This document shows positions 1 to 64,000 of a stretch of DNA of 64,000 bases, one piece after another. The notes below the pieces were generated by a model. The model was not told where the DNA came from. It ran no database searches and saw only the letters and a list, made by a program, of their open reading frames with translations. The position numbers were made by a program, and so were the translations under genes. How positions within the stretch are numbered: position 1 is the stretch's first letter; each line of letters begins with the position of its first letter. This DNA is from a bacterium. Lineage in GTDB: Bacteria; Vulcanimicrobiota; Vulcanimicrobiia; Vulcanimicrobiales; SCRA01. The DNA is taken from the NCBI GenBank assembly GCA_004297985.1, contig SCRA01000019.1, positions 1-64,000 of the forward strand, in the 5' to 3' direction.

Positions 1-1
1 A

Positions 2-34
2 TAACTGTGTTTTGCCGACACCGACACCGACGCC
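2..34 (+). repeat. 33-bp inverted repeat, left copy
   Basis: Exact 33-base match to the reverse complement of 946-978. It encodes the junction between a Cys-containing stretch and a Pro-Thr linker. Identity stops one base before (position 1 differs) and immediately after position 34. Confidence 0.85.
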
Positions 35-332
35 CGCAACCTACCGCTGGCAAGACCGAACCACTCTGTCGTGCGCAGCTCTGGGGCATCTCTTGGCTAA
101 GTGCAATCAAAAAGATGACGTGACTCTGCAGGAGTCTTTCGGCGGCGGTCCGTGGGGGTCGATAGCGACGTGCGCCTACTCGACGCTCCAGAATAACGTC
201 TACGTGGACGGTGGTGGCGGAGTCTTTACGTCGCTCTCGTATGGTGCGCCGTTCACGCCATACGATAGCGACCCGATCTCTAACCATGACGCGGGGGCCA
301 CGAGCGTCACGACGTCCGGCTGTCCCCCGTAG
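3..332 (+). CDS. C-terminal part of a surface-type protein with a Pro-Thr linker, cut by the window edge
   Basis: The reading frame is open from the left edge and stops at 332, so only the last 109 residues are visible. It begins with NCVLPTPTPTPA, a Pro-Thr linker, followed by a Cys-containing domain (residues ending SGCPP) that I do not recognise. The linker and the residues before it are identical to those in the reverse-strand gene at 582-1694, but the domain after the linker is unrelated. It may be the end of a second gene of the same family or a promoterless spare C-terminal cassette; the sequence left of the window would decide. A bidirectional hairpin terminator follows at 345-375. 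Confidence 0.45.
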   Translation, partial: NCVLPTPTPTPATYRWQDRTTLSCAALGHLLAKCNQKDDVTLQESFGGGPWGSIATCAYSTLQNNVYVDGGGGVFTSLSYGAPFTPYDSDPISNHDAGATSVTTSGCPP

Positions 333-344
333 CCTGCAAAAACG

Positions 345-375
345 AGAGGCCCCGCGGTCGCGGCGCGGGGCCTCT
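345..375. terminator. Bidirectional rho-independent terminator
   Basis: A perfect 12-bp stem (345-356 with 364-375) closes a 7-base loop. On the reverse strand it is followed within two bases by five T (complement of 338-342). On the forward strand it runs into TTT. It sits between the forward gene ending at 332 and the reverse-strand reading frames from 543. Confidence 0.75.
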
Positions 376-543
376 TTGCATTTGACGCCGCTGCGAGCGC
401 CATCGTCCAGGATGCGCTGGCGCGTGAGGTCGATCGACTCCTCGACGCTGATCTCGCCCGGCAAGAACCCGGTCGCGCATTTCCTTCGCGAAGGCGTCGG
501 GCTCGAGACCTTGCGCCCGGAGCAGCACGAGGCCCGGACTCAT
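376..543 (-). pseudogene. VbhA-like small antitoxin, frameshifted
   Basis: From the ATG at 543 the frame reads a GLEPDAFAKEMRDRVLAG stretch. A single-base shift near 461 then continues it as EISVEESIDLTRQRILDD. The joined sequence has the pattern of VbhA-type antitoxin domains (a short helix, then an AGEIS-EE-I motif, then a helix ending in RxRI). This is family-pattern recognition, not a match I could test. No stop codon follows in the restored frame before the terminator, so the end is unclear. No Fic toxin partner is visible. It is probably a decayed gene, or there is a base error in the assembly. Confidence 0.35.
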
Positions 544-581
544 AGTGCCGAGAGATCTGTTCGCGGTCGCCCTCGTATATG

Positions 582-1694
582 CTAATTTCCTCCTCCGCAC
601 GCCGGATAGATCGTCGCCGTCGTGTTTACGTACACCTGGGTATTTCCAGCGAGCCCGCCCGTCTGCGCAAGCAATGCATCCCACGACGTCTGATCGGTGT
701 CTAGCCCCGGGCTATAGAGACCCGTATCCATGTACGCGGTCTGGAACGGCGCACCAAGCGTGATGGGATTCGGGAACGGCCAGCCTTGACCGCTCGTATC
801 GGGCGCTCCCTCCAACGGCATCTGCGATGCCGCAATCGGTCCGATGGTTTGGTTCCTGGTGAACTGGACGCACGAACCGCCGGAGGTTGCGTTACTGGCT
901 GCGTTTAGCGCGAGTGTAACAGGCTTCGGCGTTGCGGTCGGTGCCGGCGTCGGTGTCGGTGTCGGCAAAACACAGTTAGGCGGGGTGCCGGTGTAGCCTG
1001 CGAGGCAACGCTCTGGGTCGATCACCACGGTGACATCGACACTCTTAGCGTCGGTCGACGTCACGGTGAGGCCGCACGTTACTGGCTGCGTGTTGCCTAG
1101 GTTGCCGGCGACGACGTCGAACGCGCCATCGCTGTAGCCCGTCGTCGTGCCCGCGAAGGGCCCCGAAGTCCAGGGGGATGCTGGAGACTTGTGTGGCGCC
1201 GAGGCTAGCGACCACGGCGGGCCAGAGAGGCCGGAGAAGCCGTAGGCCGACGACGGCGCAACCGCGCCGACTGTAGGTTCCGAGCAGCCGCCTTGTGTTA
1301 CCGTCCACGGCCGCGCGTACCAGGACTCTGCCGCCGAGATCGCGCCGCCGGTCGGTAGCGGCTGGTTTCCCTGGCTTTCCCAAAGGCCGCTATCGGGGTG
1401 CCACTCCAGGTACGTCGGGCTCACGTTGAGCGCGCCGGCGGGCGGAGGCGAGTAGTAGACAGTGACTGTGTGTGCCTGCGGCACCGGCAAGCCCGCAATC
1501 TCCTCGTGCGATCGCAACCACGTCGGAGTCTGATCCCACGTCCGTGCTTTAGCGTCCGGGCTCGTACTCCATATGTCCATCGCGACGGAACGATTTCCAC
1601 CGTAGACTTCCGGGGACGCCATACGTACCAACACGTCCTTCGGCACATATCCGCGCCGCGTCGCATAGTAGGCGATGGGGTTGACGTTCGGCAC
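582..1694 (-). CDS. Large surface-type protein with PTPTP linker and C-terminal cassette; probably 5'-disrupted
   Basis: An open frame of 370 codons from a GTG at 1694. About 240 residues of Gly/Ser/Trp-rich sequence end in an EGF-like CLAGYTGTPPNC turn. A PTPTPTPAPT linker and a roughly 115-residue C-terminal domain rich in Thr, Gln and Gly follow. I do not recognise a family. Upstream the same style of sequence continues in other frames: YYYDSNKHVLEKFSYT at about 1735-1800 and NLDFYAKDSQRV at about 1810-1850. This suggests a longer gene broken by at least two frameshifts, or base errors. The 33-bp repeat at 946-978 marks the border of an exchangeable C-terminal cassette. Confidence 0.5.
   Translation of the reverse strand: MPNVNPIAYYATRRGYVPKDVLVRMASPEVYGGNRSVAMDIWSTSPDAKARTWDQTPTWLRSHEEIAGLPVPQAHTVTVYYSPPPAGALNVSPTYLEWHPDSGLWESQGNQPLPTGGAISAAESWYARPWTVTQGGCSEPTVGAVAPSSAYGFSGLSGPPWSLASAPHKSPASPWTSGPFAGTTTGYSDGAFDVVAGNLGNTQPVTCGLTVTSTDAKSVDVTVVIDPERCLAGYTGTPPNCVLPTPTPTPAPTATPKPVTLALNAASNATSGGSCVQFTRNQTIGPIAASQMPLEGAPDTSGQGWPFPNPITLGAPFQTAYMDTGLYSPGLDTDQTSWDALLAQTGGLAGNTQVYVNTTATIYPACGGGN
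946..978 (-). repeat. 33-bp inverted repeat, right copy
   Basis: Reverse complement of 2-34. It lies inside the gene at 582-1694, exactly at its Pro-Thr linker. Recombination between the two copies would keep the reading frame and exchange the C-terminal domains. Confidence 0.85.
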
Positions 1695-1866
1695 CTCGGT
1701 GGAGGCGTTGCGTTCAAACCTTCCGCGAAGCCCGTTGGCCCGCGCCGCGTGTACGAGAACTTCTCGAGCACGTGCTTATTGGAGTCGTAGTAGTAGGCCC
1801 AGAAGTGGCGACGCGCTGACTGTCCTTTGCGTAGAAGTCGAGGTTGGCGTGGCAGCGGCTACGTCA

Positions 1867-2049
1867 ATGACAGCTCTCGCTGCTGTTCCCATTCTTGGAT
1901 TGGCAACGTTCGCGGTACGCGGGAAGAATGTAGTCATTGGCACCGATAAGACGATCACGACGTATGCCCCGGGGACGGTTCACGTCCAGACAACCCAAAA
2001 GGCATCGACGGCAGAGAACGACGATCCCAACGCCGGATACAACCAGTAG
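1867..2049 (+). CDS. Small hypothetical protein with a hydrophobic N-terminus
   Basis: ATG at 1867 gives 60 residues: a hydrophobic MTALAAVPILGLATFAV segment, then an RGKNVVIGTDKTITTY stretch and a polar tail. The middle resembles C-terminal ends of larger secreted hypothetical proteins, where a basic-hydrophobic motif precedes a TxVTxY strand. It may therefore be the remnant of a longer gene. There is no convincing ribosome binding site. It overlaps nothing firmly established. Confidence 0.3.
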   Translation: MTALAAVPILGLATFAVRGKNVVIGTDKTITTYAPGTVHVQTTQKASTAENDDPNAGYNQ

Positions 2050-2193
2050 AGAAATTCAGAGGATACTGCTGCGCGATGTCCTCGGAATTCGGGCGTGACG
2101 TCGAGACGCGGATGGCGCGGTGATCGTGGCGGCGTTCGACGGAATGCAGGTCGATGCGGTCTAGGCGGACGCACGGAGGTGGTCCGCAGTCTC

Positions 2194-2222
2194 TTGCCAA
2201 ATGGCACTTTATAGTGTAATAT
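2194..2222 (+). promoter_or_regulatory. Promoter of the toxin-antitoxin operon with embedded palindrome
   Basis: TTGCCA (2194-2199), a 17-base spacer and TAATAT (2217-2222) form a near-consensus sigma-70-type promoter. The ATG of the next gene is at 2229, only six bases after the -10 box, so transcription should begin at or next to the start codon and give a leaderless mRNA. The spacer contains CACTTTATAGTG (2205-2216), an imperfect palindrome, and TGGCGCCA lies just downstream. Both are candidate operators for the antitoxin. Confidence 0.6.
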
Positions 2223-2228
2223 GGCGCC

Positions 2229-2606
2229 ATGCCGATCGCCGAGAAGAATCGCAGAGCGCAGGTCGCGCTGGAGGCGTTCCGGAGGCTCGCGGAGCGTTGG
2301 AAGCTCCGCATCGAAGACCAAGAGGTCCTCCTGGCCACTCCGCGCCGCACGCTCTACCACTGGGCTGAACGGCCCGAGAGTGCGCGTCCAGACCGGGACA
2401 AGCTCGAGCGCATCTCCTACCTGCTCGGTATCCTCGGCGGGCTGGCGGCCGTCTACGGTGACAATGTTCGGGCCGATGAGTGGCTGCGCCGGCCCAACGA
2501 CGCCTTCGGAGGGCAAGCTCCCCTGGAACGGATGCTTCAGGGTAACGTCGGTGACCTCGCAGCGGTACGCGCATACGTCGATCGCTTTGCGCATGTCGGG
2601 TGGTAA
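2229..2606 (+). CDS. Xre/MbcA/ParS-family antitoxin (DUF2384)
   Basis: A 125-residue protein. An N-terminal helical region contains a helix-turn-helix-like stretch (EDQEVLLATPRRTLYHWA, about residues 29-46). A C-terminal toxin-binding domain carries the hallmark WLRRPNDAFGGQAPLERMLQG. In this family the antitoxin binds and inhibits a RES-domain toxin and represses its own operon. The gene immediately downstream, seven bases away, is a RES toxin, which confirms the pairing. The start is the ATG placed six bases after the -10 box, with no Shine-Dalgarno sequence. Confidence 0.88.
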   Translation: MPIAEKNRRAQVALEAFRRLAERWKLRIEDQEVLLATPRRTLYHWAERPESARPDRDKLERISYLLGILGGLAAVYGDNVRADEWLRRPNDAFGGQAPLERMLQGNVGDLAAVRAYVDRFAHVGW

Positions 2607-2613
2607 CGCCTGA

Positions 2614-3288
2614 GTGATCGCTCCGACCACGCGGCTCTCGTGGCCTGACGCGTACCGCATCGTCTCATCACCGGACGCTCCGATCGCCGCGCTATCGAAT
2701 CTGGTCGCGCGGCCCGAGGATCTCGAAGCACTTCTCGAGATCGAGGCGATGACGAATCCCGTAGCGCGCCTCGCGCGAGAGGGGATTGCGAACGTACCGC
2801 GCGAGGAGCGTGTTCTCGGCGCGGGCGCCGCGCTCATCATGACGCCGTTCGTTCTGCCGGCGGTCAGCCGATTCTCAGACGGCTCGTACGGCGTCTTCTA
2901 TGCAGGGGATGAGCTGAGAACCGCCGGCGAAGAGCGTGCGTATCATCTGACTGAGCGGTTGAAGGAGTCCCACGAAAGCGAGATCGTTCTTCGGGCTGAG
3001 GGATACGCATACAAGGTGGGGATCGACTGTATGCTGCACGATGTGCGGCGCTCCGCTACACCTGCACCGCCGCCGGAGATCTACGACCTTGACAGCTACG
3101 ATGCCGCACAGCGGCAGGGTCGATTGCTCCGCGACGAAGGCTCTCACGGTCTACTGTACGAGAGCGTCCGGCGCCCTAGGTTCGAGTGCGCCGGAATCTT
3201 TCGCCCGAAGTGCATCGGCAATCCAAGACCGGCTGGTGTGGTGTACTTTGATTGGGACGGCGCGAAGGTCACCGTTGTCGGCGCGTGA
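2614..3288 (+). CDS. RES-domain toxin (NAD+-degrading, MbcT/ParT family)
   Basis: A 224-residue protein from a GTG at 2614. The RES family is named for conserved Arg, Glu and Ser. Candidates here are R86 (SRFSDG), Y96 and E106/E107 (FYAGDELRTAGEE), and the serine in GSHGLLYESV. Characterised members (Mycobacterium MbcT, Pseudomonas Res) deplete cellular NAD+. Its length fits the family. It is translated from the antitoxin mRNA. The gene after it converges, with the two stop codons three bases apart. Confidence 0.88.
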   Translation: MIAPTTRLSWPDAYRIVSSPDAPIAALSNLVARPEDLEALLEIEAMTNPVARLAREGIANVPREERVLGAGAALIMTPFVLPAVSRFSDGSYGVFYAGDELRTAGEERAYHLTERLKESHESEIVLRAEGYAYKVGIDCMLHDVRRSATPAPPPEIYDLDSYDAAQRQGRLLRDEGSHGLLYESVRRPRFECAGIFRPKCIGNPRPAGVVYFDWDGAKVTVVGA

Positions 3289-3291
3289 TCG

Positions 3292-5100
3292 CTATTCGAC
3301 CGGTGGGGATATTCCGGGCTGAACGGATGCTGCGCTAAGCCCGTCATATGCCGTGACGAGCGCTTCGGCGGTGCGGGCGGGGGCGGCGCAGGTGGTGCCG
3401 ACGCAGACGTAGGCAACTGCGGGGCCGTCGGCGCGGTAGCCGCTGCGCTCCACGCGCTCGCGGTCGTGCGTGACGTCGAGCGTGCGCGCGTCGAGCAGCG
3501 GATCGCGCAGGCGCAGATCGGCGGCGGCCGCGCGCAGCGCCGCGGCGTCCGCGCCGTTGGTGATGATGGTGACAGTGGCAGGCTGAGCCAACGCGCGCGC
3601 TACCGCCAGAGCATAGGGGGCGGCGAAGGCGCCGACCTTCGCGTAGGTACGTGCGTGGAGCAACAGTGTCTCCTCGCCGCGTGCGCGCAGGTCCGGACGA
3701 TCGGCGAGCGCTCCCAGGCGCAGCAGCGAGTCGGCCAGCGAGGAGTTCTCTGCCAGCGGGCGGTCGGGCTGAGCGAGAAAGCCCAACGCCTCGCCGTCGG
3801 GGACGCGATCGTAGAACCCGCCCTGCTCTGCGGCGAGCAGCGCCAGGACCTCACCTGCCAACTGCTCCGCGCGCGCCAGCATCCGCACCTCACCGGTCGC
3901 CGCGTGGGCATCGAGCAGCGCGCGCAGCATCGCCGTCTGATCCGCCAGCAGTCCCCAGATCTGCGGCTCGGCGCCCGGTTCCAAGACGTGGCACAGCAGG
4001 CCGCGCCGCTCGTCGTGCATGCGCTCCCAGAGCGTGTCGATCGCGCGTTTTGCGCGCCGCGTCAGCGTTGCGTCCTCCAACAGCGGCGCGGCCTCGAAGA
4101 GCGCCCCGGCCAGCGCCGCCGTCCAGTTCGTGTACGAGGTGCGGTCGACGTAGGGCGTCGCCGTCGCGCGCCGCTCCTCCAACGGCTTGGCATAGTAGAG
4201 CTCGTCGGCGTCTTGGCTCCCGCCGAAGAGGCCGCTTGCGTCGTCGTAGAGCGTGTTCATCAACCAGCCCACGGCGCTTGCCACGCGCTCGCGCAGGTGA
4301 GCATCGGCCGTCGCGCGCGCGTAGCGCGCATTGACGCGCAGCAGGCCCGCGTGGTCCTCGCTCATCTTCTCGAAGTGCGGGACGCGCCACTCACGGTCGG
4401 TGGAGTAGCGGAACCAGCCGCCTTCAACGTGATCGTACATGCCGTGGTCGGCCATGCCGTACAACGTCTTCTCGATCATGACGCGCAGGCGCGGCTCGCG
4501 CGTGCGCTGCCACTGCGCCAGCAGCAGCTCCAGCGCCTCGGTCATGGGGAACTTCGGCGCCGTGCCGAAGCCGCCGTACGCGGGGTCGTAGAGTTCCACG
4601 GCAGCGTCTACCACGCGTTCAACGATGTCTTCGGAGAGCGCGGCGTCCTTGGAGATACCGGCCGGGACGTGCGCGGGCTCGGCGGCCAGGCGCTCTCGGA
4701 TCTCCCCCTTGTGCTCGCGATAGAAGTCGATCACGCGCTCGAGCAGCGGCTCCATCTGCTCCGGCGGCACGTAGGTGGTGCCGGTGATGGTCTCGCCCCC
4801 GGGCATCAGGAAGGCCGTGGTCGGCCAGCCGCCCATGTTGTAGCGCGCGTTGATATCGGGGCGGCGGTCGTTGTCGACGCGTACGGGGACGAATCGCTCG
4901 TTGATCGCGCCGATGACGCCTGCCGTAGAGTACGTGGTCTCATCCATCACGTGGCACCAGTGGCACCAGACGGCCGAGAGCGAGAGCAGGATCGGCTTAT
5001 CCTCTGCCTGCGCCCGCGCGAACGCTTCGGGGCCCCAGGTGTTCCAACGGATCTCGTGCGCGCGGTTGGGCCGCGGCGAGAAGTGGAAGGCCTCGCTCAT
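3292..5100 (-). CDS. YyaL/SSP411-like thioredoxin-domain protein (DUF255)
   Basis: A 602-residue protein starting at the ATG at 5100, which overlaps the stop of the upstream thioesterase gene (ATGA). The N-terminal thioredoxin-like domain has the family WCHWCHVM motif (C46, C49) and the typical RPNRAHEIRWNTWG opening. The rest is an (alpha/alpha)6 barrel as in N-acylglucosamine epimerases, with HFEKMSEDHAGL and DADELYYAK stretches. Family members are widespread, but their reaction is not established. It is the last gene of a reverse-strand group beginning with a LysR regulator. Confidence 0.9.
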   Translation of the reverse strand: MSEAFHFSPRPNRAHEIRWNTWGPEAFARAQAEDKPILLSLSAVWCHWCHVMDETTYSTAGVIGAINERFVPVRVDNDRRPDINARYNMGGWPTTAFLMPGGETITGTTYVPPEQMEPLLERVIDFYREHKGEIRERLAAEPAHVPAGISKDAALSEDIVERVVDAAVELYDPAYGGFGTAPKFPMTEALELLLAQWQRTREPRLRVMIEKTLYGMADHGMYDHVEGGWFRYSTDREWRVPHFEKMSEDHAGLLRVNARYARATADAHLRERVASAVGWLMNTLYDDASGLFGGSQDADELYYAKPLEERRATATPYVDRTSYTNWTAALAGALFEAAPLLEDATLTRRAKRAIDTLWERMHDERRGLLCHVLEPGAEPQIWGLLADQTAMLRALLDAHAATGEVRMLARAEQLAGEVLALLAAEQGGFYDRVPDGEALGFLAQPDRPLAENSSLADSLLRLGALADRPDLRARGEETLLLHARTYAKVGAFAAPYALAVARALAQPATVTIITNGADAAALRAAAADLRLRDPLLDARTLDVTHDRERVERSGYRADGPAVAYVCVGTTCAAPARTAEALVTAYDGLSAASVQPGISPPVE

Positions 5101-5597
5101 GACTCGCCTCGGAAGATGTAGCACGCGGTGGTGGCGTGGCCGAGCACTTTGCCCGCCGGATCGCAGAGCGTTGCCTCGGCGACGGCGATGCGGCTGCCGG
5201 CGTTGATTACCCTGGCCTCGCAACGCACGCGCCCCGTCTCACGGGTGATGGGGCGGATGAAGCGCATCTGCAGATCGAGCGTGGTATAGCCCACGCCCGC
5301 GGGCAGCGTGGAGTGGACGGCACAGCCCAGTGCCGAGTCGCAGATGGTGCTGGCGTAGCCGCCGTGCACCGAGCCGATGGGATTGTAGTGGTACGCTCCC
5401 GGCTCGCCGCTGAAGACCACGTGCCCCTCTTCGACTTCCTCGAGCCGCAGGTTCATCACCAGCGTCATCGGCGGCAACGGAATCTCACCGCGCTGCATCG
5501 CCCTCAGTGCCTCCAATCCGCTCATCGCCTTGACGGCGGCGGCGGTCGCCAGGGGATCCTGCCACTCGATCGTATGGCGCATGGTGCTCTCGCTCAT
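5097..5597 (-). CDS. PaaI-family hot-dog thioesterase
   Basis: A 166-residue protein. The hot-dog fold signature is present: NPIGSVHGGYASTICDSALG, where the HGG segment and the following Asp lie in the acyl-CoA thioesterase active site. YTTLDLQMRFIRPITRETG follows. GGAGGAG eight bases before the ATG at 5597 fixes the start. Enzymes of this group hydrolyse aryl- or acyl-CoA thioesters in the cytoplasm. It is translationally coupled to the YyaL-like gene. Confidence 0.88.
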   Translation of the reverse strand: MSESTMRHTIEWQDPLATAAAVKAMSGLEALRAMQRGEIPLPPMTLVMNLRLEEVEEGHVVFSGEPGAYHYNPIGSVHGGYASTICDSALGCAVHSTLPAGVGYTTLDLQMRFIRPITRETGRVRCEARVINAGSRIAVAEATLCDPAGKVLGHATTACYIFRGES

Positions 5598-5618
5598 GGG
5601 GCCTACTCCTCCGCGCCG

Positions 5619-5903
5619 CTACTCGTCTCCCGCGCCGCGCGCGAAGGAGCTCACGTAGAGTACGCCGGCGACCACCGCCACGGCCAGCAGCGGCACGCTG
5701 GGCAGCGGCAGGCCCGCGATGACCAGCGCGAAGAGCCCCGCCAAGGCCAGATAGAAGATGCCGAAGCGCACGTTGGAGCGCGGGGACATGTGGTAGACCT
5801 CTCGCTCCCACCACGTCAACGCCCCGCGGCGCCCCTTCACGATCGCGCCGAGACCGCCAAGCAGGCAGAGTACGAATCCGGATAGTGCCGTGGGATCGTG
5901 CAT
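5619..5903 (-). CDS. Small integral membrane protein
   Basis: A 94-residue protein from the ATG at 5903. Residues near 5-20 are hydrophobic. A polar loop (KGRRGALTWWEREVYHMSPRS) follows, then two close hydrophobic segments (FGIFYLALAGLFALVIAG and VPLLAVAVVAGVLYVSS), so two or three membrane spans are likely. No family is recognised. It lies 5 bases after the LysR gene and 21 bases before the thioesterase gene, so it is probably part of that operon. Confidence 0.65.
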   Translation of the reverse strand: MHDPTALSGFVLCLLGGLGAIVKGRRGALTWWEREVYHMSPRSNVRFGIFYLALAGLFALVIAGLPLPSVPLLAVAVVAGVLYVSSFARGAGDE

Positions 5904-5908
5904 GGAGC

Positions 5909-6817
5909 CTAATCGCGTCCGTTCTCGGCCCAACGCTTGGTGAACTCGACGAAAGCGCGGACCACGGAGACGTCGAGGCGGTCGCTGCGGTAGACCATAT
6001 AGAGATCGCGCATGAGCGAGACGCCGGCGATCGAGAGCGCGCGCACGCCGTTGTGATTGTGGAGCTCGCCGTCGAGGGCCTGTGCGGTGACGAAGCCCAG
6101 ACCAAGCCCCGCGCGCACCGCTTGAAGGACGGCGTTCGAGGTGCCCAGTTGCATCGCGGTGCGCATCGTAGGGAGCTCGAGTCCGGCCTCGTGGAGCGAG
6201 CGCTTCACGCTCTCCATGGTGCCCGAGCCCGCCTCGCGCGCGATGAGCGTCTCGCCGTCGAGGTCGTCGATCTTGATGCGGCGGCGCTTGGCCAGGCGGT
6301 GTGCCGCGGGGGTGATCAGCACGATCTCGTCGGCTGCAACGCGCTCCACGCTCAGGTGCGGGCGTTGCGGGGCGACTCCGGTGAAGCCTACGTCGCATTT
6401 GCCTTCGGCGAGTGCGTCGACCACGCGCTGGGAGTCGGTGACGTCGAGCACGCTGGTGACGTCGGGATAGCGTTGGGCGAAGAGCACCAGCAGCCGCGGC
6501 GCGAGGAACTCCCCCGGCGTGGTGCTGGCCGCGATGCGCAGCGTGCCGCCCACGCCTTCGTGAAAGGGGCGCAGGCGCTCCATCAGCGCCTCGTGCTCGG
6601 CGAGAACGTGTTCGGCGAAGAGCTGGACCTGGCTTCCCGCGGGAGTGGGCGTTACGGGGCCCTCTGAACGACGTAGGAGGCGCACGCCCAGTTCGCTTTC
6701 CAAGCGCTGGATCTGCCGGGTGATCGCCGGCTGCGAGACGCCCATAGAACGGGCCGCGTCGGCGAAGCCTCCGCGACGAACCGTCTCCAGAAACGTTCGC
6801 AGTTGGCTGAACTTCAT
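5909..6817 (-). CDS. LysR-family transcriptional regulator
   Basis: A 302-residue protein starting at the ATG at 6817 (MKFSQLRTFLETV), with the winged helix-turn-helix in the first 60 residues (FADAARSMGVSQPAITRQIQRLE). A type 2 periplasmic-binding-protein-like effector domain fills the rest. The start is chosen because LysR proteins begin directly before the first helix; a longer frame up to 6853 exists. It is the first gene of a reverse-strand cluster with a membrane protein, a thioesterase and a YyaL-like protein, so those are possible targets. The effector cannot be read from sequence. Confidence 0.92.
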   Translation of the reverse strand: MKFSQLRTFLETVRRGGFADAARSMGVSQPAITRQIQRLESELGVRLLRRSEGPVTPTPAGSQVQLFAEHVLAEHEALMERLRPFHEGVGGTLRIAASTTPGEFLAPRLLVLFAQRYPDVTSVLDVTDSQRVVDALAEGKCDVGFTGVAPQRPHLSVERVAADEIVLITPAAHRLAKRRRIKIDDLDGETLIAREAGSGTMESVKRSLHEAGLELPTMRTAMQLGTSNAVLQAVRAGLGLGFVTAQALDGELHNHNGVRALSIAGVSLMRDLYMVYRSDRLDVSVVRAFVEFTKRWAENGRD

Positions 6818-6855
6818 GGTTGTCCCACGCTCTTCGGCCTTTGCCGGAGCCACCC

Positions 6856-6884
6856 TTGCGGCTCGCGCGGGGGTGTGGTATCTT
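6856..6884 (+). promoter_or_regulatory. Promoter of the tRNA-Leu gene
   Basis: TTGCGG (6856-6861), a 17-base spacer and TATCTT (6879-6884). The -10 box ends 11 bases before the mature tRNA 5' end, leaving a very short leader for RNase P to remove. Confidence 0.6.
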
Positions 6885-6895
6885 ACTTTGGCCGT

Positions 6896-6982
6896 GCCGA
6901 GATGGCGAAATTGGTAGACGCGCTAGTTTCAGGTACTAGTGGGCGCAAGCTCGTGGGGGTTCGAGTCCCTTTCTCGGCACCA
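6896..6982 (+). tRNA. tRNA-Leu (anticodon CAG)
   Basis: The acceptor stem GCCGAGA (6896-6902) pairs with TCTCGGC (6972-6978). The discriminator A is at 6979 and an encoded CCA at 6980-6982. The anticodon arm CTAGT-TTCAGGT-ACTAG gives anticodon CAG, reading CUG. A long variable arm (GGGCGCAAGCTC) marks it as a class II tRNA, as expected for leucine. The T loop is TTCGAGT. The total length is 87 nt with CCA. Confidence 0.96.
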
Positions 6983-7023
6983 GCATTGGCAGCATCGGCG
7001 AGAGAGCCAGGAGAGCGAGTCCG

Positions 7024-7197
7024 GTGACCGATCCGGCGACGTCGATGGCGTTGCAGAACGTCCAGACCAGCGCGGGTTTCGGTGTCTTGCACAACGTGTT
7101 GGATCTGCAGGCGATCACCGCCAATGCGTTTGTCCAGTCGCTGCTGAGCGCAGGCGAGCCACCGCACCTCGGCAACCTCGTCGACGCAAGAGCGTAA
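7024..7197 (+). CDS. YjfB-like small protein (putative motility protein family)
   Basis: A 57-residue protein from a GTG at 7024 with GGAGAG upstream. The pattern is that of the YjfB family: a short SMALQNVQ helix, a central hydrophobic helix (FGVLHNVLDLQ), an SLL segment and a C-terminal PHLGNLVDARA that matches the family's HLG-x-x-xD ending. YjfB is a small protein of unknown role, often found in flagellated species. No flagellar genes are nearby. Its stop overlaps the start of the next gene (TAATG). Confidence 0.68.
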   Translation: MTDPATSMALQNVQTSAGFGVLHNVLDLQAITANAFVQSLLSAGEPPHLGNLVDARA

Positions 7198-7781
7198 TGG
7201 GGGCTGCGCGGTGGCATGAGCTGGGCGCCGTTGTGCGCCTTCAGGTCGAGCTCGACCGCATCAAGGAAAACGAGAGCTCCCGCTATCGCGACGAGCTGAT
7301 CCGCCCCGTCGAACGCCTCCACGTCGCACCCGCGGGCGTGCTCGCGCCGGTCGGCGAAGCCTTCGTGGTGGACGTTCACCACGCCACCCATCCCCACTCG
7401 CGCTCCAACGGCACCAACCACCTCTCCATCGGCTTTACCGGCCACTATGAGGCGATGCAGGCGCGCTTCGGCGCCCACTTGGCCGTGGGAATCGCCGGCG
7501 AGAGCGTGATCGTGGAGCGCGCCGGGCGCACGTCGCTGGCCGACCTCGGCACGGAGCTGCTCTTCGAGCTCCCCGGCGGCCGGTCGCTGATCGTTGCCCG
7601 TCCGGCCGTGATGCACCCATGTGCCCCCTTCACGCGCTTCTGCTTGCGAGAGAGCCAGCCGCCGGCCAAGCGGCTGAAATCAGGCCTCCAATTCCTGGAC
7701 GAAGGCACGCGCGGCTTCAAGGTGATGCCGGCCGGCGAGGGCGAGTTGACCGCCGGGGTGCGTCTCTACGCTCGCCTTTAG
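7197..7781 (+). CDS. MOSC-like domain protein
   Basis: A 194-residue protein whose ATG at 7197 overlaps the previous stop codon. The first part is predicted beta-rich. The region VGIAGESVIVE through HPCAPFTRFCL to LQFLDEGTRGFKVMPAGEG resembles the MOSC domain, in which a conserved cysteine (here probably in HPCAPFTRFC) binds sulfur or molybdenum cofactor. The assignment rests on these stretches and is tentative. Its last three bases overlap the end of the converging peroxiredoxin gene. Confidence 0.5.
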   Translation: MGAARWHELGAVVRLQVELDRIKENESSRYRDELIRPVERLHVAPAGVLAPVGEAFVVDVHHATHPHSRSNGTNHLSIGFTGHYEAMQARFGAHLAVGIAGESVIVERAGRTSLADLGTELLFELPGGRSLIVARPAVMHPCAPFTRFCLRESQPPAKRLKSGLQFLDEGTRGFKVMPAGEGELTAGVRLYARL

Positions 7782-8338
7782 CGGCTCTTCGCTCCGCTGC
7801 GCAGGCTTTTGAGAAACGCGACGGCGCCGTTTGTATGCGCTAGCGGGCTGGGGTCACGCAGCGTCCAGAGGATCGTGCCGTCGCGGCCGATGACAGAGGA
7901 GACGCGGTCGGCATAGGTCGTCCCGGCATAGACGACCGCGGCACCGTAGGCGTCAACGGTCACCTTCGGGAGGGCGACGAAGGCGAACGGTACATGTTCG
8001 CCGGCGGCGAAGCGCGCCAGCGTCGGTACGTCGTCCCGCGCGCCGCCGACGATGGTGGCCCCGTATCCCTTGATCTCCGCTGCACGAGCGGAGAAGGCGC
8101 GCGCCTCGATCGTTCAGTCCGGCGTGAACGCTTTCGGGAAGAAGTAGAGCAGCACCATTCCGTCGCGCGCCGCAGCATGCCGCAGGCTGAAGGTGAACGC
8201 CTTGCCCGCGAGCGTCGCGGGGGCGGTAAACTCGGGAGCGGCATCCCCCGCAGCGAGGTGGGCCGCCGCCCATGCCCGCTGCGGGGCCGCCGCGAGCGCG
8301 GCCAGACCGGTGAGCATCCACGCACGAGCGATCGTCAT
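7778..8338 (-). CDS. Exported peroxiredoxin-like protein; candidate selenoprotein (UGA at the peroxidatic position)
   Basis: Read from the ATG at 8338 through an in-frame TGA at 8114-8116 to the TAA at 7778, this is one 186-residue protein. Residues 1-25 are a signal peptide ending in AWA. A Bcp/AhpC-TSA thioredoxin fold follows. The motif around the active site reads LLYFFPKAFTPD-UGA-TIEARAF, where relatives have a Thr-Pro-Gly-Cys-Thr peroxidatic site, so UGA replaces the catalytic Cys at residue 75. No other cysteine exists in the protein. A hairpin placed like a bacterial SECIS follows the UGA. The start overlaps the stop of the acyl-CoA dehydrogenase gene (ATGA). The alternative is a nonsense mutation in a pseudogene, but the downstream half keeps an undisturbed peroxiredoxin-like frame. 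Confidence 0.72.
8074..8094 (-). promoter_or_regulatory. SECIS-like hairpin after the in-frame UGA
   Basis: On the mRNA strand an 8-bp perfect stem (TCTCCGCT / AGCGGAGA) closes the 5-base loop CGTGC. The loop begins 27 bases after the UGA and has G as its second base. Bacterial SECIS elements, as described for Sec genes in general, have an apical loop about 16-37 bases after UGA with a G among its first two bases. The hairpin lies inside the coding sequence, as bacterial SECIS elements do. Confidence 0.6.
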
Positions 8339-9510
8339 GAGAGTCCTAGCAGACGCGCGATGACCAGGCGCTGGACCTCGTTGGTCCCTTCGCCGATCTC
8401 GTTGATCTTTTGATCGCGGTAGTAGCGCGAGACGGGGTACTCGTCCATGAAGCCGTAGCCGCCGTGGATCTGCACAGCCTCGTTGCAGACGCGCCGGGAG
8501 ACTTCGCCGGCGTAGAGCTTGGCCAGCGAAGCGCTCATGACGTAGTCGCGCCCCAAATCCTTCTCCCACGCCGCCTTCAGCATCATCAATTTGGCGTGCT
8601 CGATCTCCATCTTCATGTCGGCCAGCTTGAACTGGATGGCCTGGAACTTGCCGATGGCGTTGCCGAAGGCGTGGCGCTCCTTGGCGTACTTCAGAGCCGC
8701 CTCGAAAGCGGCGGTGGCCAGGCCCAGTGAGACGGCCGCCACCGAGATGCGCCCGCCGTCGAGAATGTCGAGGAACTGCTTGAAGCCGCGGCCGCGCTCG
8801 CCGAGCACGTTCTCCGCGGGGATCGTGGCGTCGGCAAAGGATAGCTCGCGGGTATCCGACGCGCGCCAGCCCATCTTGCGATACTTCTTGCTGGCGGAGA
8901 ACCCGGGCGTGTCCTGGGGCACGATCAGGTTGGTGATCTCCTTGCGCCCGTCCGAGCGCATCCCCGTCCAGGCGGTGATCGTCGTGCCGCCGGTGATGCG
9001 CGTTCCGGAGTTGGTGATGAAGGCTTTGGCGCCGTTGATCACCCAACGGTCGCCCTCGAGCGTGGCGCGCGTCTGCACGTTGCCGGCATCGGAACCGGCC
9101 CCGGGCTCGGTCAGCCCGAATCCCCACAGCGTCGTCCCCTGCGCCAGCGGAACCAGGTACCGCTCCTTCTGCGCCTCGCTGCCGAAGAGGTAGAATGGGG
9201 CCGAACCCAAGGACGTGTGCGCCGCCATCGTGATGCCCACGGAAGCGTCGCCGCGTGCGATCTCCATCACCGCCAGGGCGTAGGAGACGGTATCGCTGCC
9301 GATCCCGCCGTACTTCTCGGGCCAGGGAATCCCCATCAGCCCAAGCTCCGCCATCTTCGCGACGATCGCGTAAGGGAACTCGGCGTTGGCATCCAGCTCC
9401 TCGGCGGCCGGCGCGATGAGGTCATCGGCGAGCTCGTGACAGAGCTTCTGAATCGCCTCCTGTTCCGGCGTGAGGTCGAAGCTGAGACCGGCGTTCATGG
9501 TTGCCTGCAT
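8335..9510 (-). CDS. Acyl-CoA dehydrogenase
   Basis: A 391-residue protein from the ATG at 9510 (AGAGAG upstream; a second ATG lies at 9498). It has the three acyl-CoA dehydrogenase domains: N-terminal helices, the central FAD-binding beta domain with LTEPGAGSDAG and the following WVINGAKAFITN, and a C-terminal helical domain with HGGYGFMDEYPVSRYYRD and IGEGTNEVQ. It catalyses FAD-dependent alpha,beta-desaturation of an acyl-CoA; the chain length or branch preference cannot be read. Its stop overlaps the peroxiredoxin start, so the two are co-translated. Confidence 0.95.
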   Translation of the reverse strand: MQATMNAGLSFDLTPEQEAIQKLCHELADDLIAPAAEELDANAEFPYAIVAKMAELGLMGIPWPEKYGGIGSDTVSYALAVMEIARGDASVGITMAAHTSLGSAPFYLFGSEAQKERYLVPLAQGTTLWGFGLTEPGAGSDAGNVQTRATLEGDRWVINGAKAFITNSGTRITGGTTITAWTGMRSDGRKEITNLIVPQDTPGFSASKKYRKMGWRASDTRELSFADATIPAENVLGERGRGFKQFLDILDGGRISVAAVSLGLATAAFEAALKYAKERHAFGNAIGKFQAIQFKLADMKMEIEHAKLMMLKAAWEKDLGRDYVMSASLAKLYAGEVSRRVCNEAVQIHGGYGFMDEYPVSRYYRDQKINEIGEGTNEVQRLVIARLLGLS

Positions 9511-9651
9511 GTTATCTCTCTTGTGGCGGGCGAAACGGGCGGCGCTCTCTTTACGGGGCGGGGTGAAGGGTTCCTCGCGCACGCCCGATAACCGGAACAT
9601 ACAACGACAGCTTTCCGGAGCGCCTGTCGGTTGGCTCTGGAGGAGGCCGCG

Positions 9652-10362
9652 TTGATCGAATTACGCAGTGTGTCCTTAACGTACCCAAACGGCGTCCGCG
9701 CCCTTGACGCCGTCGACCTGAAGATCGAGAAGGGCGAGTTTATCTTCCTCGTCGGGCACTCGGGAACGGGCAAGTCCAGCCTTCTCCGCCTCCTCTACCG
9801 AGAGCAGGTACCGAGCGCCGGCGACGTCCGCGTCGACGGCATCGCCGTCCATCGAATGCGGGCCGGGGCAATCCCCCGGCTGCGTCGCAATGTGGGGGTC
9901 GTCTTCCAAGACTTCAAGCTGCTCAGCGGCAAGACGGTCTGGGAGAACGTGGCCTTCGCCCTCCAGGTGACGGGAGCCCGAACCAAAGATGTGATGCGCC
10001 AGGTGCCGCGCTGCCTAGACCTGGTCGGCCTCGCGCAGAAGAGCCGCATGTTCCCCCATGAGCTCTCGGGGGGCGAGCAGCAGCGCACGGCGATCGCGCG
10101 CGCCCTCGTCAACAACCCGAAGATCCTCCTCTGTGACGAGCCCACGGGCAACCTCGATCCGAGCACCACGACCGAGATCATGGAGCTGCTGCAGCGGATC
10201 AATACCAAGGGCACGACGGTGGTCGTGGCCACACACAATCAAGCGGTCGTCGATCGCATGCGCAAACGGGTGATACGCCTGGAGAACGGACGCATCGTGG
10301 GCGACGAGGAGCGGGGGTTCTACTTCCTTGGATTGGGGCAAGGTCAAGTTCTTTCTGGGTGA
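9652..10362 (+). CDS. ftsE: Cell division ATP-binding protein FtsE
   Basis: A 236-residue ABC ATPase. The start is the TTG at 9652, chosen because GGAGGAGG lies five bases upstream. Walker A GHSGTGKS is at residues 35-42, signature LSGGEQ at 138-143 and Walker B ILLCDE at 158-163, followed by the EPTGNLD typical of FtsE. FtsE powers the membrane protein FtsX, which activates cell-wall hydrolases at the septum. It overlaps ftsX by 35 bases and heads a seven-gene operon that also encodes the likely hydrolase activator. Confidence 0.93.
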
Positions 10363-11209
10363 GGTCTTCGCGAACCTCACGCGCAATGCTGCGATGCAGA
10401 TCACGGCGATCGGCACGGTTGCGGTGGCGATCGCCATGCTGGGCGCCTTTCTGTTCGTGCAGCGAACGGCTGCCGCCGTGAGCGATCAAGCGCTCCAGCA
10501 GATCGAGGTGAGCGCCTTCCTGCGCGACGGCCTCGATGCCAAGGCCGACTCCGCGCTCGCAGCGCGCGTGACGGCGCTTCCGGGCGTGGCCCACGTGACC
10601 TACGTGCCCAAGGCGCAGGGCCTCAAGCAACTGCGCGACAAACTGCAGGGCGAGGTCGACACCTCGCTGTTGACCACCAACCCGTTACCCGACACGCTGC
10701 GCATCCAGGCCAAGCACGTAGCCGACGTCCCCGGCGTTGCCACGGCCGTCAAGACGCTGCCCGGCGTAGTCGACGTGCACTACGGCGCCGAGACGGTACA
10801 GAAACTGATGCGGCTGCTCGACGTCGCGCAGCGCATCGGTCTCGCGGTGATCGTGCTGCTGGTGTTGGCTTCGTTCCAAATCGTCTCCAACACGATTCGG
10901 CTGACCGTCTACTCGCGCCGTCGCGAGATCTCGATCATGCAATTGGTGGGTGCCACCAACAACTACATTCGCCTTCCGTTCATTGCGGAGGGCGTGGTGG
11001 CGGGCGTCTTGGGCGCCGCCATTGCCGTGGCGCTCCTGCTGGTGGCGCAGCACGAGTTGCTTCCCGTGGTGGCGCAGCTCGTCAAGTTCGTTCCCTTCCC
11101 CACCCAGCTCCCGGACCTGATCCCGCTGGCGTTCCAGTTGCTGGGCGTGGGTGCGTTGGTCGGAGCGATCGCCTCGTGGGTCAGCGTTGGCCGGTACCTG
11201 CGTGTCTGA
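10328..11209 (+). CDS. ftsX: Cell division protein FtsX
   Basis: A 293-residue protein from a TTG at 10328 inside the end of ftsE. Its topology fits FtsX: a membrane segment at about residues 20-43, an extracytoplasmic domain (VSAFLRDGLD to VDVHYG), then three membrane segments in the C-terminal FtsX permease-like domain, including RREISIMQLVGATNNYIRLPF. FtsX passes ATP-driven conformational change to periplasmic amidase activators of the EnvC type. An EnvC-like gene lies three genes downstream. Confidence 0.93.
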   Translation: MDWGKVKFFLGEVFANLTRNAAMQITAIGTVAVAIAMLGAFLFVQRTAAAVSDQALQQIEVSAFLRDGLDAKADSALAARVTALPGVAHVTYVPKAQGLKQLRDKLQGEVDTSLLTTNPLPDTLRIQAKHVADVPGVATAVKTLPGVVDVHYGAETVQKLMRLLDVAQRIGLAVIVLLVLASFQIVSNTIRLTVYSRRREISIMQLVGATNNYIRLPFIAEGVVAGVLGAAIAVALLLVAQHELLPVVAQLVKFVPFPTQLPDLIPLAFQLLGVGALVGAIASWVSVGRYLRV

Positions 11210-12212
11210 CGTCTTGACCACGCTCCTCGATCTGCTCGATGAAGGCGTCTGCATCGTAGACGCCGAGGGTCAGATCGCGCGTTGGAGCTCTGCCGCCGAA
11301 GGCATCACGGGCGCGCCCGCCGCCGACGTCCTCGGTAAGCCGCTGGCGCAGGTCGTTCCGGGCGCCGTCGAGGCCTTCGAGCACGAGTACGCCGGCGGCC
11401 CGATCCAGGCGAGCGTGGCGGGGCGCGATGGCGTTCCCCGTCTGCTGGTCGGCCGGGCGCGTCCCATCGGCTCGCCGGGCAAGGCGCAGAGTTGGCTCTG
11501 GGTTTTTCAGAGCGAGCAGCGCATCCGCGAGATCGATCAGCTCAAGGCGGAGTTCGTCGGTACGATCTCGCACGAACTGCGCACGCCCCTCACCTCGATC
11601 AAGGCCTACACGGCGACGCTGCGCACCAACCCACAGCTCGACGAGGGCATTCGCAGCGAGTTTCTCCAAATCGTCGAAGCGGAGGCCGATCGCCTCACGC
11701 GCTTAGTGGACGACTTGCTCGTGGTGACGCGCATCGACAGCGGCTTCATGCTCCGGCGCCGCCAGAGCGTCCCCCTCCAAGGGTTGTTGGAGCGCGTGCT
11801 GACCAACCTCGCGCGTGACATGGAGCGCCATCCCATCGTCCTGGACGTAGGAAGCGTCGAGATTTCCGGCGATCCCGATCGCCTCCACGAAGTCTTCGCC
11901 AACCTGCTCGAGAACGCAGTAAAATACTCGCCCCACGGCGGGGAGATTCGCATCTGGGCAGAACGACTCCCCGACGGCGTGCGCGTGATCGTTCGCGACT
12001 CGGGAATGGGAATCGCCGAGAGTGAGCTCAGCTATATCTTCGACAAGTTCTATCGCGTCGACAGTCATCTTACCGCTGCCGCCGGCGGCAGCGGCCTCGG
12101 GTTGTATATCGTACAGTCGATCGTGCGCGCCCACGGCGGCACCGTCGGCGTCGTCTCGGGAGTTGGACACGGCACGACGTTCACCGTTTATCTACCGGAT
12201 CGGAACACATGA
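11202..12212 (+). CDS. Soluble PAS-domain sensor histidine kinase
   Basis: A 336-residue protein from a GTG at 11202, overlapping ftsX by eight bases. A PAS domain spans about residues 1-105 (LLDEGVCIVDAEGQIARW). The dimerisation domain has H-box TISHELRTPL with H124. The ATPase domain has the N box (FANLLENAVKYS), G1 (DSGMGI) and G2 (GGSGLGLYI). No membrane segment is visible, so it senses a cytoplasmic signal or a partner protein. The response regulator follows with an ATGA overlap. The link with ftsEX suggests control of division or wall turnover, by inference from context. Confidence 0.92.
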   Translation: MSDVLTTLLDLLDEGVCIVDAEGQIARWSSAAEGITGAPAADVLGKPLAQVVPGAVEAFEHEYAGGPIQASVAGRDGVPRLLVGRARPIGSPGKAQSWLWVFQSEQRIREIDQLKAEFVGTISHELRTPLTSIKAYTATLRTNPQLDEGIRSEFLQIVEAEADRLTRLVDDLLVVTRIDSGFMLRRRQSVPLQGLLERVLTNLARDMERHPIVLDVGSVEISGDPDRLHEVFANLLENAVKYSPHGGEIRIWAERLPDGVRVIVRDSGMGIAESELSYIFDKFYRVDSHLTAAAGGSGLGLYIVQSIVRAHGGTVGVVSGVGHGTTFTVYLPDRNT

Positions 12213-13168
12213 CCGAGATCACCGCCGAGCGCGAAGGCAAGGGGAAGACGATTCTCGTCGTCGACGATGACAAGAATATCCGCAAGATCATCGCGGCAAA
12301 CCTGGAGTTGGCCGGCTATCGCGTGCTCGCCGCCTCCAGCGGTTTAGCGGCGCTCGAGCTGCTCGACGTGCAGATGCCCGATCTGATCCTGCTGGACGTG
12401 ATGATGCCGGTGATGGACGGCTACGAGGTCTGCCGCCGCGTGCGGAGCCGCCCGCTGGGAACGCACGTTCCGGTGATCATGCTGACTGCTAAAGGTGAGA
12501 GCGAGGACAAGGTGCTCGGCCTCGATGCCGGCGCCGACGACTACATCACCAAACCCTTCGGACCCGCCGAGCTCCTGGCGCGCGTCAAGGCGAAGTTGCG
12601 GCGCATGGCCGTCGACTCGACGCTCCAGCCGCTGACGCGCCTGCCGGGTAACCTCGCCATCGAGGAGGCCATCAAGCGCCGTGTGGCCTCCGGCGAGAAG
12701 TGGGCCATTCTCTATCTCGACCTCGATAACTTCAAAGCGTTCAACGACGTCTATGGCTTCATGCACGGCGACGAGGCGATCAAGCTGGTTGCCACGGTGG
12801 TCGTGGATGCGGTGCGCGAGCACGGCGGCGAAGGCGACTTCGTGGGGCACATCGGCGGTGACGATTTCATCGTGGCCACCCAACCGCGGTACGTCGACGC
12901 CGTCTGTAATGCCGTGATCCAAACATTCGATGCGCGTATCAGAACGCTCTACAACGAACGCGACCTGCGCCAAGGCTACATCGAAACGCGCGATCGCCGC
13001 GGTACGCTCAATCGCTATCCGATCATGTCACTCTCGATCGCCGTCGTCTCCAACGAGCATCGGCCGATTACCTCGCACCACCTGGTGGGCGAGATGGCCG
13101 CCGAGCTCAAGCGTCACGCCAAGTCGATGCCGGGTTCGACGTACGTGCGGGACAAGCGCAGGCAATGA
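12209..13168 (+). CDS. Response regulator with REC and degenerate GGDEF domain
   Basis: A 319-residue protein. The receiver domain has the acidic pair D19-D20, phosphoacceptor D63 (LLDVMMP) and K95. The second half has a GGDEF-domain layout (LYLDLDNFKAFNDVYGFMHGDEA), but the signature at 216-220 is GGDDF rather than GG[DE]EF, so cyclic-di-GMP synthesis is doubtful; it may bind nucleotide or act as an output scaffold. It is encoded directly after the histidine kinase and four bases into the start of the EnvC-like gene. Confidence 0.9.
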   Translation: MTEITAEREGKGKTILVVDDDKNIRKIIAANLELAGYRVLAASSGLAALELLDVQMPDLILLDVMMPVMDGYEVCRRVRSRPLGTHVPVIMLTAKGESEDKVLGLDAGADDYITKPFGPAELLARVKAKLRRMAVDSTLQPLTRLPGNLAIEEAIKRRVASGEKWAILYLDLDNFKAFNDVYGFMHGDEAIKLVATVVVDAVREHGGEGDFVGHIGGDDFIVATQPRYVDAVCNAVIQTFDARIRTLYNERDLRQGYIETRDRRGTLNRYPIMSLSIAVVSNEHRPITSHHLVGEMAAELKRHAKSMPGSTYVRDKRRQ

Positions 13169-14373
13169 GGTGCCTTCTCGCAACGGTTCTCGCCGTAGCC
13201 TTGTTCGGGCCGATCGCCGCGGGCGCAGCGACGCACCACGCTTCCTCCATCGAGCAGCGCATCCAAGAGCAGCAGCGCCACATGCAGGACGTACGACAGC
13301 GCCTGCACGACAAGCGCGGAGAGCTGCGGCAGGTGAAGGTCAAGGTACGGGACCTCCAGTCGCAACTGGACGATACGCGTCGCTCCATCGACGCGACGCG
13401 TGCGCACCTGCTAGGCTTGGAGAGTCAGACGCGCGGGGTCGAGAGCCGGCTGGCCTGGAACCAGCGCCAACTGGATGCCGCCGAGTCCTCGCTGAACCTC
13501 CATCGCCAGGCGCTTGCGCGTCGCCTAGCCTCCATCTACGAGAACGGCGACTTGGACTACCTCGATGTGCTGCTTGGGGCGACCTCGTTCTCCGACTTCG
13601 TCGAGCGCTGGGAGGATCTGCGGCTCATCGTGCGTGCCAACCAGCAGACGGTGCGTGATCGCCGTGCCGCGGAAGACCGCGTGTCCAGCCTGCGGCGCAA
13701 CCTGGAGCAGACGGCCGCGCAGTTGGCCTACGCGCGTACACAGCAGGAACAGGCACAGCGCCAGCTTGGTGCGCTGGCCAACGAGCGGACGCAACTGGTG
13801 ATGCTGGCGGAGAGCCAACGCAACCACGTGGCCGGCCAAGTCGCCGATCTCGAAGGGCTCTCCGCGCAAGAAGAGGCGGCTCTGGAGAAGTTGATCGTGG
13901 AACGCCAGCGTGTGGAGGCCGAACGCCTCGAGCGCGAGCGGCGGGCCCGCGCGATCGCCGGCGGCGAAGCCCCAGCAAGCGCGCCGATCGCGCTCTCTTG
14001 GCCGCTCTCCGGTCCAATCACTTCGCCCTTCGGCCTGCGCAATAACCCGTTCGGCGGTGGGCGAATGGACTTCCATCCCGGAATTGACATCGCTGCGCCG
14101 ACGGGGGCGACCATCGCCGCCGCCGCGCCGGGGCATGTCATCTACGCCGGCTGGTACGGCGGCTACGGCAACGCGGTCATCATCGACCACGGCTCATCGG
14201 TGGCCACGCTCTACGGGCACTGCTCGCAAATCTTCGTGACCGTCGGCCAAGACGTACAGCGCGGGCAGGCGATCGCCGCCGTCGGCTCGACCGGCATGGC
14301 GACGGGGCCGCACCTCCACTTCGAGGTTCGCGTCAATGGCAAACCCACCGATCCCACGGCGCTGTTGCACTAG
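13165..14373 (+). CDS. EnvC-like murein hydrolase activator / M23 peptidase
   Basis: A 402-residue exported protein: signal peptide ending near ATHHA, a long coiled coil (about residues 28-260, repeated Gln/Arg/Leu heptads), then a LytM (M23) domain. Unlike E. coli EnvC, the LytM zinc motifs look intact (HPGID and HLHFE), so it may cut peptidoglycan itself. In E. coli FtsX pulls on the EnvC coiled coil to activate amidases. Being in one operon with ftsEX strongly supports the same role here. The start overlaps the regulator stop (ATGA). Confidence 0.9.
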   Translation: MRCLLATVLAVALFGPIAAGAATHHASSIEQRIQEQQRHMQDVRQRLHDKRGELRQVKVKVRDLQSQLDDTRRSIDATRAHLLGLESQTRGVESRLAWNQRQLDAAESSLNLHRQALARRLASIYENGDLDYLDVLLGATSFSDFVERWEDLRLIVRANQQTVRDRRAAEDRVSSLRRNLEQTAAQLAYARTQQEQAQRQLGALANERTQLVMLAESQRNHVAGQVADLEGLSAQEEAALEKLIVERQRVEAERLERERRARAIAGGEAPASAPIALSWPLSGPITSPFGLRNNPFGGGRMDFHPGIDIAAPTGATIAAAAPGHVIYAGWYGGYGNAVIIDHGSSVATLYGHCSQIFVTVGQDVQRGQAIAAVGSTGMATGPHLHFEVRVNGKPTDPTALLH

Positions 14374-14472
14374 GCTTCGAGCAGGTTACGCCTGCGAGGA
14401 GTTCGCGAAATGAGAGGGAGGGGCTTGCGCCGGCGAGAAGCACGCCGCCCCCTTTAAGGAGATGCCCCGCAC

Positions 14473-15891
14473 GTGAAGCTCCCCGGCCGCGCCCTCGCGG
14501 CGCTGCTCGTCGTCCTCGTCGCCTCGCTCTCCGGAGCCTACGTTCTCGGTCGGGAGCATGGCGCTCGCGAGGCGGCCGCGAGCGTAACCACCGGCAGTCA
14601 GAACGGCGTCGCCTCGCTCGATCTCCCCGACATCTTCAGCCATGGACCGGGGCTCGATCAGCGGCTGCTCAACGCTTCGTTCGAGAAGGTGGAGAGCGTC
14701 TACTACAAGCCCGTCGACAACGCCGTGCTGCTCTCTGGCGAGCGCACGGGGTTGGTGGAATGGCTGCGTGCCCACGGCGTCACCGATCCTGCGCTCCCAA
14801 CGCTTGGCGCGACCGGCGATCCGCAGAGCGATCGGCGCGCGCTCGATGCCGTGTTGCGCGAAGCCATTGGCCGCTATGGTAAGCGTTTCGGCGATACGGT
14901 GCTGATGCAGCAGGCGATCAAGGGCATGCTGGCGGGGCTCAAGGATCCCTATACCACGTATCTCACGCCCGACGAAATCCGCCAGTTGGAGGAGTCGCTC
15001 AACGGCGGCGATTTCGGCGGCATCGGTGTGTATATCGTGCAAGATCAGCATACCGGATCGATCCTCGTGCAGCCGATCGAAGGGACGCCGGCTGCGCGCG
15101 CTGGCATCAAGGCCGGCGATGCGATCATCGCCGTCGACGGTAAGGCCACCAAGGGGCAGACCCTCGATACCGTGGAGCGACAGGTCCGCGGGCGCACCGG
15201 GACCGCCGTGAACCTGCTGGTTCGCTCGCAGGGCGAGCAATCGACGCACACTGTCTCCGTGGTGCGCGAGCAGATCCACGTACCCTCGGTGTATGCGAAG
15301 GTCGAGGGGCATATCGGCTACATTCGTCTCGCCGATTTCGGTTCGACTTCGTACGACGAGATACGCAGCGCCGTCGATACCACGCGACGCCAGGGAGCCA
15401 AGGCATTCGTGCTCGACTTGCGCAATAACGGCGGCGGCCTACTCGACGCGGCTGTCGATATCTCGAGTCTGTGGATCAAGCAGGGGACGATCGTTTCGAC
15501 GGTCGATCGCCCCGGCAATCGGGAAATCCACCAGGCCACCGGGCGCTACGATCCCGCAAAACCGCTCGTGGTCTTGGTCAACAGGTACACGGCTAGTGCT
15601 TCGGAGATCACTGCCGGGGCCATCCAGGACGACCGCGTTGGAACCGTTATGGGGACTCGCACGTTTGGGAAGGGTGTGGTGCAGAGCATCTATCGCTTGC
15701 CGGACCTTTCGGCCCTGAAGATCACGACTGCGCGCTACCTCACCCCGGGCGGGCGGGATATCGACCACCGCGGTATCCTCCCGGATGTGGTCGTCGACCA
15801 GAACGTGGACCCGGTGATCGCCGACACACCGAACGACCGCCAACTCACGGCGGCCAAGGCGTTCCTCGAGCGCCAGCTCGCCAACCGGTGA
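14473..15891 (+). CDS. ctpA: C-terminal processing peptidase (S41, CtpA family), first copy
   Basis: A 472-residue protein from the GTG at 14473 with AAGGAG upstream. It has one N-terminal membrane anchor (LAALLVVLVASLSGAYVLG), a PDZ domain (GGIGVYIVQD to VEGHIGYIRL) and the tail-specific protease core with catalytic Ser in TASASEITAG and Lys in RTFGKGVVQS. Such proteases trim or degrade exported proteins from the C-terminus and often control peptidoglycan hydrolases, which fits its place after the EnvC-like gene. It is about 100 bases after that gene. Confidence 0.92.
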   Translation: MKLPGRALAALLVVLVASLSGAYVLGREHGAREAAASVTTGSQNGVASLDLPDIFSHGPGLDQRLLNASFEKVESVYYKPVDNAVLLSGERTGLVEWLRAHGVTDPALPTLGATGDPQSDRRALDAVLREAIGRYGKRFGDTVLMQQAIKGMLAGLKDPYTTYLTPDEIRQLEESLNGGDFGGIGVYIVQDQHTGSILVQPIEGTPAARAGIKAGDAIIAVDGKATKGQTLDTVERQVRGRTGTAVNLLVRSQGEQSTHTVSVVREQIHVPSVYAKVEGHIGYIRLADFGSTSYDEIRSAVDTTRRQGAKAFVLDLRNNGGGLLDAAVDISSLWIKQGTIVSTVDRPGNREIHQATGRYDPAKPLVVLVNRYTASASEITAGAIQDDRVGTVMGTRTFGKGVVQSIYRLPDLSALKITTARYLTPGGRDIDHRGILPDVVVDQNVDPVIADTPNDRQLTAAKAFLERQLANR

Positions 15892-15958
15892 GCCCGCGGT
15901 GTCTTTCGGCAAGCAAACGGCTGTACCCAAAGCGGGTACGAAACGTAAGGTGAACACG

Positions 15959-17329
15959 ATGCGATCCTCTCGGCTGCTCCCTACTCTCCTCGCTGCCGCG
16001 GTGCTCTTCGCGGCGCCGCTGGCGCCGGCGCTGGCGACCTCCGCCACTGCGCCGGTGCTCTCCAGCGGGGATCAGCAACAGTTGGAGACAGCGTACGCGC
16101 GGGCGACGAACGAGTTCTACAAGAAGGTCGATCCGCAGTCGTTGCTCGACGGCGCGCGCAGCGCGATGGCCTCGTACCTCGCGAAGTCGGGCGTGAAGAA
16201 GGTCGAACTCCCGCCGATCCGCGCTACGGCGACAGCCGGTCAGAACGTGCGCTCGCTCGATGCCGAAGTCGAAGCGGCGGTACGCGCTTCCGGCGGTAGG
16301 ATCGCACCCAAGAACATCACCTATAGTGCCATCGGCGGGATGCTGAGCTCGCTGCACGACCGTTGGACGGTCTTCCTCGACCCCAAGCAGTACGCCGAGC
16401 TCAACGAGGGTCTGGACGGCGCCAAGTTCTCCGGGATCGGCGTCGTGATCGATGTCGATGACCAAACGAAATACCTGCTGGTGCGCCAGGTGATCGAAGG
16501 GGGGCCGGCCAGCAAGGCAGGTGTTCAGCCCGGGGATATCATTCTCTCCGTCAACGGCAAGAGCACCAAGGGTCTGCCGGTCGAAGCCGATTCGAAGATG
16601 ATCCGCGGCAAGACGGGTACGGGGCTCCAGCTCGTGATGCAGCGCGAGGGCAAGTCGTTGGGTACGCTGGCCCTCACCCGCGAGGAGATCCACGCACCGA
16701 GCGTCTACGACCGCATGTTGGCCGGCAAGATCGGCTACGTAGCGCTGACCGTCTTCGGTCAGGACACTTCGAGCGAGCTGAGTCAGGCGCTCGATGCGCT
16801 CGAGAAGCAGGGGGCGCGTGCCTTCGTGCTCGATCTGCGTAACAACGGCGGCGGATACCTCAACGCGGCGATCGACGTCGCCTCGAAGTTCATCCCCGAT
16901 GGGCCGATCGTCAGCGTGGAGAGCCGCGCCTCCAACGTGATGACGTACGATGCGGAGAGCACGGCAATCGCACCCAAGCCGCTGGTCGTGCTGGTCAACG
17001 GCTACACCGCATCGGCCTCGGAGATCACTTCGGGAGCGATCCAGGACGCCGGCGTCGGGGTGTTGGTCGGCACGCGTACCTTCGGAAAGGGCGTGGTGCA
17101 GACGATCTACCCGCTAGGCGACGGTTCGGCGATCAAGATCACCACGGCGCGCTACTTCACGCCGCGCGGGCGCGACATCAACCATCAGGGCATCGAGCCG
17201 GACATCGTCTCGAAGGACGTGCGCGATGCACGCTTCGGCGAGCCGGCGCACGACCCGCAGTTGGATCGCGCGCTGAGCTACCTCAACCAACGCCTGACGC
17301 AGGACGGGCAGGAGACCTCGTCCCGTTAG
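15959..17329 (+). CDS. C-terminal processing peptidase (S41, CtpA family), second copy
   Basis: A 456-residue paralogue of the preceding gene. The ATG at 15959 is chosen because AAGGTG lies just upstream and MRSSRLLPTLLAAAVLF begins a signal sequence. The PDZ domain (FSGIGVVIDVDDQ onward) is followed by the S41 core with Ser in TASASEITSG and Lys in TFGKGVVQT. It is probably secreted rather than anchored, judging from the APALATS cleavage-like site. Tandem S41 copies suggest divided substrate ranges. A strong terminator follows at 17350. Confidence 0.92.
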   Translation: MRSSRLLPTLLAAAVLFAAPLAPALATSATAPVLSSGDQQQLETAYARATNEFYKKVDPQSLLDGARSAMASYLAKSGVKKVELPPIRATATAGQNVRSLDAEVEAAVRASGGRIAPKNITYSAIGGMLSSLHDRWTVFLDPKQYAELNEGLDGAKFSGIGVVIDVDDQTKYLLVRQVIEGGPASKAGVQPGDIILSVNGKSTKGLPVEADSKMIRGKTGTGLQLVMQREGKSLGTLALTREEIHAPSVYDRMLAGKIGYVALTVFGQDTSSELSQALDALEKQGARAFVLDLRNNGGGYLNAAIDVASKFIPDGPIVSVESRASNVMTYDAESTAIAPKPLVVLVNGYTASASEITSGAIQDAGVGVLVGTRTFGKGVVQTIYPLGDGSAIKITTARYFTPRGRDINHQGIEPDIVSKDVRDARFGEPAHDPQLDRALSYLNQRLTQDGQETSSR

Positions 17330-17349
17330 AGGCGATATCTCCCCGGTAC

Positions 17350-17390
17350 GAAGAGGGCGGCCCGCCGAAGCGGGCCGCCCTCTTCGTTTT
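17350..17390 (+). terminator. Rho-independent terminator of the ftsEX operon
   Basis: A perfect 16-bp GC-rich stem (17350-17365 with 17370-17385) with a CGAA loop, followed by GTTTT. It also lies at the 3' end of the converging RNase gene but has no T tract on that strand. Confidence 0.9.
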
Positions 17391-17393
17391 CCC

Positions 17394-20279
17394 TTAGGTC
17401 TTGGTCGTGCGCCGCGTGGTGGTCGTCCGCTTCTTGGCGGGCGCGGCCTTGGCGGGCGCAGCCTTAGCTGCCTTGGCGGGAGCCGCCGCTTTGGCGGGAG
17501 CGGCCTTGGCGGTGCGCGCCTTGGCCTTGACCGCCGACTTCGCCGCGGAGGCCGCCTTGATCACCTCTGCGGGATCGACGGCGGCAGCCTTCGCGCGCGT
17601 GGGGGTGCGACGCTTGGGCTTCTTGGCCTCATCGGCGGGCACGGGTTCGCTTACGGGCTCCGCGGGTGCCTTGGCGCGGGTCGTCTTCGGTTTGGACTTC
17701 ACGGGTTGGCCGAAAGAGTCGAGCTGCGCAGCGGCGCTCCGCGCTGCCACGGCCGGCTCGGCGGCCTTCGCGCGCGTCGTGCGCCGCTTGGGCTTGATTT
17801 GCTCGACCGGAGCAGCCTCGGGAGAGGGAAGAGCCGGGACGGCGACCGCCTCGATAGCACCGCCAGCCTTCGCCCGCGTGGTGCGCCGGCGCGCCGGCTG
17901 GGCAACCTTCGTCTCCTCCGGGGCCGCAACAAGGTGCGGCGGCGGGGGCTCGACGGCCAGCTCGCCGTGTTGCGAGACCAGCGCCGTCGACGGAGCGCGG
18001 CGTCCAGTGGGTTCTGCCGCACCCTGCGGGTGCACGCGGAAGATCTCTCGCTCGCCGGCGACCTGTGCGGTGGCCTCGCCGGCTCCTCCGCGCCCGCCGC
18101 GGCGGCGGCGGCGGCGACGGCGGCGGCGCTGGCCGTCGGCCCCAACGGCCTCCTCACCCTCGGTTGGGGCGGCCGCTGCGGCCTCCAGCTCGGGCTCCGG
18201 CTCCTCTAACTGCGCCTCGAGGCTAGCGGGGGCGATCCCCACCTCGGCGGCGGCCTCCGTATCGCGGTGGCGACGGCGGCGGCGACGACGGCGGCGACGG
18301 TGTCCCTCGCCCGCCTCGCCGTCTCCGATCACGATCGTACCGGCGTCGACTTCGGCGGCCGCATCTTGCTTAGCCTCGACGGCCTCTTCCTCGGCGGCCT
18401 CGCTGGCCGTAGAGATGCCCAGCGCGGGGCGGGCACCGTTGCCCTTGGAGGCCTCCTCGGCCAGCTCACGCAGCTCCTCGGTCTGCTCGGCGACGGTCGG
18501 CACGCGCTTGCGCCCGCGTCCACCACGCCGGCGCTTGCGCTTTCCCTCACCGGCGGCCGCCGCGATCATCGGTGCCTCCAGCTCGGCGAACATGGCGTCT
18601 TCATCGATCTCGATGATCTTGATCGTCGTGGTTTGGCCCATGCCGGCGGCGGCGTTCTCCACCTCCACCAGGAAACCGTCGACCACGGCCACGGCCGACT
18701 GCACGTTGGGCACCCGAAGGTTGAGCAGCTCGACCTCGGCTTCGTTGCCGATCGCCATCTTCGGCGCCGGCAGCGACGTGATGGCCTCTTTGCGGGCCGC
18801 GGCGCGCTGTTGACCAACGATGTTGATGCGCAGCTTCTCCGGCGGAATCGTGGCGTCGACGCGCACGGCGATCGGCCGCCCCACGTCTTCGCTCAGGCCT
18901 TGCTTCTCGGTCTCCATCCAGAAGACGAGCTGCGCCCCGACGCTCGGTGCGCACTCGACAAAGACGGGCGCGTCGCTCGCGGGCGCGCTCGCGCACATCG
19001 TGCGGATCGTGCGCAACGCCTCGATGGCCGTTGACTCGGGCGACATCACCGTCCCCAAGCCGTTGCAGGTGGGGCAGAACCCGCGCAGCTGCTGCTCGAG
19101 GTCCTTGCCCACGCGTTTGCGCGTGAACTCGAGCAGCCCGAGCGCGCTGAAGGACTGAATGGTCGTGCGCGTGCGGTCCTTGCGTAGCCCCGTCTCGAGC
19201 GTGCCTATGACCTTGTTGCGGTCGCTCTCGCGCGCCATGTCGATGAAGTCGCAGACGATGATGCCGCCTATGTCGCGCATGCGCACTTGGCGCGCAATTT
19301 CCGCGGCGGCCTCGATGTTCGTCTTGACGATGGTGTCTTCGAGATTCTTGCCTCCGGTGAACTTACCGGAGTTGATGTCGATGACGGTCAGCGCCTCGGT
19401 GTGCTCGATGATGAGATAGCCGCCCGAGGGCAGCCATACCTTGGGCCGCAGAAGCTTCTGAATCTCTTCGTCGATACCGCGATCGTGGAACAGGTTCCCG
19501 TCGTAGTTCTTGACGCGATCGATGTACTGCGGTCCCAGCAGGCGCAGAAAGTCACGCACCTTCTCGAACTCGTGTGCGTCGTCGATGAACATCGCATCGA
19601 CGTCGGGCGTGAGGAAGTCACGCGCCGCCTTGTAAACGAGGTTCATGTCCTTGTGCAGGAGGGCGGGTGCCTTCGGCCGCTTGTACGACTCGAGGATCCC
19701 GTGCCACATGCGGATCATGACGCCGAGGTCGGCGATCAGCTCCGCCTCGCTGACGCCGGCAGCGGCCGTGCGCACGATCGTCGCCATGCCCTCGGGGCGG
19801 ATGCGCTTCATGATCGCTTTGAGACGATTGCGTTCCTCGGCGCTCTCGATCTTTCGCGAGACGCCCGAGTAGCGGCCGGTCGGCATGAGGATCAGATAGC
19901 GCCCCGGCAGCGAGATGTTCGTCGAGACGCGCGCGCCTTTGAGACCACGCGGCTCCTTGACGATCTGTACCAAGACTTCGTCGCCGCGGTTGACCTTCTC
20001 GCTGATGGTCCAGCCGCTGCGCCCTTGCGTGATCTCGACGTCGCCGATGTTCAGCGGCTGCCGGTTGATGTCGTCGACATAAAGGAATGCATTGCGGCCG
20101 AGGCCGATGTCGATGAAGCTGGCTCCCATGCCGGGCAGGACGTTCTGTACTTTGCCCTTGTAGATGGAGCCGATGACTTTCTCTTCGCGTTCGAAGTAGA
20201 TTTCGGAGAGAGTACCGTCCTCGACGATCGCGACTCGGTTCTCCCAGGGGTCGCTCGAAATGAGGATTTCCGTCGGCAC
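17394..20279 (-). CDS. rng: Ribonuclease E/G family protein with Arg-rich and Lys/Ala-rich tail
   Basis: A 961-residue protein from the GTG at 20279, chosen because MPTEILISSDPWENRVA aligns with RNase G N-termini; an in-frame GTG at 20306 is also possible. An N-terminal S1 domain (IGSIYKGKVQNVLPGMGASFIDIG) and the catalytic region with metal-binding Asp (TVIDINSGKF, CDFIDM) and a zinc-link CPTC are present. After about residue 580 the tail is unlike E. coli RNase E: three arginine-rich runs, then repeated KRRTTRAKA-type units and an AKAAPAKAA end resembling histone H1/AlgP tails. It starts mRNA decay and matures stable RNAs. Confidence 0.92.
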   Translation of the reverse strand: MPTEILISSDPWENRVAIVEDGTLSEIYFEREEKVIGSIYKGKVQNVLPGMGASFIDIGLGRNAFLYVDDINRQPLNIGDVEITQGRSGWTISEKVNRGDEVLVQIVKEPRGLKGARVSTNISLPGRYLILMPTGRYSGVSRKIESAEERNRLKAIMKRIRPEGMATIVRTAAAGVSEAELIADLGVMIRMWHGILESYKRPKAPALLHKDMNLVYKAARDFLTPDVDAMFIDDAHEFEKVRDFLRLLGPQYIDRVKNYDGNLFHDRGIDEEIQKLLRPKVWLPSGGYLIIEHTEALTVIDINSGKFTGGKNLEDTIVKTNIEAAAEIARQVRMRDIGGIIVCDFIDMARESDRNKVIGTLETGLRKDRTRTTIQSFSALGLLEFTRKRVGKDLEQQLRGFCPTCNGLGTVMSPESTAIEALRTIRTMCASAPASDAPVFVECAPSVGAQLVFWMETEKQGLSEDVGRPIAVRVDATIPPEKLRINIVGQQRAAARKEAITSLPAPKMAIGNEAEVELLNLRVPNVQSAVAVVDGFLVEVENAAAGMGQTTTIKIIEIDEDAMFAELEAPMIAAAAGEGKRKRRRGGRGRKRVPTVAEQTEELRELAEEASKGNGARPALGISTASEAAEEEAVEAKQDAAAEVDAGTIVIGDGEAGEGHRRRRRRRRRRHRDTEAAAEVGIAPASLEAQLEEPEPELEAAAAAPTEGEEAVGADGQRRRRRRRRRRGGRGGAGEATAQVAGEREIFRVHPQGAAEPTGRRAPSTALVSQHGELAVEPPPPHLVAAPEETKVAQPARRRTTRAKAGGAIEAVAVPALPSPEAAPVEQIKPKRRTTRAKAAEPAVAARSAAAQLDSFGQPVKSKPKTTRAKAPAEPVSEPVPADEAKKPKRRTPTRAKAAAVDPAEVIKAASAAKSAVKAKARTAKAAPAKAAAPAKAAKAAPAKAAPAKKRTTTTRRTTKT

Positions 20280-20440
20280 GTGTTTGCCTATGTTACCTTT
20301 CGTTACGTGTGCCGCAGCGCAGAGCACGGCGGCTGCGCGTCGCGGGGGCTCACGGCCAAGTGGGGCCGAAGCCGATCCACGGCCGCGCCTATGGCGCAAG
20401 CGGCGCACTGCAAAGCTTTTCCGGCACCTTGCGGCGCCTA

Positions 20441-20534
20441 TACCCCGTGAGGGGTACTGATCGGCACGCCAGCTCGCTAACGGCGCGCCATTCCCGCCGC
20501 AGGCGCAGGTGTCCTCTGTGGAAGGGCACCTGCG
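20441..20534 (+). promoter_or_regulatory. Structured leader between the divergent RNase and acyl-CoA ligase genes
   Basis: The 299 bases between the two gene starts hold no gene that I can support. Two hairpins are visible: TACCCC-GTGA-GGGGTA (20441-20456, a GNRA-type tetraloop) and CGCAGGTG (20504-20511) pairing with CACCTGCG (20527-20534). The second lies 45 bases before the ligase start. I could not match them to a known riboswitch class. For the RNase, a structured 5' leader is known from E. coli rne autoregulation. Confidence 0.3.
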
Positions 20535-20578
20535 GCGTCCCCTGGAAGGGGGGAGCCGTCCCGGAGGGCTTGACGACC

Positions 20579-22078
20579 ATGACGCTGCTCGATCTTTTTG
20601 CGGGCTCGGTGCGCGACTGCTCCGACCGTATCGCCCTCGTCATGGACGGGCGCCGTCTCACCTATGCCCAGCTCGACGAACGCTCGCGCCGGATAGCGGT
20701 TTGGCTTGCCGCACGGGGCTACGTGCCGGGCGACCGCTTGGCGATCTACCTGGAGAATCGGCTGGCTTTCGTCGACGTCTATCTCGGGGCGCTTCGCGCC
20801 GGAGTGGTGGTCGTTCCGACCAATCCGCTCTATCGCGACCGCGATGCCGTGGTCGTCTGGGAAGATGCCGAAGTCCGGGGCATCGTTACGGCCGGCCCGC
20901 TCGCGGAGGAGGCTCGCAAGACCGGCTTCGGAGCACGCATCATCGAGGCGGACGAGATCGAGCGCATCGCCGAGGGATACCCCGTGCCTGCGGAGTGGCG
21001 CGAGTTCGATGCGCGCCCCGAGACCGTCGCGCTGATCATCTTCACCTCCGGGACGACCGGGCGGGCTAAGGGGGCGATGATCCCGCACGGAGCCCTTGCC
21101 TCGAGTGCCGCGGCCGTGCGGACGGCCTGGCGCTGGCGCCCGGACGACGTCCTCTGCATCGCTCTGCCGCTCTTCCACGTGCACGGCCTCCAGGTAGCGC
21201 TGGGAACGACGCTGGTCAACGGTTCCACCATCGTCGTCGAGCGGCGCTTCGACGCCACGGCGATGCTGGATCTCCTCGAACGCGAGCGGGCAACGATGTT
21301 CTTCGGAGTGCCCACGATGTACGTGCGGCTCCTGGAGCATCTTGGCGAGCGCCGCCCTCCCTCGCTGCGGCTCTGGGTCAGCGGCTCGGCCGCCCTCTCG
21401 GCGGAAACCTGGGGGCAGTTCCACGAGCGCTTCGGCCAGGAGATCCTCGAACGCTACGGCGCTACCGAGACCATGATGTGCTTGAGCAACCGCTACGGCG
21501 GCCTACGAATCCCAGGCGCGGTGGGGGTTCCGTTTCCCGGCGTCCAGGCGCGCATCTTCGAGTCGGGCGGCCGAACGCGGCTGGCTGACGGCGAGGTCGG
21601 CGAGCTCTGCATCTGGGGTGCCAACGTCTTTGCAGGCTACTTTCGCAACTCCGCGGCCACCGAGGCCGCCTTCCTCACGGACGACGAGGGGCGGCGTTGG
21701 TTCCGCAGCGGCGACCTGGCGCGCCGCGATCCGCAGACGCGTACGTTCGCGATCGTGGGTCGCCTCAAGGAGATGATCATCTCCGGCGGGTTCAACGTCT
21801 ATCCGCGCGAGATCGAAGAGGAGATCGACATTTTTCCCGGTGTGAAAGAAAGCGCCGTCGTTCCGCTGCGTGATGCCGCTCGCGGAGAAGTGCCCCTGGC
21901 CTTTGTTGCCCCGCAGCCTGGGGTGAGCCTCGAGGTAGAGGTATTGTTGAATCACCTGCGTGGCCGCATCGCCAGCTTCAAGGTACCGCGCGAAGTTCGC
22001 CTTTTGGAATCCCTGCCTCGTAATGCGATGGGAAAGCTCGACAAGCCCACCTTACGCCGGATGGTCGACGGGTCGTAA
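20579..22078 (+). CDS. Acyl-CoA synthetase, malonyl-CoA ligase (MatB)-like
   Basis: A 499-residue class I adenylate-forming enzyme from the ATG at 20579 (GGAGG upstream). Motifs: P-loop-like IFTSGTTGRAKGAMI, RYGATETMMCLSNRYGG, FRSGDLARRD, GRLKEMIISGGFNVYP and C-terminal lysine in NAMGKLDK. The TETxMxxSNxYxG arrangement and overall length resemble malonyl-CoA synthetases, but substrate residues cannot be judged by eye. It activates a carboxylic acid to its CoA thioester with ATP. A malonyl-CoA decarboxylase gene lies in the same window at 61-62 kb, not adjacent. Confidence 0.85.
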   Translation: MTLLDLFAGSVRDCSDRIALVMDGRRLTYAQLDERSRRIAVWLAARGYVPGDRLAIYLENRLAFVDVYLGALRAGVVVVPTNPLYRDRDAVVVWEDAEVRGIVTAGPLAEEARKTGFGARIIEADEIERIAEGYPVPAEWREFDARPETVALIIFTSGTTGRAKGAMIPHGALASSAAAVRTAWRWRPDDVLCIALPLFHVHGLQVALGTTLVNGSTIVVERRFDATAMLDLLERERATMFFGVPTMYVRLLEHLGERRPPSLRLWVSGSAALSAETWGQFHERFGQEILERYGATETMMCLSNRYGGLRIPGAVGVPFPGVQARIFESGGRTRLADGEVGELCIWGANVFAGYFRNSAATEAAFLTDDEGRRWFRSGDLARRDPQTRTFAIVGRLKEMIISGGFNVYPREIEEEIDIFPGVKESAVVPLRDAARGEVPLAFVAPQPGVSLEVEVLLNHLRGRIASFKVPREVRLLESLPRNAMGKLDKPTLRRMVDGS

Positions 22079-22181
22079 CGTCGTGTAGGTTTTGGGCCGC
22101 GCAAGCAGGTCGCGTGAGCCGATAAGGAAAAATTCAGCGCCCTGGTTCCCCCCCAAACCATTTCGCAGTGGAGGTGTCACT

Positions 22182-23453
22182 TTGGCAGACCACTCGATTT
22201 CTCGCGAGAGCTTCCTCAAAGGTGCCACGGTTGGCGCCGCCGCTCTCAGCGCAAGTTTTCCCGCGTTCGTCCCTAGCCGAGGCGAAGCGGCCGATGTTCT
22301 CAAGGTTGGGCAGATCGCCGAGCTCACCGGTGTCTACGTCGACATCTCGCAGCCCGAAGTCTACGGCGCGGCGCTCGCGCTGGAGCATTGGAACAAGAAG
22401 GGCGGCGTGATGGGACGCAAAGTCGAGGTCGTCGTGGAAGACGATCAGAACGACCCCGGCGTCGCCGTCCAGAAAGTTCGCAAGCTCATCAATCAGGACA
22501 AGGTTTCCGCCGTCTTCGGCACCGTGAACAGCGCGATCGCGCTCTCGGCCAGCGGCGCGGCCAATTCGCTCGGTGCGCTCTACATGGTGACCGGCGGACA
22601 CACCGATCCCGTTACAAGCACGCAGTGCCACTGGGATGTCTTCCGCACGTGTCACACTGCTTGGCAGGAGACGCAAGCCACCGGTCTCTCGATCGCCAAG
22701 AAGTTCGGCAAGAAGTGGTACCTCATCACGCCGGACTATGCCTTCGGCCATTCGCTAGCCTCCGGCTACGAAGCCGTCATCAAGAAGCTTGGCGGGCAGA
22801 TCGTCGCCAACGACTTGACGCCGCTGGGTACCAGCGACTTCAGCACCTACATCACGAAGATCGGGCCGGCCAAGCCGGACGTCATCATCGTGCTGCTGGC
22901 GGGAGCCGATTTCGTCAACTTCCTCAAGCAAGCAAACTCGTACGGTCTGCTCAAGAAGTTCCCGGTTGCCGGCCCGCAGGCCGAACTCGAGCCGTTCCTC
23001 TCTCTGCCGCCGGAGTCCCGGGTCGGCTATTGGGGCGTCGAGTGGTACTATAATAGCGATCTTGTCTATGGGAAGAAGAACACCCAGGCCGCGAACTTCG
23101 TCAAGGAGTATCGCGCCAAGCACGGTACTCCGCCAAGCGCTCGCAGCGCCTTCGGCTACGTCACGCTCGACCGCATGCTCTGGGCGATGAACGAGGTCAA
23201 GACCGCCGATCCCGTCAAGGTCGCTCGCAAGTTGGAGAACGCCCACTTCGAGACGATCTGGGACGGCGGAGCCTACTACCGCGGTACCGATCACCAGCTC
23301 ATGTGGCCAAACTTTTTCGTTGAAATGCGCCCCAACGGTACACCGGCGGACAAGAACGATATCTTCAACGTGATCGATCGCCAGCCGGCCGACAAGATCT
23401 CCAAGTCCGCCGCCGAGCAGGCACAAGTCTGTAACCTCAAGTACCCGTCCTGA
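22182..23453 (+). CDS. Branched-chain-amino-acid-type ABC transporter substrate-binding protein
   Basis: A 423-residue protein from a TTG at 22182, with GGAGGTG six bases upstream. Its leader SRESFLKGATVGAAALSASF resembles a Tat signal (SRRxFLK) but has Glu in place of the second Arg. The mature part is a type I periplasmic binding fold (LKVGQIAELTGVYVD, GRKVEVVVEDDQNDP, LGTSDFSTYITKI). It is the first gene of the liv-type operon and feeds the permease and ATPase genes downstream. A close paralogue lies on the other strand at 27761-29032. Confidence 0.9.
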   Translation: MADHSISRESFLKGATVGAAALSASFPAFVPSRGEAADVLKVGQIAELTGVYVDISQPEVYGAALALEHWNKKGGVMGRKVEVVVEDDQNDPGVAVQKVRKLINQDKVSAVFGTVNSAIALSASGAANSLGALYMVTGGHTDPVTSTQCHWDVFRTCHTAWQETQATGLSIAKKFGKKWYLITPDYAFGHSLASGYEAVIKKLGGQIVANDLTPLGTSDFSTYITKIGPAKPDVIIVLLAGADFVNFLKQANSYGLLKKFPVAGPQAELEPFLSLPPESRVGYWGVEWYYNSDLVYGKKNTQAANFVKEYRAKHGTPPSARSAFGYVTLDRMLWAMNEVKTADPVKVARKLENAHFETIWDGGAYYRGTDHQLMWPNFFVEMRPNGTPADKNDIFNVIDRQPADKISKSAAEQAQVCNLKYPS

Positions 23454-23490
23454 TCTCCGGATCGGCTCGGGCACACATCTACCGACGACA

Positions 23491-23518
23491 ACGGGGTGCC
23501 GCTTCGGCGGCTCCCCGT
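23491..23518 (+). other. Intercistronic stem-loop with UUCG tetraloop
   Basis: ACGGGGTGCCGC (23491-23502), TTCG, GCGGCTCCCCGT (23507-23518): a 12-base-pair stem with one T-T mismatch. No T tract follows, so it is more likely an mRNA-stabilising or partial attenuation element than a full terminator. In this position it would raise binding-protein mRNA over permease mRNA. Confidence 0.65.
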
Positions 23519-23532
23519 CATAGGATAAAGAG

Positions 23533-24405
23533 ATGCTGTCCAACGTCGCACCATCGGTCTTCAACGGTTTGATTCTCGGCGCGTTCTACGCCTTCGTCGC
23601 GATCGGGCTCTCGCTGATCATGAACCTGACCGGCACGATCAACCTCGCGCACGGCAGCTTCCTGACGCTGGCGGGGTACTTGGCGTTCACGCTCGTCTCG
23701 AAGGGCACATCGTTCTGGTTCGCACTCATCCTCGCACCGCTGCTGACCGTGGTCGTGGGCGTGGTCATCGAGCGCCTGCTCATCGTGCCGCTGTATAAAC
23801 GCGACCCGATCTTCAGTTTGCTCTTGACGTTCGGGCTCTCGTTGATAGCCGAGGAAGTCTACCGATTGATATGGGGGCCGAACGGCGTGCCGTTCTCGGC
23901 CCCAGGCATCCTCGGCGGCGGCATCTCGCTGGGCTTCATGCAGTTCCCAACGCTGCGCCTCTTCATCGCGGTAGTGCTCGCGGCTGCCATGGTGCTCCTG
24001 GCGCTCTTCTTGTGGCGCACGCGCTTCGGCCTGCGTCTACGCGCCGCGATCCAGGATACCGAGATGATCTCGGCCATGGGAACCAACATTCAGGTTCTCT
24101 ACATGGTGAACTTCGCGCTCGGCATGGCGCTGGCCGGCTTGGCCGGCGTCCTCGCCTCCGGGCTGTTGGGCCTCTCGCCGACGATGGGCAACGCCCTGCT
24201 GATGCCGGCCTTCGTGGTCGCAATCATCGGCGGTATGGGCAGCCTCTTCGGAAGCATCGTCGGAGGTTTGCTGGTGGGTCTGGCGATCAGCGTCACGACG
24301 CTCTTCATCCCGGCCGCCAACGAGGTCATCATGTACATCTTGATGGCTGTCGTACTGTTAATTCGTCCGCGCGGCCTCTTCGGCACGGAGGGCCTCTTCG
24401 GATGA
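23533..24405 (+). CDS. livH: Branched-chain-amino-acid-type ABC permease LivH
   Basis: A 290-residue membrane protein with about eight hydrophobic segments. Family signatures: FNGLILGAFYAFVAIGLSLI at the start, TINLAHGSFLTLAGY, and the C-terminal GLFGTEGLFG. It forms the membrane channel with LivM. The ATG at 23533 has AAAGAG upstream. It overlaps livM by four bases (ATGA). Confidence 0.93.
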   Translation: MLSNVAPSVFNGLILGAFYAFVAIGLSLIMNLTGTINLAHGSFLTLAGYLAFTLVSKGTSFWFALILAPLLTVVVGVVIERLLIVPLYKRDPIFSLLLTFGLSLIAEEVYRLIWGPNGVPFSAPGILGGGISLGFMQFPTLRLFIAVVLAAAMVLLALFLWRTRFGLRLRAAIQDTEMISAMGTNIQVLYMVNFALGMALAGLAGVLASGLLGLSPTMGNALLMPAFVVAIIGGMGSLFGSIVGGLLVGLAISVTTLFIPAANEVIMYILMAVVLLIRPRGLFGTEGLFG

Positions 24406-25472
24406 ACCGCAGACAGAAGCAAGGCTACATTACGGCCATCGCCGCCGTGGTGCTGTTGGCGATCCTGCCGCTCAAACTCGGTTCCCACTCGGTGCTCTCG
24501 CTGTTGCACCTCGACGTCTCGATCCTCAGTGAGATGCTGCTCTTCGCCATCGCAGCGATGAGCGTCAACCTACTGCTGGGATACACGGGACTGATGTCCT
24601 TCGGCAACGCGGCCTACTTCGGCCTCGGCGCCTACGGTGCGGGTCTCTCGATCCACTATCTCAACATGAACTTCATCGAGGGGGCGATCATCGGCACGGC
24701 TGTTGCGCTCGTCGGCGGGCTGCTCGTGGGCCCGTTCCTCCTGCGCCGGCGCGGTATCTACTTCGCCTTGCTCACACTAGCCTTCGGACAGGTCTTCTAC
24801 TTCATCGCCTACCGAGCCAACGAGTTCACCGGCGGTGAAGACGGCATGAGCTTCCCACGACCGTACTTCGGCTTTCCCGGTTGGCACATGGATCTCCAGG
24901 AAGGCACCTTCTACTACCTGATGCTGCTGGTCTTCGCGGCGGTCTTGGTGGGTTTCTGGCTGATCGTCCGCTCACCGTTTGGCCGCACGCTCCAGGCCAT
25001 CCGCCAGAACGAGCTGCGCGTCCGCTATCTCGGCCTCGACTCCAACAAGTTCATCTTCGTCGCCCTGCTGGTCTCGGCGGCAATGGCCGGCCTGGCCGGC
25101 GCGCTCTACGGCTTGCTCATCATGTTTGCTGCGCCGCTGATGCTGGATTGGCAGCAGTCCGGCGACTTCGTGATGATCATGATCCTTGGCGGCGCCGGTT
25201 CGATCTGGGGACCGGTGGTCGGCTCGCTGATCTACGTCATCGGTAAGGACATCATCTCCACGCTCACGCAGACCTGGCAGATCTACATCGGCGCGCTCTT
25301 CGTGATCTGCGTGATCGCCTTCCCGAGCGGCCTGCTCGGCACGCTGCTGAACTCGATCGCGCGCCGCGACGTCGGCGCGCCGATCTCCGAGGAGGCCGCT
25401 CCCCACAAGGCGCGGGAGTCCGGCGCCCCAGCCGGTAACGCTGCCGTTGCCGCAGAGCAGAAGGAGTCATAG
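24402..25472 (+). CDS. livM: Branched-chain-amino-acid-type ABC permease LivM
   Basis: A 356-residue membrane protein from the ATG at 24402. LivM signatures: AAMSVNLLLGYTGLMSFGNAAYFGLGAYG, the RSPFGRTLQAIRQNELR loop that contacts the ATPase, and MILGGAGSIWGPVVGS. The C-terminal tail is hydrophilic. It works with LivH. Its stop codon abuts the livG start (TAGATG). Confidence 0.93.
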   Translation: MNRRQKQGYITAIAAVVLLAILPLKLGSHSVLSLLHLDVSILSEMLLFAIAAMSVNLLLGYTGLMSFGNAAYFGLGAYGAGLSIHYLNMNFIEGAIIGTAVALVGGLLVGPFLLRRRGIYFALLTLAFGQVFYFIAYRANEFTGGEDGMSFPRPYFGFPGWHMDLQEGTFYYLMLLVFAAVLVGFWLIVRSPFGRTLQAIRQNELRVRYLGLDSNKFIFVALLVSAAMAGLAGALYGLLIMFAAPLMLDWQQSGDFVMIMILGGAGSIWGPVVGSLIYVIGKDIISTLTQTWQIYIGALFVICVIAFPSGLLGTLLNSIARRDVGAPISEEAAPHKARESGAPAGNAAVAAEQKES

Positions 25473-26243
25473 ATGGCCGAAGCGCTGCTCGAGGCGAAGA
25501 ACGTCTCGAAACACTTTGGAGGCGTCGTGGCCGTCAACAGTGTCTCCGTCACGATCGAGCAAGGCTCGATCTACGCGGTGATCGGCCCCAACGGCGCAGG
25601 GAAGACCACGTTCTTCAACGCGCTCTCGGGTTTCTACATCCCCGATGGCGGCCAGGTGCTCTACAAGGGGCAGGACATTACGACGATGCCCAACTGGCAG
25701 CGGGTGCAGTTGGGCATGAGCCGCACCTTCCAGACGCCCAGCATCTTCCCCGAGCTCACGGTCTACGAGAATCTCCTTATCGGCGTGCAGAGCCAGCAGA
25801 AGATCGCTTTCAAGCTGCGTCTGCCTTCGGCTGCACGCAAGAAGGAGATCGACGCCAGGATCGACGAGCTGCTGGGTTTCGTCAACCTGGTGCACTTGAA
25901 GGATCGTCCGGTGGCCGAGCTCTCTCACGGCAGCCAGCGCCTTTGCGAGATTGCCATGAGCCTCTCGGTCGATCCCACGATCGTGCTCCTCGACGAGCCG
26001 ATGGCGGGATTGGCCGAAGCGGAGACGGAGCGCATCATGCGCGTCATCCGCGACCTCCACGATCGGCTAGGTCTGACGGTGCTCTTCGTCGAGCACAACA
26101 TGCGCGTCGTCCTCTCGCTCGCCGACCATATCACGGTGCTCGATCGCGGCGCCATGCTGGCGCAAGGTACGCCGAGCGAGATCTCCAACAGCCAGACTGT
26201 CCGCGAAGCCTATCTCGGTCAAGAGGTGCTCAACCGTGTCTGA
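25473..26243 (+). CDS. livG: Branched-chain-amino-acid-type ABC ATPase LivG
   Basis: A 256-residue ABC ATPase with Walker A GPNGAGKTT (about residues 35-43), a LivG-typical helical insert (GVQSQQKIAFKLRLPSAARKKEID), degenerate signature LSHGSQR and Walker B IVLLDEPMAGLAEAE. It overlaps livF by eight bases. Confidence 0.93.
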   Translation: MAEALLEAKNVSKHFGGVVAVNSVSVTIEQGSIYAVIGPNGAGKTTFFNALSGFYIPDGGQVLYKGQDITTMPNWQRVQLGMSRTFQTPSIFPELTVYENLLIGVQSQQKIAFKLRLPSAARKKEIDARIDELLGFVNLVHLKDRPVAELSHGSQRLCEIAMSLSVDPTIVLLDEPMAGLAEAETERIMRVIRDLHDRLGLTVLFVEHNMRVVLSLADHITVLDRGAMLAQGTPSEISNSQTVREAYLGQEVLNRV

Positions 26244-26955
26244 GTCTCTGCTCGCAGTCGAAAAGCTCAATACCTTTTATGGGAAGAGCCATATCCTCCA
26301 CGACGTCTCGCTCTCGGTGGACAAGGGCGAGCTGGTGGCGCTGCTGGGCCTCAATGGGGCCGGCAAGACCACCACGATGCGCAGCGTCCTTGGTTTGACG
26401 CGCCCGCGTTCCGGTACCGTCCACTTCGAGGGACGCGATATCACCGGCTGGCCAAGCTACCGCGTCTCTCGCCTTGGCGTCGGTTACGTCCCCGAGGGGC
26501 GCCGCATGTTCAACGAGCTCACGGTGACGGAGAACCTCCAGATCGCCGAGACGGGGCGCGGCGGTGCCTGGACGATCGAGCGCGTCTTCCAGCGTCTGCC
26601 CAAGCTCCAGGAGCTGCGCGCGCGCAAGTCGGGGCGCCTCTCCGGCGGCGAGCAAGAGATGCTCTCGATCGCACGCGCGCTGGTGGCCAACCCGACGTTG
26701 ATGTTGGTAGACGAGCCCTCACAGGGCCTCGCTCCGCTGATCGTCGAGGAGGTCTACAAGATCCTCGCGGAGATGAAGGCGCAGGGCACGTCGATTCTGC
26801 TCGTGGAGCAGAACGCGCTGCTAGCGCTGAAAGTTGCCGATCGCGCCTACGTGATGGACGAGGGGCGCATCGTCTACTCGGGCGTCGCAGCCGATCTCGA
26901 GCGCGACCGCAACATGATCCGTACCCTGATGGGCCTTCAAGAGGTGGCATCGTAG
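26236..26955 (+). CDS. livF: Branched-chain-amino-acid-type ABC ATPase LivF
   Basis: A 239-residue ABC ATPase from the GTG at 26236. Walker A GLNGAGKTT, LivF-typical YVPEGRRMFNELTVTENL, signature LSGGEQEM and Walker B LMLVDEPSQGLAP. It pairs with LivG as a heterodimer. The stop overlaps the next GTG by one base (TAGTG), so the dienelactone hydrolase belongs to the same operon. Confidence 0.93.
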   Translation: MSESLLAVEKLNTFYGKSHILHDVSLSVDKGELVALLGLNGAGKTTTMRSVLGLTRPRSGTVHFEGRDITGWPSYRVSRLGVGYVPEGRRMFNELTVTENLQIAETGRGGAWTIERVFQRLPKLQELRARKSGRLSGGEQEMLSIARALVANPTLMLVDEPSQGLAPLIVEEVYKILAEMKAQGTSILLVEQNALLALKVADRAYVMDEGRIVYSGVAADLERDRNMIRTLMGLQEVAS

Positions 26956-27680
26956 TGCCGCTTTCCGGCCCCGTCGAGATCGGGGTCGGCAGCGGCACGA
27001 TGGCCGCCTACGTCGCTCGCCCCGATGGGACGCAGACGCGCCCTGCGATCCTGGTGCTCCAGGAGATCTTCGGCGTGAATGCGGAGATGCGGCGCATCAC
27101 CGATCTCGTGGCCTCGATCGGCTACGTCGGCATCGCTCCGAACTATTGCCATCGTACCGATCCCAATCTCGACCTCCCGTACGATCGGCCAGGGATTCAG
27201 AGAGGCATGGCGGCGGCCCGCCATGTGACGCGTGCGACGCTGGCGGAGGATCTTCGCGCAGCGGCGGCATGGGCGCGCAGCCAACCCTTCTGCAATGGTC
27301 ACGTCGGCGCGTGGGGCTTCTGCATGGGCGGTACGGTGGCGTTCTACGCGGCGACGTTGTCCGAGATCGATGCCGCCTGCTCGTTCTACGGCGGTTCGGT
27401 TGCGCGCACGCTCGCCAGCGGAGAGCCGGAGATGCTGGATGACGTCGCCAAGGTCCACGCTCCGCTCTTCCTGGCGTTCGGCGGCAAGGACGAGTCGATC
27501 CCCATGGCCTCGGTGGAGCGCATCCGCGAGCAGTTGACGGCGCATCACAAGGCGTTCGAGCTCCACGTCTATCCGGACGAGGGGCATGCCTTCTTCCGGC
27601 ATGGTGCCAACGGCGAGGTGACGCCGGCCGCGCGCGAGGTCTGGCCGCTCGTACAGGCCTATTTCAAGCGCGTGCTTTAG
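26955..27680 (+). CDS. Dienelactone hydrolase family protein
   Basis: A 241-residue alpha/beta hydrolase from the GTG at 26955. The dienelactone hydrolase triad is visible: nucleophile Cys in GAWGFCMGG, Asp in FGGKDESIP and His in DEGHAFF, plus the QEIFGVN Glu that primes the Cys. Such enzymes open lactone rings. Being last in the transporter operon suggests that the imported compound, or an intermediate from it, carries an ester or lactone, so the transporter may carry an aromatic or organic acid rather than an amino acid (inference). Confidence 0.88.
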   Translation: MPLSGPVEIGVGSGTMAAYVARPDGTQTRPAILVLQEIFGVNAEMRRITDLVASIGYVGIAPNYCHRTDPNLDLPYDRPGIQRGMAAARHVTRATLAEDLRAAAAWARSQPFCNGHVGAWGFCMGGTVAFYAATLSEIDAACSFYGGSVARTLASGEPEMLDDVAKVHAPLFLAFGGKDESIPMASVERIREQLTAHHKAFELHVYPDEGHAFFRHGANGEVTPAAREVWPLVQAYFKRVL

Positions 27681-27708
27681 GAGGCGTGTAAGCGTCCTGA
27701 AAACGTGC

Positions 27709-27738
27709 GAGAGGAGGGGCGGCATCGCCCCTCCTCTC
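27709..27738. terminator. Hairpin between converging genes
   Basis: A 12-bp perfect stem (27709-27720 with 27727-27738) and a six-base loop between the hydrolase gene and the converging binding-protein gene. T tracts are weak on both strands (GTTTT about four bases after the stem on the reverse strand). Confidence 0.6.
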
Positions 27739-27760
27739 ATCTGTCTGCGGCGAGCCGAAA

Positions 27761-29032
27761 CTACGGGTAGCCCAGACTGCAGGCTTTCGAGGCCTCCTCG
27801 GGAGTGATGAAGATCTTGTCTCCCGGCTCCTCGTCCTCGACGTCGAAGACGTCGTACTTGTCCGAGGGCGATCCGTTCGGGCGCAGCGTTCCAACCCACA
27901 TCGGCCAGATCAGCGCGTGGTCCTGCTTGCGGAAGCTCGCTTTGCTGCCCCAGATGGACTGGAACTCGCCCCCCTCCAGCGTGTGTGCCAACTTGATCGG
28001 ATCGGTCGACTTCGTCTCACTGATGGCCCACAGCAGACGGTCCATCGTCACGTAGCCGAAACAGCTGCGCGGGGTTGGCGGCTCGTTGTAGCGCTTGCGG
28101 TACTCGACGGCGAATGCCTTAGCCTCGGCGTTCGCGGAACCCAGAACGTTATCGCCCTTGTAGTACCACTCGGTGCCCCAGTAGCCGACGCGCGCGACGG
28201 AGGGGAGCGCCCAGACCGTCTCGAGCTCGGCGTACGGGCCGGCCGCCGGGATCTTCTTGAGCAAGCCGAACGAGCTAGCCTGTTTCATACAGTTGACGTA
28301 GTCGTCACCGCTGAGTCCGTTGACGATGAACACGTCGGGTTTGGCAGCGAGTACCTTGGTGAGATACGGGCTGAAGTCGCTGGTGCCCAGCGGCGCCAAG
28401 TCGTTCTCCACGATCTGGCCGCCAACGTGCTTGATGACGTCGGCGTAGCCTTCCGCCAGCGAGTGGCCGAACGCGTAGTCCGGCGTGATCATGTACCACT
28501 TCTTGCCGAACTTTTTGGCGATGCCGTAACCCGATGCGTGGCTGAGCGCCCACGTGGTGTGGCAGACCTGGAACGTGTTCCAGTGACAGTTCTTCCCAGT
28601 GATGGGATCGGCGTGACCGCCCGTGTCGATGAACAGCGTATTCAAGGAGTTGGCCGCGCCGCTGGTGGAGAGCGCCACGGCGCTCGAAACCGTACCGATG
28701 AGCGCCGCGACCTTATCTTGATTGACGAGCTTGCGCGCCTTTTGAACGGCTACGCCCGGATCGTTGGCGTTATCCTCGTTGATGATCTCGACTTTGCGGC
28801 CGAGCACGCCCCCCTTTTTGTTCCATTTTTCGAGGACCATCGACATGCCGCGCGTCTGGTTGCGTGCTAGCGCTGAGTAGACGCCCGTGTTCTCCTCGGT
28901 GTTGCCGATCTTGAGGATATCGGCCGCTTCGCCGCGGCTCGGGATGAAGGCGGGGAAACCCGCGGATGCGACAGCCGCTCCAACGGCGGCCCCTCTGATG
29001 AACGTCTCGCGAGAAATGGGATGTTCGGACAT
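27761..29032 (-). CDS. Second branched-chain-amino-acid-type ABC substrate-binding protein
   Basis: A 423-residue paralogue of the protein at 22182-23453, of identical length and with shared stretches such as FGKKWYMITPDYAFGHSLA and LGTSDFSPYLTK. The leader SRETFIRGAAVGAAVASAGF again resembles a Tat signal with Glu in place of the second Arg. The start is the ATG at 29032 with GAGGAG upstream. It faces the liv operon and has no permease of its own, so it probably docks to the same LivHMGF transporter and widens its substrate range. Confidence 0.9.
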   Translation of the reverse strand: MSEHPISRETFIRGAAVGAAVASAGFPAFIPSRGEAADILKIGNTEENTGVYSALARNQTRGMSMVLEKWNKKGGVLGRKVEIINEDNANDPGVAVQKARKLVNQDKVAALIGTVSSAVALSTSGAANSLNTLFIDTGGHADPITGKNCHWNTFQVCHTTWALSHASGYGIAKKFGKKWYMITPDYAFGHSLAEGYADVIKHVGGQIVENDLAPLGTSDFSPYLTKVLAAKPDVFIVNGLSGDDYVNCMKQASSFGLLKKIPAAGPYAELETVWALPSVARVGYWGTEWYYKGDNVLGSANAEAKAFAVEYRKRYNEPPTPRSCFGYVTMDRLLWAISETKSTDPIKLAHTLEGGEFQSIWGSKASFRKQDHALIWPMWVGTLRPNGSPSDKYDVFDVEDEEPGDKIFITPEEASKACSLGYP

Positions 29033-29190
29033 GTTCAGGCTCCTCTCATAGATGTAGAAAGCCGAACCGTGCAACGAGCACAGCCTCGCTGCCAGCGGTA
29101 TCACACCATGAACGAAGTGCTTTCCTGCCGTGTTGCTCGCACGAAGAGCAATCTTCTTTCCATGGTCCGAAATTCGCCCTGCAAACGGCC

Positions 29191-32100
29191 TCAGCGCCTC
29201 GGCGGCAGTTTCGGCAAGCCGAGATGCGGCCGGCCGTCGAAGGCAGGTAGAGTAACGGGCGCCCTTGCCAAGGCGTCAAGTGCCAGCGCGACGGCCGTCT
29301 CCAACTGCGGGTCGCGCCCCGCGGCATAGTCCTGGGGCGTAATCTCGACTTCGACGTCGGGATCCGTGCCATAGTTCTCGACGCTCCAGCGAACGTCGTT
29401 GAACCAGAAGGAGAACTCCGGTTGGGTGGTTACCGTTCCATCAACCAGCGCATGGCGTGGCCAGATGCCGATGACGCCGCCCCACGTGCGCTTGCCGACC
29501 AGTGGACCTAGGCCGTAGAGCTTGAAGACGTGGCTGAAGATGTCGCCGTCGGAGCCGGCAAACTCGTTGGTCAGACCTACGATGGGGCCGGCCACGGACT
29601 CCGGCGGATAGGCCTGCGGCGGTCCCCAGCGCGAGACGTCGTAGCCCACGCGCTTGCGGGCCAGTTTCTCCAGCAGCAGCGGCGAGACGTGCCCGCCGCG
29701 GTTGAAGCGTGCGTCCACGATGAGGCCGTCACGCCCTCCTACTTCGGCGAGGTACCCGCGATGGAACTCCGCATAGCCCCAGGGGCCCATGTCGGGGATG
29801 TGCAGATAGCCGATTCGACCGCCCGTCGCCGCGTGGACGCGTGCGCGGTTGCTCTCCACCCACGCGCGGTAGCGCAACGGGCGCTCATCCTTGAGCGTAC
29901 GCACGACCACGTGACGCTGCCGGCCGTCCGCGCCGCGTATGCGCAGCGCCACGGCGGCGCCGCCCATGTTGACAAGGAACTCGGCCGGCGGGTGCTCGCG
30001 AGAGAGCGGCGCACCGCCGACGGCAGTGATCACCTCGCCCTCGCGTACCTCGACTCCGGGCTCCGCGAGCGGCGAGTCCCAGTCACGCGCCCAGGAGTCA
30101 CCGCGTACCACGCGTAGGACGCGGTAGCCGCCGGCTTGCGCATCATAGCGCAGATCGGCGCCCAGAAAGCCCAGCGCGTACTGCGGCGGCCGCCGCACGT
30201 CGCCGCCTCCTTCGTACGCATGCGATGTACCAAGCTCGCCCTGCATCTCCCAGATCAAATCGGAGAGCTCGCTGCGCGTGCGGATGCGCGGCAGCAGCCG
30301 CGCGTAACGCTCGTAGACTACGTCCCAGTCGACGGCGCTCATGCGCTCGTCCCAGAATTGCTCGCGCTGAAGGCGCCAGGCCTCGCGATACATCTGCGCC
30401 CACTCCAGGCGTGGTTCGACGTTGACGTGGAGGCGCTCCAGGTCGATCCATCCGCTCTTGCGCCCGATGTCTTCTTCGGGCTCGTCGTTGTCGCCGTTCT
30501 CCGGCAGCTTCTCCGTGCCGTCGATCGCGCGCAGGCGCTCGCCGGAACGATAGACCACCGTCTGATGATCCGCGGCGATACGAAAGTCGGTTACCTCCTT
30601 GGCTAGCGCGGCGGCGCGCTGATCCTCGAAGTCGTAGGCCATCAGCGTGGCCTCCGCTTCGACCTCGTGATCGGTCCAGCTTCCGTTCTCGAGCGCGCCG
30701 CGCAACGGCACTTGCGTGAAGAGCGCACGCCCTTTGACGGCGGCGATCTGCTCGTAGCGCCCCTCCTCCACGGGAAACGCCAACAGGCGCCCTGCGATGC
30801 CCTCGAAGTCGATCTCGACGCGTATCGGCTCGGCGCTCTCCGCTCTCTCGTCGTGCTCTTCACGGTGCACGATCGGGTGGGGACGCGGGACGAACGGATT
30901 GGGAGTGCGCGCGCGCAGCGTGATGGCAAACGGGCGCATTCCCAACGGGAAGCCGAGGTCGAACTGCAGCGCGTCGTAGACGGGGTTGAACTCGCGCGTC
31001 GAAAGGAAGTAGAGATACGCGCCTTGCGGGTCCCACGCCGGCGCGCCGTCGCTGCGCAACGGATTCGTGAGATCGTGGAGCTCCCCCGTAGCGAGCTCGG
31101 CTACGCGGATGATCGAGAGGTCGTGCTGCGGGGCCCAGGCGTAGGCCAACCAGCGTCCGTCGGGGGAGAAGGTGAGGTCGGCCGCGCGTGCGCCGGGGCT
31201 GTGATCGAGCCGGCGGGCCTCCCCGGTGGCGAGGTCGACGGTGTAAATCTCCTGGCGGTGGTTGGCGAGCGCGACCACGTCTTCCGTCGGCGAGGCCACG
31301 AGCTCCACGGCGCGGCCGACGTCGACGGTTGGGTCGACGACGCGCGACGGCATCATGCCGTTGGCGGCGTGGACCTCGAAGCGTTCGCGCCCGCCTTCGT
31401 CACTGGTCGCCACAACGCGTGTGCCGTCATGGAGCCACTCCGCAAGCCGATAGCGCACAGCGCTGCCCTTGCCGTGATGGAGCACGCCCTCCTCCCAGAA
31501 GGCCATCGTGTACGGCTGGCCTCGCGCGATGAGCGCTAGCGAGTGGCCCTCGGGGTGCGGCGCGTAGTCTTCGAGGAACGGTGCGCCGGATACGAAGCGG
31601 CGCGCCGTCTGCGGCGCCGTGGAGGGCGTCTGGATCTCAACGCGTACGCTGCGGTCGGTGCGCGGATCGTAGAGATAGAGATCGGCGCCGCAGGTGTAGA
31701 CGATGCGCTCACCATCGGTTGAGGGAAAGCGCGCGTAGTATTCTTCGCAATCGGTGTGGCGGCGCATGTCGGCGCCGTCGGCCTGCACGGAGTAGATGTT
31801 TCCGATCCCCTCGTGGTCGGAGAGGAAGAAGGCGCGGCCGTCGATCCACATCGGCGAGGAGAGATTGCCGTTGAGCTGCACGAGCTCGCGGAAGGTGCCG
31901 CTGCCCTGGGCATCCACCCAGATCACGCCGGCGGTGCCGCCGCGGTAGCGCTTCCACGGTGCGGGATCGGCATTGTTGCGCCCGATGAGCACGCCGCCGT
32001 TCGCGGCTGTCGCCAGCGTTACGGCGGCACCGAAGGGCAGCGCTTCGGGTTGGCCTCCCCCGTGCGCCACGGCAAAGGCCACGGAGTGCTTGATGAACGG

Positions 32101-32430
32101 GGTGCCGTGGTCGGAGGTGAAGAGCACGGCGCTGCCGTCGGGGCGCCAGCCGGAGACGACGCAGAGGCGCCCGCCGAGATAGGTCAGGCGTCGTGCTGGG
32201 CCGCCTTCCACCGGCATCGCGTAGACTTCGGGGCATCCCTCGTCGCGGCCGACGAAGGCCAGCAGCGTGCCATCGGGAGAGATGCGCGGATAGCTGCACT
32301 CACCGTGTGCCGCCGTGAGGCGGCGCGCGATTCCTCCGGCGGCATCGACGGTCCAGAGGTCGTCCTCGGAGGCGAAGGCGATGCGGTCGCGATGAATGGT
32401 GGGGTAACGAAGATAACCCGCGTGCTCCAT
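29191..32430 (-). CDS. Tricorn protease homologue (S41 family)
   Basis: A 1079-residue protein, close to the usual tricorn length, from the ATG at 32430. Domain order as in tricorn: N-terminal six-bladed propeller (DDLWTVDAAGGIARRLT, ISPDGTLLAFVG), a second propeller (ISPDG-like FSPDGRWLAYAW), the C1 helical domain (YREAWRLQREQFWDERM), a PDZ domain and the C2 serine-protease core with nucleophile Ser in NEFAGSDGDIF. Tricorn trims short peptides released by other proteases. No signal peptide is seen, so it is cytoplasmic. Confidence 0.92.
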   Translation of the reverse strand: MEHAGYLRYPTIHRDRIAFASEDDLWTVDAAGGIARRLTAAHGECSYPRISPDGTLLAFVGRDEGCPEVYAMPVEGGPARRLTYLGGRLCVVSGWRPDGSAVLFTSDHGTPFIKHSVAFAVAHGGGQPEALPFGAAVTLATAANGGVLIGRNNADPAPWKRYRGGTAGVIWVDAQGSGTFRELVQLNGNLSSPMWIDGRAFFLSDHEGIGNIYSVQADGADMRRHTDCEEYYARFPSTDGERIVYTCGADLYLYDPRTDRSVRVEIQTPSTAPQTARRFVSGAPFLEDYAPHPEGHSLALIARGQPYTMAFWEEGVLHHGKGSAVRYRLAEWLHDGTRVVATSDEGGRERFEVHAANGMMPSRVVDPTVDVGRAVELVASPTEDVVALANHRQEIYTVDLATGEARRLDHSPGARAADLTFSPDGRWLAYAWAPQHDLSIIRVAELATGELHDLTNPLRSDGAPAWDPQGAYLYFLSTREFNPVYDALQFDLGFPLGMRPFAITLRARTPNPFVPRPHPIVHREEHDERAESAEPIRVEIDFEGIAGRLLAFPVEEGRYEQIAAVKGRALFTQVPLRGALENGSWTDHEVEAEATLMAYDFEDQRAAALAKEVTDFRIAADHQTVVYRSGERLRAIDGTEKLPENGDNDEPEEDIGRKSGWIDLERLHVNVEPRLEWAQMYREAWRLQREQFWDERMSAVDWDVVYERYARLLPRIRTRSELSDLIWEMQGELGTSHAYEGGGDVRRPPQYALGFLGADLRYDAQAGGYRVLRVVRGDSWARDWDSPLAEPGVEVREGEVITAVGGAPLSREHPPAEFLVNMGGAAVALRIRGADGRQRHVVVRTLKDERPLRYRAWVESNRARVHAATGGRIGYLHIPDMGPWGYAEFHRGYLAEVGGRDGLIVDARFNRGGHVSPLLLEKLARKRVGYDVSRWGPPQAYPPESVAGPIVGLTNEFAGSDGDIFSHVFKLYGLGPLVGKRTWGGVIGIWPRHALVDGTVTTQPEFSFWFNDVRWSVENYGTDPDVEVEITPQDYAAGRDPQLETAVALALDALARAPVTLPAFDGRPHLGLPKLPPRR

Positions 32431-32509
32431 GGCACCGGCATTCTGCTCTCGCGATGCGGAGTCCCCGCGAGCCGATCCGACGAGGCGGAGCCGCGTACGG
32501 GGTGGAAGC

Positions 32510-33706
32510 GTGCGCTTCGTGATCGACTTCGCGCTATCCGACGACCTCGTTGCCCTGCGCGACCGCGTGCGCGCTTTCGTCGACCGTGAGGCGGTTCCGC
32601 TCGAGGCGCGCCTGCGCGGCGAGCCGCCCGACCAAGAGACCGTCGCGCACCTGCGTGCGAAGGCGCGCGCTGAAGGCATCTATGGCCCCCACTTGGCGCG
32701 CGAGCTCGGCGGCTTGGGACTCGACTGGCGATCAGTCGCCGTCGTCTTCGAGGCGGCGGGACGCAGCCTGCTCGGTCCGCTCGCGCTCAACGGCGCCGCC
32801 CCGGATGAGGGCAACATGCACCTGCTGCACGAGGTGGCTTCGCCCGCGCAGGTCGAGCGCTATCTGCGGCCGTTGGCGGCCGGCGAGATACGCTCGTGCT
32901 TCGCGATGACCGAGCCGGCGCCGGGTGCGGGGAGCGACCCCGCCATGCTGCGCACGCGCGCGCGGAAGACCTCCGGCGGCTGGACGATCGACGGCGAGAA
33001 GTGGTTCATCACCGGCGCCGAGGGGGCGGCATTCGCGATCTGCATGGCGCGCACGTCCGATGATCCCAGCGGACGGCGCGGAGCAACGATGTTCCTAGTC
33101 GATGCGAGCAACCCCGGCATGCGCGTGCGCCGGCGCATCGGGACACTCGATCACGTGACGCCGGGCGGTCACTGCGCCGTGGCCTTCGAGGGCTGTGAAG
33201 TTGCCGGCGACGCCGTGCTCGGCGAAGTGGACGAAGGCTTTCGCTATGCTCAACTGCGTTTGGCGCCTGCGCGGCTGACCCATTGCATGCGCTGGTTGGG
33301 CGTGGCGACGCGCGCGCAGGAGATCGCCGTCATGCGCGCCGCCCAGCGCACCGCGTTCGGCAAGCGTCTGGGCGAGCATCAGGGAGTGGCTTTCCAACTC
33401 GCCGACACCGAGATCGAGCTGCACGCGGCGCGCTTGATGATCTGGCACACCGCATGGATGCTCGATCGCGGCGAGCATGCGCGTCACGAGTCCTCGATGG
33501 CCAAGACGTTCGTGGCCGAAGCCGTCTTTCGGGCCGTCGACCGTGCGCTTCAAGTGTGCGGGTCATTGGGCGTCTCGGACGACATCCCGCTGGGCGCCTT
33601 CCTGCGTGAGTCTCGCCCCTTCCGTATCTATGACGGCCCCTCCGAAGTCCATCGTATGGCGATCGCCGCGCGCCTCTTCCGGCGGTATGAGGCGTCTAAG
33701 CGGTGA
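32510..33706 (+). CDS. Acyl-CoA dehydrogenase, LvaC/ACAD10-like
   Basis: A 398-residue protein. GTG codons at 32510 and 32519 are both possible starts; the first is taken. FAD-domain motifs: CFAMTEPAPGAGSDPAML and WTIDGEKWFITGA. The C-terminal domain has VCGSLGVSDDIPLGAF and YDGPSEVH. It overlaps by four bases a kinase gene of the APH family and is then followed by a DUF6285 gene. In Pseudomonas levulinate catabolism (lvaABC) this trio converts 4-hydroxyacyl-CoA via a 4-phospho intermediate. The same role is inferred here from the gene set. Confidence 0.9.
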   Translation: MRFVIDFALSDDLVALRDRVRAFVDREAVPLEARLRGEPPDQETVAHLRAKARAEGIYGPHLARELGGLGLDWRSVAVVFEAAGRSLLGPLALNGAAPDEGNMHLLHEVASPAQVERYLRPLAAGEIRSCFAMTEPAPGAGSDPAMLRTRARKTSGGWTIDGEKWFITGAEGAAFAICMARTSDDPSGRRGATMFLVDASNPGMRVRRRIGTLDHVTPGGHCAVAFEGCEVAGDAVLGEVDEGFRYAQLRLAPARLTHCMRWLGVATRAQEIAVMRAAQRTAFGKRLGEHQGVAFQLADTEIELHAARLMIWHTAWMLDRGEHARHESSMAKTFVAEAVFRAVDRALQVCGSLGVSDDIPLGAFLRESRPFRIYDGPSEVHRMAIAARLFRRYEASKR

Positions 33707-34680
33707 GCCTCTCCGAGGAGCTCGGGCGATACCTCGAAGCACGCGGTCTTCAGATGGTCTCTCTGCGGCGGCTGGCGGGTGGAGCCTCGCAGGAGGCGTG
33801 GCTGGTGCGCGTCGGCGACGCCGGCGGAACGCGGGACCTCGTGCTGCGCCGCGACATGGGCGGTACGCTCAGCTCCGCGGCACGTACGCGCGGCGAGGAG
33901 TACGCGCTGCTGCAGGCGGCGTACGCGGCTGGAGTCCCCGTTCCGCGCGTGCTCTTCGAGCCGCTGATCGTCGAGGGGCGCGAAGCCTTCTTCATGGAGC
34001 ACCTGGAAGGCGAGACCATCGGGCGGCGTCTGGTGCGCGACGAGGCGCACGCGGAGGTGCGGCTGCTGCTGCCAGAGCAGGCGATGCACGCTCTCGTGCG
34101 CATCCACGCCGTTCCGCTGGAGGGCCTGCCCTTTCTGGGCGCCGCGCAGAGCGCGCACGATCTCATCGCTGCGCTGGAGCGCGATCTCGACGCCTGTAAC
34201 GAGGGACATCCCGCGCTCGAGCTCGGGCTGCGCTGGTTGCGGCTGAATGCACCGCCGCTCGAGCGCACGGCCCTGGTGCACGGCGACTATCGCATCGGCA
34301 ACTTCGTGGTCGGGCCGGAGGGTCTGCGCGGCGTGCTCGACTGGGAGCTGGCGCACGCCGGCGACCCCGACGAGGATATCGGCTGGTTCTGCGTGCGTGC
34401 CTGGCGCTTCGGCCGCGACGATCTCCCAGCCGGCGGCATCACCACGCGCGAGCACCTGCTCGATGCTTACCGCCGCGCCGGGGGCCACGTGGTCACGCCG
34501 GAACGTCTGCGCTACTGGGAGCTCTTCGGCAACGTGAAGTGGGGCGTCGGCGCCCTGGCGCAGGCGGCGCGCCATCTGCGCGGGGAGGAGCTGAGCATCG
34601 AGTTGGCAACGTTGGGACGGCTGGCCGCCGAGATGGAGTCGGAGACGCTCCGCTTGCTCTGCGAAGCCGGCGGAGTCTGA
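33703..34680 (+). CDS. APH-family phosphotransferase, LvaA-like (4-hydroxyacyl-CoA kinase candidate)
   Basis: A 325-residue kinase from the GTG at 33703 (GTGA overlap with the dehydrogenase stop). N-lobe: LAGGASQEAWLVR. Catalytic loop: LVHGDYRIGN. Metal-binding: GVLDWELAHAGDPDEDIGWF. Enzymes with this layout next to acyl-CoA dehydrogenases (LvaA, the kinase domain of ACAD10/11) phosphorylate the hydroxyl of hydroxyacyl-CoA rather than antibiotics. A resistance role is unlikely given the context. The DUF6285 partner starts 26 bases downstream. Confidence 0.88.
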   Translation: MSLSEELGRYLEARGLQMVSLRRLAGGASQEAWLVRVGDAGGTRDLVLRRDMGGTLSSAARTRGEEYALLQAAYAAGVPVPRVLFEPLIVEGREAFFMEHLEGETIGRRLVRDEAHAEVRLLLPEQAMHALVRIHAVPLEGLPFLGAAQSAHDLIAALERDLDACNEGHPALELGLRWLRLNAPPLERTALVHGDYRIGNFVVGPEGLRGVLDWELAHAGDPDEDIGWFCVRAWRFGRDDLPAGGITTREHLLDAYRRAGGHVVTPERLRYWELFGNVKWGVGALAQAARHLRGEELSIELATLGRLAAEMESETLRLLCEAGGV

Positions 34681-34706
34681 CGCAACATGGGGGAGGAGCG
34701 CGAGCC

Positions 34707-35084
34707 GTGCAGGATCGCCCTGATGCCGCTGAGCTGATCGCCGCAGTACGCCATTTTCTGGAGCACGAAGTACTGCCCATCCAACAGGAACACCGCGGCA
34801 AATTCCGCACGTTGATCGCCGCCAATGCACTGGCGATCGTCGAGCGCGAGCTGAGCGTGGGTTCCGCACCCGCCCAGCAGGAGCGCGAGCGCCTGCGTGC
34901 CCTGCTCGATACACCGTACGGCGATGTAGCGGCGTTGCGCCTCGAGCTTGCTCGGCGTATCCGCAGCGGCGAAGCCGACCACGGTCCGTGGCGCCAGGCC
35001 GTCTTCACCGCTACGCAGACCGGCGTGGAGGCCAAGCTGGCAGTCGCCAATCCTCATTTCCTGGAGGGCCGCGATGTACGCTAG
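34707..35084 (+). CDS. DUF6285 protein, LvaB-like kinase partner
   Basis: A 125-residue helical protein from the GTG at 34707 with GGAGGAG upstream. Family pattern: RPDAAELIAAVRHFLEHEVLP, then FRTLIAANALAIVEREL and a C-terminal VANPHFL. In the lva system the corresponding small protein is required for kinase activity. It follows the kinase here as in that system. It overlaps the phosphatase gene by 11 bases. Confidence 0.85.
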   Translation: MQDRPDAAELIAAVRHFLEHEVLPIQQEHRGKFRTLIAANALAIVERELSVGSAPAQQERERLRALLDTPYGDVAALRLELARRIRSGEADHGPWRQAVFTATQTGVEAKLAVANPHFLEGRDVR

Positions 35085-35748
35085 GCGCCTCTGGCTGCTA
35101 CGCCACGCCGACGTCTCCTACTTCGATGAGACGGGGCGCGCTTTGCCGCCGCGTACCGTTCCGCTCACCGAGCGCGGGCGCGTCCAGGCACAGGCGGCGC
35201 AGCGGGTGTTGCGCAACGTCGCCTTCGATCGCTGCGTCGCCAGCGGATTGCCGCGCACGATGGAGACGGCGCGCATCGTGCTCGAGGGGCGATCGCTCGA
35301 GGTGGAGATACGCGAGGACCTCCGAGAGATCGAAGGCGGCAGGCTGGCCGACATCGCGCCGGAGAACCTGCACGACGAGATCGCCGGCGCTTTCCACGGC
35401 CTGGGACCCGAACGCCGCTTCCTCGGTGGCGAGACCTTCGGCGACTTCTTGCGCCGCGTCCACCGGGTCTACGACGAGCTGCTGGGCGACCGGAGCTGGC
35501 GCCAGCTTCTTGTCGTAGCTCACGGTGCCACGAACCGTGCTATCTTAGGGCGTGTGCTGCGCGCGGAGTACGACGCTTTCGCGGCGTTGGAGCAGGACCC
35601 GGCTTGCGTCAACTTGATCGAGTACGCCGGCGGCCATGCGATGGTGCGCCTCTGTAATGCCACCCCCTACGATCCCGCGAAGACGGAGCTGCGGGCATCG
35701 ACGATGGCCGAGTACGCCGAGCAGGCCTTGCGCTGGCTAGGCGGGTAA
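35074..35748 (+). CDS. Histidine phosphatase family protein
   Basis: A 224-residue protein from the ATG at 35074 (CTGGAGGG upstream). The branch-1 histidine phosphatase signature LLRHADVSYF carries the nucleophile His. The second catalytic His lies in VVAHGATNRA. An Arg in GLPRTMETA and the Glu in REIEGG complete the pocket. The family includes phosphoglycerate mutases, cobalamin phosphatases and many small-molecule phosphatases. Its position inside the kinase operon suggests a phosphorylated intermediate of that pathway as substrate, but this is inference. Confidence 0.88.
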   Translation: MYARRLWLLRHADVSYFDETGRALPPRTVPLTERGRVQAQAAQRVLRNVAFDRCVASGLPRTMETARIVLEGRSLEVEIREDLREIEGGRLADIAPENLHDEIAGAFHGLGPERRFLGGETFGDFLRRVHRVYDELLGDRSWRQLLVVAHGATNRAILGRVLRAEYDAFAALEQDPACVNLIEYAGGHAMVRLCNATPYDPAKTELRASTMAEYAEQALRWLGG

Positions 35749-37034
35749 TGGAGGGCATGGTCAAGAGCATTCCGAGGCTGCGCTGGGGCATCGGGGTTCT
35801 CCTCGGCGTCGGCACGCTGATCAACTACATCGATCGGGTGAATCTCTCGGTGGCCGGTCCGACCCTCGAGAAGGTCTTCAACATCGGGCCCCAAGAGCTG
35901 GGCATCCTGTTCGGCGCCTTCTTCTGGACGTATTCGCTGCTCCAGATTCCCGTTGGCTTGATCCTCGACCGGTTCGGCGTCACGGTCATCAATCGCTGGG
36001 CGGCCTTCCTGTGGAGCGTTGCCTCCGCCGTCATCGCCTTCTCCACGAGCTTGGGCCACTTGATCGCGGCGCGTGCTGTGCTGGGCGTGGCCGAGGCGCC
36101 GGCCTTTCCCGCCAACGGCAAGGCCACGGCGTACTGGTTTCCCCGTAACGAGCGTGGTCTGGCCACCTCGATCTTCGACGCGGCCGCCAAGTTCTCGAAC
36201 GTCATCGGCGTCCCGTTGGTGGCGTTCTTCATCTTCAACTTCGGCTGGCGCTGGGGCTTCGGCATGACGGCGGTCCTCAGCATGCTCTACTTCATCGTCT
36301 TCTACGTGGTCTATCGCAATCCAAGCGAACACGCGAGATTGACGGAGAGTGAGCGCAACTATATCGTGGCGGGCGGGGCGCAGCCCGAAGGCCTCTCGTC
36401 CAAGAGTGAGGGCGCGACGCTGGGCTATCTGCTGACCAAGGCCAAGGTGTGGGGACTGACGATCGGCTTCGCCGCCTACGGCTACTCGTTCTATCTGTTC
36501 TTGACGTGGCTGCCCGGCTATCTCGTCCAGACCGCGCACATGAACATCTTGAAGTCGGCAGCCTATACGACGATCCCGTGGCTCGTGGCGACGATCACCG
36601 ACTTGGTCATCGGCGGTTGGCTCGTCGACTATCTCATCGCGCGCGGCGGCGAGGAGACCAAGGTACGCAAGACGATTCTGGTTCTCGGCATGCTATTCGG
36701 TCTCGCCGTGATTCCAGCCGCCTTCACGACCGATCCCAACGTCGCCATCGTCTGGATCTCGATCGCACTCGGCGGTTTGGCCTTCTCGGCGCCTGTCGGC
36801 TGGTCGCTGCCGGGCCTGATCGCCCCCAAGGGCAGCGTCGGCGCCGTCGGTGGGGTCATGAATTTTGTCAACAACATGATGGGCTTCGTGGCCCCCGCGG
36901 TGACGGGCTTCATCGTCGGCGCGAGCAACTCGTTTTCCAACGCGTTCATCACGGCCGGCGTCGTCCTGCTGATCGGCATCGTGTTCTATCTCTTCGTGCT
37001 GGGGAAGATCGAGCCGATTCCGGAACCGGCGTGA
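35748..37034 (+). CDS. MFS transporter, anion:cation symporter (ACS) type
   Basis: A 428-residue protein with 12 hydrophobic segments. The ACS-family opening WGIGVLLGVGTLINYIDRVNLSVA and the loop DRFGVTVINRWAAFLWS are clear. ACS members carry hexuronates, galactonate, glucarate and other organic anions with protons. The ATG at 35748 overlaps the previous stop (TAATG). A sugar-acid kinase gene overlaps its end, which supports uptake of gluconate or a similar acid. Confidence 0.9.
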   Translation: MEGMVKSIPRLRWGIGVLLGVGTLINYIDRVNLSVAGPTLEKVFNIGPQELGILFGAFFWTYSLLQIPVGLILDRFGVTVINRWAAFLWSVASAVIAFSTSLGHLIAARAVLGVAEAPAFPANGKATAYWFPRNERGLATSIFDAAAKFSNVIGVPLVAFFIFNFGWRWGFGMTAVLSMLYFIVFYVVYRNPSEHARLTESERNYIVAGGAQPEGLSSKSEGATLGYLLTKAKVWGLTIGFAAYGYSFYLFLTWLPGYLVQTAHMNILKSAAYTTIPWLVATITDLVIGGWLVDYLIARGGEETKVRKTILVLGMLFGLAVIPAAFTTDPNVAIVWISIALGGLAFSAPVGWSLPGLIAPKGSVGAVGGVMNFVNNMMGFVAPAVTGFIVGASNSFSNAFITAGVVLLIGIVFYLFVLGKIEPIPEPA

Positions 37035-38536
37035 GCAGCATCCGCGGAGTCGTTGTCGGCGTCGACCTCGGAACCAGCTCCACCAAGGCGCTGGCCTTCA
37101 CTCCCGAAGGGCAGGCCGTCGCCGACGCGGCCGAGCACTACGGTCTCTCGGCACCGCAGCCGGGGCGCGTGGAACAGGACGCCGACGAGATCTACCGGGC
37201 GGCGATGCGCGCGCTGCGGCGTGTGATCGACAGCGTGCACCTGCGTGGCCACGAGGTGTTGGCGATCGGCGTCTCCAGCGCCATGCACGGCGTGCTCCCC
37301 GTCGACGAGCGCGGCGAGCCGCTGGGGCCGCTCATCACTTGGATGGATCGACGCAGCGCGGCGATCGCGGACGCGTGGCGCGCCGACGGCACCGCGCTCG
37401 AGCTCTACGGGCGCACGGGTGCCCCGATGCACCCGATGCTCCCGCTGTGCAAGCTGCGCTGGCTCTCGGAGAGCGAGCTGGATACCTTTGCGCGCGCGGC
37501 GCGCTTCGTCTCGATGAAGGAGCTGCTCGTTTATCGCTGGTTTGGCGAGTGGCTGATCGATCACGGGAGCGCCTCCGGCACAGGCTACTTCGACGTACGC
37601 CGCCGTGCCTGGGACGAGCGCGCGCTGGAGCTGGCGCGCGTAGGGCCCGAGCGCCTCTCCACCCCGGCATCCTGCTTGACGCGGCGCGCGGGGATGCGCG
37701 CCGCGATCGCCGGCACGCTCAGCCTCGTGCGCGACGTGCCGTTGGTGCTCTGCTCGAGCGACGGTGCGTTGGCCAACGTCGGTGTCGGTGCCGTCGATCG
37801 CGCCGCCATGGCGGTGACCCTGGGCACGAGCGCCGCGGCGCGTGTCGTCGTGGAGGAGCCATTGCTCGACGACCAAGGGCGCACATTCTGCTACGCGCTC
37901 GACGACACACGCTGCATCGTGGGCGGTCCAACCTCGTCGGCGGGAGGGGTGCTCACGCACCTGCTCGACATGTTCCTCCCCGATGTCGAAGAGCGCGAGC
38001 GCTTCGCGCGCGCGATCGAGCTGGCCGGCGCAATCGAGCCGGGTGCCGGCGGCGTGCTCTGTCTCCCCTTCCTCTCCGGCGAGCGCGCGCCGTATTGGGA
38101 CGCGGAGCTGCGCGGCGGCTTCCTGGGCTTGGATCTCGCGCACGATCGCCGTCACCTGCTGCGCGCTGCGATGGAGGCGATCGTCTTCGCGCTCTTCGCC
38201 GTCGCGCGCGTCCTGGAACAACGGGCGGGGAGCGTGAACTCGCTTCTGCTCTCCGGTGGGCTCACCCATGCGCCGCTCTTCCGCCATCTCGTGGCCGACG
38301 TCTTCGGCCGCGAGGCCTGGCTCCCCGATCAGTCCGAGGCCTCTGCCTTCGGTGCCGCCGTGATGGCCGCCGTCTCCGTAGGCGTGCTGCACGATCTCAC
38401 GGACGTGCGTGCGCTCGTGCACTACCCCGAGCGCATCGCCCCCGATGCCGAGCGCCACGCACGGTACGCCGAGGCGTTCGCGCGGTACGAGGCCGCCGTG
38501 GCGGCGACCACGCCGCTCGTGCACGCCAAGCCGTAG
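37031..38536 (+). CDS. FGGY-family carbohydrate kinase, gluconokinase-like
   Basis: A 501-residue kinase from the GTG at 37031 (GTGA overlap with the transporter stop). The N-terminal phosphate-binding VVVGVDLGTSSTKALAF and the substrate region MHGVLPVD are followed by ITWMDRRS and FLSGERAPYWD, as in bacterial FGGY gluconate kinases. The C-terminal adenosine motif LLLSGGLTHAPLFRHLVADVFG is present. It phosphorylates the imported sugar or sugar acid. It is the last gene of the operon that begins at 32510. Confidence 0.88.
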   Translation: MSSIRGVVVGVDLGTSSTKALAFTPEGQAVADAAEHYGLSAPQPGRVEQDADEIYRAAMRALRRVIDSVHLRGHEVLAIGVSSAMHGVLPVDERGEPLGPLITWMDRRSAAIADAWRADGTALELYGRTGAPMHPMLPLCKLRWLSESELDTFARAARFVSMKELLVYRWFGEWLIDHGSASGTGYFDVRRRAWDERALELARVGPERLSTPASCLTRRAGMRAAIAGTLSLVRDVPLVLCSSDGALANVGVGAVDRAAMAVTLGTSAAARVVVEEPLLDDQGRTFCYALDDTRCIVGGPTSSAGGVLTHLLDMFLPDVEERERFARAIELAGAIEPGAGGVLCLPFLSGERAPYWDAELRGGFLGLDLAHDRRHLLRAAMEAIVFALFAVARVLEQRAGSVNSLLLSGGLTHAPLFRHLVADVFGREAWLPDQSEASAFGAAVMAAVSVGVLHDLTDVRALVHYPERIAPDAERHARYAEAFARYEAAVAATTPLVHAKP

Positions 38537-38573
38537 TGGGTACCGTCAAGCGCTGGCAGCGCCGCGGCTTGAT

Positions 38574-40166
38574 CTAAGCCGTGAGCGCCGGCTCTGCGCC
38601 GTGTCTGCGCAACAGCGCCGCCGTTGCAGAGGCGACGGCGATGGCCGTTCCGAGCGAGCCGGCAATCGCCGCGGCGAAGACCGCGAGCGAACCGGGATGG
38701 AAGAGTGAGGCGAGCGCGGCGGCCACCACGGGCGGGATGAGCGAAAGCATGGAGCCGAGGATGCGCAGCAATGCTCCGGGGCCGCGCAGGTCTCCGGCGC
38801 GCGGAAGCACCATCTGCGTAAGAATACCCGTCGCTCGAAATTGCAGCAGGATCAGCGGCAGACCCACGACGCCCACCAGCGCCGCGGCCGGCAGTCGGGC
38901 TCCAAGGGCGAGAGCCGTGCACCCCACGGCGAGCACCGCGGCGAAGCGCCACGTAGCCGCCACGTTCCACATGAAGACGCGTGCGGCGAGGCTGCCCGCG
39001 GAGAACCACCAGAGGGGCTTGCGCAGATCCTCGTTCACCTGTACGGCACCGAACGAGACGGAGAAGAGCAGCAGGTATCCGCAGGCGCTGGCGAGCGGCC
39101 AGAGCACGTCCGTCCTCCCGGTGTCGCGCACGAAGAGGCCGACCGTGCCGCCGGCGATCAGCGCTCCGCTCAGATACGCAGTTCCCCACCAGAGCTTCCC
39201 TGGTGCACGGGTAAAGGCAAGCCAGTCTTTCCAGAGGAGGATCGCCGCTCCGCTCGGAGCGTGCAGGCCCTCTCCGAGTGCGACGCGCGGCGTTCGCGCC
39301 TCGGGTGTGGCGCCGCCCATCCGGCGCCGCGCGGAGAGCATGCGAAAGTATTGCTGTGAGGATGTCCAGAGCTCCGGATAGACATCGGCTGCGTTGCGGC
39401 GCCCCGCGGACAGGAGCAGCGCGATGAGGACGAGGTCGGCGAGTAGGTAGACGACGCCCCCGGGGCCGTCGAAGATGCGCGCCGCGTAGCCGCCGATGGC
39501 GGCATGCGCGAGCGGCTCGATGACGGGAAGCGCGGGGACGAGTGGACGACCGAACGCGGCGGCCAACTCGCTGACGAGGAAGGCGGCGATGCCGGCGAAC
39601 GCCGCCAGCGAGATGACGCGTACGATCACGCGCAGCCCCGGGTGTGCGCGCAGCAGCAGCGCAAGCGGCAGGCGCAGCGCGAAGACCGTTGCTAACGAGG
39701 TTAGGAAGGCTGAGGCGCCGAGGATCGTGGCGCCGGCGCTCGCGCGGACGTGCCACACCAGCAAGAAGATGAGGGCGCCCCAGGCACCGCGCAAGGCACT
39801 GGCGACGATTGCGCGCAGCTGCACCCAGAGCACAACGAGCTGGGGCTCGATTGCGCTCGACGTGAGGAAGCGTCCATCTGCGGGCGATGCGAAGGCGCCT
39901 ATGTTGCCTTGAAGGACGCCGTGCACGGCCGCGCCCACGGCCCAGAGCAGGGCGGCGATGGCCAGCCCTCCGGCAAGGGCGGAGGAGGCTAGCACGGGGT
40001 CGGCATGGGGGCCATGCGCCTCCGCGACGCGCACGTACGTCTGCGAGACGACCCAAACGACAAAGAGGATCCAGAGCACGAGCCGGCCCGGTGAGCGTAG
40101 GAGCTGGCGGGCGGCGTTACCGATCCTGCGCCGCTCGAGGTACCAGAGCGGCTCGAGCGAGCTCAC
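38574..40166 (-). CDS. ABC-2 type exporter permease
   Basis: A 530-residue membrane protein from the GTG at 40166, with at least ten hydrophobic segments (for example LVLWILFVVWVVSQTYV and ALIFLLVWHVRASAGA). No family beyond ABC-2-like permease is recognised. It overlaps the ATPase gene by four bases, so the pair forms one transporter. The direction is probably export, as the operon lacks a binding protein. Confidence 0.8.
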   Translation of the reverse strand: MSSLEPLWYLERRRIGNAARQLLRSPGRLVLWILFVVWVVSQTYVRVAEAHGPHADPVLASSALAGGLAIAALLWAVGAAVHGVLQGNIGAFASPADGRFLTSSAIEPQLVVLWVQLRAIVASALRGAWGALIFLLVWHVRASAGATILGASAFLTSLATVFALRLPLALLLRAHPGLRVIVRVISLAAFAGIAAFLVSELAAAFGRPLVPALPVIEPLAHAAIGGYAARIFDGPGGVVYLLADLVLIALLLSAGRRNAADVYPELWTSSQQYFRMLSARRRMGGATPEARTPRVALGEGLHAPSGAAILLWKDWLAFTRAPGKLWWGTAYLSGALIAGGTVGLFVRDTGRTDVLWPLASACGYLLLFSVSFGAVQVNEDLRKPLWWFSAGSLAARVFMWNVAATWRFAAVLAVGCTALALGARLPAAALVGVVGLPLILLQFRATGILTQMVLPRAGDLRGPGALLRILGSMLSLIPPVVAAALASLFHPGSLAVFAAAIAGSLGTAIAVASATAALLRRHGAEPALTA

Positions 40167-40894
40167 GCGGTAATCTCGAGAAAGACGTCTTCCAGCGAGC
40201 GCCCGGAGGTACCGGCGTATCGCAGCTCGGCCATCGAGCCTGACGCTACCTCGCGGCCGTCCTTCATGATCACGATGCGGTCGCACAGTGCCTCGGCAGA
40301 CTCCAGCAGGTGCGTGCTCATCAAGACCGCGATGCCCCCGGCGCACAGCTCGCGCAACAAGGTTCGAAGCTCACGCTGGCCCTTCGGATCGAGGCCGATC
40401 ATCGGCTCGTCGAGCATCAAGGCCGGCGCGCCGGCGATGATGGTGGACGCGATCAGCGTCTTCTGGCGCATCCCTTTCGAGAGCCCGTGGCCCAGCGTGT
40501 CGCGTTCGTCTTGAAGCGCGAGGCGTTCCAGCAGCTCCTCTGCGCGCCGCTCCCACCCTGCAGGCAGGCGGCAGCTCTTGGCAACGAAGACGAGATGCTC
40601 CCAGACGGTGAGCATGGGGTAGACGTCCGGTGTCTCGGGGATGAGGGCCAGCGTCCGTCCACGGTCGGAGCCCAGGACCACACCGTCGAAGGCGATCGCG
40701 CCGGCGTTCGGGCGAAGCAAGCCCGCCAAACAGAGCAGCGTGGTGCTCTTCCCAGCTCCGTTGGGGCCCAGGAGTCCCACCAGCTCGCCGTGTCCCACGC
40801 CGAAGCCCAAGCCGTCGACGGCGGTCTTCTTGCCGAAGCGCCGCGTCAGTCCCTCGACGCGCAGGCCTTGGCCGTCCGTCACGAAGGGCCTCAC
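40163..40894 (-). CDS. ABC transporter ATP-binding protein
   Basis: A 243-residue ATPase. Walker A GPNGAGKST, signature LSKGMRQK (as in ABC-2 exporters) and Walker B ALMLDEPMIGLDPKG, with the H loop in MSTHLLESAEAL. The GTG at 40894 overlaps the stop of the upstream membrane protein gene; a GTG at 40882 is the alternative start. The permease gene follows with a four-base overlap. Confidence 0.9.
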   Translation of the reverse strand: MRPFVTDGQGLRVEGLTRRFGKKTAVDGLGFGVGHGELVGLLGPNGAGKSTTLLCLAGLLRPNAGAIAFDGVVLGSDRGRTLALIPETPDVYPMLTVWEHLVFVAKSCRLPAGWERRAEELLERLALQDERDTLGHGLSKGMRQKTLIASTIIAGAPALMLDEPMIGLDPKGQRELRTLLRELCAGGIAVLMSTHLLESAEALCDRIVIMKDGREVASGSMAELRYAGTSGRSLEDVFLEITA

Positions 40895-41106
40895 TCTCTC
40901 GTTCGTCGCGCCCAGTGGGATTTCGCGGCCCCCCATGCGCGAAAGCACACGAAGGCCAAGACGATCTCGACGAGCGCGAAGGTCCACGCTCTCCAGACGA
41001 AGTGCAGAAGCCAGAAGGCGAAGAGAACGCAGAGCAGCGCCGCCACGCCGTTGGCGATGGCGAAGAGCGTAAGCATGGAAACGCGTGACTTAGCGGGTTT
41101 TCTCAT
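40891..41106 (-). CDS. Small membrane protein
   Basis: A 71-residue protein with two hydrophobic segments (MLTLFAIANGVAALLCVLFAF and WTFALVEIVLAFVCF) and a basic C-terminus (KSHWARRTRE). Start at 41106, or internally at 41076. It is the first gene of the ABC transporter operon and overlaps the ATPase gene by four bases. No family is recognised. Confidence 0.65.
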   Translation of the reverse strand: MRKPAKSRVSMLTLFAIANGVAALLCVLFAFWLLHFVWRAWTFALVEIVLAFVCFRAWGAAKSHWARRTRE

Positions 41107-41184
41107 GATTTCAGGAATGCTGGCGGCTCATCGAGAAGCTGTGCCGATCTCAATAGTACAAGAAATGGCAGGAACTAGCTACTC

Positions 41185-41922
41185 CTAAATGGTGAGCACA
41201 GTTTCGGGGATGCCGATCAAGAGCAAAGGGCAAGGGTTCCCCACGCCACGTCGGATGCGATCTTCGAGTTTTCGCCAGTGAGTTGTGGCTTGGCCGAACT
41301 TATCCGACACGAATACTTCAGCCCAAGCTTCCGCAAAGGTGCGGCCGTTTCGAGCAAGGCGTGATACCAGGCTATCCTGCCTTGCGGTAGGGGAGACACC
41401 GAAGGGGATCAGGTCTTGGAACGATTGTATGTTCCTCGATTGCGCGAACTGCAGCACCTTCGCGCGAAGCCCGTCTTGGAGGCTTGTACCGCGAGTCACT
41501 ATGATTCCCACGGAGATCGCGGCTTCGGAGTGGAGGCGCTTGAAATTCTCCAGGTCGCGGTCGAAGAAAGGGTCTTTGTTGTTCCATTCGATCTCTAGCG
41601 CTACCTTACCATGGTCGAAGTTACGAACGTGATCCACTTCGTGGCTAATGGATTCACGCTCTACGCCATCGATGAACTTCTTGATCTCAAAGTTGTGCTT
41701 TTGCCAGCCGAGCGTAGCTAGCTTGTGGCGAAGTCCTTGCGTCAGCTCATGCTCTCCGCCACCGCCCCTCACGAGAGATTCGACGGCAAGGGCAATTCCG
41801 CAGAGTGTATGATCGAGCTCCTCCAGAGCCTGCGGAAAGTCGATGCTTAAGATAGCCTCAGCATGGCCATGAAACTCAACTTCGAACCCGCGCGAAACTA
41901 GGCTAGCGAGCAAGCTCGACAT
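41185..41922 (-). CDS. Type II restriction endonuclease, BglII/BstYI-like
   Basis: A 245-residue protein from the ATG at 41922; the frame also extends to a TTG at 41979. The pattern fits BglII/BstYI-type enzymes: an N-terminal HGHAEAILSIDFPQALEEL, a GGGGEHELTQGLRHKL stretch, a GWQK turn, then VDHVRNFDHGKVALEIEWNNKDPFFDRDL, in which E110/E112 and D117 are candidate metal ligands. It is divergent from an adenine methyltransferase gene 287 bases away, so together they look like a restriction-modification system. The local composition is more AT-rich than its surroundings. Confidence 0.78.
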   Translation of the reverse strand: MSSLLASLVSRGFEVEFHGHAEAILSIDFPQALEELDHTLCGIALAVESLVRGGGGEHELTQGLRHKLATLGWQKHNFEIKKFIDGVERESISHEVDHVRNFDHGKVALEIEWNNKDPFFDRDLENFKRLHSEAAISVGIIVTRGTSLQDGLRAKVLQFAQSRNIQSFQDLIPFGVSPTARQDSLVSRLARNGRTFAEAWAEVFVSDKFGQATTHWRKLEDRIRRGVGNPCPLLLIGIPETVLTI

Positions 41923-42209
41923 GCACGCTTCTTTCGGCGTAGATAACGTACGCAGCCAGAGGCATCCATCCGGTACCAATGTGTATGAGCCGCATATTTA
42001 GGGGGGCGAGATTACTTCCTCCGTGTGATTTTTCCAAGTCACGGACTGTGCCGCACAGGTGGCATAGTATCTCGGTAGAGTAGCTTTCAGGGATAGGTTA
42101 GGAGGGACACGAGCCTCTCCCTCGTACTTGCATCCTGATTACAATCCAGCGTGTCGACAACGAAGAACGGGCGCTTTTCTGTCGTGTTAAGAGGTGGAGG
42201 TAGCGGCGG

Positions 42210-42857
42210 TTGTCAGAGCCACGTATTCGAAATCGATTGCAGCTCGAAGACCCGTCTAGTCTTGATCTCACTCCAGCGGAGTCTTTGCTGGAGTTCGCCG
42301 ATGGTAAGAAGTTCGGTACGATTTATGCGGATCCGCCATGGCGTTTCTCGAATCGAACCGGCAAGATGGCTCCGGAGCATCGCCGCCTTTCGCGTTATAG
42401 CACTATGACGCTCAAAGGAATCATGGAGTTGCCGGTGGCGCAGGTAGCTCTGCCGGAGTCGCATCTCTACCTCTGGGTCCCAAATGCGTTGATTAAGGAA
42501 GGCCTCGAGGTCATGGAGCGATGGGGCTTCACCTATAAGACGAATCTCGTTTGGTACAAGATTCGCAAGGACAATGGACCCGACGGTCGCGGTGTCGGGT
42601 TCTATTTTCGCAACGTCACCGAATTGGTGCTTTTCGGTATCCGAGGGCGCATACGAACCCTCAGGCCTGGGCGCACTCAAGTCAATTTGATCGGGACTCG
42701 CAAGCGTCGACATTCGCAGAAACCTGATGAAATGTGGGAGATTATCGAGCGTTGCAGCCATGGCCCGCGATTAGAACTTTTCGCGAGACACTATCGCCGT
42801 GGTTGGAGTCAGTGGGGCGATCAAGTCGAGACTCCGCCTTTGCGGCTTGTTGAGTAA
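42210..42857 (+). CDS. MT-A70 family adenine-N6 DNA methyltransferase
   Basis: A 215-residue protein from the TTG at 42210. This start is forced: an in-frame TAG lies nine bases upstream, and GGTGGAGG gives the ribosome site. Catalytic DPPW is at residues 41-44 (TIYADPPW), with family stretches SRYSTMTLKGIMELPV, LYLWVPNALIKEGLEVM, GFTYKTNLVWYK and HSQKPDEMWEIIERCS. MT-A70 enzymes in bacteria methylate adenine N6 in DNA and would protect the host from the divergent endonuclease. Like it, the gene is less GC-rich than the rest of the window. Confidence 0.9.
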   Translation: MSEPRIRNRLQLEDPSSLDLTPAESLLEFADGKKFGTIYADPPWRFSNRTGKMAPEHRRLSRYSTMTLKGIMELPVAQVALPESHLYLWVPNALIKEGLEVMERWGFTYKTNLVWYKIRKDNGPDGRGVGFYFRNVTELVLFGIRGRIRTLRPGRTQVNLIGTRKRRHSQKPDEMWEIIERCSHGPRLELFARHYRRGWSQWGDQVETPPLRLVE

Positions 42858-42938
42858 CCGTGCGTGGAGAACATAGCCTACGACGCCTACGCTAGTATGC
42901 ACGCCCTGAAAGGTGTGCTTCTGGTCCGCCGGTGATCG

Positions 42939-44549
42939 TTATCGGACGTCCCACGTCTCGCTGTTGCCGAACGCGTAAAGCATGTTCGGGGTATAGCCGA
43001 TCACGGCGGGGTTGAGCGCGGTGAAGGCGGAAGGATACACGAGAAAGTCGGCCACCGCGTTCTCGGCGATCAGGCGCTGCATCCCGTCGAAGGCGCGCCT
43101 GCGCGCGGCGCGGTCGTCATTCTGGGCCTGTGCCGCGAAGAGGCGGTCGTAGGCAGCGCTGCACCAGCGCTCGGAGTTTGGCCCCTCGGGGGCGCGCTGA
43201 TCGCAGGTATAGAGCTCCGACGCCTCGGGGTCGGCGCCGCCGTACCAGTCGTCGTAGGCCAGGGCGAAGTGCCCGCCGCGATCGATCCCGCCCTGCGCGG
43301 CGGGGGCGAAGAAGATCGTCGCGGGGTAGGCTTTGAGCAGGACCTCTATGCCGACGTCGTGCAGCTCTGCTTGCACGATCGTCGCCAAACGCTGCGCCGT
43401 GGCGTTGGTGCCGACGAAAGCAAAGTCCAGCCTCAGCGGGCGGCCGCCCCGAACGCGCGTGTCGCCGCGCAGATGCCAGCCGGCGCGCTCCAAGTCACGT
43501 GCCGCCCGCGCGCGGTCGTAGGGGAGGTTGGCGATCGCAGCATCGTGCGCCCAGAGCGCCGGCGGGATCTCCGTGGTCGCGATCGGATGGAGACCCAGGT
43601 AGACGGTGCGCGCGACGGCGGCACGGTCGATGGCCTCGACGATCGCGCGGCGTACCAGCGGGTCGTTCAGCGGCGGGCGCGTCGTCTGGAACTCCAGGAA
43701 GTCCGTATGGTTCTGGGGCGTCTCGATCACGCGCACGCCGGGGAGTGCGCGCGCCTGCGGGGCGTCACCGTCGGTCAGCTCGGCCACGTCCACACCGTGC
43801 GTGCGCACCTGGATGAGCAGCGTATTGGAGTCCGGCACGATCTTCAGCGTCAGGCGCTGGAGGTGCGGCGCGCGGCGCGCGTGGGAATTGGGTTCGAGAA
43901 CGATCTCGTCACCGTGGTGCCAGGCGACGACGCGAAAGGGGCCGCTGCCGAAGGGATGCTCGTTCCACGCGGCATGCGTGAGATCGGCGGAGGCGAACGC
44001 GTGCGCGGGCAGGATGCCGTAGGCGTAGTCGGAGGCGGCGAAGAGCTCGGAGACGGCGGCGGCCCACGGCTTGCGCAGACGGATACGCACCGTGTACGGG
44101 TCGGGCGTGGTGAGGGAGGCGATGCGCCGGTAGGGCTCGGCCTCGGTGACGGGGTTGCGCGGGTCGAGAATCGCGCGGTACGTGAAGGCGACGTCGGCCG
44201 ATGTGAGCGGCGTGCCGTCGGCGAAGCGCTCGTTGCGGCGCAGATGGTAGGTGATGGTGCGTCCGTCGGGCGAGACGTCGCCGTTGGCTCGCGAAGGCAC
44301 GCGCTGCGCCGCGAGCGGGACGAGTTCGTTGCGCGGCGAGAGCCCGACCAGCGTCTCCGTGAAGAGCTGGCCGATATCGACGCCCACCTGCGAGGTGACG
44401 AAGAGCGGATTGAGGGAAGAGGGGTCGCTCACGATGCCGATGCGCAGCGCGTGCGGCGTTCCCCAGCGCTCGCTGCCAACGCGCTGGCAGCCTGCGAGCG
44501 CCACGGCGGCGAGTGCGGCCAGCGCCACGGCGCACAGGCGCCTACGCAC
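42939..44549 (-). CDS. Peptide-type ABC substrate-binding lipoprotein (SBP family 5)
   Basis: A 536-residue protein from the GTG at 44549. A signal peptide with lipobox LAGC (ALAAVALAGC) anchors it. The family 5 fold is seen in LRIGIVSDPSSLNPLF, PDGRTITYHLRRNERFADGTPLTSADVAFTYRAI and FGSGPFRVVAWHHGDEIVLEPN. It binds peptides or other solutes for an ABC importer, but no permease is nearby. It is a paralogue of the protein at 58157-59818. Its start overlaps the end of the truncated glutamyl-Q synthetase gene by eight bases. Confidence 0.9.
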   Translation of the reverse strand: MRRRLCAVALAALAAVALAGCQRVGSERWGTPHALRIGIVSDPSSLNPLFVTSQVGVDIGQLFTETLVGLSPRNELVPLAAQRVPSRANGDVSPDGRTITYHLRRNERFADGTPLTSADVAFTYRAILDPRNPVTEAEPYRRIASLTTPDPYTVRIRLRKPWAAAVSELFAASDYAYGILPAHAFASADLTHAAWNEHPFGSGPFRVVAWHHGDEIVLEPNSHARRAPHLQRLTLKIVPDSNTLLIQVRTHGVDVAELTDGDAPQARALPGVRVIETPQNHTDFLEFQTTRPPLNDPLVRRAIVEAIDRAAVARTVYLGLHPIATTEIPPALWAHDAAIANLPYDRARAARDLERAGWHLRGDTRVRGGRPLRLDFAFVGTNATAQRLATIVQAELHDVGIEVLLKAYPATIFFAPAAQGGIDRGGHFALAYDDWYGGADPEASELYTCDQRAPEGPNSERWCSAAYDRLFAAQAQNDDRAARRRAFDGMQRLIAENAVADFLVYPSAFTALNPAVIGYTPNMLYAFGNSETWDVR

Positions 44550-44988
44550 GCCGCCCCTCCTGCCGTGCTTGGACGTGCTCGAGGCCGAAGCCGGTAGCCA
44601 GTAGGTCGCGCGGCCAGGCGCGCTCGCCAGGCGCGACCCAGCCGAGGCCGGCCGCCAGATCGGCGCGTGAGCACCAGCACGGGTAGACGAGATCGCGCGC
44701 TTGTAAGTCTTCCAGGACGGCGGCGTAGCGTGCCCCGCGCTCACCTTGGTAGAACGGCCCCTCGTCGTAGTCGAGACCCAGCCACGCCAAATCGCGCAGG
44801 TTGAGGTCGGCGTACATGCGCCGCGAGCGCAGGGGATCGAGGTCCTCGATGCGCAGCACGATGCGCCCGCCTCCGGCACGTGCGTCCAGCCACGCCAGAA
44901 GTGCGGTGCGAGCGTTTCCCAGGTGCATCGGCCCCGTGGGACTCGGCGCGAAACGCCCCCGCCGCCGGGGAGCGTCGGTCTGGACCAC
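44542..44988 (-). pseudogene. N-terminal half of a glutamyl-tRNA synthetase-like (GluQ) protein
   Basis: Only 148 residues, where GluQ enzymes have about 290. The N-terminal catalytic half is well kept: RFAPSPTGPMHLGN (HIGH motif), IVLRIEDLDPLRSRRMY and LGLDYDEGP, plus YPCWCSR as in the zinc region. The half with the KMSKS loop is missing; the frame ends eight bases into the lipoprotein gene. Loss of the KMSKS half should abolish glutamate activation. It is probably a truncated remnant, from a GTG at 44988. Confidence 0.75.
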
Positions 44989-45044
44989 GAACGGTTCTTT
45001 CCCCGTCGGGGGCCGACACCTTCAAGGACCTTCAAGGAGCGAGC

Positions 45045-45440
45045 ATGGGCATTTACGATCATGTCGATATCCGCGTGCGGGACCGCGACCGTGCACGCGA
45101 CTTCTACGGAGCGCTGCTCCCCGCGCTCGGATTGACGGAGGTCTACGACGGGCAGGAGTGGACGACGTACGCCGAGTCCCACGACGGGCGGCCGGCGTGG
45201 CAGCGTTCGTTTCTCTCGCTCACCGAGAAGCGGGAGCACGCGCCCTCGGAGAATTGCATCGCGTTCCGCGCGGCCTCGCGCGCCGAAGTGGATCGGCTTG
45301 CCGGAGTCGCGCGAGCGGCGGGGGCGGGCAACATCGACGGCCCCGCGCCGTACGATGAGTCGGCGCAGGGCTACTACGCCGTCTTCTTCGAGGACCCCGA
45401 CGGCAACCGGCTCGAGATCTGCTACCGCGAAGACGACTAA
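45045..45440 (+). CDS. VOC-family (glyoxalase-like) protein
   Basis: A 131-residue protein from the ATG at 45045 with AAGGAG five bases upstream. It has the vicinal-oxygen-chelate pattern: YDHVDIRVRDRDRARDFYGALL at the start and YYAVFFEDPDGNRLEI at the end. Metal-ligand positions are His (YDHVDI) and Glu (LEICYRE). The reaction of this subgroup cannot be read. It is followed 18 bases later by the MBL-cupin fusion gene, probably in one transcript. Confidence 0.85.
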   Translation: MGIYDHVDIRVRDRDRARDFYGALLPALGLTEVYDGQEWTTYAESHDGRPAWQRSFLSLTEKREHAPSENCIAFRAASRAEVDRLAGVARAAGAGNIDGPAPYDESAQGYYAVFFEDPDGNRLEICYREDD

Positions 45441-45458
45441 CCGAGAGGTCACGCTATC

Positions 45459-46550
45459 ATGACATCCGATCAGCAACCGCTGCTGCAACGCACCTCCCTC
45501 GAGGGGATCTGGATGTGGTCGCGCTGGCAGCACGAGCGCTCCATGAATTTCAACTCGTTCTACCTGCGGGGCGAGGAGAGCATCGTCGTCGACCCGTTGG
45601 CGATCGAGGAGGTGGATCTCGCTGCCATCCGCTCGCTCGGCGGCGCGCAATGGATCGTGATCACCAACCGCGATCACGAGCGCCAATCGCGAGCCGTTGC
45701 CGCGGCGCTCGGCGCGCGGATCGCCGCCCCCGCGTTGGATGCGCCGCTGCTCAGTGCGCCCGTCGATCGCAAGCTGCACGACGGCGAGCGCGTCGGCCGT
45801 GCGCGCGTGGTGTCGCTGGAGGGGCAGAAGTCGCCGGGGGAGGCTGCGCTGCACGTCCCTGACGTGAGCGCAGTGATCCTCGGCGATGCGCTGTTGGGCG
45901 ACCCCCCGGGGGCGCTGCGGATGCTTCCCGATGAGAAGTTGGGCGATTCGACGCGCGCGGCGCTCTCGCTGCGCAGCGTGTGGGCTTTGCGGCCGCGCAA
46001 CCTGCTCGTCGGCGACGGTGCCTGCATCTTCGGGAACGCCACGGAGGCAATCCGCGCGTACCTGGAGTCGCGCCGCGACGTCTACGTCAATCGCATCAAC
46101 ATCGACCATCTGACGTGGGAGGAGCCGCACGATGAGCCCGGCCGCTTCGGGGGTGCGTGCGCCGAGATCGGCCGCCTCGTCGGGGCGCAAACGCTCGGCT
46201 ACCGCCTCGTTCGACTCCCTGCGGGCAAGACGTGGGTGCCCCTGCACTGGCATCAGGAGGACGAGGAGCTCTACTTCGTGGTGGACGGCGAGGCAACGCT
46301 GCGCACGACGCGTGGCGAGTACGCCGTGCGTCGTGGCGATTTCATCGCTTTTCCCGCCGGGCCAGGCGGAGCGCACCAACTGCGCAACGACGGCGAGCAT
46401 TTCTGCACGATCCTGATGCTGGCTGGCAACGCCGGCGGCGGCGACGTCTGCTGCTATCCAGACTCGCATAAGGTCCTGGTCGGCGCCGGCGGGCCGATGC
46501 TGCGCTCCGAGCCCACGCTGGACTACTACGACGGTGAGCCGGAGGCGTAA
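45459..46550 (+). CDS. Fusion of a degenerate metallo-beta-lactamase-like domain and a cupin
   Basis: A 363-residue protein. Residues 1 to about 200 follow a metallo-beta-lactamase layout (NSFYLRGEESIVVDPLA, then WIVITNRDHERQS, where active members have HxHxDH). Only the DH remains, so metal hydrolysis is doubtful. Residues about 235-345 are a cupin with metal ligands in LHWHQEDEELYFVVDGE and a PAGPGGAHQL turn. I know no named family with this order. It is close to an FAD oxidoreductase gene, four bases downstream. Confidence 0.75.
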   Translation: MTSDQQPLLQRTSLEGIWMWSRWQHERSMNFNSFYLRGEESIVVDPLAIEEVDLAAIRSLGGAQWIVITNRDHERQSRAVAAALGARIAAPALDAPLLSAPVDRKLHDGERVGRARVVSLEGQKSPGEAALHVPDVSAVILGDALLGDPPGALRMLPDEKLGDSTRAALSLRSVWALRPRNLLVGDGACIFGNATEAIRAYLESRRDVYVNRINIDHLTWEEPHDEPGRFGGACAEIGRLVGAQTLGYRLVRLPAGKTWVPLHWHQEDEELYFVVDGEATLRTTRGEYAVRRGDFIAFPAGPGGAHQLRNDGEHFCTILMLAGNAGGGDVCCYPDSHKVLVGAGGPMLRSEPTLDYYDGEPEA

Positions 46551-46554
46551 CGGC

Positions 46555-48090
46555 GTGAGCGCACGCTACGATGTCGTGGTCATCGGCTGCGGCCACAACG
46601 GGCTGGTGGCGGCGGCGACGCTTGCGCGCGCCGGACTGCGCGTCCTGGCGCTGGAGCAGCGTGACGTCGTCGGCGGTGCGTGCGTTACCGAGTCTCCGTG
46701 GCCGGGCTGGCGGATCTCCACGGCGGCCTACGTGGTGAGCCTGCTCCATCCGCGCGTCGTGCGGGAGCTGGAGCTGGCGCGCTTTGGTTACGAAGCCTAT
46801 CGCAAGGACCCCGCCTCCTTCACGCCGCTCGACGACGGGCGCTCCCTGCTGTTGGGCAGCGATGAAGCCGCGAATGCCGCCGAGGTGGCGCGCTTCGACG
46901 CGAGCGATGTCGGGGGGCTGCGCCGCTTCGGCGAGGATGCCGAACGCTGGGGTGCGCACGTCTACGAGACGCTTGCCGCGCCCGCGCCTTCTCGCGACGT
47001 CTTGGCGGCGCGCTGGGGCGCGCACGACGCGCAGGCGATCCTCGAAGCCAGCGCCGCCGATCTCGTGCGCCGCTACGTGCGTACGCCCGTGCTCCAAGCC
47101 ACGCTGGCCACCGACGGGCTCATCGGCACCTTCGCCGGACCCGAGCTGGCCGGAACGGGCTACGTGCTGGCCCACCACTACGCGGGGCGCGCGCTTGGCG
47201 TGCAGGGCGCCTGGGGCTTCGTGCGCGGCGGAATGGGCGGTATCACGCGCGCGCTGGCCTTGGCGCTGCGCAGCGCGGGCGGAGCGATTCGCACGCAGGC
47301 GGAGGTGGAGCGCATCGTGGTGGAGGGCGGGCGGGCGCGCGGCGTCGTGCTGCGCGACGGCACCGAGATCGGCGCCGACCACGTCCTCTCCAACGCGGCT
47401 CCGCATCGTACGTTTCTCGACATGCTTCCCATCGATGCGCTCGATGCGGCATTCGTCGCGCGCGTGCGTGCCTGGCGCTGCGAGGGCGTCTCGCTCAAAG
47501 TCAACTTCGCCTTGGGCGAGCTGCCGCGCTTCACGGCGCGCCCGGGAACGCAGCTCCAGGCACACCATCGCGCGACGATCCACGTAGCGCCGTCGCTGGC
47601 GTATCTGCAGCAAGGCTACGACGATGCAGCCGCCGGCGGCATCTCGCGCGCGCCGTTGCTGGAATGCTTCATGCAGTCGCCTACCGACGCGAGCATCGCT
47701 CCGCCGGGCAAGCATCTGCTCTCCGTCTTCGCGCAATGGTTCCCCTACGGGCGCCAGGGCGGCTGGAGCGCGGCGCGGCGCGACGAGGCCGCCGATCTCG
47801 TGCTGGCCACGCTCGCACGCTACGCGCCGAATCTTCCCAATGCCGTGGAGATGCGCCAAGTGCTGGCGCCGCCGGACCTGGAGGGACTACTGGGCCTCCA
47901 TCGCGGCCACATCTTCCACGGAGAGCTGTTGCCGGGGCAGATCTTTCAAGGCCGTTTCGCCGCGCGCACACCCCTCGAGGGTCTCTACCTCTGCGGCTCC
48001 GGCGCCCACCCGGGCGGCTGCGTCATCGGCACGCCCGGGCTGTTAGCCGCGGAGGCCGTCGTCGCGGACGCGGCGCGTGCCGCCGGCTAG
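46555..48090 (+). CDS. FAD-dependent oxidoreductase, phytoene desaturase / PYROXD2-like
   Basis: A 511-residue flavoprotein from the GTG at 46555, chosen because GGAGG lies ten bases upstream. The Rossmann FAD motif VVVIGCGHNGLVAAATLARAG is at the N-terminus. The PYROXD2-type LPGQIFQGRFAARTPLEGLYLCGSGAHPGGCV closes the FAD site at the C-terminus. Relatives include carotenoid desaturases and uncharacterised oxidoreductases. No carotenoid genes are nearby, so the substrate is open. Confidence 0.88.
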   Translation: MSARYDVVVIGCGHNGLVAAATLARAGLRVLALEQRDVVGGACVTESPWPGWRISTAAYVVSLLHPRVVRELELARFGYEAYRKDPASFTPLDDGRSLLLGSDEAANAAEVARFDASDVGGLRRFGEDAERWGAHVYETLAAPAPSRDVLAARWGAHDAQAILEASAADLVRRYVRTPVLQATLATDGLIGTFAGPELAGTGYVLAHHYAGRALGVQGAWGFVRGGMGGITRALALALRSAGGAIRTQAEVERIVVEGGRARGVVLRDGTEIGADHVLSNAAPHRTFLDMLPIDALDAAFVARVRAWRCEGVSLKVNFALGELPRFTARPGTQLQAHHRATIHVAPSLAYLQQGYDDAAAGGISRAPLLECFMQSPTDASIAPPGKHLLSVFAQWFPYGRQGGWSAARRDEAADLVLATLARYAPNLPNAVEMRQVLAPPDLEGLLGLHRGHIFHGELLPGQIFQGRFAARTPLEGLYLCGSGAHPGGCVIGTPGLLAAEAVVADAARAAG

Positions 48091-48104
48091 AATCCGGCAG
48101 GCTT

Positions 48105-48608
48105 CTAGAGCGCCAGCGACATTGGAATCGCGTCCCAAAGATCGCCGTTGCGCCGCGGTATCGATCGCAGCTCCGGCGCGCCTTCGACGAAGCCGAACTT
48201 GGCGTACAGGGCGCGCGCCGCGGTATTGTGCGGAAAGACCTTCAGGGCGAGCTGTGAGAGGTTGCGTGCGCGCGCCCACTCGATACATGCTTGGAACAGT
48301 GTCGAGCCGATGCCGTTGCGGCGAGCGCGCAGCGCGACGCACAAACCGACCGCGGCGCAGCGCCGGCCCTCTGGTCGCGCCGTAAGCTCACCCAAGAGAG
48401 AGCCGTCTTCGTCGGGAACCACCAGGCACAGATGGTTCTCGCGTTCGATGAAGGAGCGGATGTGGAACGCGAAACGACGTCGATCGAGTGGGGGCTCGGT
48501 GGCAATCCAGAGCCCCTCCGCGCCGACGGCCTCGAGAAGGTCACCCAGTACGGGGACATCCGCGAGCGACGCTGCGCGTGGGAGGGGTGGGTCGCCGGCG
48601 ACGTTCAT
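48105..48608 (-). CDS. GNAT-family N-acetyltransferase
   Basis: A 167-residue protein from the ATG at 48608. The acetyl-CoA-binding segment reads VGLCVALRARRNGIGSTLFQACIEWARARN, followed by LALKVFPHNTAARALYAKFGFVEG, the typical last GNAT strand-helix. The substrate is unknown. It converges with the flavoprotein gene and lies downstream of a small secreted protein gene on the same strand. Confidence 0.88.
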   Translation of the reverse strand: MNVAGDPPLPRAASLADVPVLGDLLEAVGAEGLWIATEPPLDRRRFAFHIRSFIERENHLCLVVPDEDGSLLGELTARPEGRRCAAVGLCVALRARRNGIGSTLFQACIEWARARNLSQLALKVFPHNTAARALYAKFGFVEGAPELRSIPRRNGDLWDAIPMSLAL

Positions 48609-48635
48609 GCCGGCGACCCTTGGACACGGTGGGGT

Positions 48636-48869
48636 CTAGGCCTGCGCGGAGCGCGCCACGCGGACGGTAGGCGTGCGGCGGACGTGCTGCCGCAGCTCGT
48701 TCTCGTGCGCGGGCGTGGCCTCGTAGGTCAAGGTGCGCGCCGCCAGTCCCTCGATGGCCGCGGCCCGGAAGAACGGGTACTCGCGGGCGTCGAGGCGCGA
48801 GTCGACGGGGTGACCGTGGCCGGCCAGGGCCAACACGAGGAGAAGTAAGATTGCGGTGGTGATCAGCAT
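48636..48869 (-). CDS. Small exported hypothetical protein
   Basis: A 77-residue protein: a hydrophobic leader (LITTAILLLLVLALAG) followed by a polar part with no cysteines. No family is recognised. It lies 27 bases upstream of the acetyltransferase gene on the same strand. Confidence 0.5.
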   Translation of the reverse strand: MLITTAILLLLVLALAGHGHPVDSRLDAREYPFFRAAAIEGLAARTLTYEATPAHENELRQHVRRTPTVRVARSAQA

Positions 48870-48996
48870 GGTGTTCGTTTGCTCCTGCCCATATCGTACG
48901 GCCGCTCTGCCTTTGGAAATAGGGGCAACACAGCAGGCTTCAGAATAGCAACGCTAATATCGGTGAAGCCGCTCTGAAGACGCCTGGAGGGCGCCC

Positions 48997-50007
48997 GTGA
49001 ACGACACGCATCTGCTGGGCAACCTCAATATGAGCCACATCGAGGCCTTCATCCAGGCTGCCCATCTGGAGAGCTTCTCGCGCGCCGCCGAGGCGCTCGA
49101 CCGCACGCAAGGGGCCGTCAGCCAGTCGATCGCGGCGCTGGAGGAGCGCTACGGCGGGCCGCTCTTCGACCGATTGGGGCGCCGCCTGGGCTTGACGCCG
49201 CTCGGCGAGGTGCTGCTCCCCCGCGCGGAGCGCGCCGTGGCCGAGCTGCGCGGCGCGGCCGAAGAGATCCGGGGCGTGCTCAACGCCGAGCGCGACAAGA
49301 TCTACGTCGGTGCCTTCCAGTCCGTTGCGGGGCGGCTCATGCCGGAGCTCATCGGCGACTTCGTGCGCCTCCACCCCGCGGTCGACTTTCTGTTGCTCGA
49401 AGGGGAGCGCGACGACGTTGTAGAGATGGTCAAGCGCGCCGAGGCCGATGTCGGCTTCGTGCTGATGCCCGTCGAGGATCCCGAGTTGGACGTCGTCTCC
49501 ATCTTCACCGAGCCCTATCTGCTGATCGCGCCGCACGGTCATCGCCTGGCGGGGCGCCGCGAAGTATCGCTCGCCGACATCGTCGACGAGCCCTTGGTGG
49601 GCTTCGGCGATCGCAGCGGATCGTGGCAGGAGATCGTTGCCACCTTCGAACGCGCCACGGGGCGCCGCCCGCAGCGGCGCTGGACCTCCGACGACATCAT
49701 CACGGTCGCCGGCTTCGTGCGGGCGCGCTTGGGCGTAGCCCTCATCCCGCGCCTGGCGCTGCTGATCGCCGGGGAGCTGGTGGCTGTGCCCATCGTCGAT
49801 GCCCCGACGCGCACGGTGGCCTATGTCCTGCCGCGGCGACGCTATCGCTCGCCGACGATGCTGGCCTTCGTCGAGCACGCGCGCCGCCAGTTGCTGGCGC
49901 ACACCTCGCCGGAAGCGGTGCTGGCGCAGTGCGAGAAATACGGCGTCACCTATCGGCGCAGCGCCGCCGCCGAACGCCGCTCGCGCCGCGAAACCGCGAA
50001 GCGATAG
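48997..50007 (+). CDS. LysR-family transcriptional regulator
   Basis: A 336-residue protein from the GTG at 48997 (GGAGG upstream; an ATG at 49030 is the alternative). The winged helix-turn-helix lies at about residues 12-70 (FSRAAEALDRTQGAVSQSIAALEERYGG) and a LysR substrate-binding domain follows. The last 35 residues are basic and beyond the normal LysR end. Possible targets are its own gene and the neighbouring genes downstream. Confidence 0.9.
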   Translation: MNDTHLLGNLNMSHIEAFIQAAHLESFSRAAEALDRTQGAVSQSIAALEERYGGPLFDRLGRRLGLTPLGEVLLPRAERAVAELRGAAEEIRGVLNAERDKIYVGAFQSVAGRLMPELIGDFVRLHPAVDFLLLEGERDDVVEMVKRAEADVGFVLMPVEDPELDVVSIFTEPYLLIAPHGHRLAGRREVSLADIVDEPLVGFGDRSGSWQEIVATFERATGRRPQRRWTSDDIITVAGFVRARLGVALIPRLALLIAGELVAVPIVDAPTRTVAYVLPRRRYRSPTMLAFVEHARRQLLAHTSPEAVLAQCEKYGVTYRRSAAAERRSRRETAKR

Positions 50008-50048
50008 CGAAGGTTCCCCTTCCCCGTCGCCGAAGCGCCCTCGAGTCC

Positions 50049-52397
50049 ATGAAGTCGCGCCTCTTCGCCGCTCTCGTCGCCATCCTGCTGCTCTTGTCGG
50101 TCGCGCCGGTGCAGGCCGCGCGGCCGTTGCTCGACCAGCATCAATGGGATCGCTACTTCGCGCTCTTCGCGCGCGACGACTACCAGCCGTGGCAGCCGGT
50201 CCAGGTGCGCCTGGACACGTACTCCGGCGCCCCCGTTGACCTTGCGCTCTATGCGGTCGATCCCGCCGATGCGCTCATCGCCAACGGTGCTACAGTCAAG
50301 GAGCGGGCGGTCGATCTCTCGCGCGCACAGGCGATCGCGCGCTGGCGTTTCACGCCGCCCGAGGGATATCGCTACACCTCCAATCAAGTGAGCGTACCGG
50401 CCAACGGACGCGAGGGCTTCTTCGTCCTGGAGGCGCGGCGCGGTGACGCGGCACAGCAAGTGTGGCTCAATGTCTCCTCGGCGGGGTTGGTGGCAAAGTC
50501 GGGGCCGGGCGGCCTCTTCGTCTACGCCGCCGATCTGCGCAGCGGTCAGCCTCTGCCGCATCTGCGCTTGACGTTCGTGGCCGACGGCCGCTTCGATACG
50601 CACTACACCGATCTCAACGGCATGTATCGCTGGACGGGGCGCTCGCATCCCATCTTCGTGCTTGGCGCGTGGGGAAAGAGCCAGCCGTTTCTCTCGCTGC
50701 TGTCGCAGGCGCCCGATCCTCACGCCGTGCTTGCCGTGCGCTTGGAGCGAGACACGGCGCGTCCTGGGGAGACGGTGCGCGTCGCCGGTTTCGCGCGCGC
50801 GCGCAAAGGCGAGAATCTGCTGCCGGCGAGCGGCGAGGTGCAGCTACGACTCGTGGGCTCTGCGCACGCCACGGCCGCCGCTCATGCGGCGCTCGACGCC
50901 AATGGCGCCTTCGCCACCGAGCTGACGCTGCCGCGCCCGATGCCCTCGGGCGAATACGCCGTGCTTGCCTCCGCTGCCGGAGCCTCGGGGAGCGCGCCGT
51001 TGCACGTGATGCCGGAGAGCGACGGCGTCACGATCGCCATCGACGCGCCCGATGCTCCCGCGCCGGCGGCACCCGTTCCGATCTCGCTGAACGTACAACG
51101 CTACGGCCGTGACGCGGCGAACGCGGTCGTCAAGGTAGACGTCGTGCGCGTTCCGCATGCGATGGCACCTGGCTTCCAAGGAAATCTCGACGACCTCTGG
51201 GGTGCCGCGACCGTTTTCAATCGGACGTTGCGCACCGACGGCCATGGGCGGGCCGACTTCACGCTCGAACCGCCTACGGACGGCCTCCCTTCCACGTACG
51301 TAGTACGCACCCACGCCGGTAACGCCTCGGCGGAGTCGCTCGTTGTCGCCTCCGGCCCCGCTGCGCTGGAGATCGTGCCGGAGCGGGCGCGGGTGGCCGC
51401 CGGCTCCCCAATTCGCCTCCAGATCCGCGGTTATCTCGTCTCCGACGGTGCGCCCACGGCGGGGCGCGACGTGCGCGTGGCGCTCTCGCACGGCGTCTCC
51501 GCGCAGCAGCAGACCGTGCGCCTCGACCGCAACGGTGAGGCGATGCTGACCTTCACCAGCCCCTATCTCGGCGGGAACCTCGTCGTGGCCAAGGACGGGA
51601 GCGCGACCGACGCGGTGGGCGTGATCAGCGCTCCGCAGGACCTGGCTCTCTCGCCGGCGGCCGCCTCTTCATCGGAGATCGCGGTGCACGCCTTGCGCGA
51701 AGGCGAGACGATGCACGTCGATGCGGCGCTGGACGGCGCCGTCGGCTCTGCGCTCCTTACCTTGCAGACGGGGCGCGTACTCGATGCGCAGTCGGCCGGC
51801 GTGCACGGCGGGCGGGCCGAGGCGAAGCTTTCCCTGAAGGGCGTGACGGACAACGCGGCGATCGGCTTCTGCTTCGTGAAGGACGGAGCGCTGGTCTGGC
51901 GCGATGTGGCTTCGCCGAGCGCGGGGCGTCTCCAAGTGCACGTCGATCCCACGCGGGTGCTTGCCCCAGGTGCGATGACCGAGCTCCACATCCACGTGGG
52001 CGCGAATGATCCAGCTACCGCCGTGGTGCGCATCGCGGACGAGGTGGCCTCGCCAGGGTCGAGCTTTGGCGATGCGGTAGCCCTGCTCACCTCGTCGGCC
52101 ATGACGACGCAGGACTCGGCGCCGGAGGATGCCGTCTGGCACGCCTGGGTGACGCCGGCCGGCTCCAACGTAGGCGATCTGTTCGCGCTGCAGCGTACGC
52201 AGATCGCTACGCGGCGCGAGGCGATGCAGCCTGCTCCCGTACGCGTCTATGCCTGGAACATCGTGCGGGGCGGCAACGGTGCCGTTACGGCGCTGGTCGA
52301 GGCCCCGAAGGCGCGGGGCCGCTACGCGCTCTCCGTATTGGTGATCTCCGCCGACGGCCGCGTCGGCGCCGCTGCCTCGAATATCGAGGTCCAGTGA
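50049..52397 (+). CDS. Exported alpha-2-macroglobulin-like (MG-domain) protein lacking the thioester half
   Basis: A 782-residue protein from the ATG at 50049 with a signal peptide ending PVQAA. Repeated beta-sandwich domains resemble the MG domains of bacterial alpha-2-macroglobulins, including VRLERDTARPGETVRVAGFARA (the usual RPxYRPGETV motif in altered form). Bacterial A2Ms have about 1500 residues with a CxEQ thioester. Neither that motif nor the second half is here. It may be a periplasmic binding scaffold. It overlaps polA by four bases (GTGA). Confidence 0.7.
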   Translation: MKSRLFAALVAILLLLSVAPVQAARPLLDQHQWDRYFALFARDDYQPWQPVQVRLDTYSGAPVDLALYAVDPADALIANGATVKERAVDLSRAQAIARWRFTPPEGYRYTSNQVSVPANGREGFFVLEARRGDAAQQVWLNVSSAGLVAKSGPGGLFVYAADLRSGQPLPHLRLTFVADGRFDTHYTDLNGMYRWTGRSHPIFVLGAWGKSQPFLSLLSQAPDPHAVLAVRLERDTARPGETVRVAGFARARKGENLLPASGEVQLRLVGSAHATAAAHAALDANGAFATELTLPRPMPSGEYAVLASAAGASGSAPLHVMPESDGVTIAIDAPDAPAPAAPVPISLNVQRYGRDAANAVVKVDVVRVPHAMAPGFQGNLDDLWGAATVFNRTLRTDGHGRADFTLEPPTDGLPSTYVVRTHAGNASAESLVVASGPAALEIVPERARVAAGSPIRLQIRGYLVSDGAPTAGRDVRVALSHGVSAQQQTVRLDRNGEAMLTFTSPYLGGNLVVAKDGSATDAVGVISAPQDLALSPAAASSSEIAVHALREGETMHVDAALDGAVGSALLTLQTGRVLDAQSAGVHGGRAEAKLSLKGVTDNAAIGFCFVKDGALVWRDVASPSAGRLQVHVDPTRVLAPGAMTELHIHVGANDPATAVVRIADEVASPGSSFGDAVALLTSSAMTTQDSAPEDAVWHAWVTPAGSNVGDLFALQRTQIATRREAMQPAPVRVYAWNIVRGGNGAVTALVEAPKARGRYALSVLVISADGRVGAAASNIEVQ

Positions 52398-55066
52398 CGG
52401 AGGCAAGTCTCTTCGATCAGCGGCGCGATCCGGCCGGGCGGCTGATGCTGCTCGACGTCTACGGCTTGGTCTACCGCGCCTTCTTCGCGCTTCCGCCCTT
52501 GACAACGACCAAGGGCGTGTCGATCAACGCCGTCTACGGCTTTACGATGATGCTGCGCAAGCTGATCGCCGAGGAGCGGCCCACTCACCTCATTGCCTGC
52601 TTCGACAAAGGCCTGCCGCGCGAACGCGTCGAGATGTTCAAGGAGTACAAGGCACAGCGTCAGGAGACGCCGGACGATCTGCGCTCGCAGTTCCCGTTGG
52701 TCCGCCGCGTACTGGAGGCCTACGATATCCCGGTAGCCGAGTACGAGGGCAAAGAAGCAGACGACGTTATCGCGACCATTGCGCGCCAGGCGGAGGAAGA
52801 CAACTTCCAGACGCTCGTGATCACGGGCGATATGGACCTGTTGCAGATCGTCGACGAGCGCACGACGGTGCTGGCGACGCGACGCGGGATCAGCGATCTC
52901 GGGCGCTACGATCCCGCGGCGGTGCGCGAGCGCTACGGGCTGGAGCCGGCGCAGTTGGTGGACTACCGTGGGCTCAAAGGCGACCCCTCGGACAACCTCC
53001 CCGGCATCCCCGGCGTGGGGGAGAAGACGGCCGTCAAGCTGATTCGAGCGGCGCGCACGTTGGATAATCTGCTGGCCCATCCGGAGCTGGCCGGCAGCGA
53101 GAAGCTGGCCAACCTGGTGCGCACGCATGCGGAGCAGGCGCGCACCTGTCGCGACGTCTCGCGCGTCGATCGCGACGTTCCCGTCGCGCGCACGTGGGAG
53201 CAGGCGCGCTACGTGGCCCCGAGCGACGAGCGCCTCTATCCGGTCTTCTCGGAGCTCGAGTTCAAGACGCTGCTCGCCAAGCTCCAGGTTCCCGCGCAGG
53301 CGGAGGAGCTGCCGCAGGCCGCCACGCTGACGGGGAACTATCGCTCGTACGTGGCCGCCGTCGACCCGCCGGACCTGGCGCGCTTGGCGGCGCTGGTGGC
53401 GGGGCTGCGCGGCGGCGAGCCCGTCGCCGTCTACCTCGATGCCGCCGGCGAACAGCTCGGCCTCTGCGGGCACGCCGGGGAGGGGATCTCGCTGAGTTTG
53501 GCGGCGGCGCTCGCCGAGCCGGTGCGCCCACCCTTCACGCAACTGTGGGCCGATGCGCAGCCGAAGCTGATCCACGACGCCAAACCGCTGCTGCGCCGTC
53601 TCTACGCAGCCGGCATCGAGCCTGCGGGTTTGCGCGACGATACCATGGTGGCGGCGCACCTGCTCAATCCCTCGCGCACCTACGCAGGCCTCGAGGACGC
53701 CGTGCGGGAGCACCTCGACCTCGGTCTGCCTTGGGAGCCTGCCGCCCGCGCCGATGCCATCCTGCGCCTGACCTCTGCCGTGCGCGCCGCCTTGCAGGAG
53801 CGCGAGCAGCTGCGCGTCTACGAAGACGTAGAGGTACCGCTGGTACCGATCCTCGCGCGCATGGAGGAGGAGGGCATCGCGCTCGATGCCGGTGCGCTGC
53901 GCGAGATGAGCGGCGGCATCGCCGAGCGCGCGGCGCAGCTGGAACGCGAGGTCATCGCGCTGGCCGGCCACGAGTTCAATCTAGCCTCGCCGCAGCAGTT
54001 GGGCAAAGTGCTCTTCGAAGATCTCCATCTTCCGGGCGGCAAGCGCACGAAGACGGGCTGGGGAACCGGCGCCGACGTCTTACAGAGCCTCGCCCGCGAC
54101 TTTTCCATCTGCGCGCTGGTGCTGGAGTGGCGAGAGCTCACGAAGCTGCAGTCCACCTACGTCGACGTGCTGCCGACGATGGCGGATGCGCGCGGACGCC
54201 TCCACACGCAGTGGCATCAGACGGCCACGGCCACCGGACGACTCTCGTCGACCAATCCCAACTTGCAGAACATCCCCGTGCGCACGGAGCTGGGGCGGCG
54301 CGTGCGCCGCGCCTTCGTGGCCTCGGGGCCGGGGCGCGTGCTGCTGGCCGCCGACTACTCGCAGATCGAGCTGCGCCTGATGGCCCACCTCTCCGGCGAC
54401 GCCTCGATGCGCGCAGCGTTCCACGAGGGGCAGGACATCCACGATTTCACCGCGCGGCGCATCTTCGACGTGGCGGAGGGTGCGGCGGTATCGCCGGAGC
54501 AGCGGCGCATGGCCAAGGCCGTGAACTTCGGCCTGCTCTACGGCATGAGCGACTTCGGCCTGGCCCAGCGCTTGGAGATCGATCGCAGCTCCGCGCATGA
54601 GATCTCGCGGGCCTACTTCGCGCGCTTTCCCAGCGTGCACGCCTTTCTCGACGGCATCATCGCGCAGGGACGCGAGCGCGGCTACGTCTCCACGATTCTC
54701 GGGCGGCGCCGCTACTTGCCCGATCTGCGCGCCAAGAACTTCGCCGTGCGCGGCGCGGCGGAACGCGAGGCGGTCAACGCGCCCGTCCAGGGGAGCGCCG
54801 CCGATCTCGTCAAGCTGGCGATGGTGCGCGTCGATCGCGCGCTACGCGCCGAAGGCCTCGATGCGACGATGCTGCTGCAGATCCACGACGAGCTGCTCTT
54901 CGACGTAGCGGAGCGCGATCTCGACCGCACGATCGCGCTGGTGCGCCGCGAGATGACAGGGGCGCTCGAGCTCAGCGTGCCTTTGGAGGTTTCGATCAAG
55001 GTCGGGCCGACGTGGTACGACGTCGAGATGGTGGAGAACTCGGCACCCGTCGAGGAGGCGTTGTGA
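52394..55066 (+). CDS. polA: DNA polymerase I
   Basis: An 890-residue protein from the GTG at 52394. The 5'-3' exonuclease domain spans about residues 15-260 (LMLLDVYGLVYRAFFALPPL, DDVIATIARQ, RGLKGDPSDNLPGIPGVGEKTA). The central 3'-5' exonuclease-like region lacks the usual DxE catalytic motif (VAVYLDAAGE instead), so proofreading is probably lost. Polymerase motifs A (LAADYSQIELRLMAHLSGD), B (RRMAKAVNFGLLYGMSDFG) and C (LLQIHDELLFDV) are intact. It fills gaps in repair and removes RNA primers. It overlaps a DUF192 gene (GTGA). Confidence 0.96.
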   Translation: MTEASLFDQRRDPAGRLMLLDVYGLVYRAFFALPPLTTTKGVSINAVYGFTMMLRKLIAEERPTHLIACFDKGLPRERVEMFKEYKAQRQETPDDLRSQFPLVRRVLEAYDIPVAEYEGKEADDVIATIARQAEEDNFQTLVITGDMDLLQIVDERTTVLATRRGISDLGRYDPAAVRERYGLEPAQLVDYRGLKGDPSDNLPGIPGVGEKTAVKLIRAARTLDNLLAHPELAGSEKLANLVRTHAEQARTCRDVSRVDRDVPVARTWEQARYVAPSDERLYPVFSELEFKTLLAKLQVPAQAEELPQAATLTGNYRSYVAAVDPPDLARLAALVAGLRGGEPVAVYLDAAGEQLGLCGHAGEGISLSLAAALAEPVRPPFTQLWADAQPKLIHDAKPLLRRLYAAGIEPAGLRDDTMVAAHLLNPSRTYAGLEDAVREHLDLGLPWEPAARADAILRLTSAVRAALQEREQLRVYEDVEVPLVPILARMEEEGIALDAGALREMSGGIAERAAQLEREVIALAGHEFNLASPQQLGKVLFEDLHLPGGKRTKTGWGTGADVLQSLARDFSICALVLEWRELTKLQSTYVDVLPTMADARGRLHTQWHQTATATGRLSSTNPNLQNIPVRTELGRRVRRAFVASGPGRVLLAADYSQIELRLMAHLSGDASMRAAFHEGQDIHDFTARRIFDVAEGAAVSPEQRRMAKAVNFGLLYGMSDFGLAQRLEIDRSSAHEISRAYFARFPSVHAFLDGIIAQGRERGYVSTILGRRRYLPDLRAKNFAVRGAAEREAVNAPVQGSAADLVKLAMVRVDRALRAEGLDATMLLQIHDELLFDVAERDLDRTIALVRREMTGALELSVPLEVSIKVGPTWYDVEMVENSAPVEEAL

Positions 55067-55545
55067 TCGCCGCCTCCCTGTTGCTCTCGGCGGCGTTTGC
55101 GTTCACGATGCCCACGCCCGTGTCGAGCGCCACGCCGGCACCGGCGGTTCAGCACCTGCCCACCGTGACGTTGCGCGCCCCGCATGCCGCTCTCAGTGTG
55201 CAGGTGGCGCGAACGCGTGAGCAGCGCGAGCGCGGCTTGATGAACGTGACGGCGCTAGCGCCCCACGCCGGGATGCTCTTCGTCTTCCCCGCCGAGGGCC
55301 GCTTGTCGTTCTGGATGAAGGACACGCTCATCGATCTCGACATGGTCTGGCTGCGCGAGGATGGAACCGTCAGCTCCGTGGCGGCGCACGTGCCGCATAG
55401 CGAGCGCACCACGCCGGACGATCGTGTCGCCACCCGCGAGGGCGACGGTGCCTACGTGCTCGAGCTGCCCGCCGGCGAAGCGCACGACGACGGTTTAGTG
55501 GAGGGGGCGCGCGCCAGCGGCCTTCCGCCGCCCTCAAGGGAGTAG
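55063..55545 (+). CDS. Exported DUF192 protein
   Basis: A 160-residue protein from the GTG at 55063 overlapping the polA stop. A signal peptide (IAASLLLSAAFAFT) precedes the DUF192 domain: QVARTREQRERGLMNV, GMLFVFPAEGRLSFWMKDTLIDLDMVWL and ELPAGEAHDDGL. DUF192 proteins are small beta-barrel exported proteins of unknown activity. It is co-translated with polA, with no evident functional link. Confidence 0.88.
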   Translation: MIAASLLLSAAFAFTMPTPVSSATPAPAVQHLPTVTLRAPHAALSVQVARTREQRERGLMNVTALAPHAGMLFVFPAEGRLSFWMKDTLIDLDMVWLREDGTVSSVAAHVPHSERTTPDDRVATREGDGAYVLELPAGEAHDDGLVEGARASGLPPPSRE

Positions 55546-55571
55546 CATCGGCGGAGCCGCCTGACGCGCTC

Positions 55572-56069
55572 TCAGAGCAATCGCTTGACCAGAGCGATGT
55601 GGTCCGTGTCGTAGCCTAATCGTTCGTAGAGCGCGCGCGCACGGACGTTGCGCTCGTTGACGTTGAGCGAGAGGTAGCGGTCGCCGCGGGCTCGAGCCCA
55701 CGCTTCGGCTTCGGCCATGAGGGCGGAGCCGACACCCGCCGCCTCGACGCTGACGGCAATCTCGGAGACATGCGCGTGCGGCTCGCCGGTGAAGAAATCG
55801 GTATGGACTACGACCCACACGAAGCCGATGGGCTCGTCGGCGCCGTTGCCCCTCGCGCGCTCGGCGATGAACAGTGCTTGCGACTGATCGTCGAGCGTAG
55901 CGAACGCGTCCTCCAGTTGCCGTCGCGTTCCGTCGGCGACTTCGTGCTCGGAACGCCACAGCGGCCGCGTCTCCGCGAAGCGCGCGGCGAGAGACGTGAC
56001 GAACGCGCGATCGTGGACAGTCGCTCGGCGGAGGTGGACGGCCGGCGAGTCCGGTTTCCGAATCGTCAT
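55572..56069 (-). CDS. GNAT-family N-acetyltransferase
   Basis: A 165-residue protein from the ATG at 56069. GNAT pattern: HLRRATVHDRAFVTSLAARF at the start, GFVWVVVHTDFFTGEPHAHVSEIAV with VEAAGVGSALMAEAEAWARARG for acetyl-CoA binding, and LNVNERNVRARALYERLGY at the end. It converges with the DUF192 gene and is divergent from mutM. Confidence 0.88.
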   Translation of the reverse strand: MTIRKPDSPAVHLRRATVHDRAFVTSLAARFAETRPLWRSEHEVADGTRRQLEDAFATLDDQSQALFIAERARGNGADEPIGFVWVVVHTDFFTGEPHAHVSEIAVSVEAAGVGSALMAEAEAWARARGDRYLSLNVNERNVRARALYERLGYDTDHIALVKRLL

Positions 56070-56121
56070 ATTCCTCTGTTTCGACACGGGGAGAGGCGCT
56101 CCGTCGCTAGAAAGCGCAGGA

Positions 56122-56928
56122 GTGCCCGAGCTCCCCGAAGTCGAGACCATCGTACGCGGTCTCGCAAAGACCGTCACCGGACAGCGCATCGCCGAGGTGC
56201 GCATCGAGACGCCGAGAAGCGTCGTCAACGATCTCCCAGGCGACTTCACGGAGTTGCTGTGCGGCGAGACGATTGCGGGCGTGACGCGGCGCGCCAAGTT
56301 CATCGTCCTCTCGCTGGCCTCCGGGTGCACGTTGACGGTCCACCTGCGCATGACGGGGCGGCTGATCGTCGAGCGGGCTCCGGCGGAGGACCCATATGCG
56401 CGCGTGCGCCTGCGCTTCCAGAACGGCGGCTGGCTGCGCTTCTCCGATATGCGTAAGTTCGGGCGGATGCGCCTGACGACCGACGGCCTGTGGGCTGCCG
56501 GGCTGGGGGACGAGCCCCTGGACCCCGCCTTCACCCCCCGGCGCCTCGCCGGCCTGCTCGCCGGACGCCGTGGGCCGATCAAGAGCCTCCTCCTCGACCA
56601 GCATGTGATAGCGGGGGTAGGCAACATCTATGCCTGCGAGGCCCTCTTCCAAGCGGGCATCCACCCGGCGAGGCGGGCCGATAGTCTCTCCAAAGCCAGG
56701 GTGGAGCGCCTCCATCGGGCCCTGATCCGGGTTCTAGAGCATGCCATCGCCATGCGTGGAACCAGCGTCGAGCACTACGTCGACGCGGAGGGACTGGAAG
56801 GAGGCTTCCAGAACAACCTCGCCGTCTATGGCAGGGAGGGCCTTTCGTGCCTTCGTTGCCATGCGCCCGTAAAACGGGTCACCATCGGCCAACGGGGCAC
56901 GTTTTACTGCCCGCGCTGCCAGCGGTAG
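56122..56928 (+). CDS. mutM: Formamidopyrimidine-DNA glycosylase (MutM/Fpg)
   Basis: A 268-residue protein. The start is the GTG at 56122 because the enzyme needs the N-terminal Pro-Glu that follows it (MPELPEVETIVRGL), with Pro as the nucleophile after Met removal. A helix-two-turn-helix (DQHVIAGVGNIYACEALFQAGIHP) and a C-terminal zinc finger (CLRCHAP to CPRCQR) are intact. It excises 8-oxoguanine and formamidopyrimidines and cuts the strand. It lies between polA and coaE, a neighbourhood seen in several phyla. Confidence 0.95.
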   Translation: MPELPEVETIVRGLAKTVTGQRIAEVRIETPRSVVNDLPGDFTELLCGETIAGVTRRAKFIVLSLASGCTLTVHLRMTGRLIVERAPAEDPYARVRLRFQNGGWLRFSDMRKFGRMRLTTDGLWAAGLGDEPLDPAFTPRRLAGLLAGRRGPIKSLLLDQHVIAGVGNIYACEALFQAGIHPARRADSLSKARVERLHRALIRVLEHAIAMRGTSVEHYVDAEGLEGGFQNNLAVYGREGLSCLRCHAPVKRVTIGQRGTFYCPRCQR

Positions 56929-56966
56929 GCAAATACAAAAGTGAAGGATTAGGTTACATCACCATT

Positions 56967-58124
56967 TTGACAGAGACGCATCCAAACGTCGCGCAGACGG
57001 AGGAAGAAGACCAGTTCGCGCTCGAGCAGCGCCTCTACGAAGAGAGTCTCAAGGTCCTCGACGAGGGCCAGGTGCTGACCGGCACCATCGTCGCCAAGTA
57101 TCAGGATGAGCTCCTGGTCGACATCGGCGGCAAGTCGGAGGGCATCCTCCCGTTCCGCGAGCTCTCGCTCGCGATCGACGCCAAGTCGCTCAAGGTCACC
57201 GATACCCTCGAAGTGATGATTCACCGCGTCGACGACGACGGTGATCTCTATCTCTCCGAGCGGCGTGCGCGTGCCCTCAAGACGTGGGAGAAGGTCATCG
57301 CCGCCCACGAGAACGATGAAGTCATCGAGGCCACGGCTACGCAGGTCGTCAAGGGCGGCGTGCTCGTCGACCTCGGCATGCGAGGCTTCGTTCCCGCTTC
57401 GCAGATCCGTCGTCAGCCGGTTGGCAATCTCGAGGAGCTGGTCGGCAGGAAGCTGCGCCTGAAGGTCATCGACCTGGATCACAAGCGCCACCGCGTGGTG
57501 CTCTCGCAGCGCCTCGTGCTCGAGGAAGAGCTCAACCAGAAGAAGCAGGAGCTTCTCGGCACACTGGCTGTGGGTCAGATCCGCGAGGGCACGGTGGTTC
57601 GGCTGGCGGAGTTCGGCGCATTCGTCGATCTCGGCGGCGTCGACGGTCTCATCCACAACTCCGAGCTCTCGTACGCGCGCATCAAGCATCCGTCCGAAGT
57701 GGTCAAGGTCGGCGAAGTGGTCAACGTCGAGATCATGAAGTTCGACCCCGAGGCCAAGAAGGTGAGTCTCTCGCTCAAGCACTCGCTGCCCGACCCGTGG
57801 GTCGAGCATGCCGCGGACTTGGTCGAGAACTACGTCCATAAGGCGCAGGTCGTCAAAGTCACGCCGAATTACTTGCTCGTCGAAGTCTTCCCCGGCATCC
57901 TTGCCATGGTGCCCAAGGGCGAGTTCGACCCGAACAAGCAGTACCAGAGCGCCGAGGAAGTCGACGTCAAGCTCGTGACGGTCAACCAGTCCACGCGCCG
58001 CATCACCGGCTCGCTGCGCGTGACCGGTGTGGAGGACTTTACCGAGTACTACCACTCCGAGGGCGAGCACGGCACGACCATCGGTGATCTGCTGGGCGAG
58101 GACCCCTTCACCGCCGAACCCTAG
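56967..58124 (+). CDS. rpsA: 30S ribosomal protein S1 (four S1 domains)
   Basis: A 385-residue protein with four S1 RNA-binding domains, for example [24 protein letters not shown] and [28 protein letters not shown]. Four rather than the six of E. coli is common outside Proteobacteria. The start is uncertain: TTG at 56967 is the only usual start codon before the conserved part, with AGGT ten bases upstream and GAAGGA farther away. S1 recruits mRNA to the ribosome. A hairpin terminator follows at 58144 and reaches into the next gene. Confidence 0.93.
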
Positions 58125-58143
58125 GTCGCATCTGAGATCGCAA

Positions 58144-58179
58144 CGAAGCGGCGCCCATGAGGACGCCGCTTCGCGTTTT
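58144..58179 (+). terminator. Terminator hairpin enclosing the next gene's start codon
   Basis: CGAAGCGGCG (58144-58153) pairs perfectly with CGCCGCTTCG (58164-58173). The ten-base loop contains the ATG at 58157. CGTTTT follows (T run 58176-58179). It has the form of a rho-independent terminator for rpsA, yet the downstream gene starts within it. Confidence 0.7.
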
Positions 58180-59818
58180 CGTTCTCCTGTTGATGGCCGC
58201 GCTATGCGCCTGCACGCGCGTGGGGGCGGGTCGTAGCGCGAGCCATCCCGCCGAGCTGCGGCTGACGACCAGCAGCGACCTACCCACGCTCGACCCGCTG
58301 GTAAGCGATAACGCTAATCTCGGCTACCTCGCCCCGCTTTTCCACGGCTATCTGATTCGCGTCGACGCCGACGGCCGCTTCATCCCGGATCTGGTGGTGC
58401 GGGTGCCTTCGCGGGCCAACGGCGGGATCTCCGCCGACGGCCGCACCATCCGCTACGCCCTGCGGCGCGGCGTGCGTTGGCAGGATGGCGTACCCTTCGA
58501 GGCGCGCGATGTCGTCTTCTCGTTCCATGCGGCGATGAACCCGCGCAACGACGTACCCGATCACTCCGGTTTCGACGACATCGCGTCCGCGCGCGCCACC
58601 GGCCCTTATGCCGTCGAGGTACGCCTGCGCCGGCCCTACTCGCCCGGCGTGGCGACGTTCTTCAACCTCGGAGCCAACGACGCGTATCCCATCCTCCCCG
58701 CGCATCTGCTGGCGCGCTACCCGGATCTCAACAACGTGCCGTACAACGGCGCGCCCGTGGGTCTGGGACCGTACAAGGTGGTGTCGTGGAGGCGCGGCTC
58801 CGAGATCGACTTCCAGGCCGATCCTCACTACTTTCAGGGCGCGCCGCGCATCGCGCGCATTCGCCTCCAAGTGGTCCCGGATCAGAACACCTCGCTCACC
58901 CTCTGGCGCTCAGGGGCGAGCGACATGACGCTCGTCAGCGGCTTCGGTGCCACGACGGGCATACTCCAACAGGTCGAGAGCCGGCCGCGAACGCGCACCC
59001 GCCTGCGCGATCACTACCAGTTCGACTACGTGATGTTCAACGTCGCGAGCGCGCGCTTGCGCGACCAGGCCGTGCGCCGTGCGCTGGTGCGAGGTATCGA
59101 TCGGCAGCGCATCATGCACGATCTCATGGGGAGCCTCTATCGCGCGGGCGACGGCGACCGCCTCCCGGGGCAGTTCGCCTACGATCCCGCCATCGTCCAG
59201 CCGCCCTACGATCTCGCCAAGGCCAAGGCCCTCCTCGACGCCGCGGGCTGGGGACCGCGCGCCGACGGCTTCCGTTACCGAAACGGCAGCCCGTTGACGC
59301 TGGAGATCGTGGGCGTGGCCGGGTCGCGTGCCTCGGAGCAGTTCGACGTTCGGCTTCAGGGCGAGCTGGCGCGTTTGGGGATCCGCGCGGAGGTCAAGAG
59401 CTATCAGTACTCGCTGCTCTTTCTGCCGTATCAGGAAGGCGGGATCTTCGCGCGCGGAGAGTACGATCTCGCGTTCTACGGCTGGCAGCCGGGCGAGGAT
59501 CAGGACCACTCCTATCTCTTCCGCTGCGATAGCCGTCCGCCCGGCGGCGAGAACTATAGCTTCATCTGCGATCCCGTCATCGATCGCGCGGCACGCGTCG
59601 AGCTCTCGTCGAATGATCCCGTGGCGCAGGCTAGAGCCGATCGCGAAATACTGCGCCGGCTGATCGATCGCTCCGATCTGCTCTTCCTGGGCTTCACGCG
59701 CGACGCCGTCGCCACGCGCGACGACCTCGAGGGCGTCGAGCCGTCCGTGCTTGGCCAGCACCTCTGGAACGCTTGGGAGTGGCGCTGGTCGCCCGCTCAG
59801 TCTTCGCCGGGAAGGTAG
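58157..59818 (+). CDS. Peptide-type ABC substrate-binding lipoprotein (SBP family 5)
   Basis: A 553-residue paralogue of the protein at 42939-44549. The signal peptide ends in lipobox LCAC. The fold shows in LRLTTSSDLPTLDPL, ISADGRTIRYALRRGVRWQDGVPFEARDVVFSF and GLGPYKVVSWRRGSEIDFQ. No permease or ATPase for it is in the window. Its ATG lies in the loop of a terminator-like hairpin and no clear ribosome site precedes it, so expression probably depends on read-through from rpsA. Its last 22 bases overlap the end of a converging hydrolase gene. Confidence 0.9.
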   Translation: MRTPLRVFVLLLMAALCACTRVGAGRSASHPAELRLTTSSDLPTLDPLVSDNANLGYLAPLFHGYLIRVDADGRFIPDLVVRVPSRANGGISADGRTIRYALRRGVRWQDGVPFEARDVVFSFHAAMNPRNDVPDHSGFDDIASARATGPYAVEVRLRRPYSPGVATFFNLGANDAYPILPAHLLARYPDLNNVPYNGAPVGLGPYKVVSWRRGSEIDFQADPHYFQGAPRIARIRLQVVPDQNTSLTLWRSGASDMTLVSGFGATTGILQQVESRPRTRTRLRDHYQFDYVMFNVASARLRDQAVRRALVRGIDRQRIMHDLMGSLYRAGDGDRLPGQFAYDPAIVQPPYDLAKAKALLDAAGWGPRADGFRYRNGSPLTLEIVGVAGSRASEQFDVRLQGELARLGIRAEVKSYQYSLLFLPYQEGGIFARGEYDLAFYGWQPGEDQDHSYLFRCDSRPPGGENYSFICDPVIDRAARVELSSNDPVAQARADREILRRLIDRSDLLFLGFTRDAVATRDDLEGVEPSVLGQHLWNAWEWRWSPAQSSPGR

Positions 59819-60459
59819 CGCAGAAACCAGTCGCGGGCCGCCTCGGCGGCCAGCTCCAGCGTGCCGGGCTCCTCGAAGAGATGGGTGGCGCCGGGAATCA
59901 CCAACAGATCGCTCTCGCCGGCGAGCTGATGCTGCGCGGAGCGGTTCAAGCGCAGGACTTCGGGATCGCTGCCCCCTACGATCAGCAGCACGGCGGCGCG
60001 GACGCGCGTCAGCGCACCAGCCGCCAGGTCTGGGCGCCCGCCTCGCGAGACGATCGCGCGGATGTCGCTGCGTACGGCGGCCGCGATGAGCGCCGCCGCC
60101 GCGCCGGTGCTGGCGCCGAAGTAGCCGACGGTGGGCGGCGTGCCGTCGAAGAACGCGGACACCGAGGTGGTCGCACCGTCGAGGCGCCGCGCCAGCAGCT
60201 CGATGTCGAAACGGTACTCGTGCGTACGCTCGTCGATGGCGGCCTCGCGCGGCGTCAGCAGATCCAGCAGCACCGTCGCCAGGCCGCCGCGCTGAAGTAC
60301 CAAGGCCACCTGCTGATTACGGGTGCTGAAGCGGCTGCTGCCGCTGCCGTGCGCAAAGAGCACCAAACCCAGCGGTGCCTGCGGAAGACTCAGGATCGCC
60401 TGCAGCCGCACGCCGGCGGCCGCGATCTCGACGTCCCGCGTCTCGATGCTGCCTTCCAT
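59797..60459 (-). CDS. Dienelactone hydrolase-like alpha/beta hydrolase
   Basis: A 220-residue protein from the ATG at 60459 (MEGSIETRDVEIAA). It has the LVLFAHGSGSSRFSTRNQQVA oxyanion region, the nucleophile elbow GYFGASTGAAA with Ser in place of the Cys of true dienelactone hydrolases, Asp in VGGSDPEVL and His in PGATHLFEEPG. Such small hydrolases are sometimes found with phosphoribosyltransferase domains, absent here. The substrate is unknown. It is divergent from coaE. Confidence 0.85.
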   Translation of the reverse strand: MEGSIETRDVEIAAAGVRLQAILSLPQAPLGLVLFAHGSGSSRFSTRNQQVALVLQRGGLATVLLDLLTPREAAIDERTHEYRFDIELLARRLDGATTSVSAFFDGTPPTVGYFGASTGAAAALIAAAVRSDIRAIVSRGGRPDLAAGALTRVRAAVLLIVGGSDPEVLRLNRSAQHQLAGESDLLVIPGATHLFEEPGTLELAAEAARDWFLRYLPGED

Positions 60460-60556
60460 CACCGCTATTTCACCGTGGAGGTCTTCCAGGCAGACGAAGA
60501 ACCGGTGAAGGCGCAGGCGAGCGCACTCCGTATACAAGCGGCGTGTGGGGGATCGC

Positions 60557-61150
60557 GTGAAGGTCGGGTTGACCGGGGGCATCGGCTCCGGCAAGTCCGT
60601 GGTCGCCGAGCTGCTGCGGGTGCACGGTGCGCGCATCATCGACACCGACGCGCTCTCGCGTCAGGTCGTGGCCCCCGGCGGCGAGGCGCTGGCCGTCATC
60701 GCGCGGCGCTGGCCGCAGGCGATCGCTCCCGACGGCACCCTCGACCGCCAGGCGATGGCAGCCATCGTCTTCTCCGATGCGCAGGCGCGCGCCGGCCTCA
60801 ACGCTCTGCTTCATCCGCGCATACGCGCGTTGGCCTTCGAGCAGGCTGCACAGGCGAAGCCCGGCGAGATCGTCGTCTTCGTGGTGCCATTGCTCTTCGA
60901 GTCGGGTTTCTGGAAGCTGTGCGACAAGACGGTGGCGGTGATTGCTCCGCTCGAGCAGCGCCTGCGCCGCGTCGTCGAGCGTGACAACGTCAGCGAAGAG
61001 CATGCGCGCGCGCGCATGGCGGCGCAGATCGATCCCGATCAGGCGCGCCGCCGCGCCGACTACGTCGTGGAGAACGGCGGAACGCCGGACGACCTGCGCT
61101 TGCGCGTCGACTCGCTTTGGAATGCGCTCAGCGCTTGCACAGGCGCTTGA
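60557..61150 (+). CDS. coaE: Dephospho-CoA kinase
   Basis: A 197-residue protein from the GTG at 60557 (GGGGGA upstream). P-loop LTGGIGSGKS at residues 5-14, then IIDTDALSRQVV and LLHPRIRAL, and VVPLLFESG, all CoaE signatures. The RRADYVVENGGT segment closes the protein. It phosphorylates dephospho-CoA in the last step of CoA synthesis. Its end overlaps the converging malonyl-CoA decarboxylase gene by 23 bases. Confidence 0.95.
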   Translation: MKVGLTGGIGSGKSVVAELLRVHGARIIDTDALSRQVVAPGGEALAVIARRWPQAIAPDGTLDRQAMAAIVFSDAQARAGLNALLHPRIRALAFEQAAQAKPGEIVVFVVPLLFESGFWKLCDKTVAVIAPLEQRLRRVVERDNVSEEHARARMAAQIDPDQARRRADYVVENGGTPDDLRLRVDSLWNALSACTGA

Positions 61151-62477
61151 CGGCGTTCGAAGCGGCGATCTCACCGCGCTCCGCATAGGCTTGGTGGTTT
61201 TCGTCGATCTGGTCCAGCCGGTAGAGATAGTTCACCAGCATGCCCGCGGACTCGCGCATGCCGCGTGGCGAGAGATCGCCGAGCCAGTTGATGCGCTCCA
61301 CCTGCGCGCCGTTGCTCAGGTGAAAGTGCGCGACGGGATCGAGCGCGCGGCTGGTTCCCGCGCGACGCTCCTCGAGCAAGTAGTGGGCGCACAAGCGCAT
61401 GAGCGGCTCGCGTAGCGCCTCGGTTGCTTCGGGGTCACGGTGCCACGAGCGTTTGGCGAGCATCGCACGCAGCGTATGGGGCGAGCCATTCCCCGCTGCC
61501 TTCTCGTCGGCGTGCTCGAGCCATGCGCGGAAGCCCGGAATCGGCGAGAGCGTGGAGAACGTCTTGAGGCTGCGCAGCTCGCTCGAGAGCTCGTCGACGA
61601 CGCGCTTGATGAGCGCGTTGCCGAAACTGATGCCTACCAGGCCCCGCTGGCAGTTCGAGATCGAGTAGAAGATCGCGTGGCTAGCCGCTACCGCCATGCC
61701 GAGTGGCGCCCGCTGATCGAGCAGCGCGGCGATCTCGCCCGAGAGCTCGTCGACCAGCGCCACTTCGATGAAGATCAGCGGCTCCGCCGGCATCAGCGGG
61801 TGGAAGAACGCGAAGCAGCGGCGATCGGCATCCAGGCGGTTCTTGATGTCCGGCCAGCCGCGTACTTCATGCACCGCCTCGTAGTTCGCCAGCCGCTCCA
61901 AGAGCGCCGCCGGCGACTCCCATGTGATGCGCCGTAACTCCAGGAATCCCACGTCGAACCACGAGGCGAGCAGCTCTTTCACGTCCCGTTCGAGGGCACG
62001 CAGCTCGCTGTCGTCGCCCGCAAGGTCGATGAGATCGGCACGGAGATCGACGAGGAACTTTACTCCTTCGGGGAGGCTGTTGAAGCGGCGCAGCAGATGG
62101 AGGCGCGGCGGCTCCAGCGCGTGGCGCAGCAAGATCTCGAGGCGGCGCCGCTGTTCGGGATCGGCGGCCTCGCGCATCTGCGCGGTGAGGTCGTCGATGC
62201 GCTCGCGATCGACGTCGAAAGAGGCTACCGTGCGCAGGAAGCGCTGGCGCCCTTCGGCGTTGAGGGAGAGGTAGAGGCGCCCAGCCTGCGCCGCGCGCGC
62301 CCGCGCGGCGATCTCTCCGCCGCGCTCCTCCAGGCAAGCCCGTAACTCCTCGCGCAGGCGCTGCGTCTGGCGCCCATTGAGCTCCGGGGCTCCGGTGGAA
62401 GGGGTCACGGCTCGGGCCGCCGCGGCGATTTCGTGCCAGAGCGTGCGCAGGCGGGCGGCGGTCTCGGTCAGCGGCAT
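61128..62477 (-). CDS. Malonyl-CoA decarboxylase
   Basis: A 449-residue protein. The ATG at 62477 is preferred because AGGA lies eight bases upstream; a GTG at 62492 overlaps the previous stop (GTGA). An N-terminal helical domain is followed by the GNAT-like catalytic domain: EAVHEVRGWPDIKNRLDADRRCFAFFHP, ISFGNALIKRVVDEL, KTFSTLSPIPGFRAWLE and the catalytic-region VAHFHLSNGAQVERINW. It converts malonyl-CoA to acetyl-CoA and CO2. It follows a D-aminoacylase gene on the same strand. Confidence 0.93.
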   Translation of the reverse strand: MPLTETAARLRTLWHEIAAAARAVTPSTGAPELNGRQTQRLREELRACLEERGGEIAARARAAQAGRLYLSLNAEGRQRFLRTVASFDVDRERIDDLTAQMREAADPEQRRRLEILLRHALEPPRLHLLRRFNSLPEGVKFLVDLRADLIDLAGDDSELRALERDVKELLASWFDVGFLELRRITWESPAALLERLANYEAVHEVRGWPDIKNRLDADRRCFAFFHPLMPAEPLIFIEVALVDELSGEIAALLDQRAPLGMAVAASHAIFYSISNCQRGLVGISFGNALIKRVVDELSSELRSLKTFSTLSPIPGFRAWLEHADEKAAGNGSPHTLRAMLAKRSWHRDPEATEALREPLMRLCAHYLLEERRAGTSRALDPVAHFHLSNGAQVERINWLGDLSPRGMRESAGMLVNYLYRLDQIDENHQAYAERGEIAASNAVKRLCKR

Positions 62478-62488
62478 GCGGCGGATCC

Positions 62489-64000
62489 TCACGTGTGTCG
62501 TAGGACGCGTCCAGAACGTTCACCCGTGAACGCACCGTCGCGTAACACGCAGACACCGTTCACATAGACCGCGCGAATCCCTTCGGGGAGCAGCGTCGGC
62601 TCCTCGTACGTTGCGCGGTCGATCAGCGCCTCTTCGTCGAAGAGCAGCAGATCGGCGAAGGTACCTCGTTCGATCAGGCCGCGATCGCGCAGGCCGAAGA
62701 TCGCTGCCGGGAGCGACGTGGCGCGGCGCACGCCCTCGGCGAGGTCGTAGATTCGCCGGCGGCGGCTGTAGCGGCCAACCGCGCGTGGGAACGTGCCGAA
62801 GGCGCGCGGATGCGGGAGGCCGCGCGCCGTCACGCCGCGCAGGGCGCGCCCTGAGGCGTCGCTGCCCACGGCGACGAAGCGCGCGGAGAAGACCGCGTCG
62901 ACGTCGCTCTGCGTCATCTCGAAGAAGATCGCCGCAGGGGTGAGCCGCTCCTCGAGCAAGAGCTGTAACGCCGCGGCCACGGGCTTCACGCCCCAGCTCC
63001 TTCCTAGCTCGCCGATGCGCTGCCCGGCCAGCTCCTCGTTGCGCGCGGAGGCGACGTCGGTGATCAAGATCTCGTGCCAGCGCCCCTGCCAAACCAGCTC
63101 CACGGCCAGTGCGATGCCGGCCCGCTGCGCGGGGTCGCGCAGCCGCTCCAGCGTGGCCTCCACTCCTCCGATGCGGCTGCTCGGGGGAAGGATCTGCGCG
63201 AGCTCCGTCCACGCGCCTAGGTAAGGATAGGCGTCGGCGAAGACGGGCTCCCCGGCGTCGCGTGCGGCATCGATCACCGCTAGCGTGCGATGGACGCGCC
63301 CCCAGTTACGCTTGCCCCATGCCTTGTGGTGGGAGAGCTGGACGGTGACGCCCGCCGTGCGGCCGATGCGCAGCGCCTCGTCGACGGCCTCCTCGAGCGC
63401 ATCGGACTCCGAACGCAGGTGCGTCGCGTAGAGCGGGGCGCCCGCCGACGCCGCCGCTTGCGCCATAGCGGACAGCTCTTCCGTCGTGGCGTACGAGCCC
63501 GGCGGATAGATCAGGCCGCTGGAGACACCCAATGCCCCAGCCTCCACCGCCTCGCGTACCAGCCGTTCTTGCGTTGCGCTCTGCTCACGTTCCAGCGGAC
63601 GCGGATCGTCGCCGGCAACGTTGGCGCGCGTGGTGCCCAGGCCAACCAGCGTGGCGACGTTGATGGCAGGGCGTTCGCGTTCCACCAGGGTGAGAAACTC
63701 GTCCATGCTGCTCCAGGAGAGCTCGATGCCGTAGTCCTTCAGGCGTTCCGCTCGTTGTCGCCGCAGCACGTCATGCACCAGGGGCGCCGCAGAGAGACCA
63801 CAGTTTCCGCCGATCTCCGTCGTCACTCCCTGGCGCAGCTTCGACTCCACGCGCGGCTCGATGAGCCAAAGCTCGTCGGTGTGGCCGTGGACGTCGATGA
63901 ACCCCGGCGCTAGCGCGAGTCCCGTGCAGTCGACGATCTCGCGGGCGTCCTGCTCGTCCAGCCGCCCGATCAAGACGACGCGGTCACCGTAGGTCGCTAC
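62489..64000 (-). CDS. D-aminoacylase / N-acyl-D-amino-acid deacylase family amidohydrolase, 5' end outside the window
   Basis: 503 residues are visible; the frame stays open to the right edge, so the N-terminus is cut. Amidohydrolase zinc motif GFIDVHGHTDE, then RQGVTTEIGGNCGLSAAP, LSHHKAWGKRNWG and, late, FEMTQSDVDAVF with VGSDASGRALRG. This is the pattern of N-acyl-D-amino-acid deacylases, which release D-amino acids from their N-acyl forms. It overlaps the alternative GTG start of the malonyl-CoA decarboxylase gene. Confidence 0.9.
   Translation of the reverse strand, partial: VATYGDRVVLIGRLDEQDAREIVDCTGLALAPGFIDVHGHTDELWLIEPRVESKLRQGVTTEIGGNCGLSAAPLVHDVLRRQRAERLKDYGIELSWSSMDEFLTLVERERPAINVATLVGLGTTRANVAGDDPRPLEREQSATQERLVREAVEAGALGVSSGLIYPPGSYATTEELSAMAQAAASAGAPLYATHLRSESDALEEAVDEALRIGRTAGVTVQLSHHKAWGKRNWGRVHRTLAVIDAARDAGEPVFADAYPYLGAWTELAQILPPSSRIGGVEATLERLRDPAQRAGIALAVELVWQGRWHEILITDVASARNEELAGQRIGELGRSWGVKPVAAALQLLLEERLTPAAIFFEMTQSDVDAVFSARFVAVGSDASGRALRGVTARGLPHPRAFGTFPRAVGRYSRRRRIYDLAEGVRRATSLPAAIFGLRDRGLIERGTFADLLLFDEEALIDRATYEEPTLLPEGIRAVYVNGVCVLRDGAFTGERSGRVLRHT

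Follow-up and report, generated by a model that had tools for sequence, protein, structure and literature searches.

A 33-bp inverted repeat at the Pro-Thr linker of a broken prepilin-like gene: a possible relic of a one-segment C-terminal inversion cassette

Introduction

Two copies of a 33-bp sequence lie in opposite orientation at the start of the DNA analysed here, a bacterial stretch of 64,000 nt referred to as the window. The locus raises the question whether the DNA between the copies is, or once was, an invertible segment exchanging the C-terminal domain of a surface-type protein. With moderate confidence, the locus is regarded here as the relic of a shufflon-like C-terminal inversion cassette with a single segment, or at most as a dormant cassette dependent on an enzyme acting in trans.

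According to the proposed mechanism, the constant part of a prepilin-like surface protein would be followed by the 33-bp site at a Pro-Thr linker, and a copy of this site in inverted orientation, at a distance of 911 bp, would stand in front of another tail that has no head. If the two sites recombined, the segment would be turned round and the second tail fused in frame to the constant part. A minor-pilin locus with such a one-segment cassette, borne on a mobile element, most likely then lost both its recombinase and the prepilin start in the host genome.

Results

The inverted arms

The left arm (2..34, + strand) and the right arm (946..978, - strand) were confirmed to be exact reverse complements over 33 nt, and the match extends to 37 nt at 97% identity. 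The spacer between the 33-nt arms is 911 nt long (35-945). The second-longest exact spaced inverted repeat in the 64-kb window (arms within 3 kb) was 16 nt, and none longer than 15 nt was found in the neighbour stretches of 12–20 kb. The left arm reads NCVLPTPTPTP(A) and the right one lies within the prepilin-like frame; both translate in frame to NCVLPTPTPTPA at the identical position of the Pro-Thr linker and continue into unrelated C-terminal tails, as had been described in a sequence-only reading of the window. The rightward frame from the left arm stops at 332 and the leftward gene stops at 582. The in-frame fusion predicted upon inversion of 35-945 also held, the assembled product and the post-inversion fusion both being open to their stops, the latter to that of tail 2.

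The possibility that the repeat is just a linker common across the genome had been raised as well. At up to 3 mismatches, the 3.19-Mb host genome contained these two arms and a contig-overlap copy of one only. The 31-mer of the arm was present in just 2 of 388 related genomes, namely the host genome and one congener, and no match to the arm sequence was found in IMG/VR. Due to the restricted occurrence at both levels, a common linker was ruled out.

The anatomy of the locus suggests that the arms were recombinase sites and that the segment was inverted in the past. As a counterpoint, a similar picture would result if a short piece of linker DNA had been duplicated in inverted orientation by some other process. 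The corresponding alternative, possible although somewhat doubtful, is plain rearrangement debris: a non-site-specific duplication, or a deletion that removed the first part of a convergent paralogue, left an inverted linker copy and the segment never switched. The presence of two arms only, with no linked invertase and a single assembled orientation, is consistent with such an origin. In contrast, the bounds of the arms suit a C-terminal swap with the frame kept in both tails, and a deletion breakpoint exactly at the edge of an arm would be a coincidence.

The prepilin-like gene and its paralogues

The constant part of the prepilin-like gene (979..1842, - strand) is broken: it is 5'-truncated, lacks the N_methyl segment and is open from 1694 downward. 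In the frameshift-tolerant alignment to the intact paralogues, G000:C36 of the host genome and G001:C83 of a congener, two frame changes were detected, near 1640-1680 and near 1808, respectively, in agreement with the frameshifts reported upstream. The homology to an intact paralogue does not begin before about residue 85 (window ~1842), the first ~85 residues being missing, and neither the N-terminal prepilin peptide nor the methylation motif was found in the window gene. The paralogue G000:C36 carries the prepilin N_methyl motif (PF07963, E=7e-6), which supports the earlier assignment to a surface-type protein. The window prepilin frame had no match in PLSDB and no relative in the scan of the genome collection.

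At G000:C36, G001:C83 and G003:C255 (the latter from the bin of another congener), the prepilin gene is convergent with a lipoprotein gene related to that left of the arm. The stops of these genes are separated by 170–240 bp and no headless tail is present. Since the three paralogous pairs have no extra tail, the arm and tail 2 are an addition at the window locus, which is a second copy of the convergent lipoprotein/minor-pilin pair with the arm and tail 2 inserted between.

The prepilin remnant is adjoined by an Xre/MbcA/ParS antitoxin and RES toxin pair (2229-3288, + strand), which is syntenic in the congener G001. Compared with the window, G001 has an insert of about 8.5 kb behind the RES toxin gene and ahead of the next gene (G001:C81:79965-88476), and the insert includes a 775-aa gene resembling metE.

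The two tails and the DNA between them

Tail 1 (582..945, - strand), which the assembly shows fused to the constant part, is a C-terminal domain that is restricted to the genus and ends ACGGG. Six copies of the domain were found in the genus, the one on the window gene sharing 43–49% identity with the five others and the alignment having 25 invariant columns. Matches of the tail-1 HMM were confined to the genus, except for one weak broken match. Two of the other copies belong to the prepilin-like proteins at G000:C36 and G001:C83, one lies at the contig end of G003:C255, and two end ~565-aa lipoprotein-like proteins of the host genome (G000:C18:6267 and G000:C9:9202), one of which was searched against Pfam and gave no match. 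The ACGGG-ending domain is modular. Its AlphaFold model had a pLDDT of 81.7, and no fold match was found in the PDB.

Tail 2 (39..332, + strand; 97 codons and a stop, frame 3-332) contains zero stops over 39-329. Its codon score, 0.11 bits/codon with a GC3 of 0.72, is the best of its six frames and comparable with those of tail 1 (0.09) and the prepilin body. A strong hairpin follows directly after the stop (344..375; -31.8 kcal/mol, z -4.3), and it is also terminator-like on the - strand, with a 12-bp stem and the tail CGTTTTTGCA. No relatives of tail 2 were found in 198 related genomes, PLSDB or IMG/VR, and the single-sequence fold, with a pLDDT of 32, carried no confidence. By its open frame, codon usage and hairpin, tail 2 is regarded as a putative real domain. 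In the assembled orientation no N-terminal part reads into it: the lipoprotein gene and its terminator reach the left arm with no such part between, and tail 2 is therefore headless.

The region 391..582 (- strand) between the tails is a probable remnant of a small gene. It was recognised in several frames of a three-frame translation, and no Pfam family scored above the cut-off. Its fragment AGEISVEESIDLTRQRIL presumably resembles VbhA-type antitoxins. This remnant, the broken prepilin and the patchy identity of the lipoprotein copies described below make up a decaying mosaic locus, as expected for rearrangement; the open coding-like frame that tail 2 retains, together with its own hairpin, argues against it. 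In view of the lack of relatives of tail 2 and of any known inverted form, rearrangement has to be taken seriously as a rival.

The left flank and the contig end

The window starts at the end of contig C2 (89.7 kb) of a genome that is 96% complete in 90 contigs. The left neighbour is contig C3 (30.3 kb), whose first 120 bases match window 1-120 exactly as the reverse complement. In the congener G001, a single contig contains the matches to C3:2836 onwards and to window 2193 onwards at a distance of 2.7 kb. The join is thereby confirmed, and that contig is without the lipoprotein/cassette/prepilin block. Left of the left arm lie a hairpin terminator and then the lipoprotein gene, ending at C3:197. 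The arm thus stands immediately behind the stop and terminator of the lipoprotein gene, an arrangement expected of a silent cassette. The sequence-only reading had pointed to the left of the window for more cassettes and a tyrosine or serine recombinase. On C3 no further arms or cassettes were found, and neither C3 nor C2 gave a match to PF00589 or PF00239 (tyrosine and serine recombinases, respectively).

The start of contig C2 lies a single base outside the left arm, within a base of the branch that an inversion would produce. The idea that the contig start is an assembler trace of inversion is nevertheless hardly credible. Exactly 120 bp are shared also by five other contig-end pairs of the host genome. 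The likely source assembly, from the Oak Ridge wells, was made using IDBA-UD with a maximum k of 121 (PMC7137472), which fits the 120-bp overlap; judged by the shared overlap, the host genome probably derives from the same assembly. Moreover, the contig G003:C227 of a congener starts with the same 120 bp as C3 and diverges at the next base, C3:121, so the branch is a merge of the flanks of two organisms. The branch node is window 1-120, one base off the 2-121 predicted by an inversion. The contig break was accordingly rejected as proof of inversion, also because the arms themselves are unbroken.

The assembly is continuous through both arms in a single orientation. Since neither C3 nor C2 is broken there, it speaks for one dominant orientation, with no numerical bound on the other. 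These observations bear on a further alternative, an active phase-variable cassette flipped in some cells by a trans-acting recombinase, either chromosomal (G000:C75) or of the C227 type. The identity of the arms would agree with activity, as recombinase sites tend to remain identical. However, at k=121 a mixed population would be expected to interrupt both C3 and C2 where the arms lie, the branch node lies at the wrong base, and flipping would yield a prepilin that is frameshifted and truncated at its N-terminus. An active cassette is therefore considered improbable.

Recombinases and the mobile element

The two PF00239 genes of the host genome (G000:C67:5510 and G000:C81:68135) were considered as invertases and rejected, both being IS607-family transposases; no Hin/Gin-type serine invertase was found in the genome. 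A tyrosine-type candidate was encountered on G003:C227 (SCQY01000254.1), a mobilisable element of 59.7 kb in the bin of an uncultured congener (MAG FW021_bin.42). C227 encodes a MobA/VirD2 relaxase, a TraF-like signal peptidase, ParA, a zeta-toxin-like kinase, RecD2, YqaJ, ArdC, a T2SSE-type ATPase and a Cre/Xer-like recombinase. A recombinase 32% identical to the latter is encoded on G000:C75. Both enzymes could favour an active cassette, but no arms were found beside either of them. The likelier job of the C227 recombinase is multimer resolution.

The first 120 bp of C227 cover the arm and the beginning of tail 2, in the same orientation as in the window, these being the two known copies of the left arm. 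The arm and 86 bp are identical between the window and C227, which speaks against mere rearrangement, although contig ends are selected for identity. The lipoprotein gene comes next, and its protein is 80% identical to that of C3. The two gene copies share 93–98% identity over 240 bp and then become patchy, with 57–100% identity in most 60-bp blocks. When the genome collection was scanned with the lipoprotein, C227 alone matched. Such sharing would fit an exchange of sequence between the chromosome and a mobile element, and the window locus was probably brought in on a C227-like element. That the Cre-like recombinase of C227 acts in trans at the 33-bp arm, switching or exchanging tails and moving them between element and chromosomal copies across species of the genus, is very improbable.

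Discussion

The best supported reading of the locus is a dead or dormant switch on what is left of a locus of mobile-element type, as the gene that carries it is broken, an enzyme for flipping is not encoded nearby and one orientation was assembled. The earlier caution that the system may be dead was thereby supported: the prepilin is truncated and frameshifted, no cassettes lie to the left, and the joined contigs carry no recombinase. With no linked invertase and no inverted form, the locus is only a candidate shufflon. The case also illustrates how a contig that ends at a repeat may mimic inversion when the flanks of two organisms are in fact merging. If the locus was ever functional, pilin C-terminal inversion would not be confined to the enterobacterial plasmids but would extend to an uncultured lineage from groundwater, with arms, pilin and tail family different from those of the well-studied plasmids.

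In Salmonella Typhi, the SPI-7 island, derived from a conjugative element, encodes PilV1/PilV2 with a constant part, one invertible segment and two tails; it also has a complete pil operon, and rci is adjacent to the segment. The window locus has the same layout of a constant part, one segment and two tails; in contrast to SPI-7, it has neither an adjacent rci nor a complete pil operon. In comparison with Cre/Xer-type plasmid recombinases, the enzyme of C227 is a candidate for acting in trans, and no arm adjoins it.

The PilV shufflon of the IncI1/IncI2 plasmids R64 and R721 is rearranged by the Rci recombinase at sfx sites; Rci is described to act on 19-bp repeats, and the 31-nt sfx comprises a 7-bp core and a conserved 12-bp right arm (PMC5430464, PMC11852207). 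The window locus resembles it in several respects: a type IV pilin-like protein has a constant part and C-terminal tails encoded by alternative partial ORFs, the junction carries inverted repeats, the tails converge within a single segment, and a related copy of the locus lies on a mobilisable element. As for an invertible C-terminal cassette in general, inverted repeats and alternative in-frame partial ORFs are present. On the other hand, the window locus has one segment and two arms, whereas an Rci-type shufflon has at least 3 repeats and several segments. The arms are 33 nt in comparison with the 19-bp Rci repeats (compared by length), no rci is adjacent, the paralogue is a chromosomal N_methyl prepilin, and the window prepilin is broken. 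Of the shufflon logic originally proposed, the anatomy of a one-segment C-terminal cassette thus stood, and the linked recombinase and multiple segments are missing, for which reason the locus was not classified as an Rci shufflon. By analogy, the window locus appears to work, or to have once worked, most closely like a one-segment version of the PilV shufflon.

Follow-up and report, generated by a model that had tools for sequence, protein, structure and literature searches.

Does the TGA codon inside a peroxiredoxin frame of this Eremiobacterota/Vulcanimicrobiota genome break the gene, or is it read as selenocysteine (Sec)? The frame lies on the minus strand of the window, by which we mean the whole 64,000-nucleotide stretch of DNA that was analysed, and the genome to which it belongs (G000) is 3.19 Mb in size and 96% complete. 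Under standard annotation the gene would be called truncated or a pseudogene. The features that bear on the question are these:

7778..8338, minus strand: predicted Sec-containing peroxiredoxin gene (AhpC/TSA, PrxQ/Bcp-like), 186 aa, ATG at 8338, stop TAA
8114..8116, minus strand: in-frame TGA, predicted selenocysteine (residue 75, the peroxidatic position of PxxxTxxU)
8074..8094, minus strand: predicted bSECIS hairpin with a stem of 8 bp and the loop CGUGC, the apical loop lying 27 nt past the UGA; -12.8 kcal/mol
8264..8338, minus strand: putative N-terminal signal peptide, residues 1-25, where AlphaFold confidence is low
8335..9600, minus strand: upstream acyl-CoA-dehydrogenase-like gene, named from a reading of the sequence alone
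7779..7781, plus strand: stop of the open frame downstream, which runs convergently; it overlaps the stop of the peroxiredoxin

The frame, the fold and the locus

The initial annotation described a single frame from 8338 to 7778 with one interruption, and the DNA bears this out: the only stops are at codon 75 (TGA, 8116-8114) and codon 187 (TAA), the translated peroxiredoxin contains no cysteine, as had been claimed, and the active site reads FFPKAFTPD-U-TIEA. The open frame alone is weak evidence, because this DNA is 67% GC and the other frames of the peroxiredoxin segment have only one to four stops each. The evidential weight lies not there but in the Pfam match that crosses the TGA, in conservation and in the register of the hairpin.

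The match to Pfam AhpC-TSA (PF00578) spans the TGA, running from residue 31 to residue 157 with E = 1.3e-15. In the AlphaFold2 model (pLDDT 89) residue 75 begins the helix formed by residues 73-84, and the top Foldseek matches of the model are Bcp/PrxQ and related peroxiredoxin structures. The sequence P68-KAF-T72-PD-U75 conforms to PxxxTxxU, and R145, which we take to be the catalytic arginine of the peroxiredoxin family, is invariant in the homologue alignment. The protein scores below the cutoffs of both NCBIfam equivalogs with which it was compared, PrxU (NF040737; 22.2 bits against 270) and Bcp (NF006960; 54.3 bits against 140). It is probably exported, judging from a short hydrophobic stretch at the N-terminus that ends AWA|AA.

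The TGA stop of the acyl-CoA-dehydrogenase-like gene overlaps the peroxiredoxin ATG (ATGA), an arrangement that suggests translational coupling to the upstream gene. In two congeners (G001 and G002) the convergent downstream gene comes immediately after the acyl-CoA-dehydrogenase-like gene, and the peroxiredoxin is cleanly absent. Thus, within one genus, the segment corresponding to 7776-8341 of the window is either occupied by the peroxiredoxin or empty between the same two neighbours, and the peroxiredoxin is an accessory gene in its own genus.

Residue 75 and its hairpin across relatives

We scanned 149 genomes of the phylum and found homologues in 98 of them. Among the loci examined, the codon for residue 75 is TGA in the window's gene and, within family f3, in 10 of the 11 genomes; in every gene of the Eremiobacterota family f2 it specifies cysteine. 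Cysteine is also found there in 79 of 80 named genome records; the one named record with TGA is from Eremiobacteria and is identical to G086 in the compared region. The initial annotation had proposed an alignment with cysteine-containing homologues, and in all of those examined, including those from other phyla, the cysteine falls exactly at residue 75. Extra stops or frameshifts, which the annotation had named as evidence against its reading, were looked for among the homologues examined and none was seen. Apparent UGA paralogues in two further genomes (G030 and G110) were discarded: the site has cysteine and the TGA that had been counted lies elsewhere in the match.

A third congener (G003) keeps the TGA and has a hairpin identical to that of the window genome; only the second half of this orthologue is seen, since the G003 contig opens 4 nt ahead of the TGA. 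Over the 103 codons past the UGA the two genomes differ with a dN of 0.10 and a dS of 0.51 (dN/dS about 0.19), from which we conclude that the region downstream of the UGA is translated and selected. A TGA shared with this congener and followed by a stretch under purifying selection is therefore the mark neither of a broken gene nor of a sequencing error.

The hairpin claimed in the initial annotation, TCTCCGCT-CGTGC-AGCGGAGA (8094-8074), is present as described, with 8 bp and a start exactly 19 nt past the TGA. The published bSECIS model asks for a loop of 3-9 nt with a G in its first two positions, a stem of 4-16 bp, a distance of 16-37 nt from the UGA and an MFE of -7.5 or lower (PMC13188914), and the 5-nt loop CGUGC, 8-bp stem, 27-nt distance and -12.8 kcal/mol of the window hairpin lie within all of these limits. 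An N1-N2 pair closing G[G/U]N is common in bSECIS elements and is not required (PMC13188914); in the window's genus the corresponding C-C is unpaired, and in f3 the position is A-U.

When the structure is held to a single register of five pairs, with its apical loop 27-28 nt past the UGA, all five pairs form in 12 of 12 TGA genes, each of which also has a G within the first two loop positions, and at least four of the five form in 0 of 52 cysteine genes; the f3 sequences are relatives of one another, and their 10 conserved hairpins did not arise separately, which makes the count look more independent than it is. The chance level was estimated from the 1270 TGA triplets of the window, of which 1.8% are followed by an equally scoring bSECIS-like hairpin and 0.9% form the full set of five pairs in this register. 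Four of the stem pairs are invariant, while the fifth, a C-G pair in f3, has changed on both sides and is U-A in the window's genus; this exchange, accompanied at the protein level by a Leu-to-Ala difference, is one compensatory pair. Folded in isolation, the hairpin of the f3 genes reaches -9.9 kcal/mol.

Selenocysteine machinery and the reading of the UGA

The annotation had proposed a search of the same genome for the selenocysteine machinery, a lack of selB and tRNA-Sec being the outcome adverse to its reading. No such lack is seen in G000, where all four genes exceed their curated cutoffs: tRNA-Sec (71.7 bits against a cutoff of 47, anticodon TCA), selA (552 bits), selB (269.5 bits against 242) and selD (381 bits). 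Contig C72 carries selA and selB next to each other, with tRNA-Sec about 9 kb away. Across the order, selB exceeds its curated cutoff in 48 of 61 genomes. For genus g18, whose examined members have cysteine, no selB over the cutoff stood among the matches listed, and searches found no selA (five genomes), no tRNA-Sec (four genomes) and no selD over the cutoff (five genomes). One f3 genome (G084) has the UGA peroxiredoxin, and selA, selB and tRNA-Sec were not detected in its 370-contig assembly; it keeps a UGA-containing selD and an intact peroxiredoxin hairpin (loci L073 and L188). In G000 the machinery genes lie close together, so a single missing contig could explain this exception, which is probably an assembly gap.

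Further in-frame TGA codons occur in the same genome. The selD gene (L051; G000:C7:42767-43690, plus strand) is itself a predicted selenoprotein gene with the motif SCAG-U-AS, and selD carries one TGA in all four genomes of the window's genus. A second peroxiredoxin, AhpC/PrxU-like (L053; G000:C21:4887-5273, minus strand), has an in-frame TGA at its active site (FTPV-U-TSQ), and TGA peroxiredoxins of this type are also found in G001 and G002. A third, of the Bcp type (L054; G000:C44:14045-14404, plus strand), reads ATPG-U-TDEA across its in-frame TGA, with a 7-bp hairpin just past it, and similar TGA copies occur in several f2 genomes.

The codon could be read in other ways. That the gene is a pseudogene, decaying after a nonsense mutation, or that sequencing or assembly turned a TGC or TGT into TGA, would be in keeping with a single TGA that is one base away from the cysteine codons and with an accessory gene that two congeners do not have at the same place. 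Against this, the TGA recurs, unaccompanied by further stops, in G003 and in ten genomes from a second family, the region downstream of it is under purifying selection, and the positioned hairpin is found only in the TGA copies. Conservation has in the main already refuted this explanation, and we regard it as very improbable. The least probable of the alternatives is termination at the UGA, which would yield a product of 74 residues and leave a separate gene downstream: the sequence taken by itself is compatible with an ordinary TGA stop context, but the peroxiredoxin domain spans the codon, the relatives are continuous cysteine proteins and, according to the model, the truncated form would be without the catalytic helix.

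Selection on a full-length product would be equally expected if the UGA were read without selenium, by a near-cognate or suppressor tRNA (for Trp, Cys or another amino acid) or through reassignment of the codon. That, too, we consider highly unlikely. The claim that TGA is not reassigned is borne out: of the 10 genes that are clear in the first 16 kb it ends 7, so that most of the neighbours use it as their ordinary stop; tRNA-Sec(UCA), selA, selB and selD are present; the hairpin goes with the TGA copies and is lost in a cysteine copy nested among them; and the site alternates with the catalytic cysteine only.

The proposal that the UGA is decoded as selenocysteine is strongly supported by the machinery, by the column in which UGA and cysteine alternate, by the conserved hairpin and by purifying selection. 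On this genomic evidence the window gene almost certainly encodes a selenoprotein, with Sec predicted at codon 75. SelB carrying Sec-tRNA-Sec would bind the hairpin just past the UGA and insert Sec at that codon; the selenol would then attack peroxide, and the oxidised selenium would probably be reduced by an external thiol.

Exchange of selenium and sulphur, and known peroxiredoxins

The Sec forms fall in a clade with support of 100/96 in which one cysteine form (G080) is nested, and the tree requires two Sec/Cys changes; the window protein sits on a long branch and its fine placement in this tree is unsure. A clade of Sec forms without G080 was rejected by the AU test (p 0.021) because this cysteine form nests inside. 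G080 stands among Sec forms of its own genus; its codon is TGC, the G of the loop has been lost and the stem reaches only -1.8 kcal/mol. The simplest reading of these sequences would be one Sec clade with one later replacement of Sec by cysteine, in G080.

Each of the 50 cysteine homologues that fall outside the Sec clade carries two or more cysteines. The strict second-cysteine motif occurs in 46 of them and a variant form in the other four (SACR, HECN, NECR). This second cysteine is probably the resolving one. The alignment shows it in neither the Sec forms nor G080; one Sec form (L089) has a single cysteine elsewhere in the match. Since neither the Sec forms nor G080 have the second cysteine, reduction by an external thiol is probable, and the likely mechanism would be of the 1-Sec type with an outside reductant. 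It may be, with odds a little below even, that this is an exported clade in which the gain of Sec went together with loss of the resolving cysteine to give a 1-Sec extracytoplasmic peroxidase served by an outside thiol, and that G080 later went back to cysteine with no second cysteine and with a decayed SECIS. If this is true, G080 allows the direction of the Sec/Cys exchange to be told from the DNA. The gene offers a compact natural experiment: Sec and cysteine forms of one enzyme in which the presence or absence of the SECIS and the loss of the second cysteine track the exchange, one replacement of Sec by cysteine among them.

Peroxiredoxins with Sec are an established selenoprotein family (PMC13188914, PMC1088965, PMC1794560), described as PF00578/COG1225 with the motif TxxU in a review (PMC13188914) and in the Sargasso survey (PMC1088965); PrxU of E. 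acidaminophilum is cited there. A search of the open-licence literature for selenocysteine or selenium in Eremiobacterota, WPS-2 and Vulcanimicrobiota returned no relevant report, and in that phylum our results indicate that selenium is used across the order. The window gene is a divergent addition to the known Sec peroxiredoxin family in a poorly studied phylum. Like the TxxU Sec peroxiredoxins, its product has the AhpC/TSA fold and a predicted Sec at the peroxidatic position of PxxxTxxU, with a predicted bSECIS downstream of the UGA and widespread cysteine homologues; unlike them, it falls below the PrxU cutoff, belongs to Eremiobacterota, is probably exported and is without the second cysteine of its 2-Cys relatives.

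With the PrxQ/Bcp proteins (Sulfolobus Bcp1, 3drn; M. tuberculosis BcpB, 5epf; Xanthomonas/Xylella PrxQ) the window protein shares its Pfam family, the active-site threonine and the invariant arginine, and Bcp1 and BcpB are among the best fold matches of its model (TMt 0.89-0.90). The cysteine relatives have a second cysteine about 40 residues past the first, whereas the window protein has none, carries predicted Sec in place of the peroxidatic cysteine, begins with an export-like segment and scores 54 bits where the Bcp equivalog asks for 140. The cysteine homologues of f2 and of Proteobacteria (for example Paraburkholderia and Nevskia) resemble it in their signal-like N-terminal stretch and in having the same active site, with about 35-45% identity over the domain; they differ in having cysteine at residue 75, a second cysteine (SECR) and no hairpin in the SECIS register.
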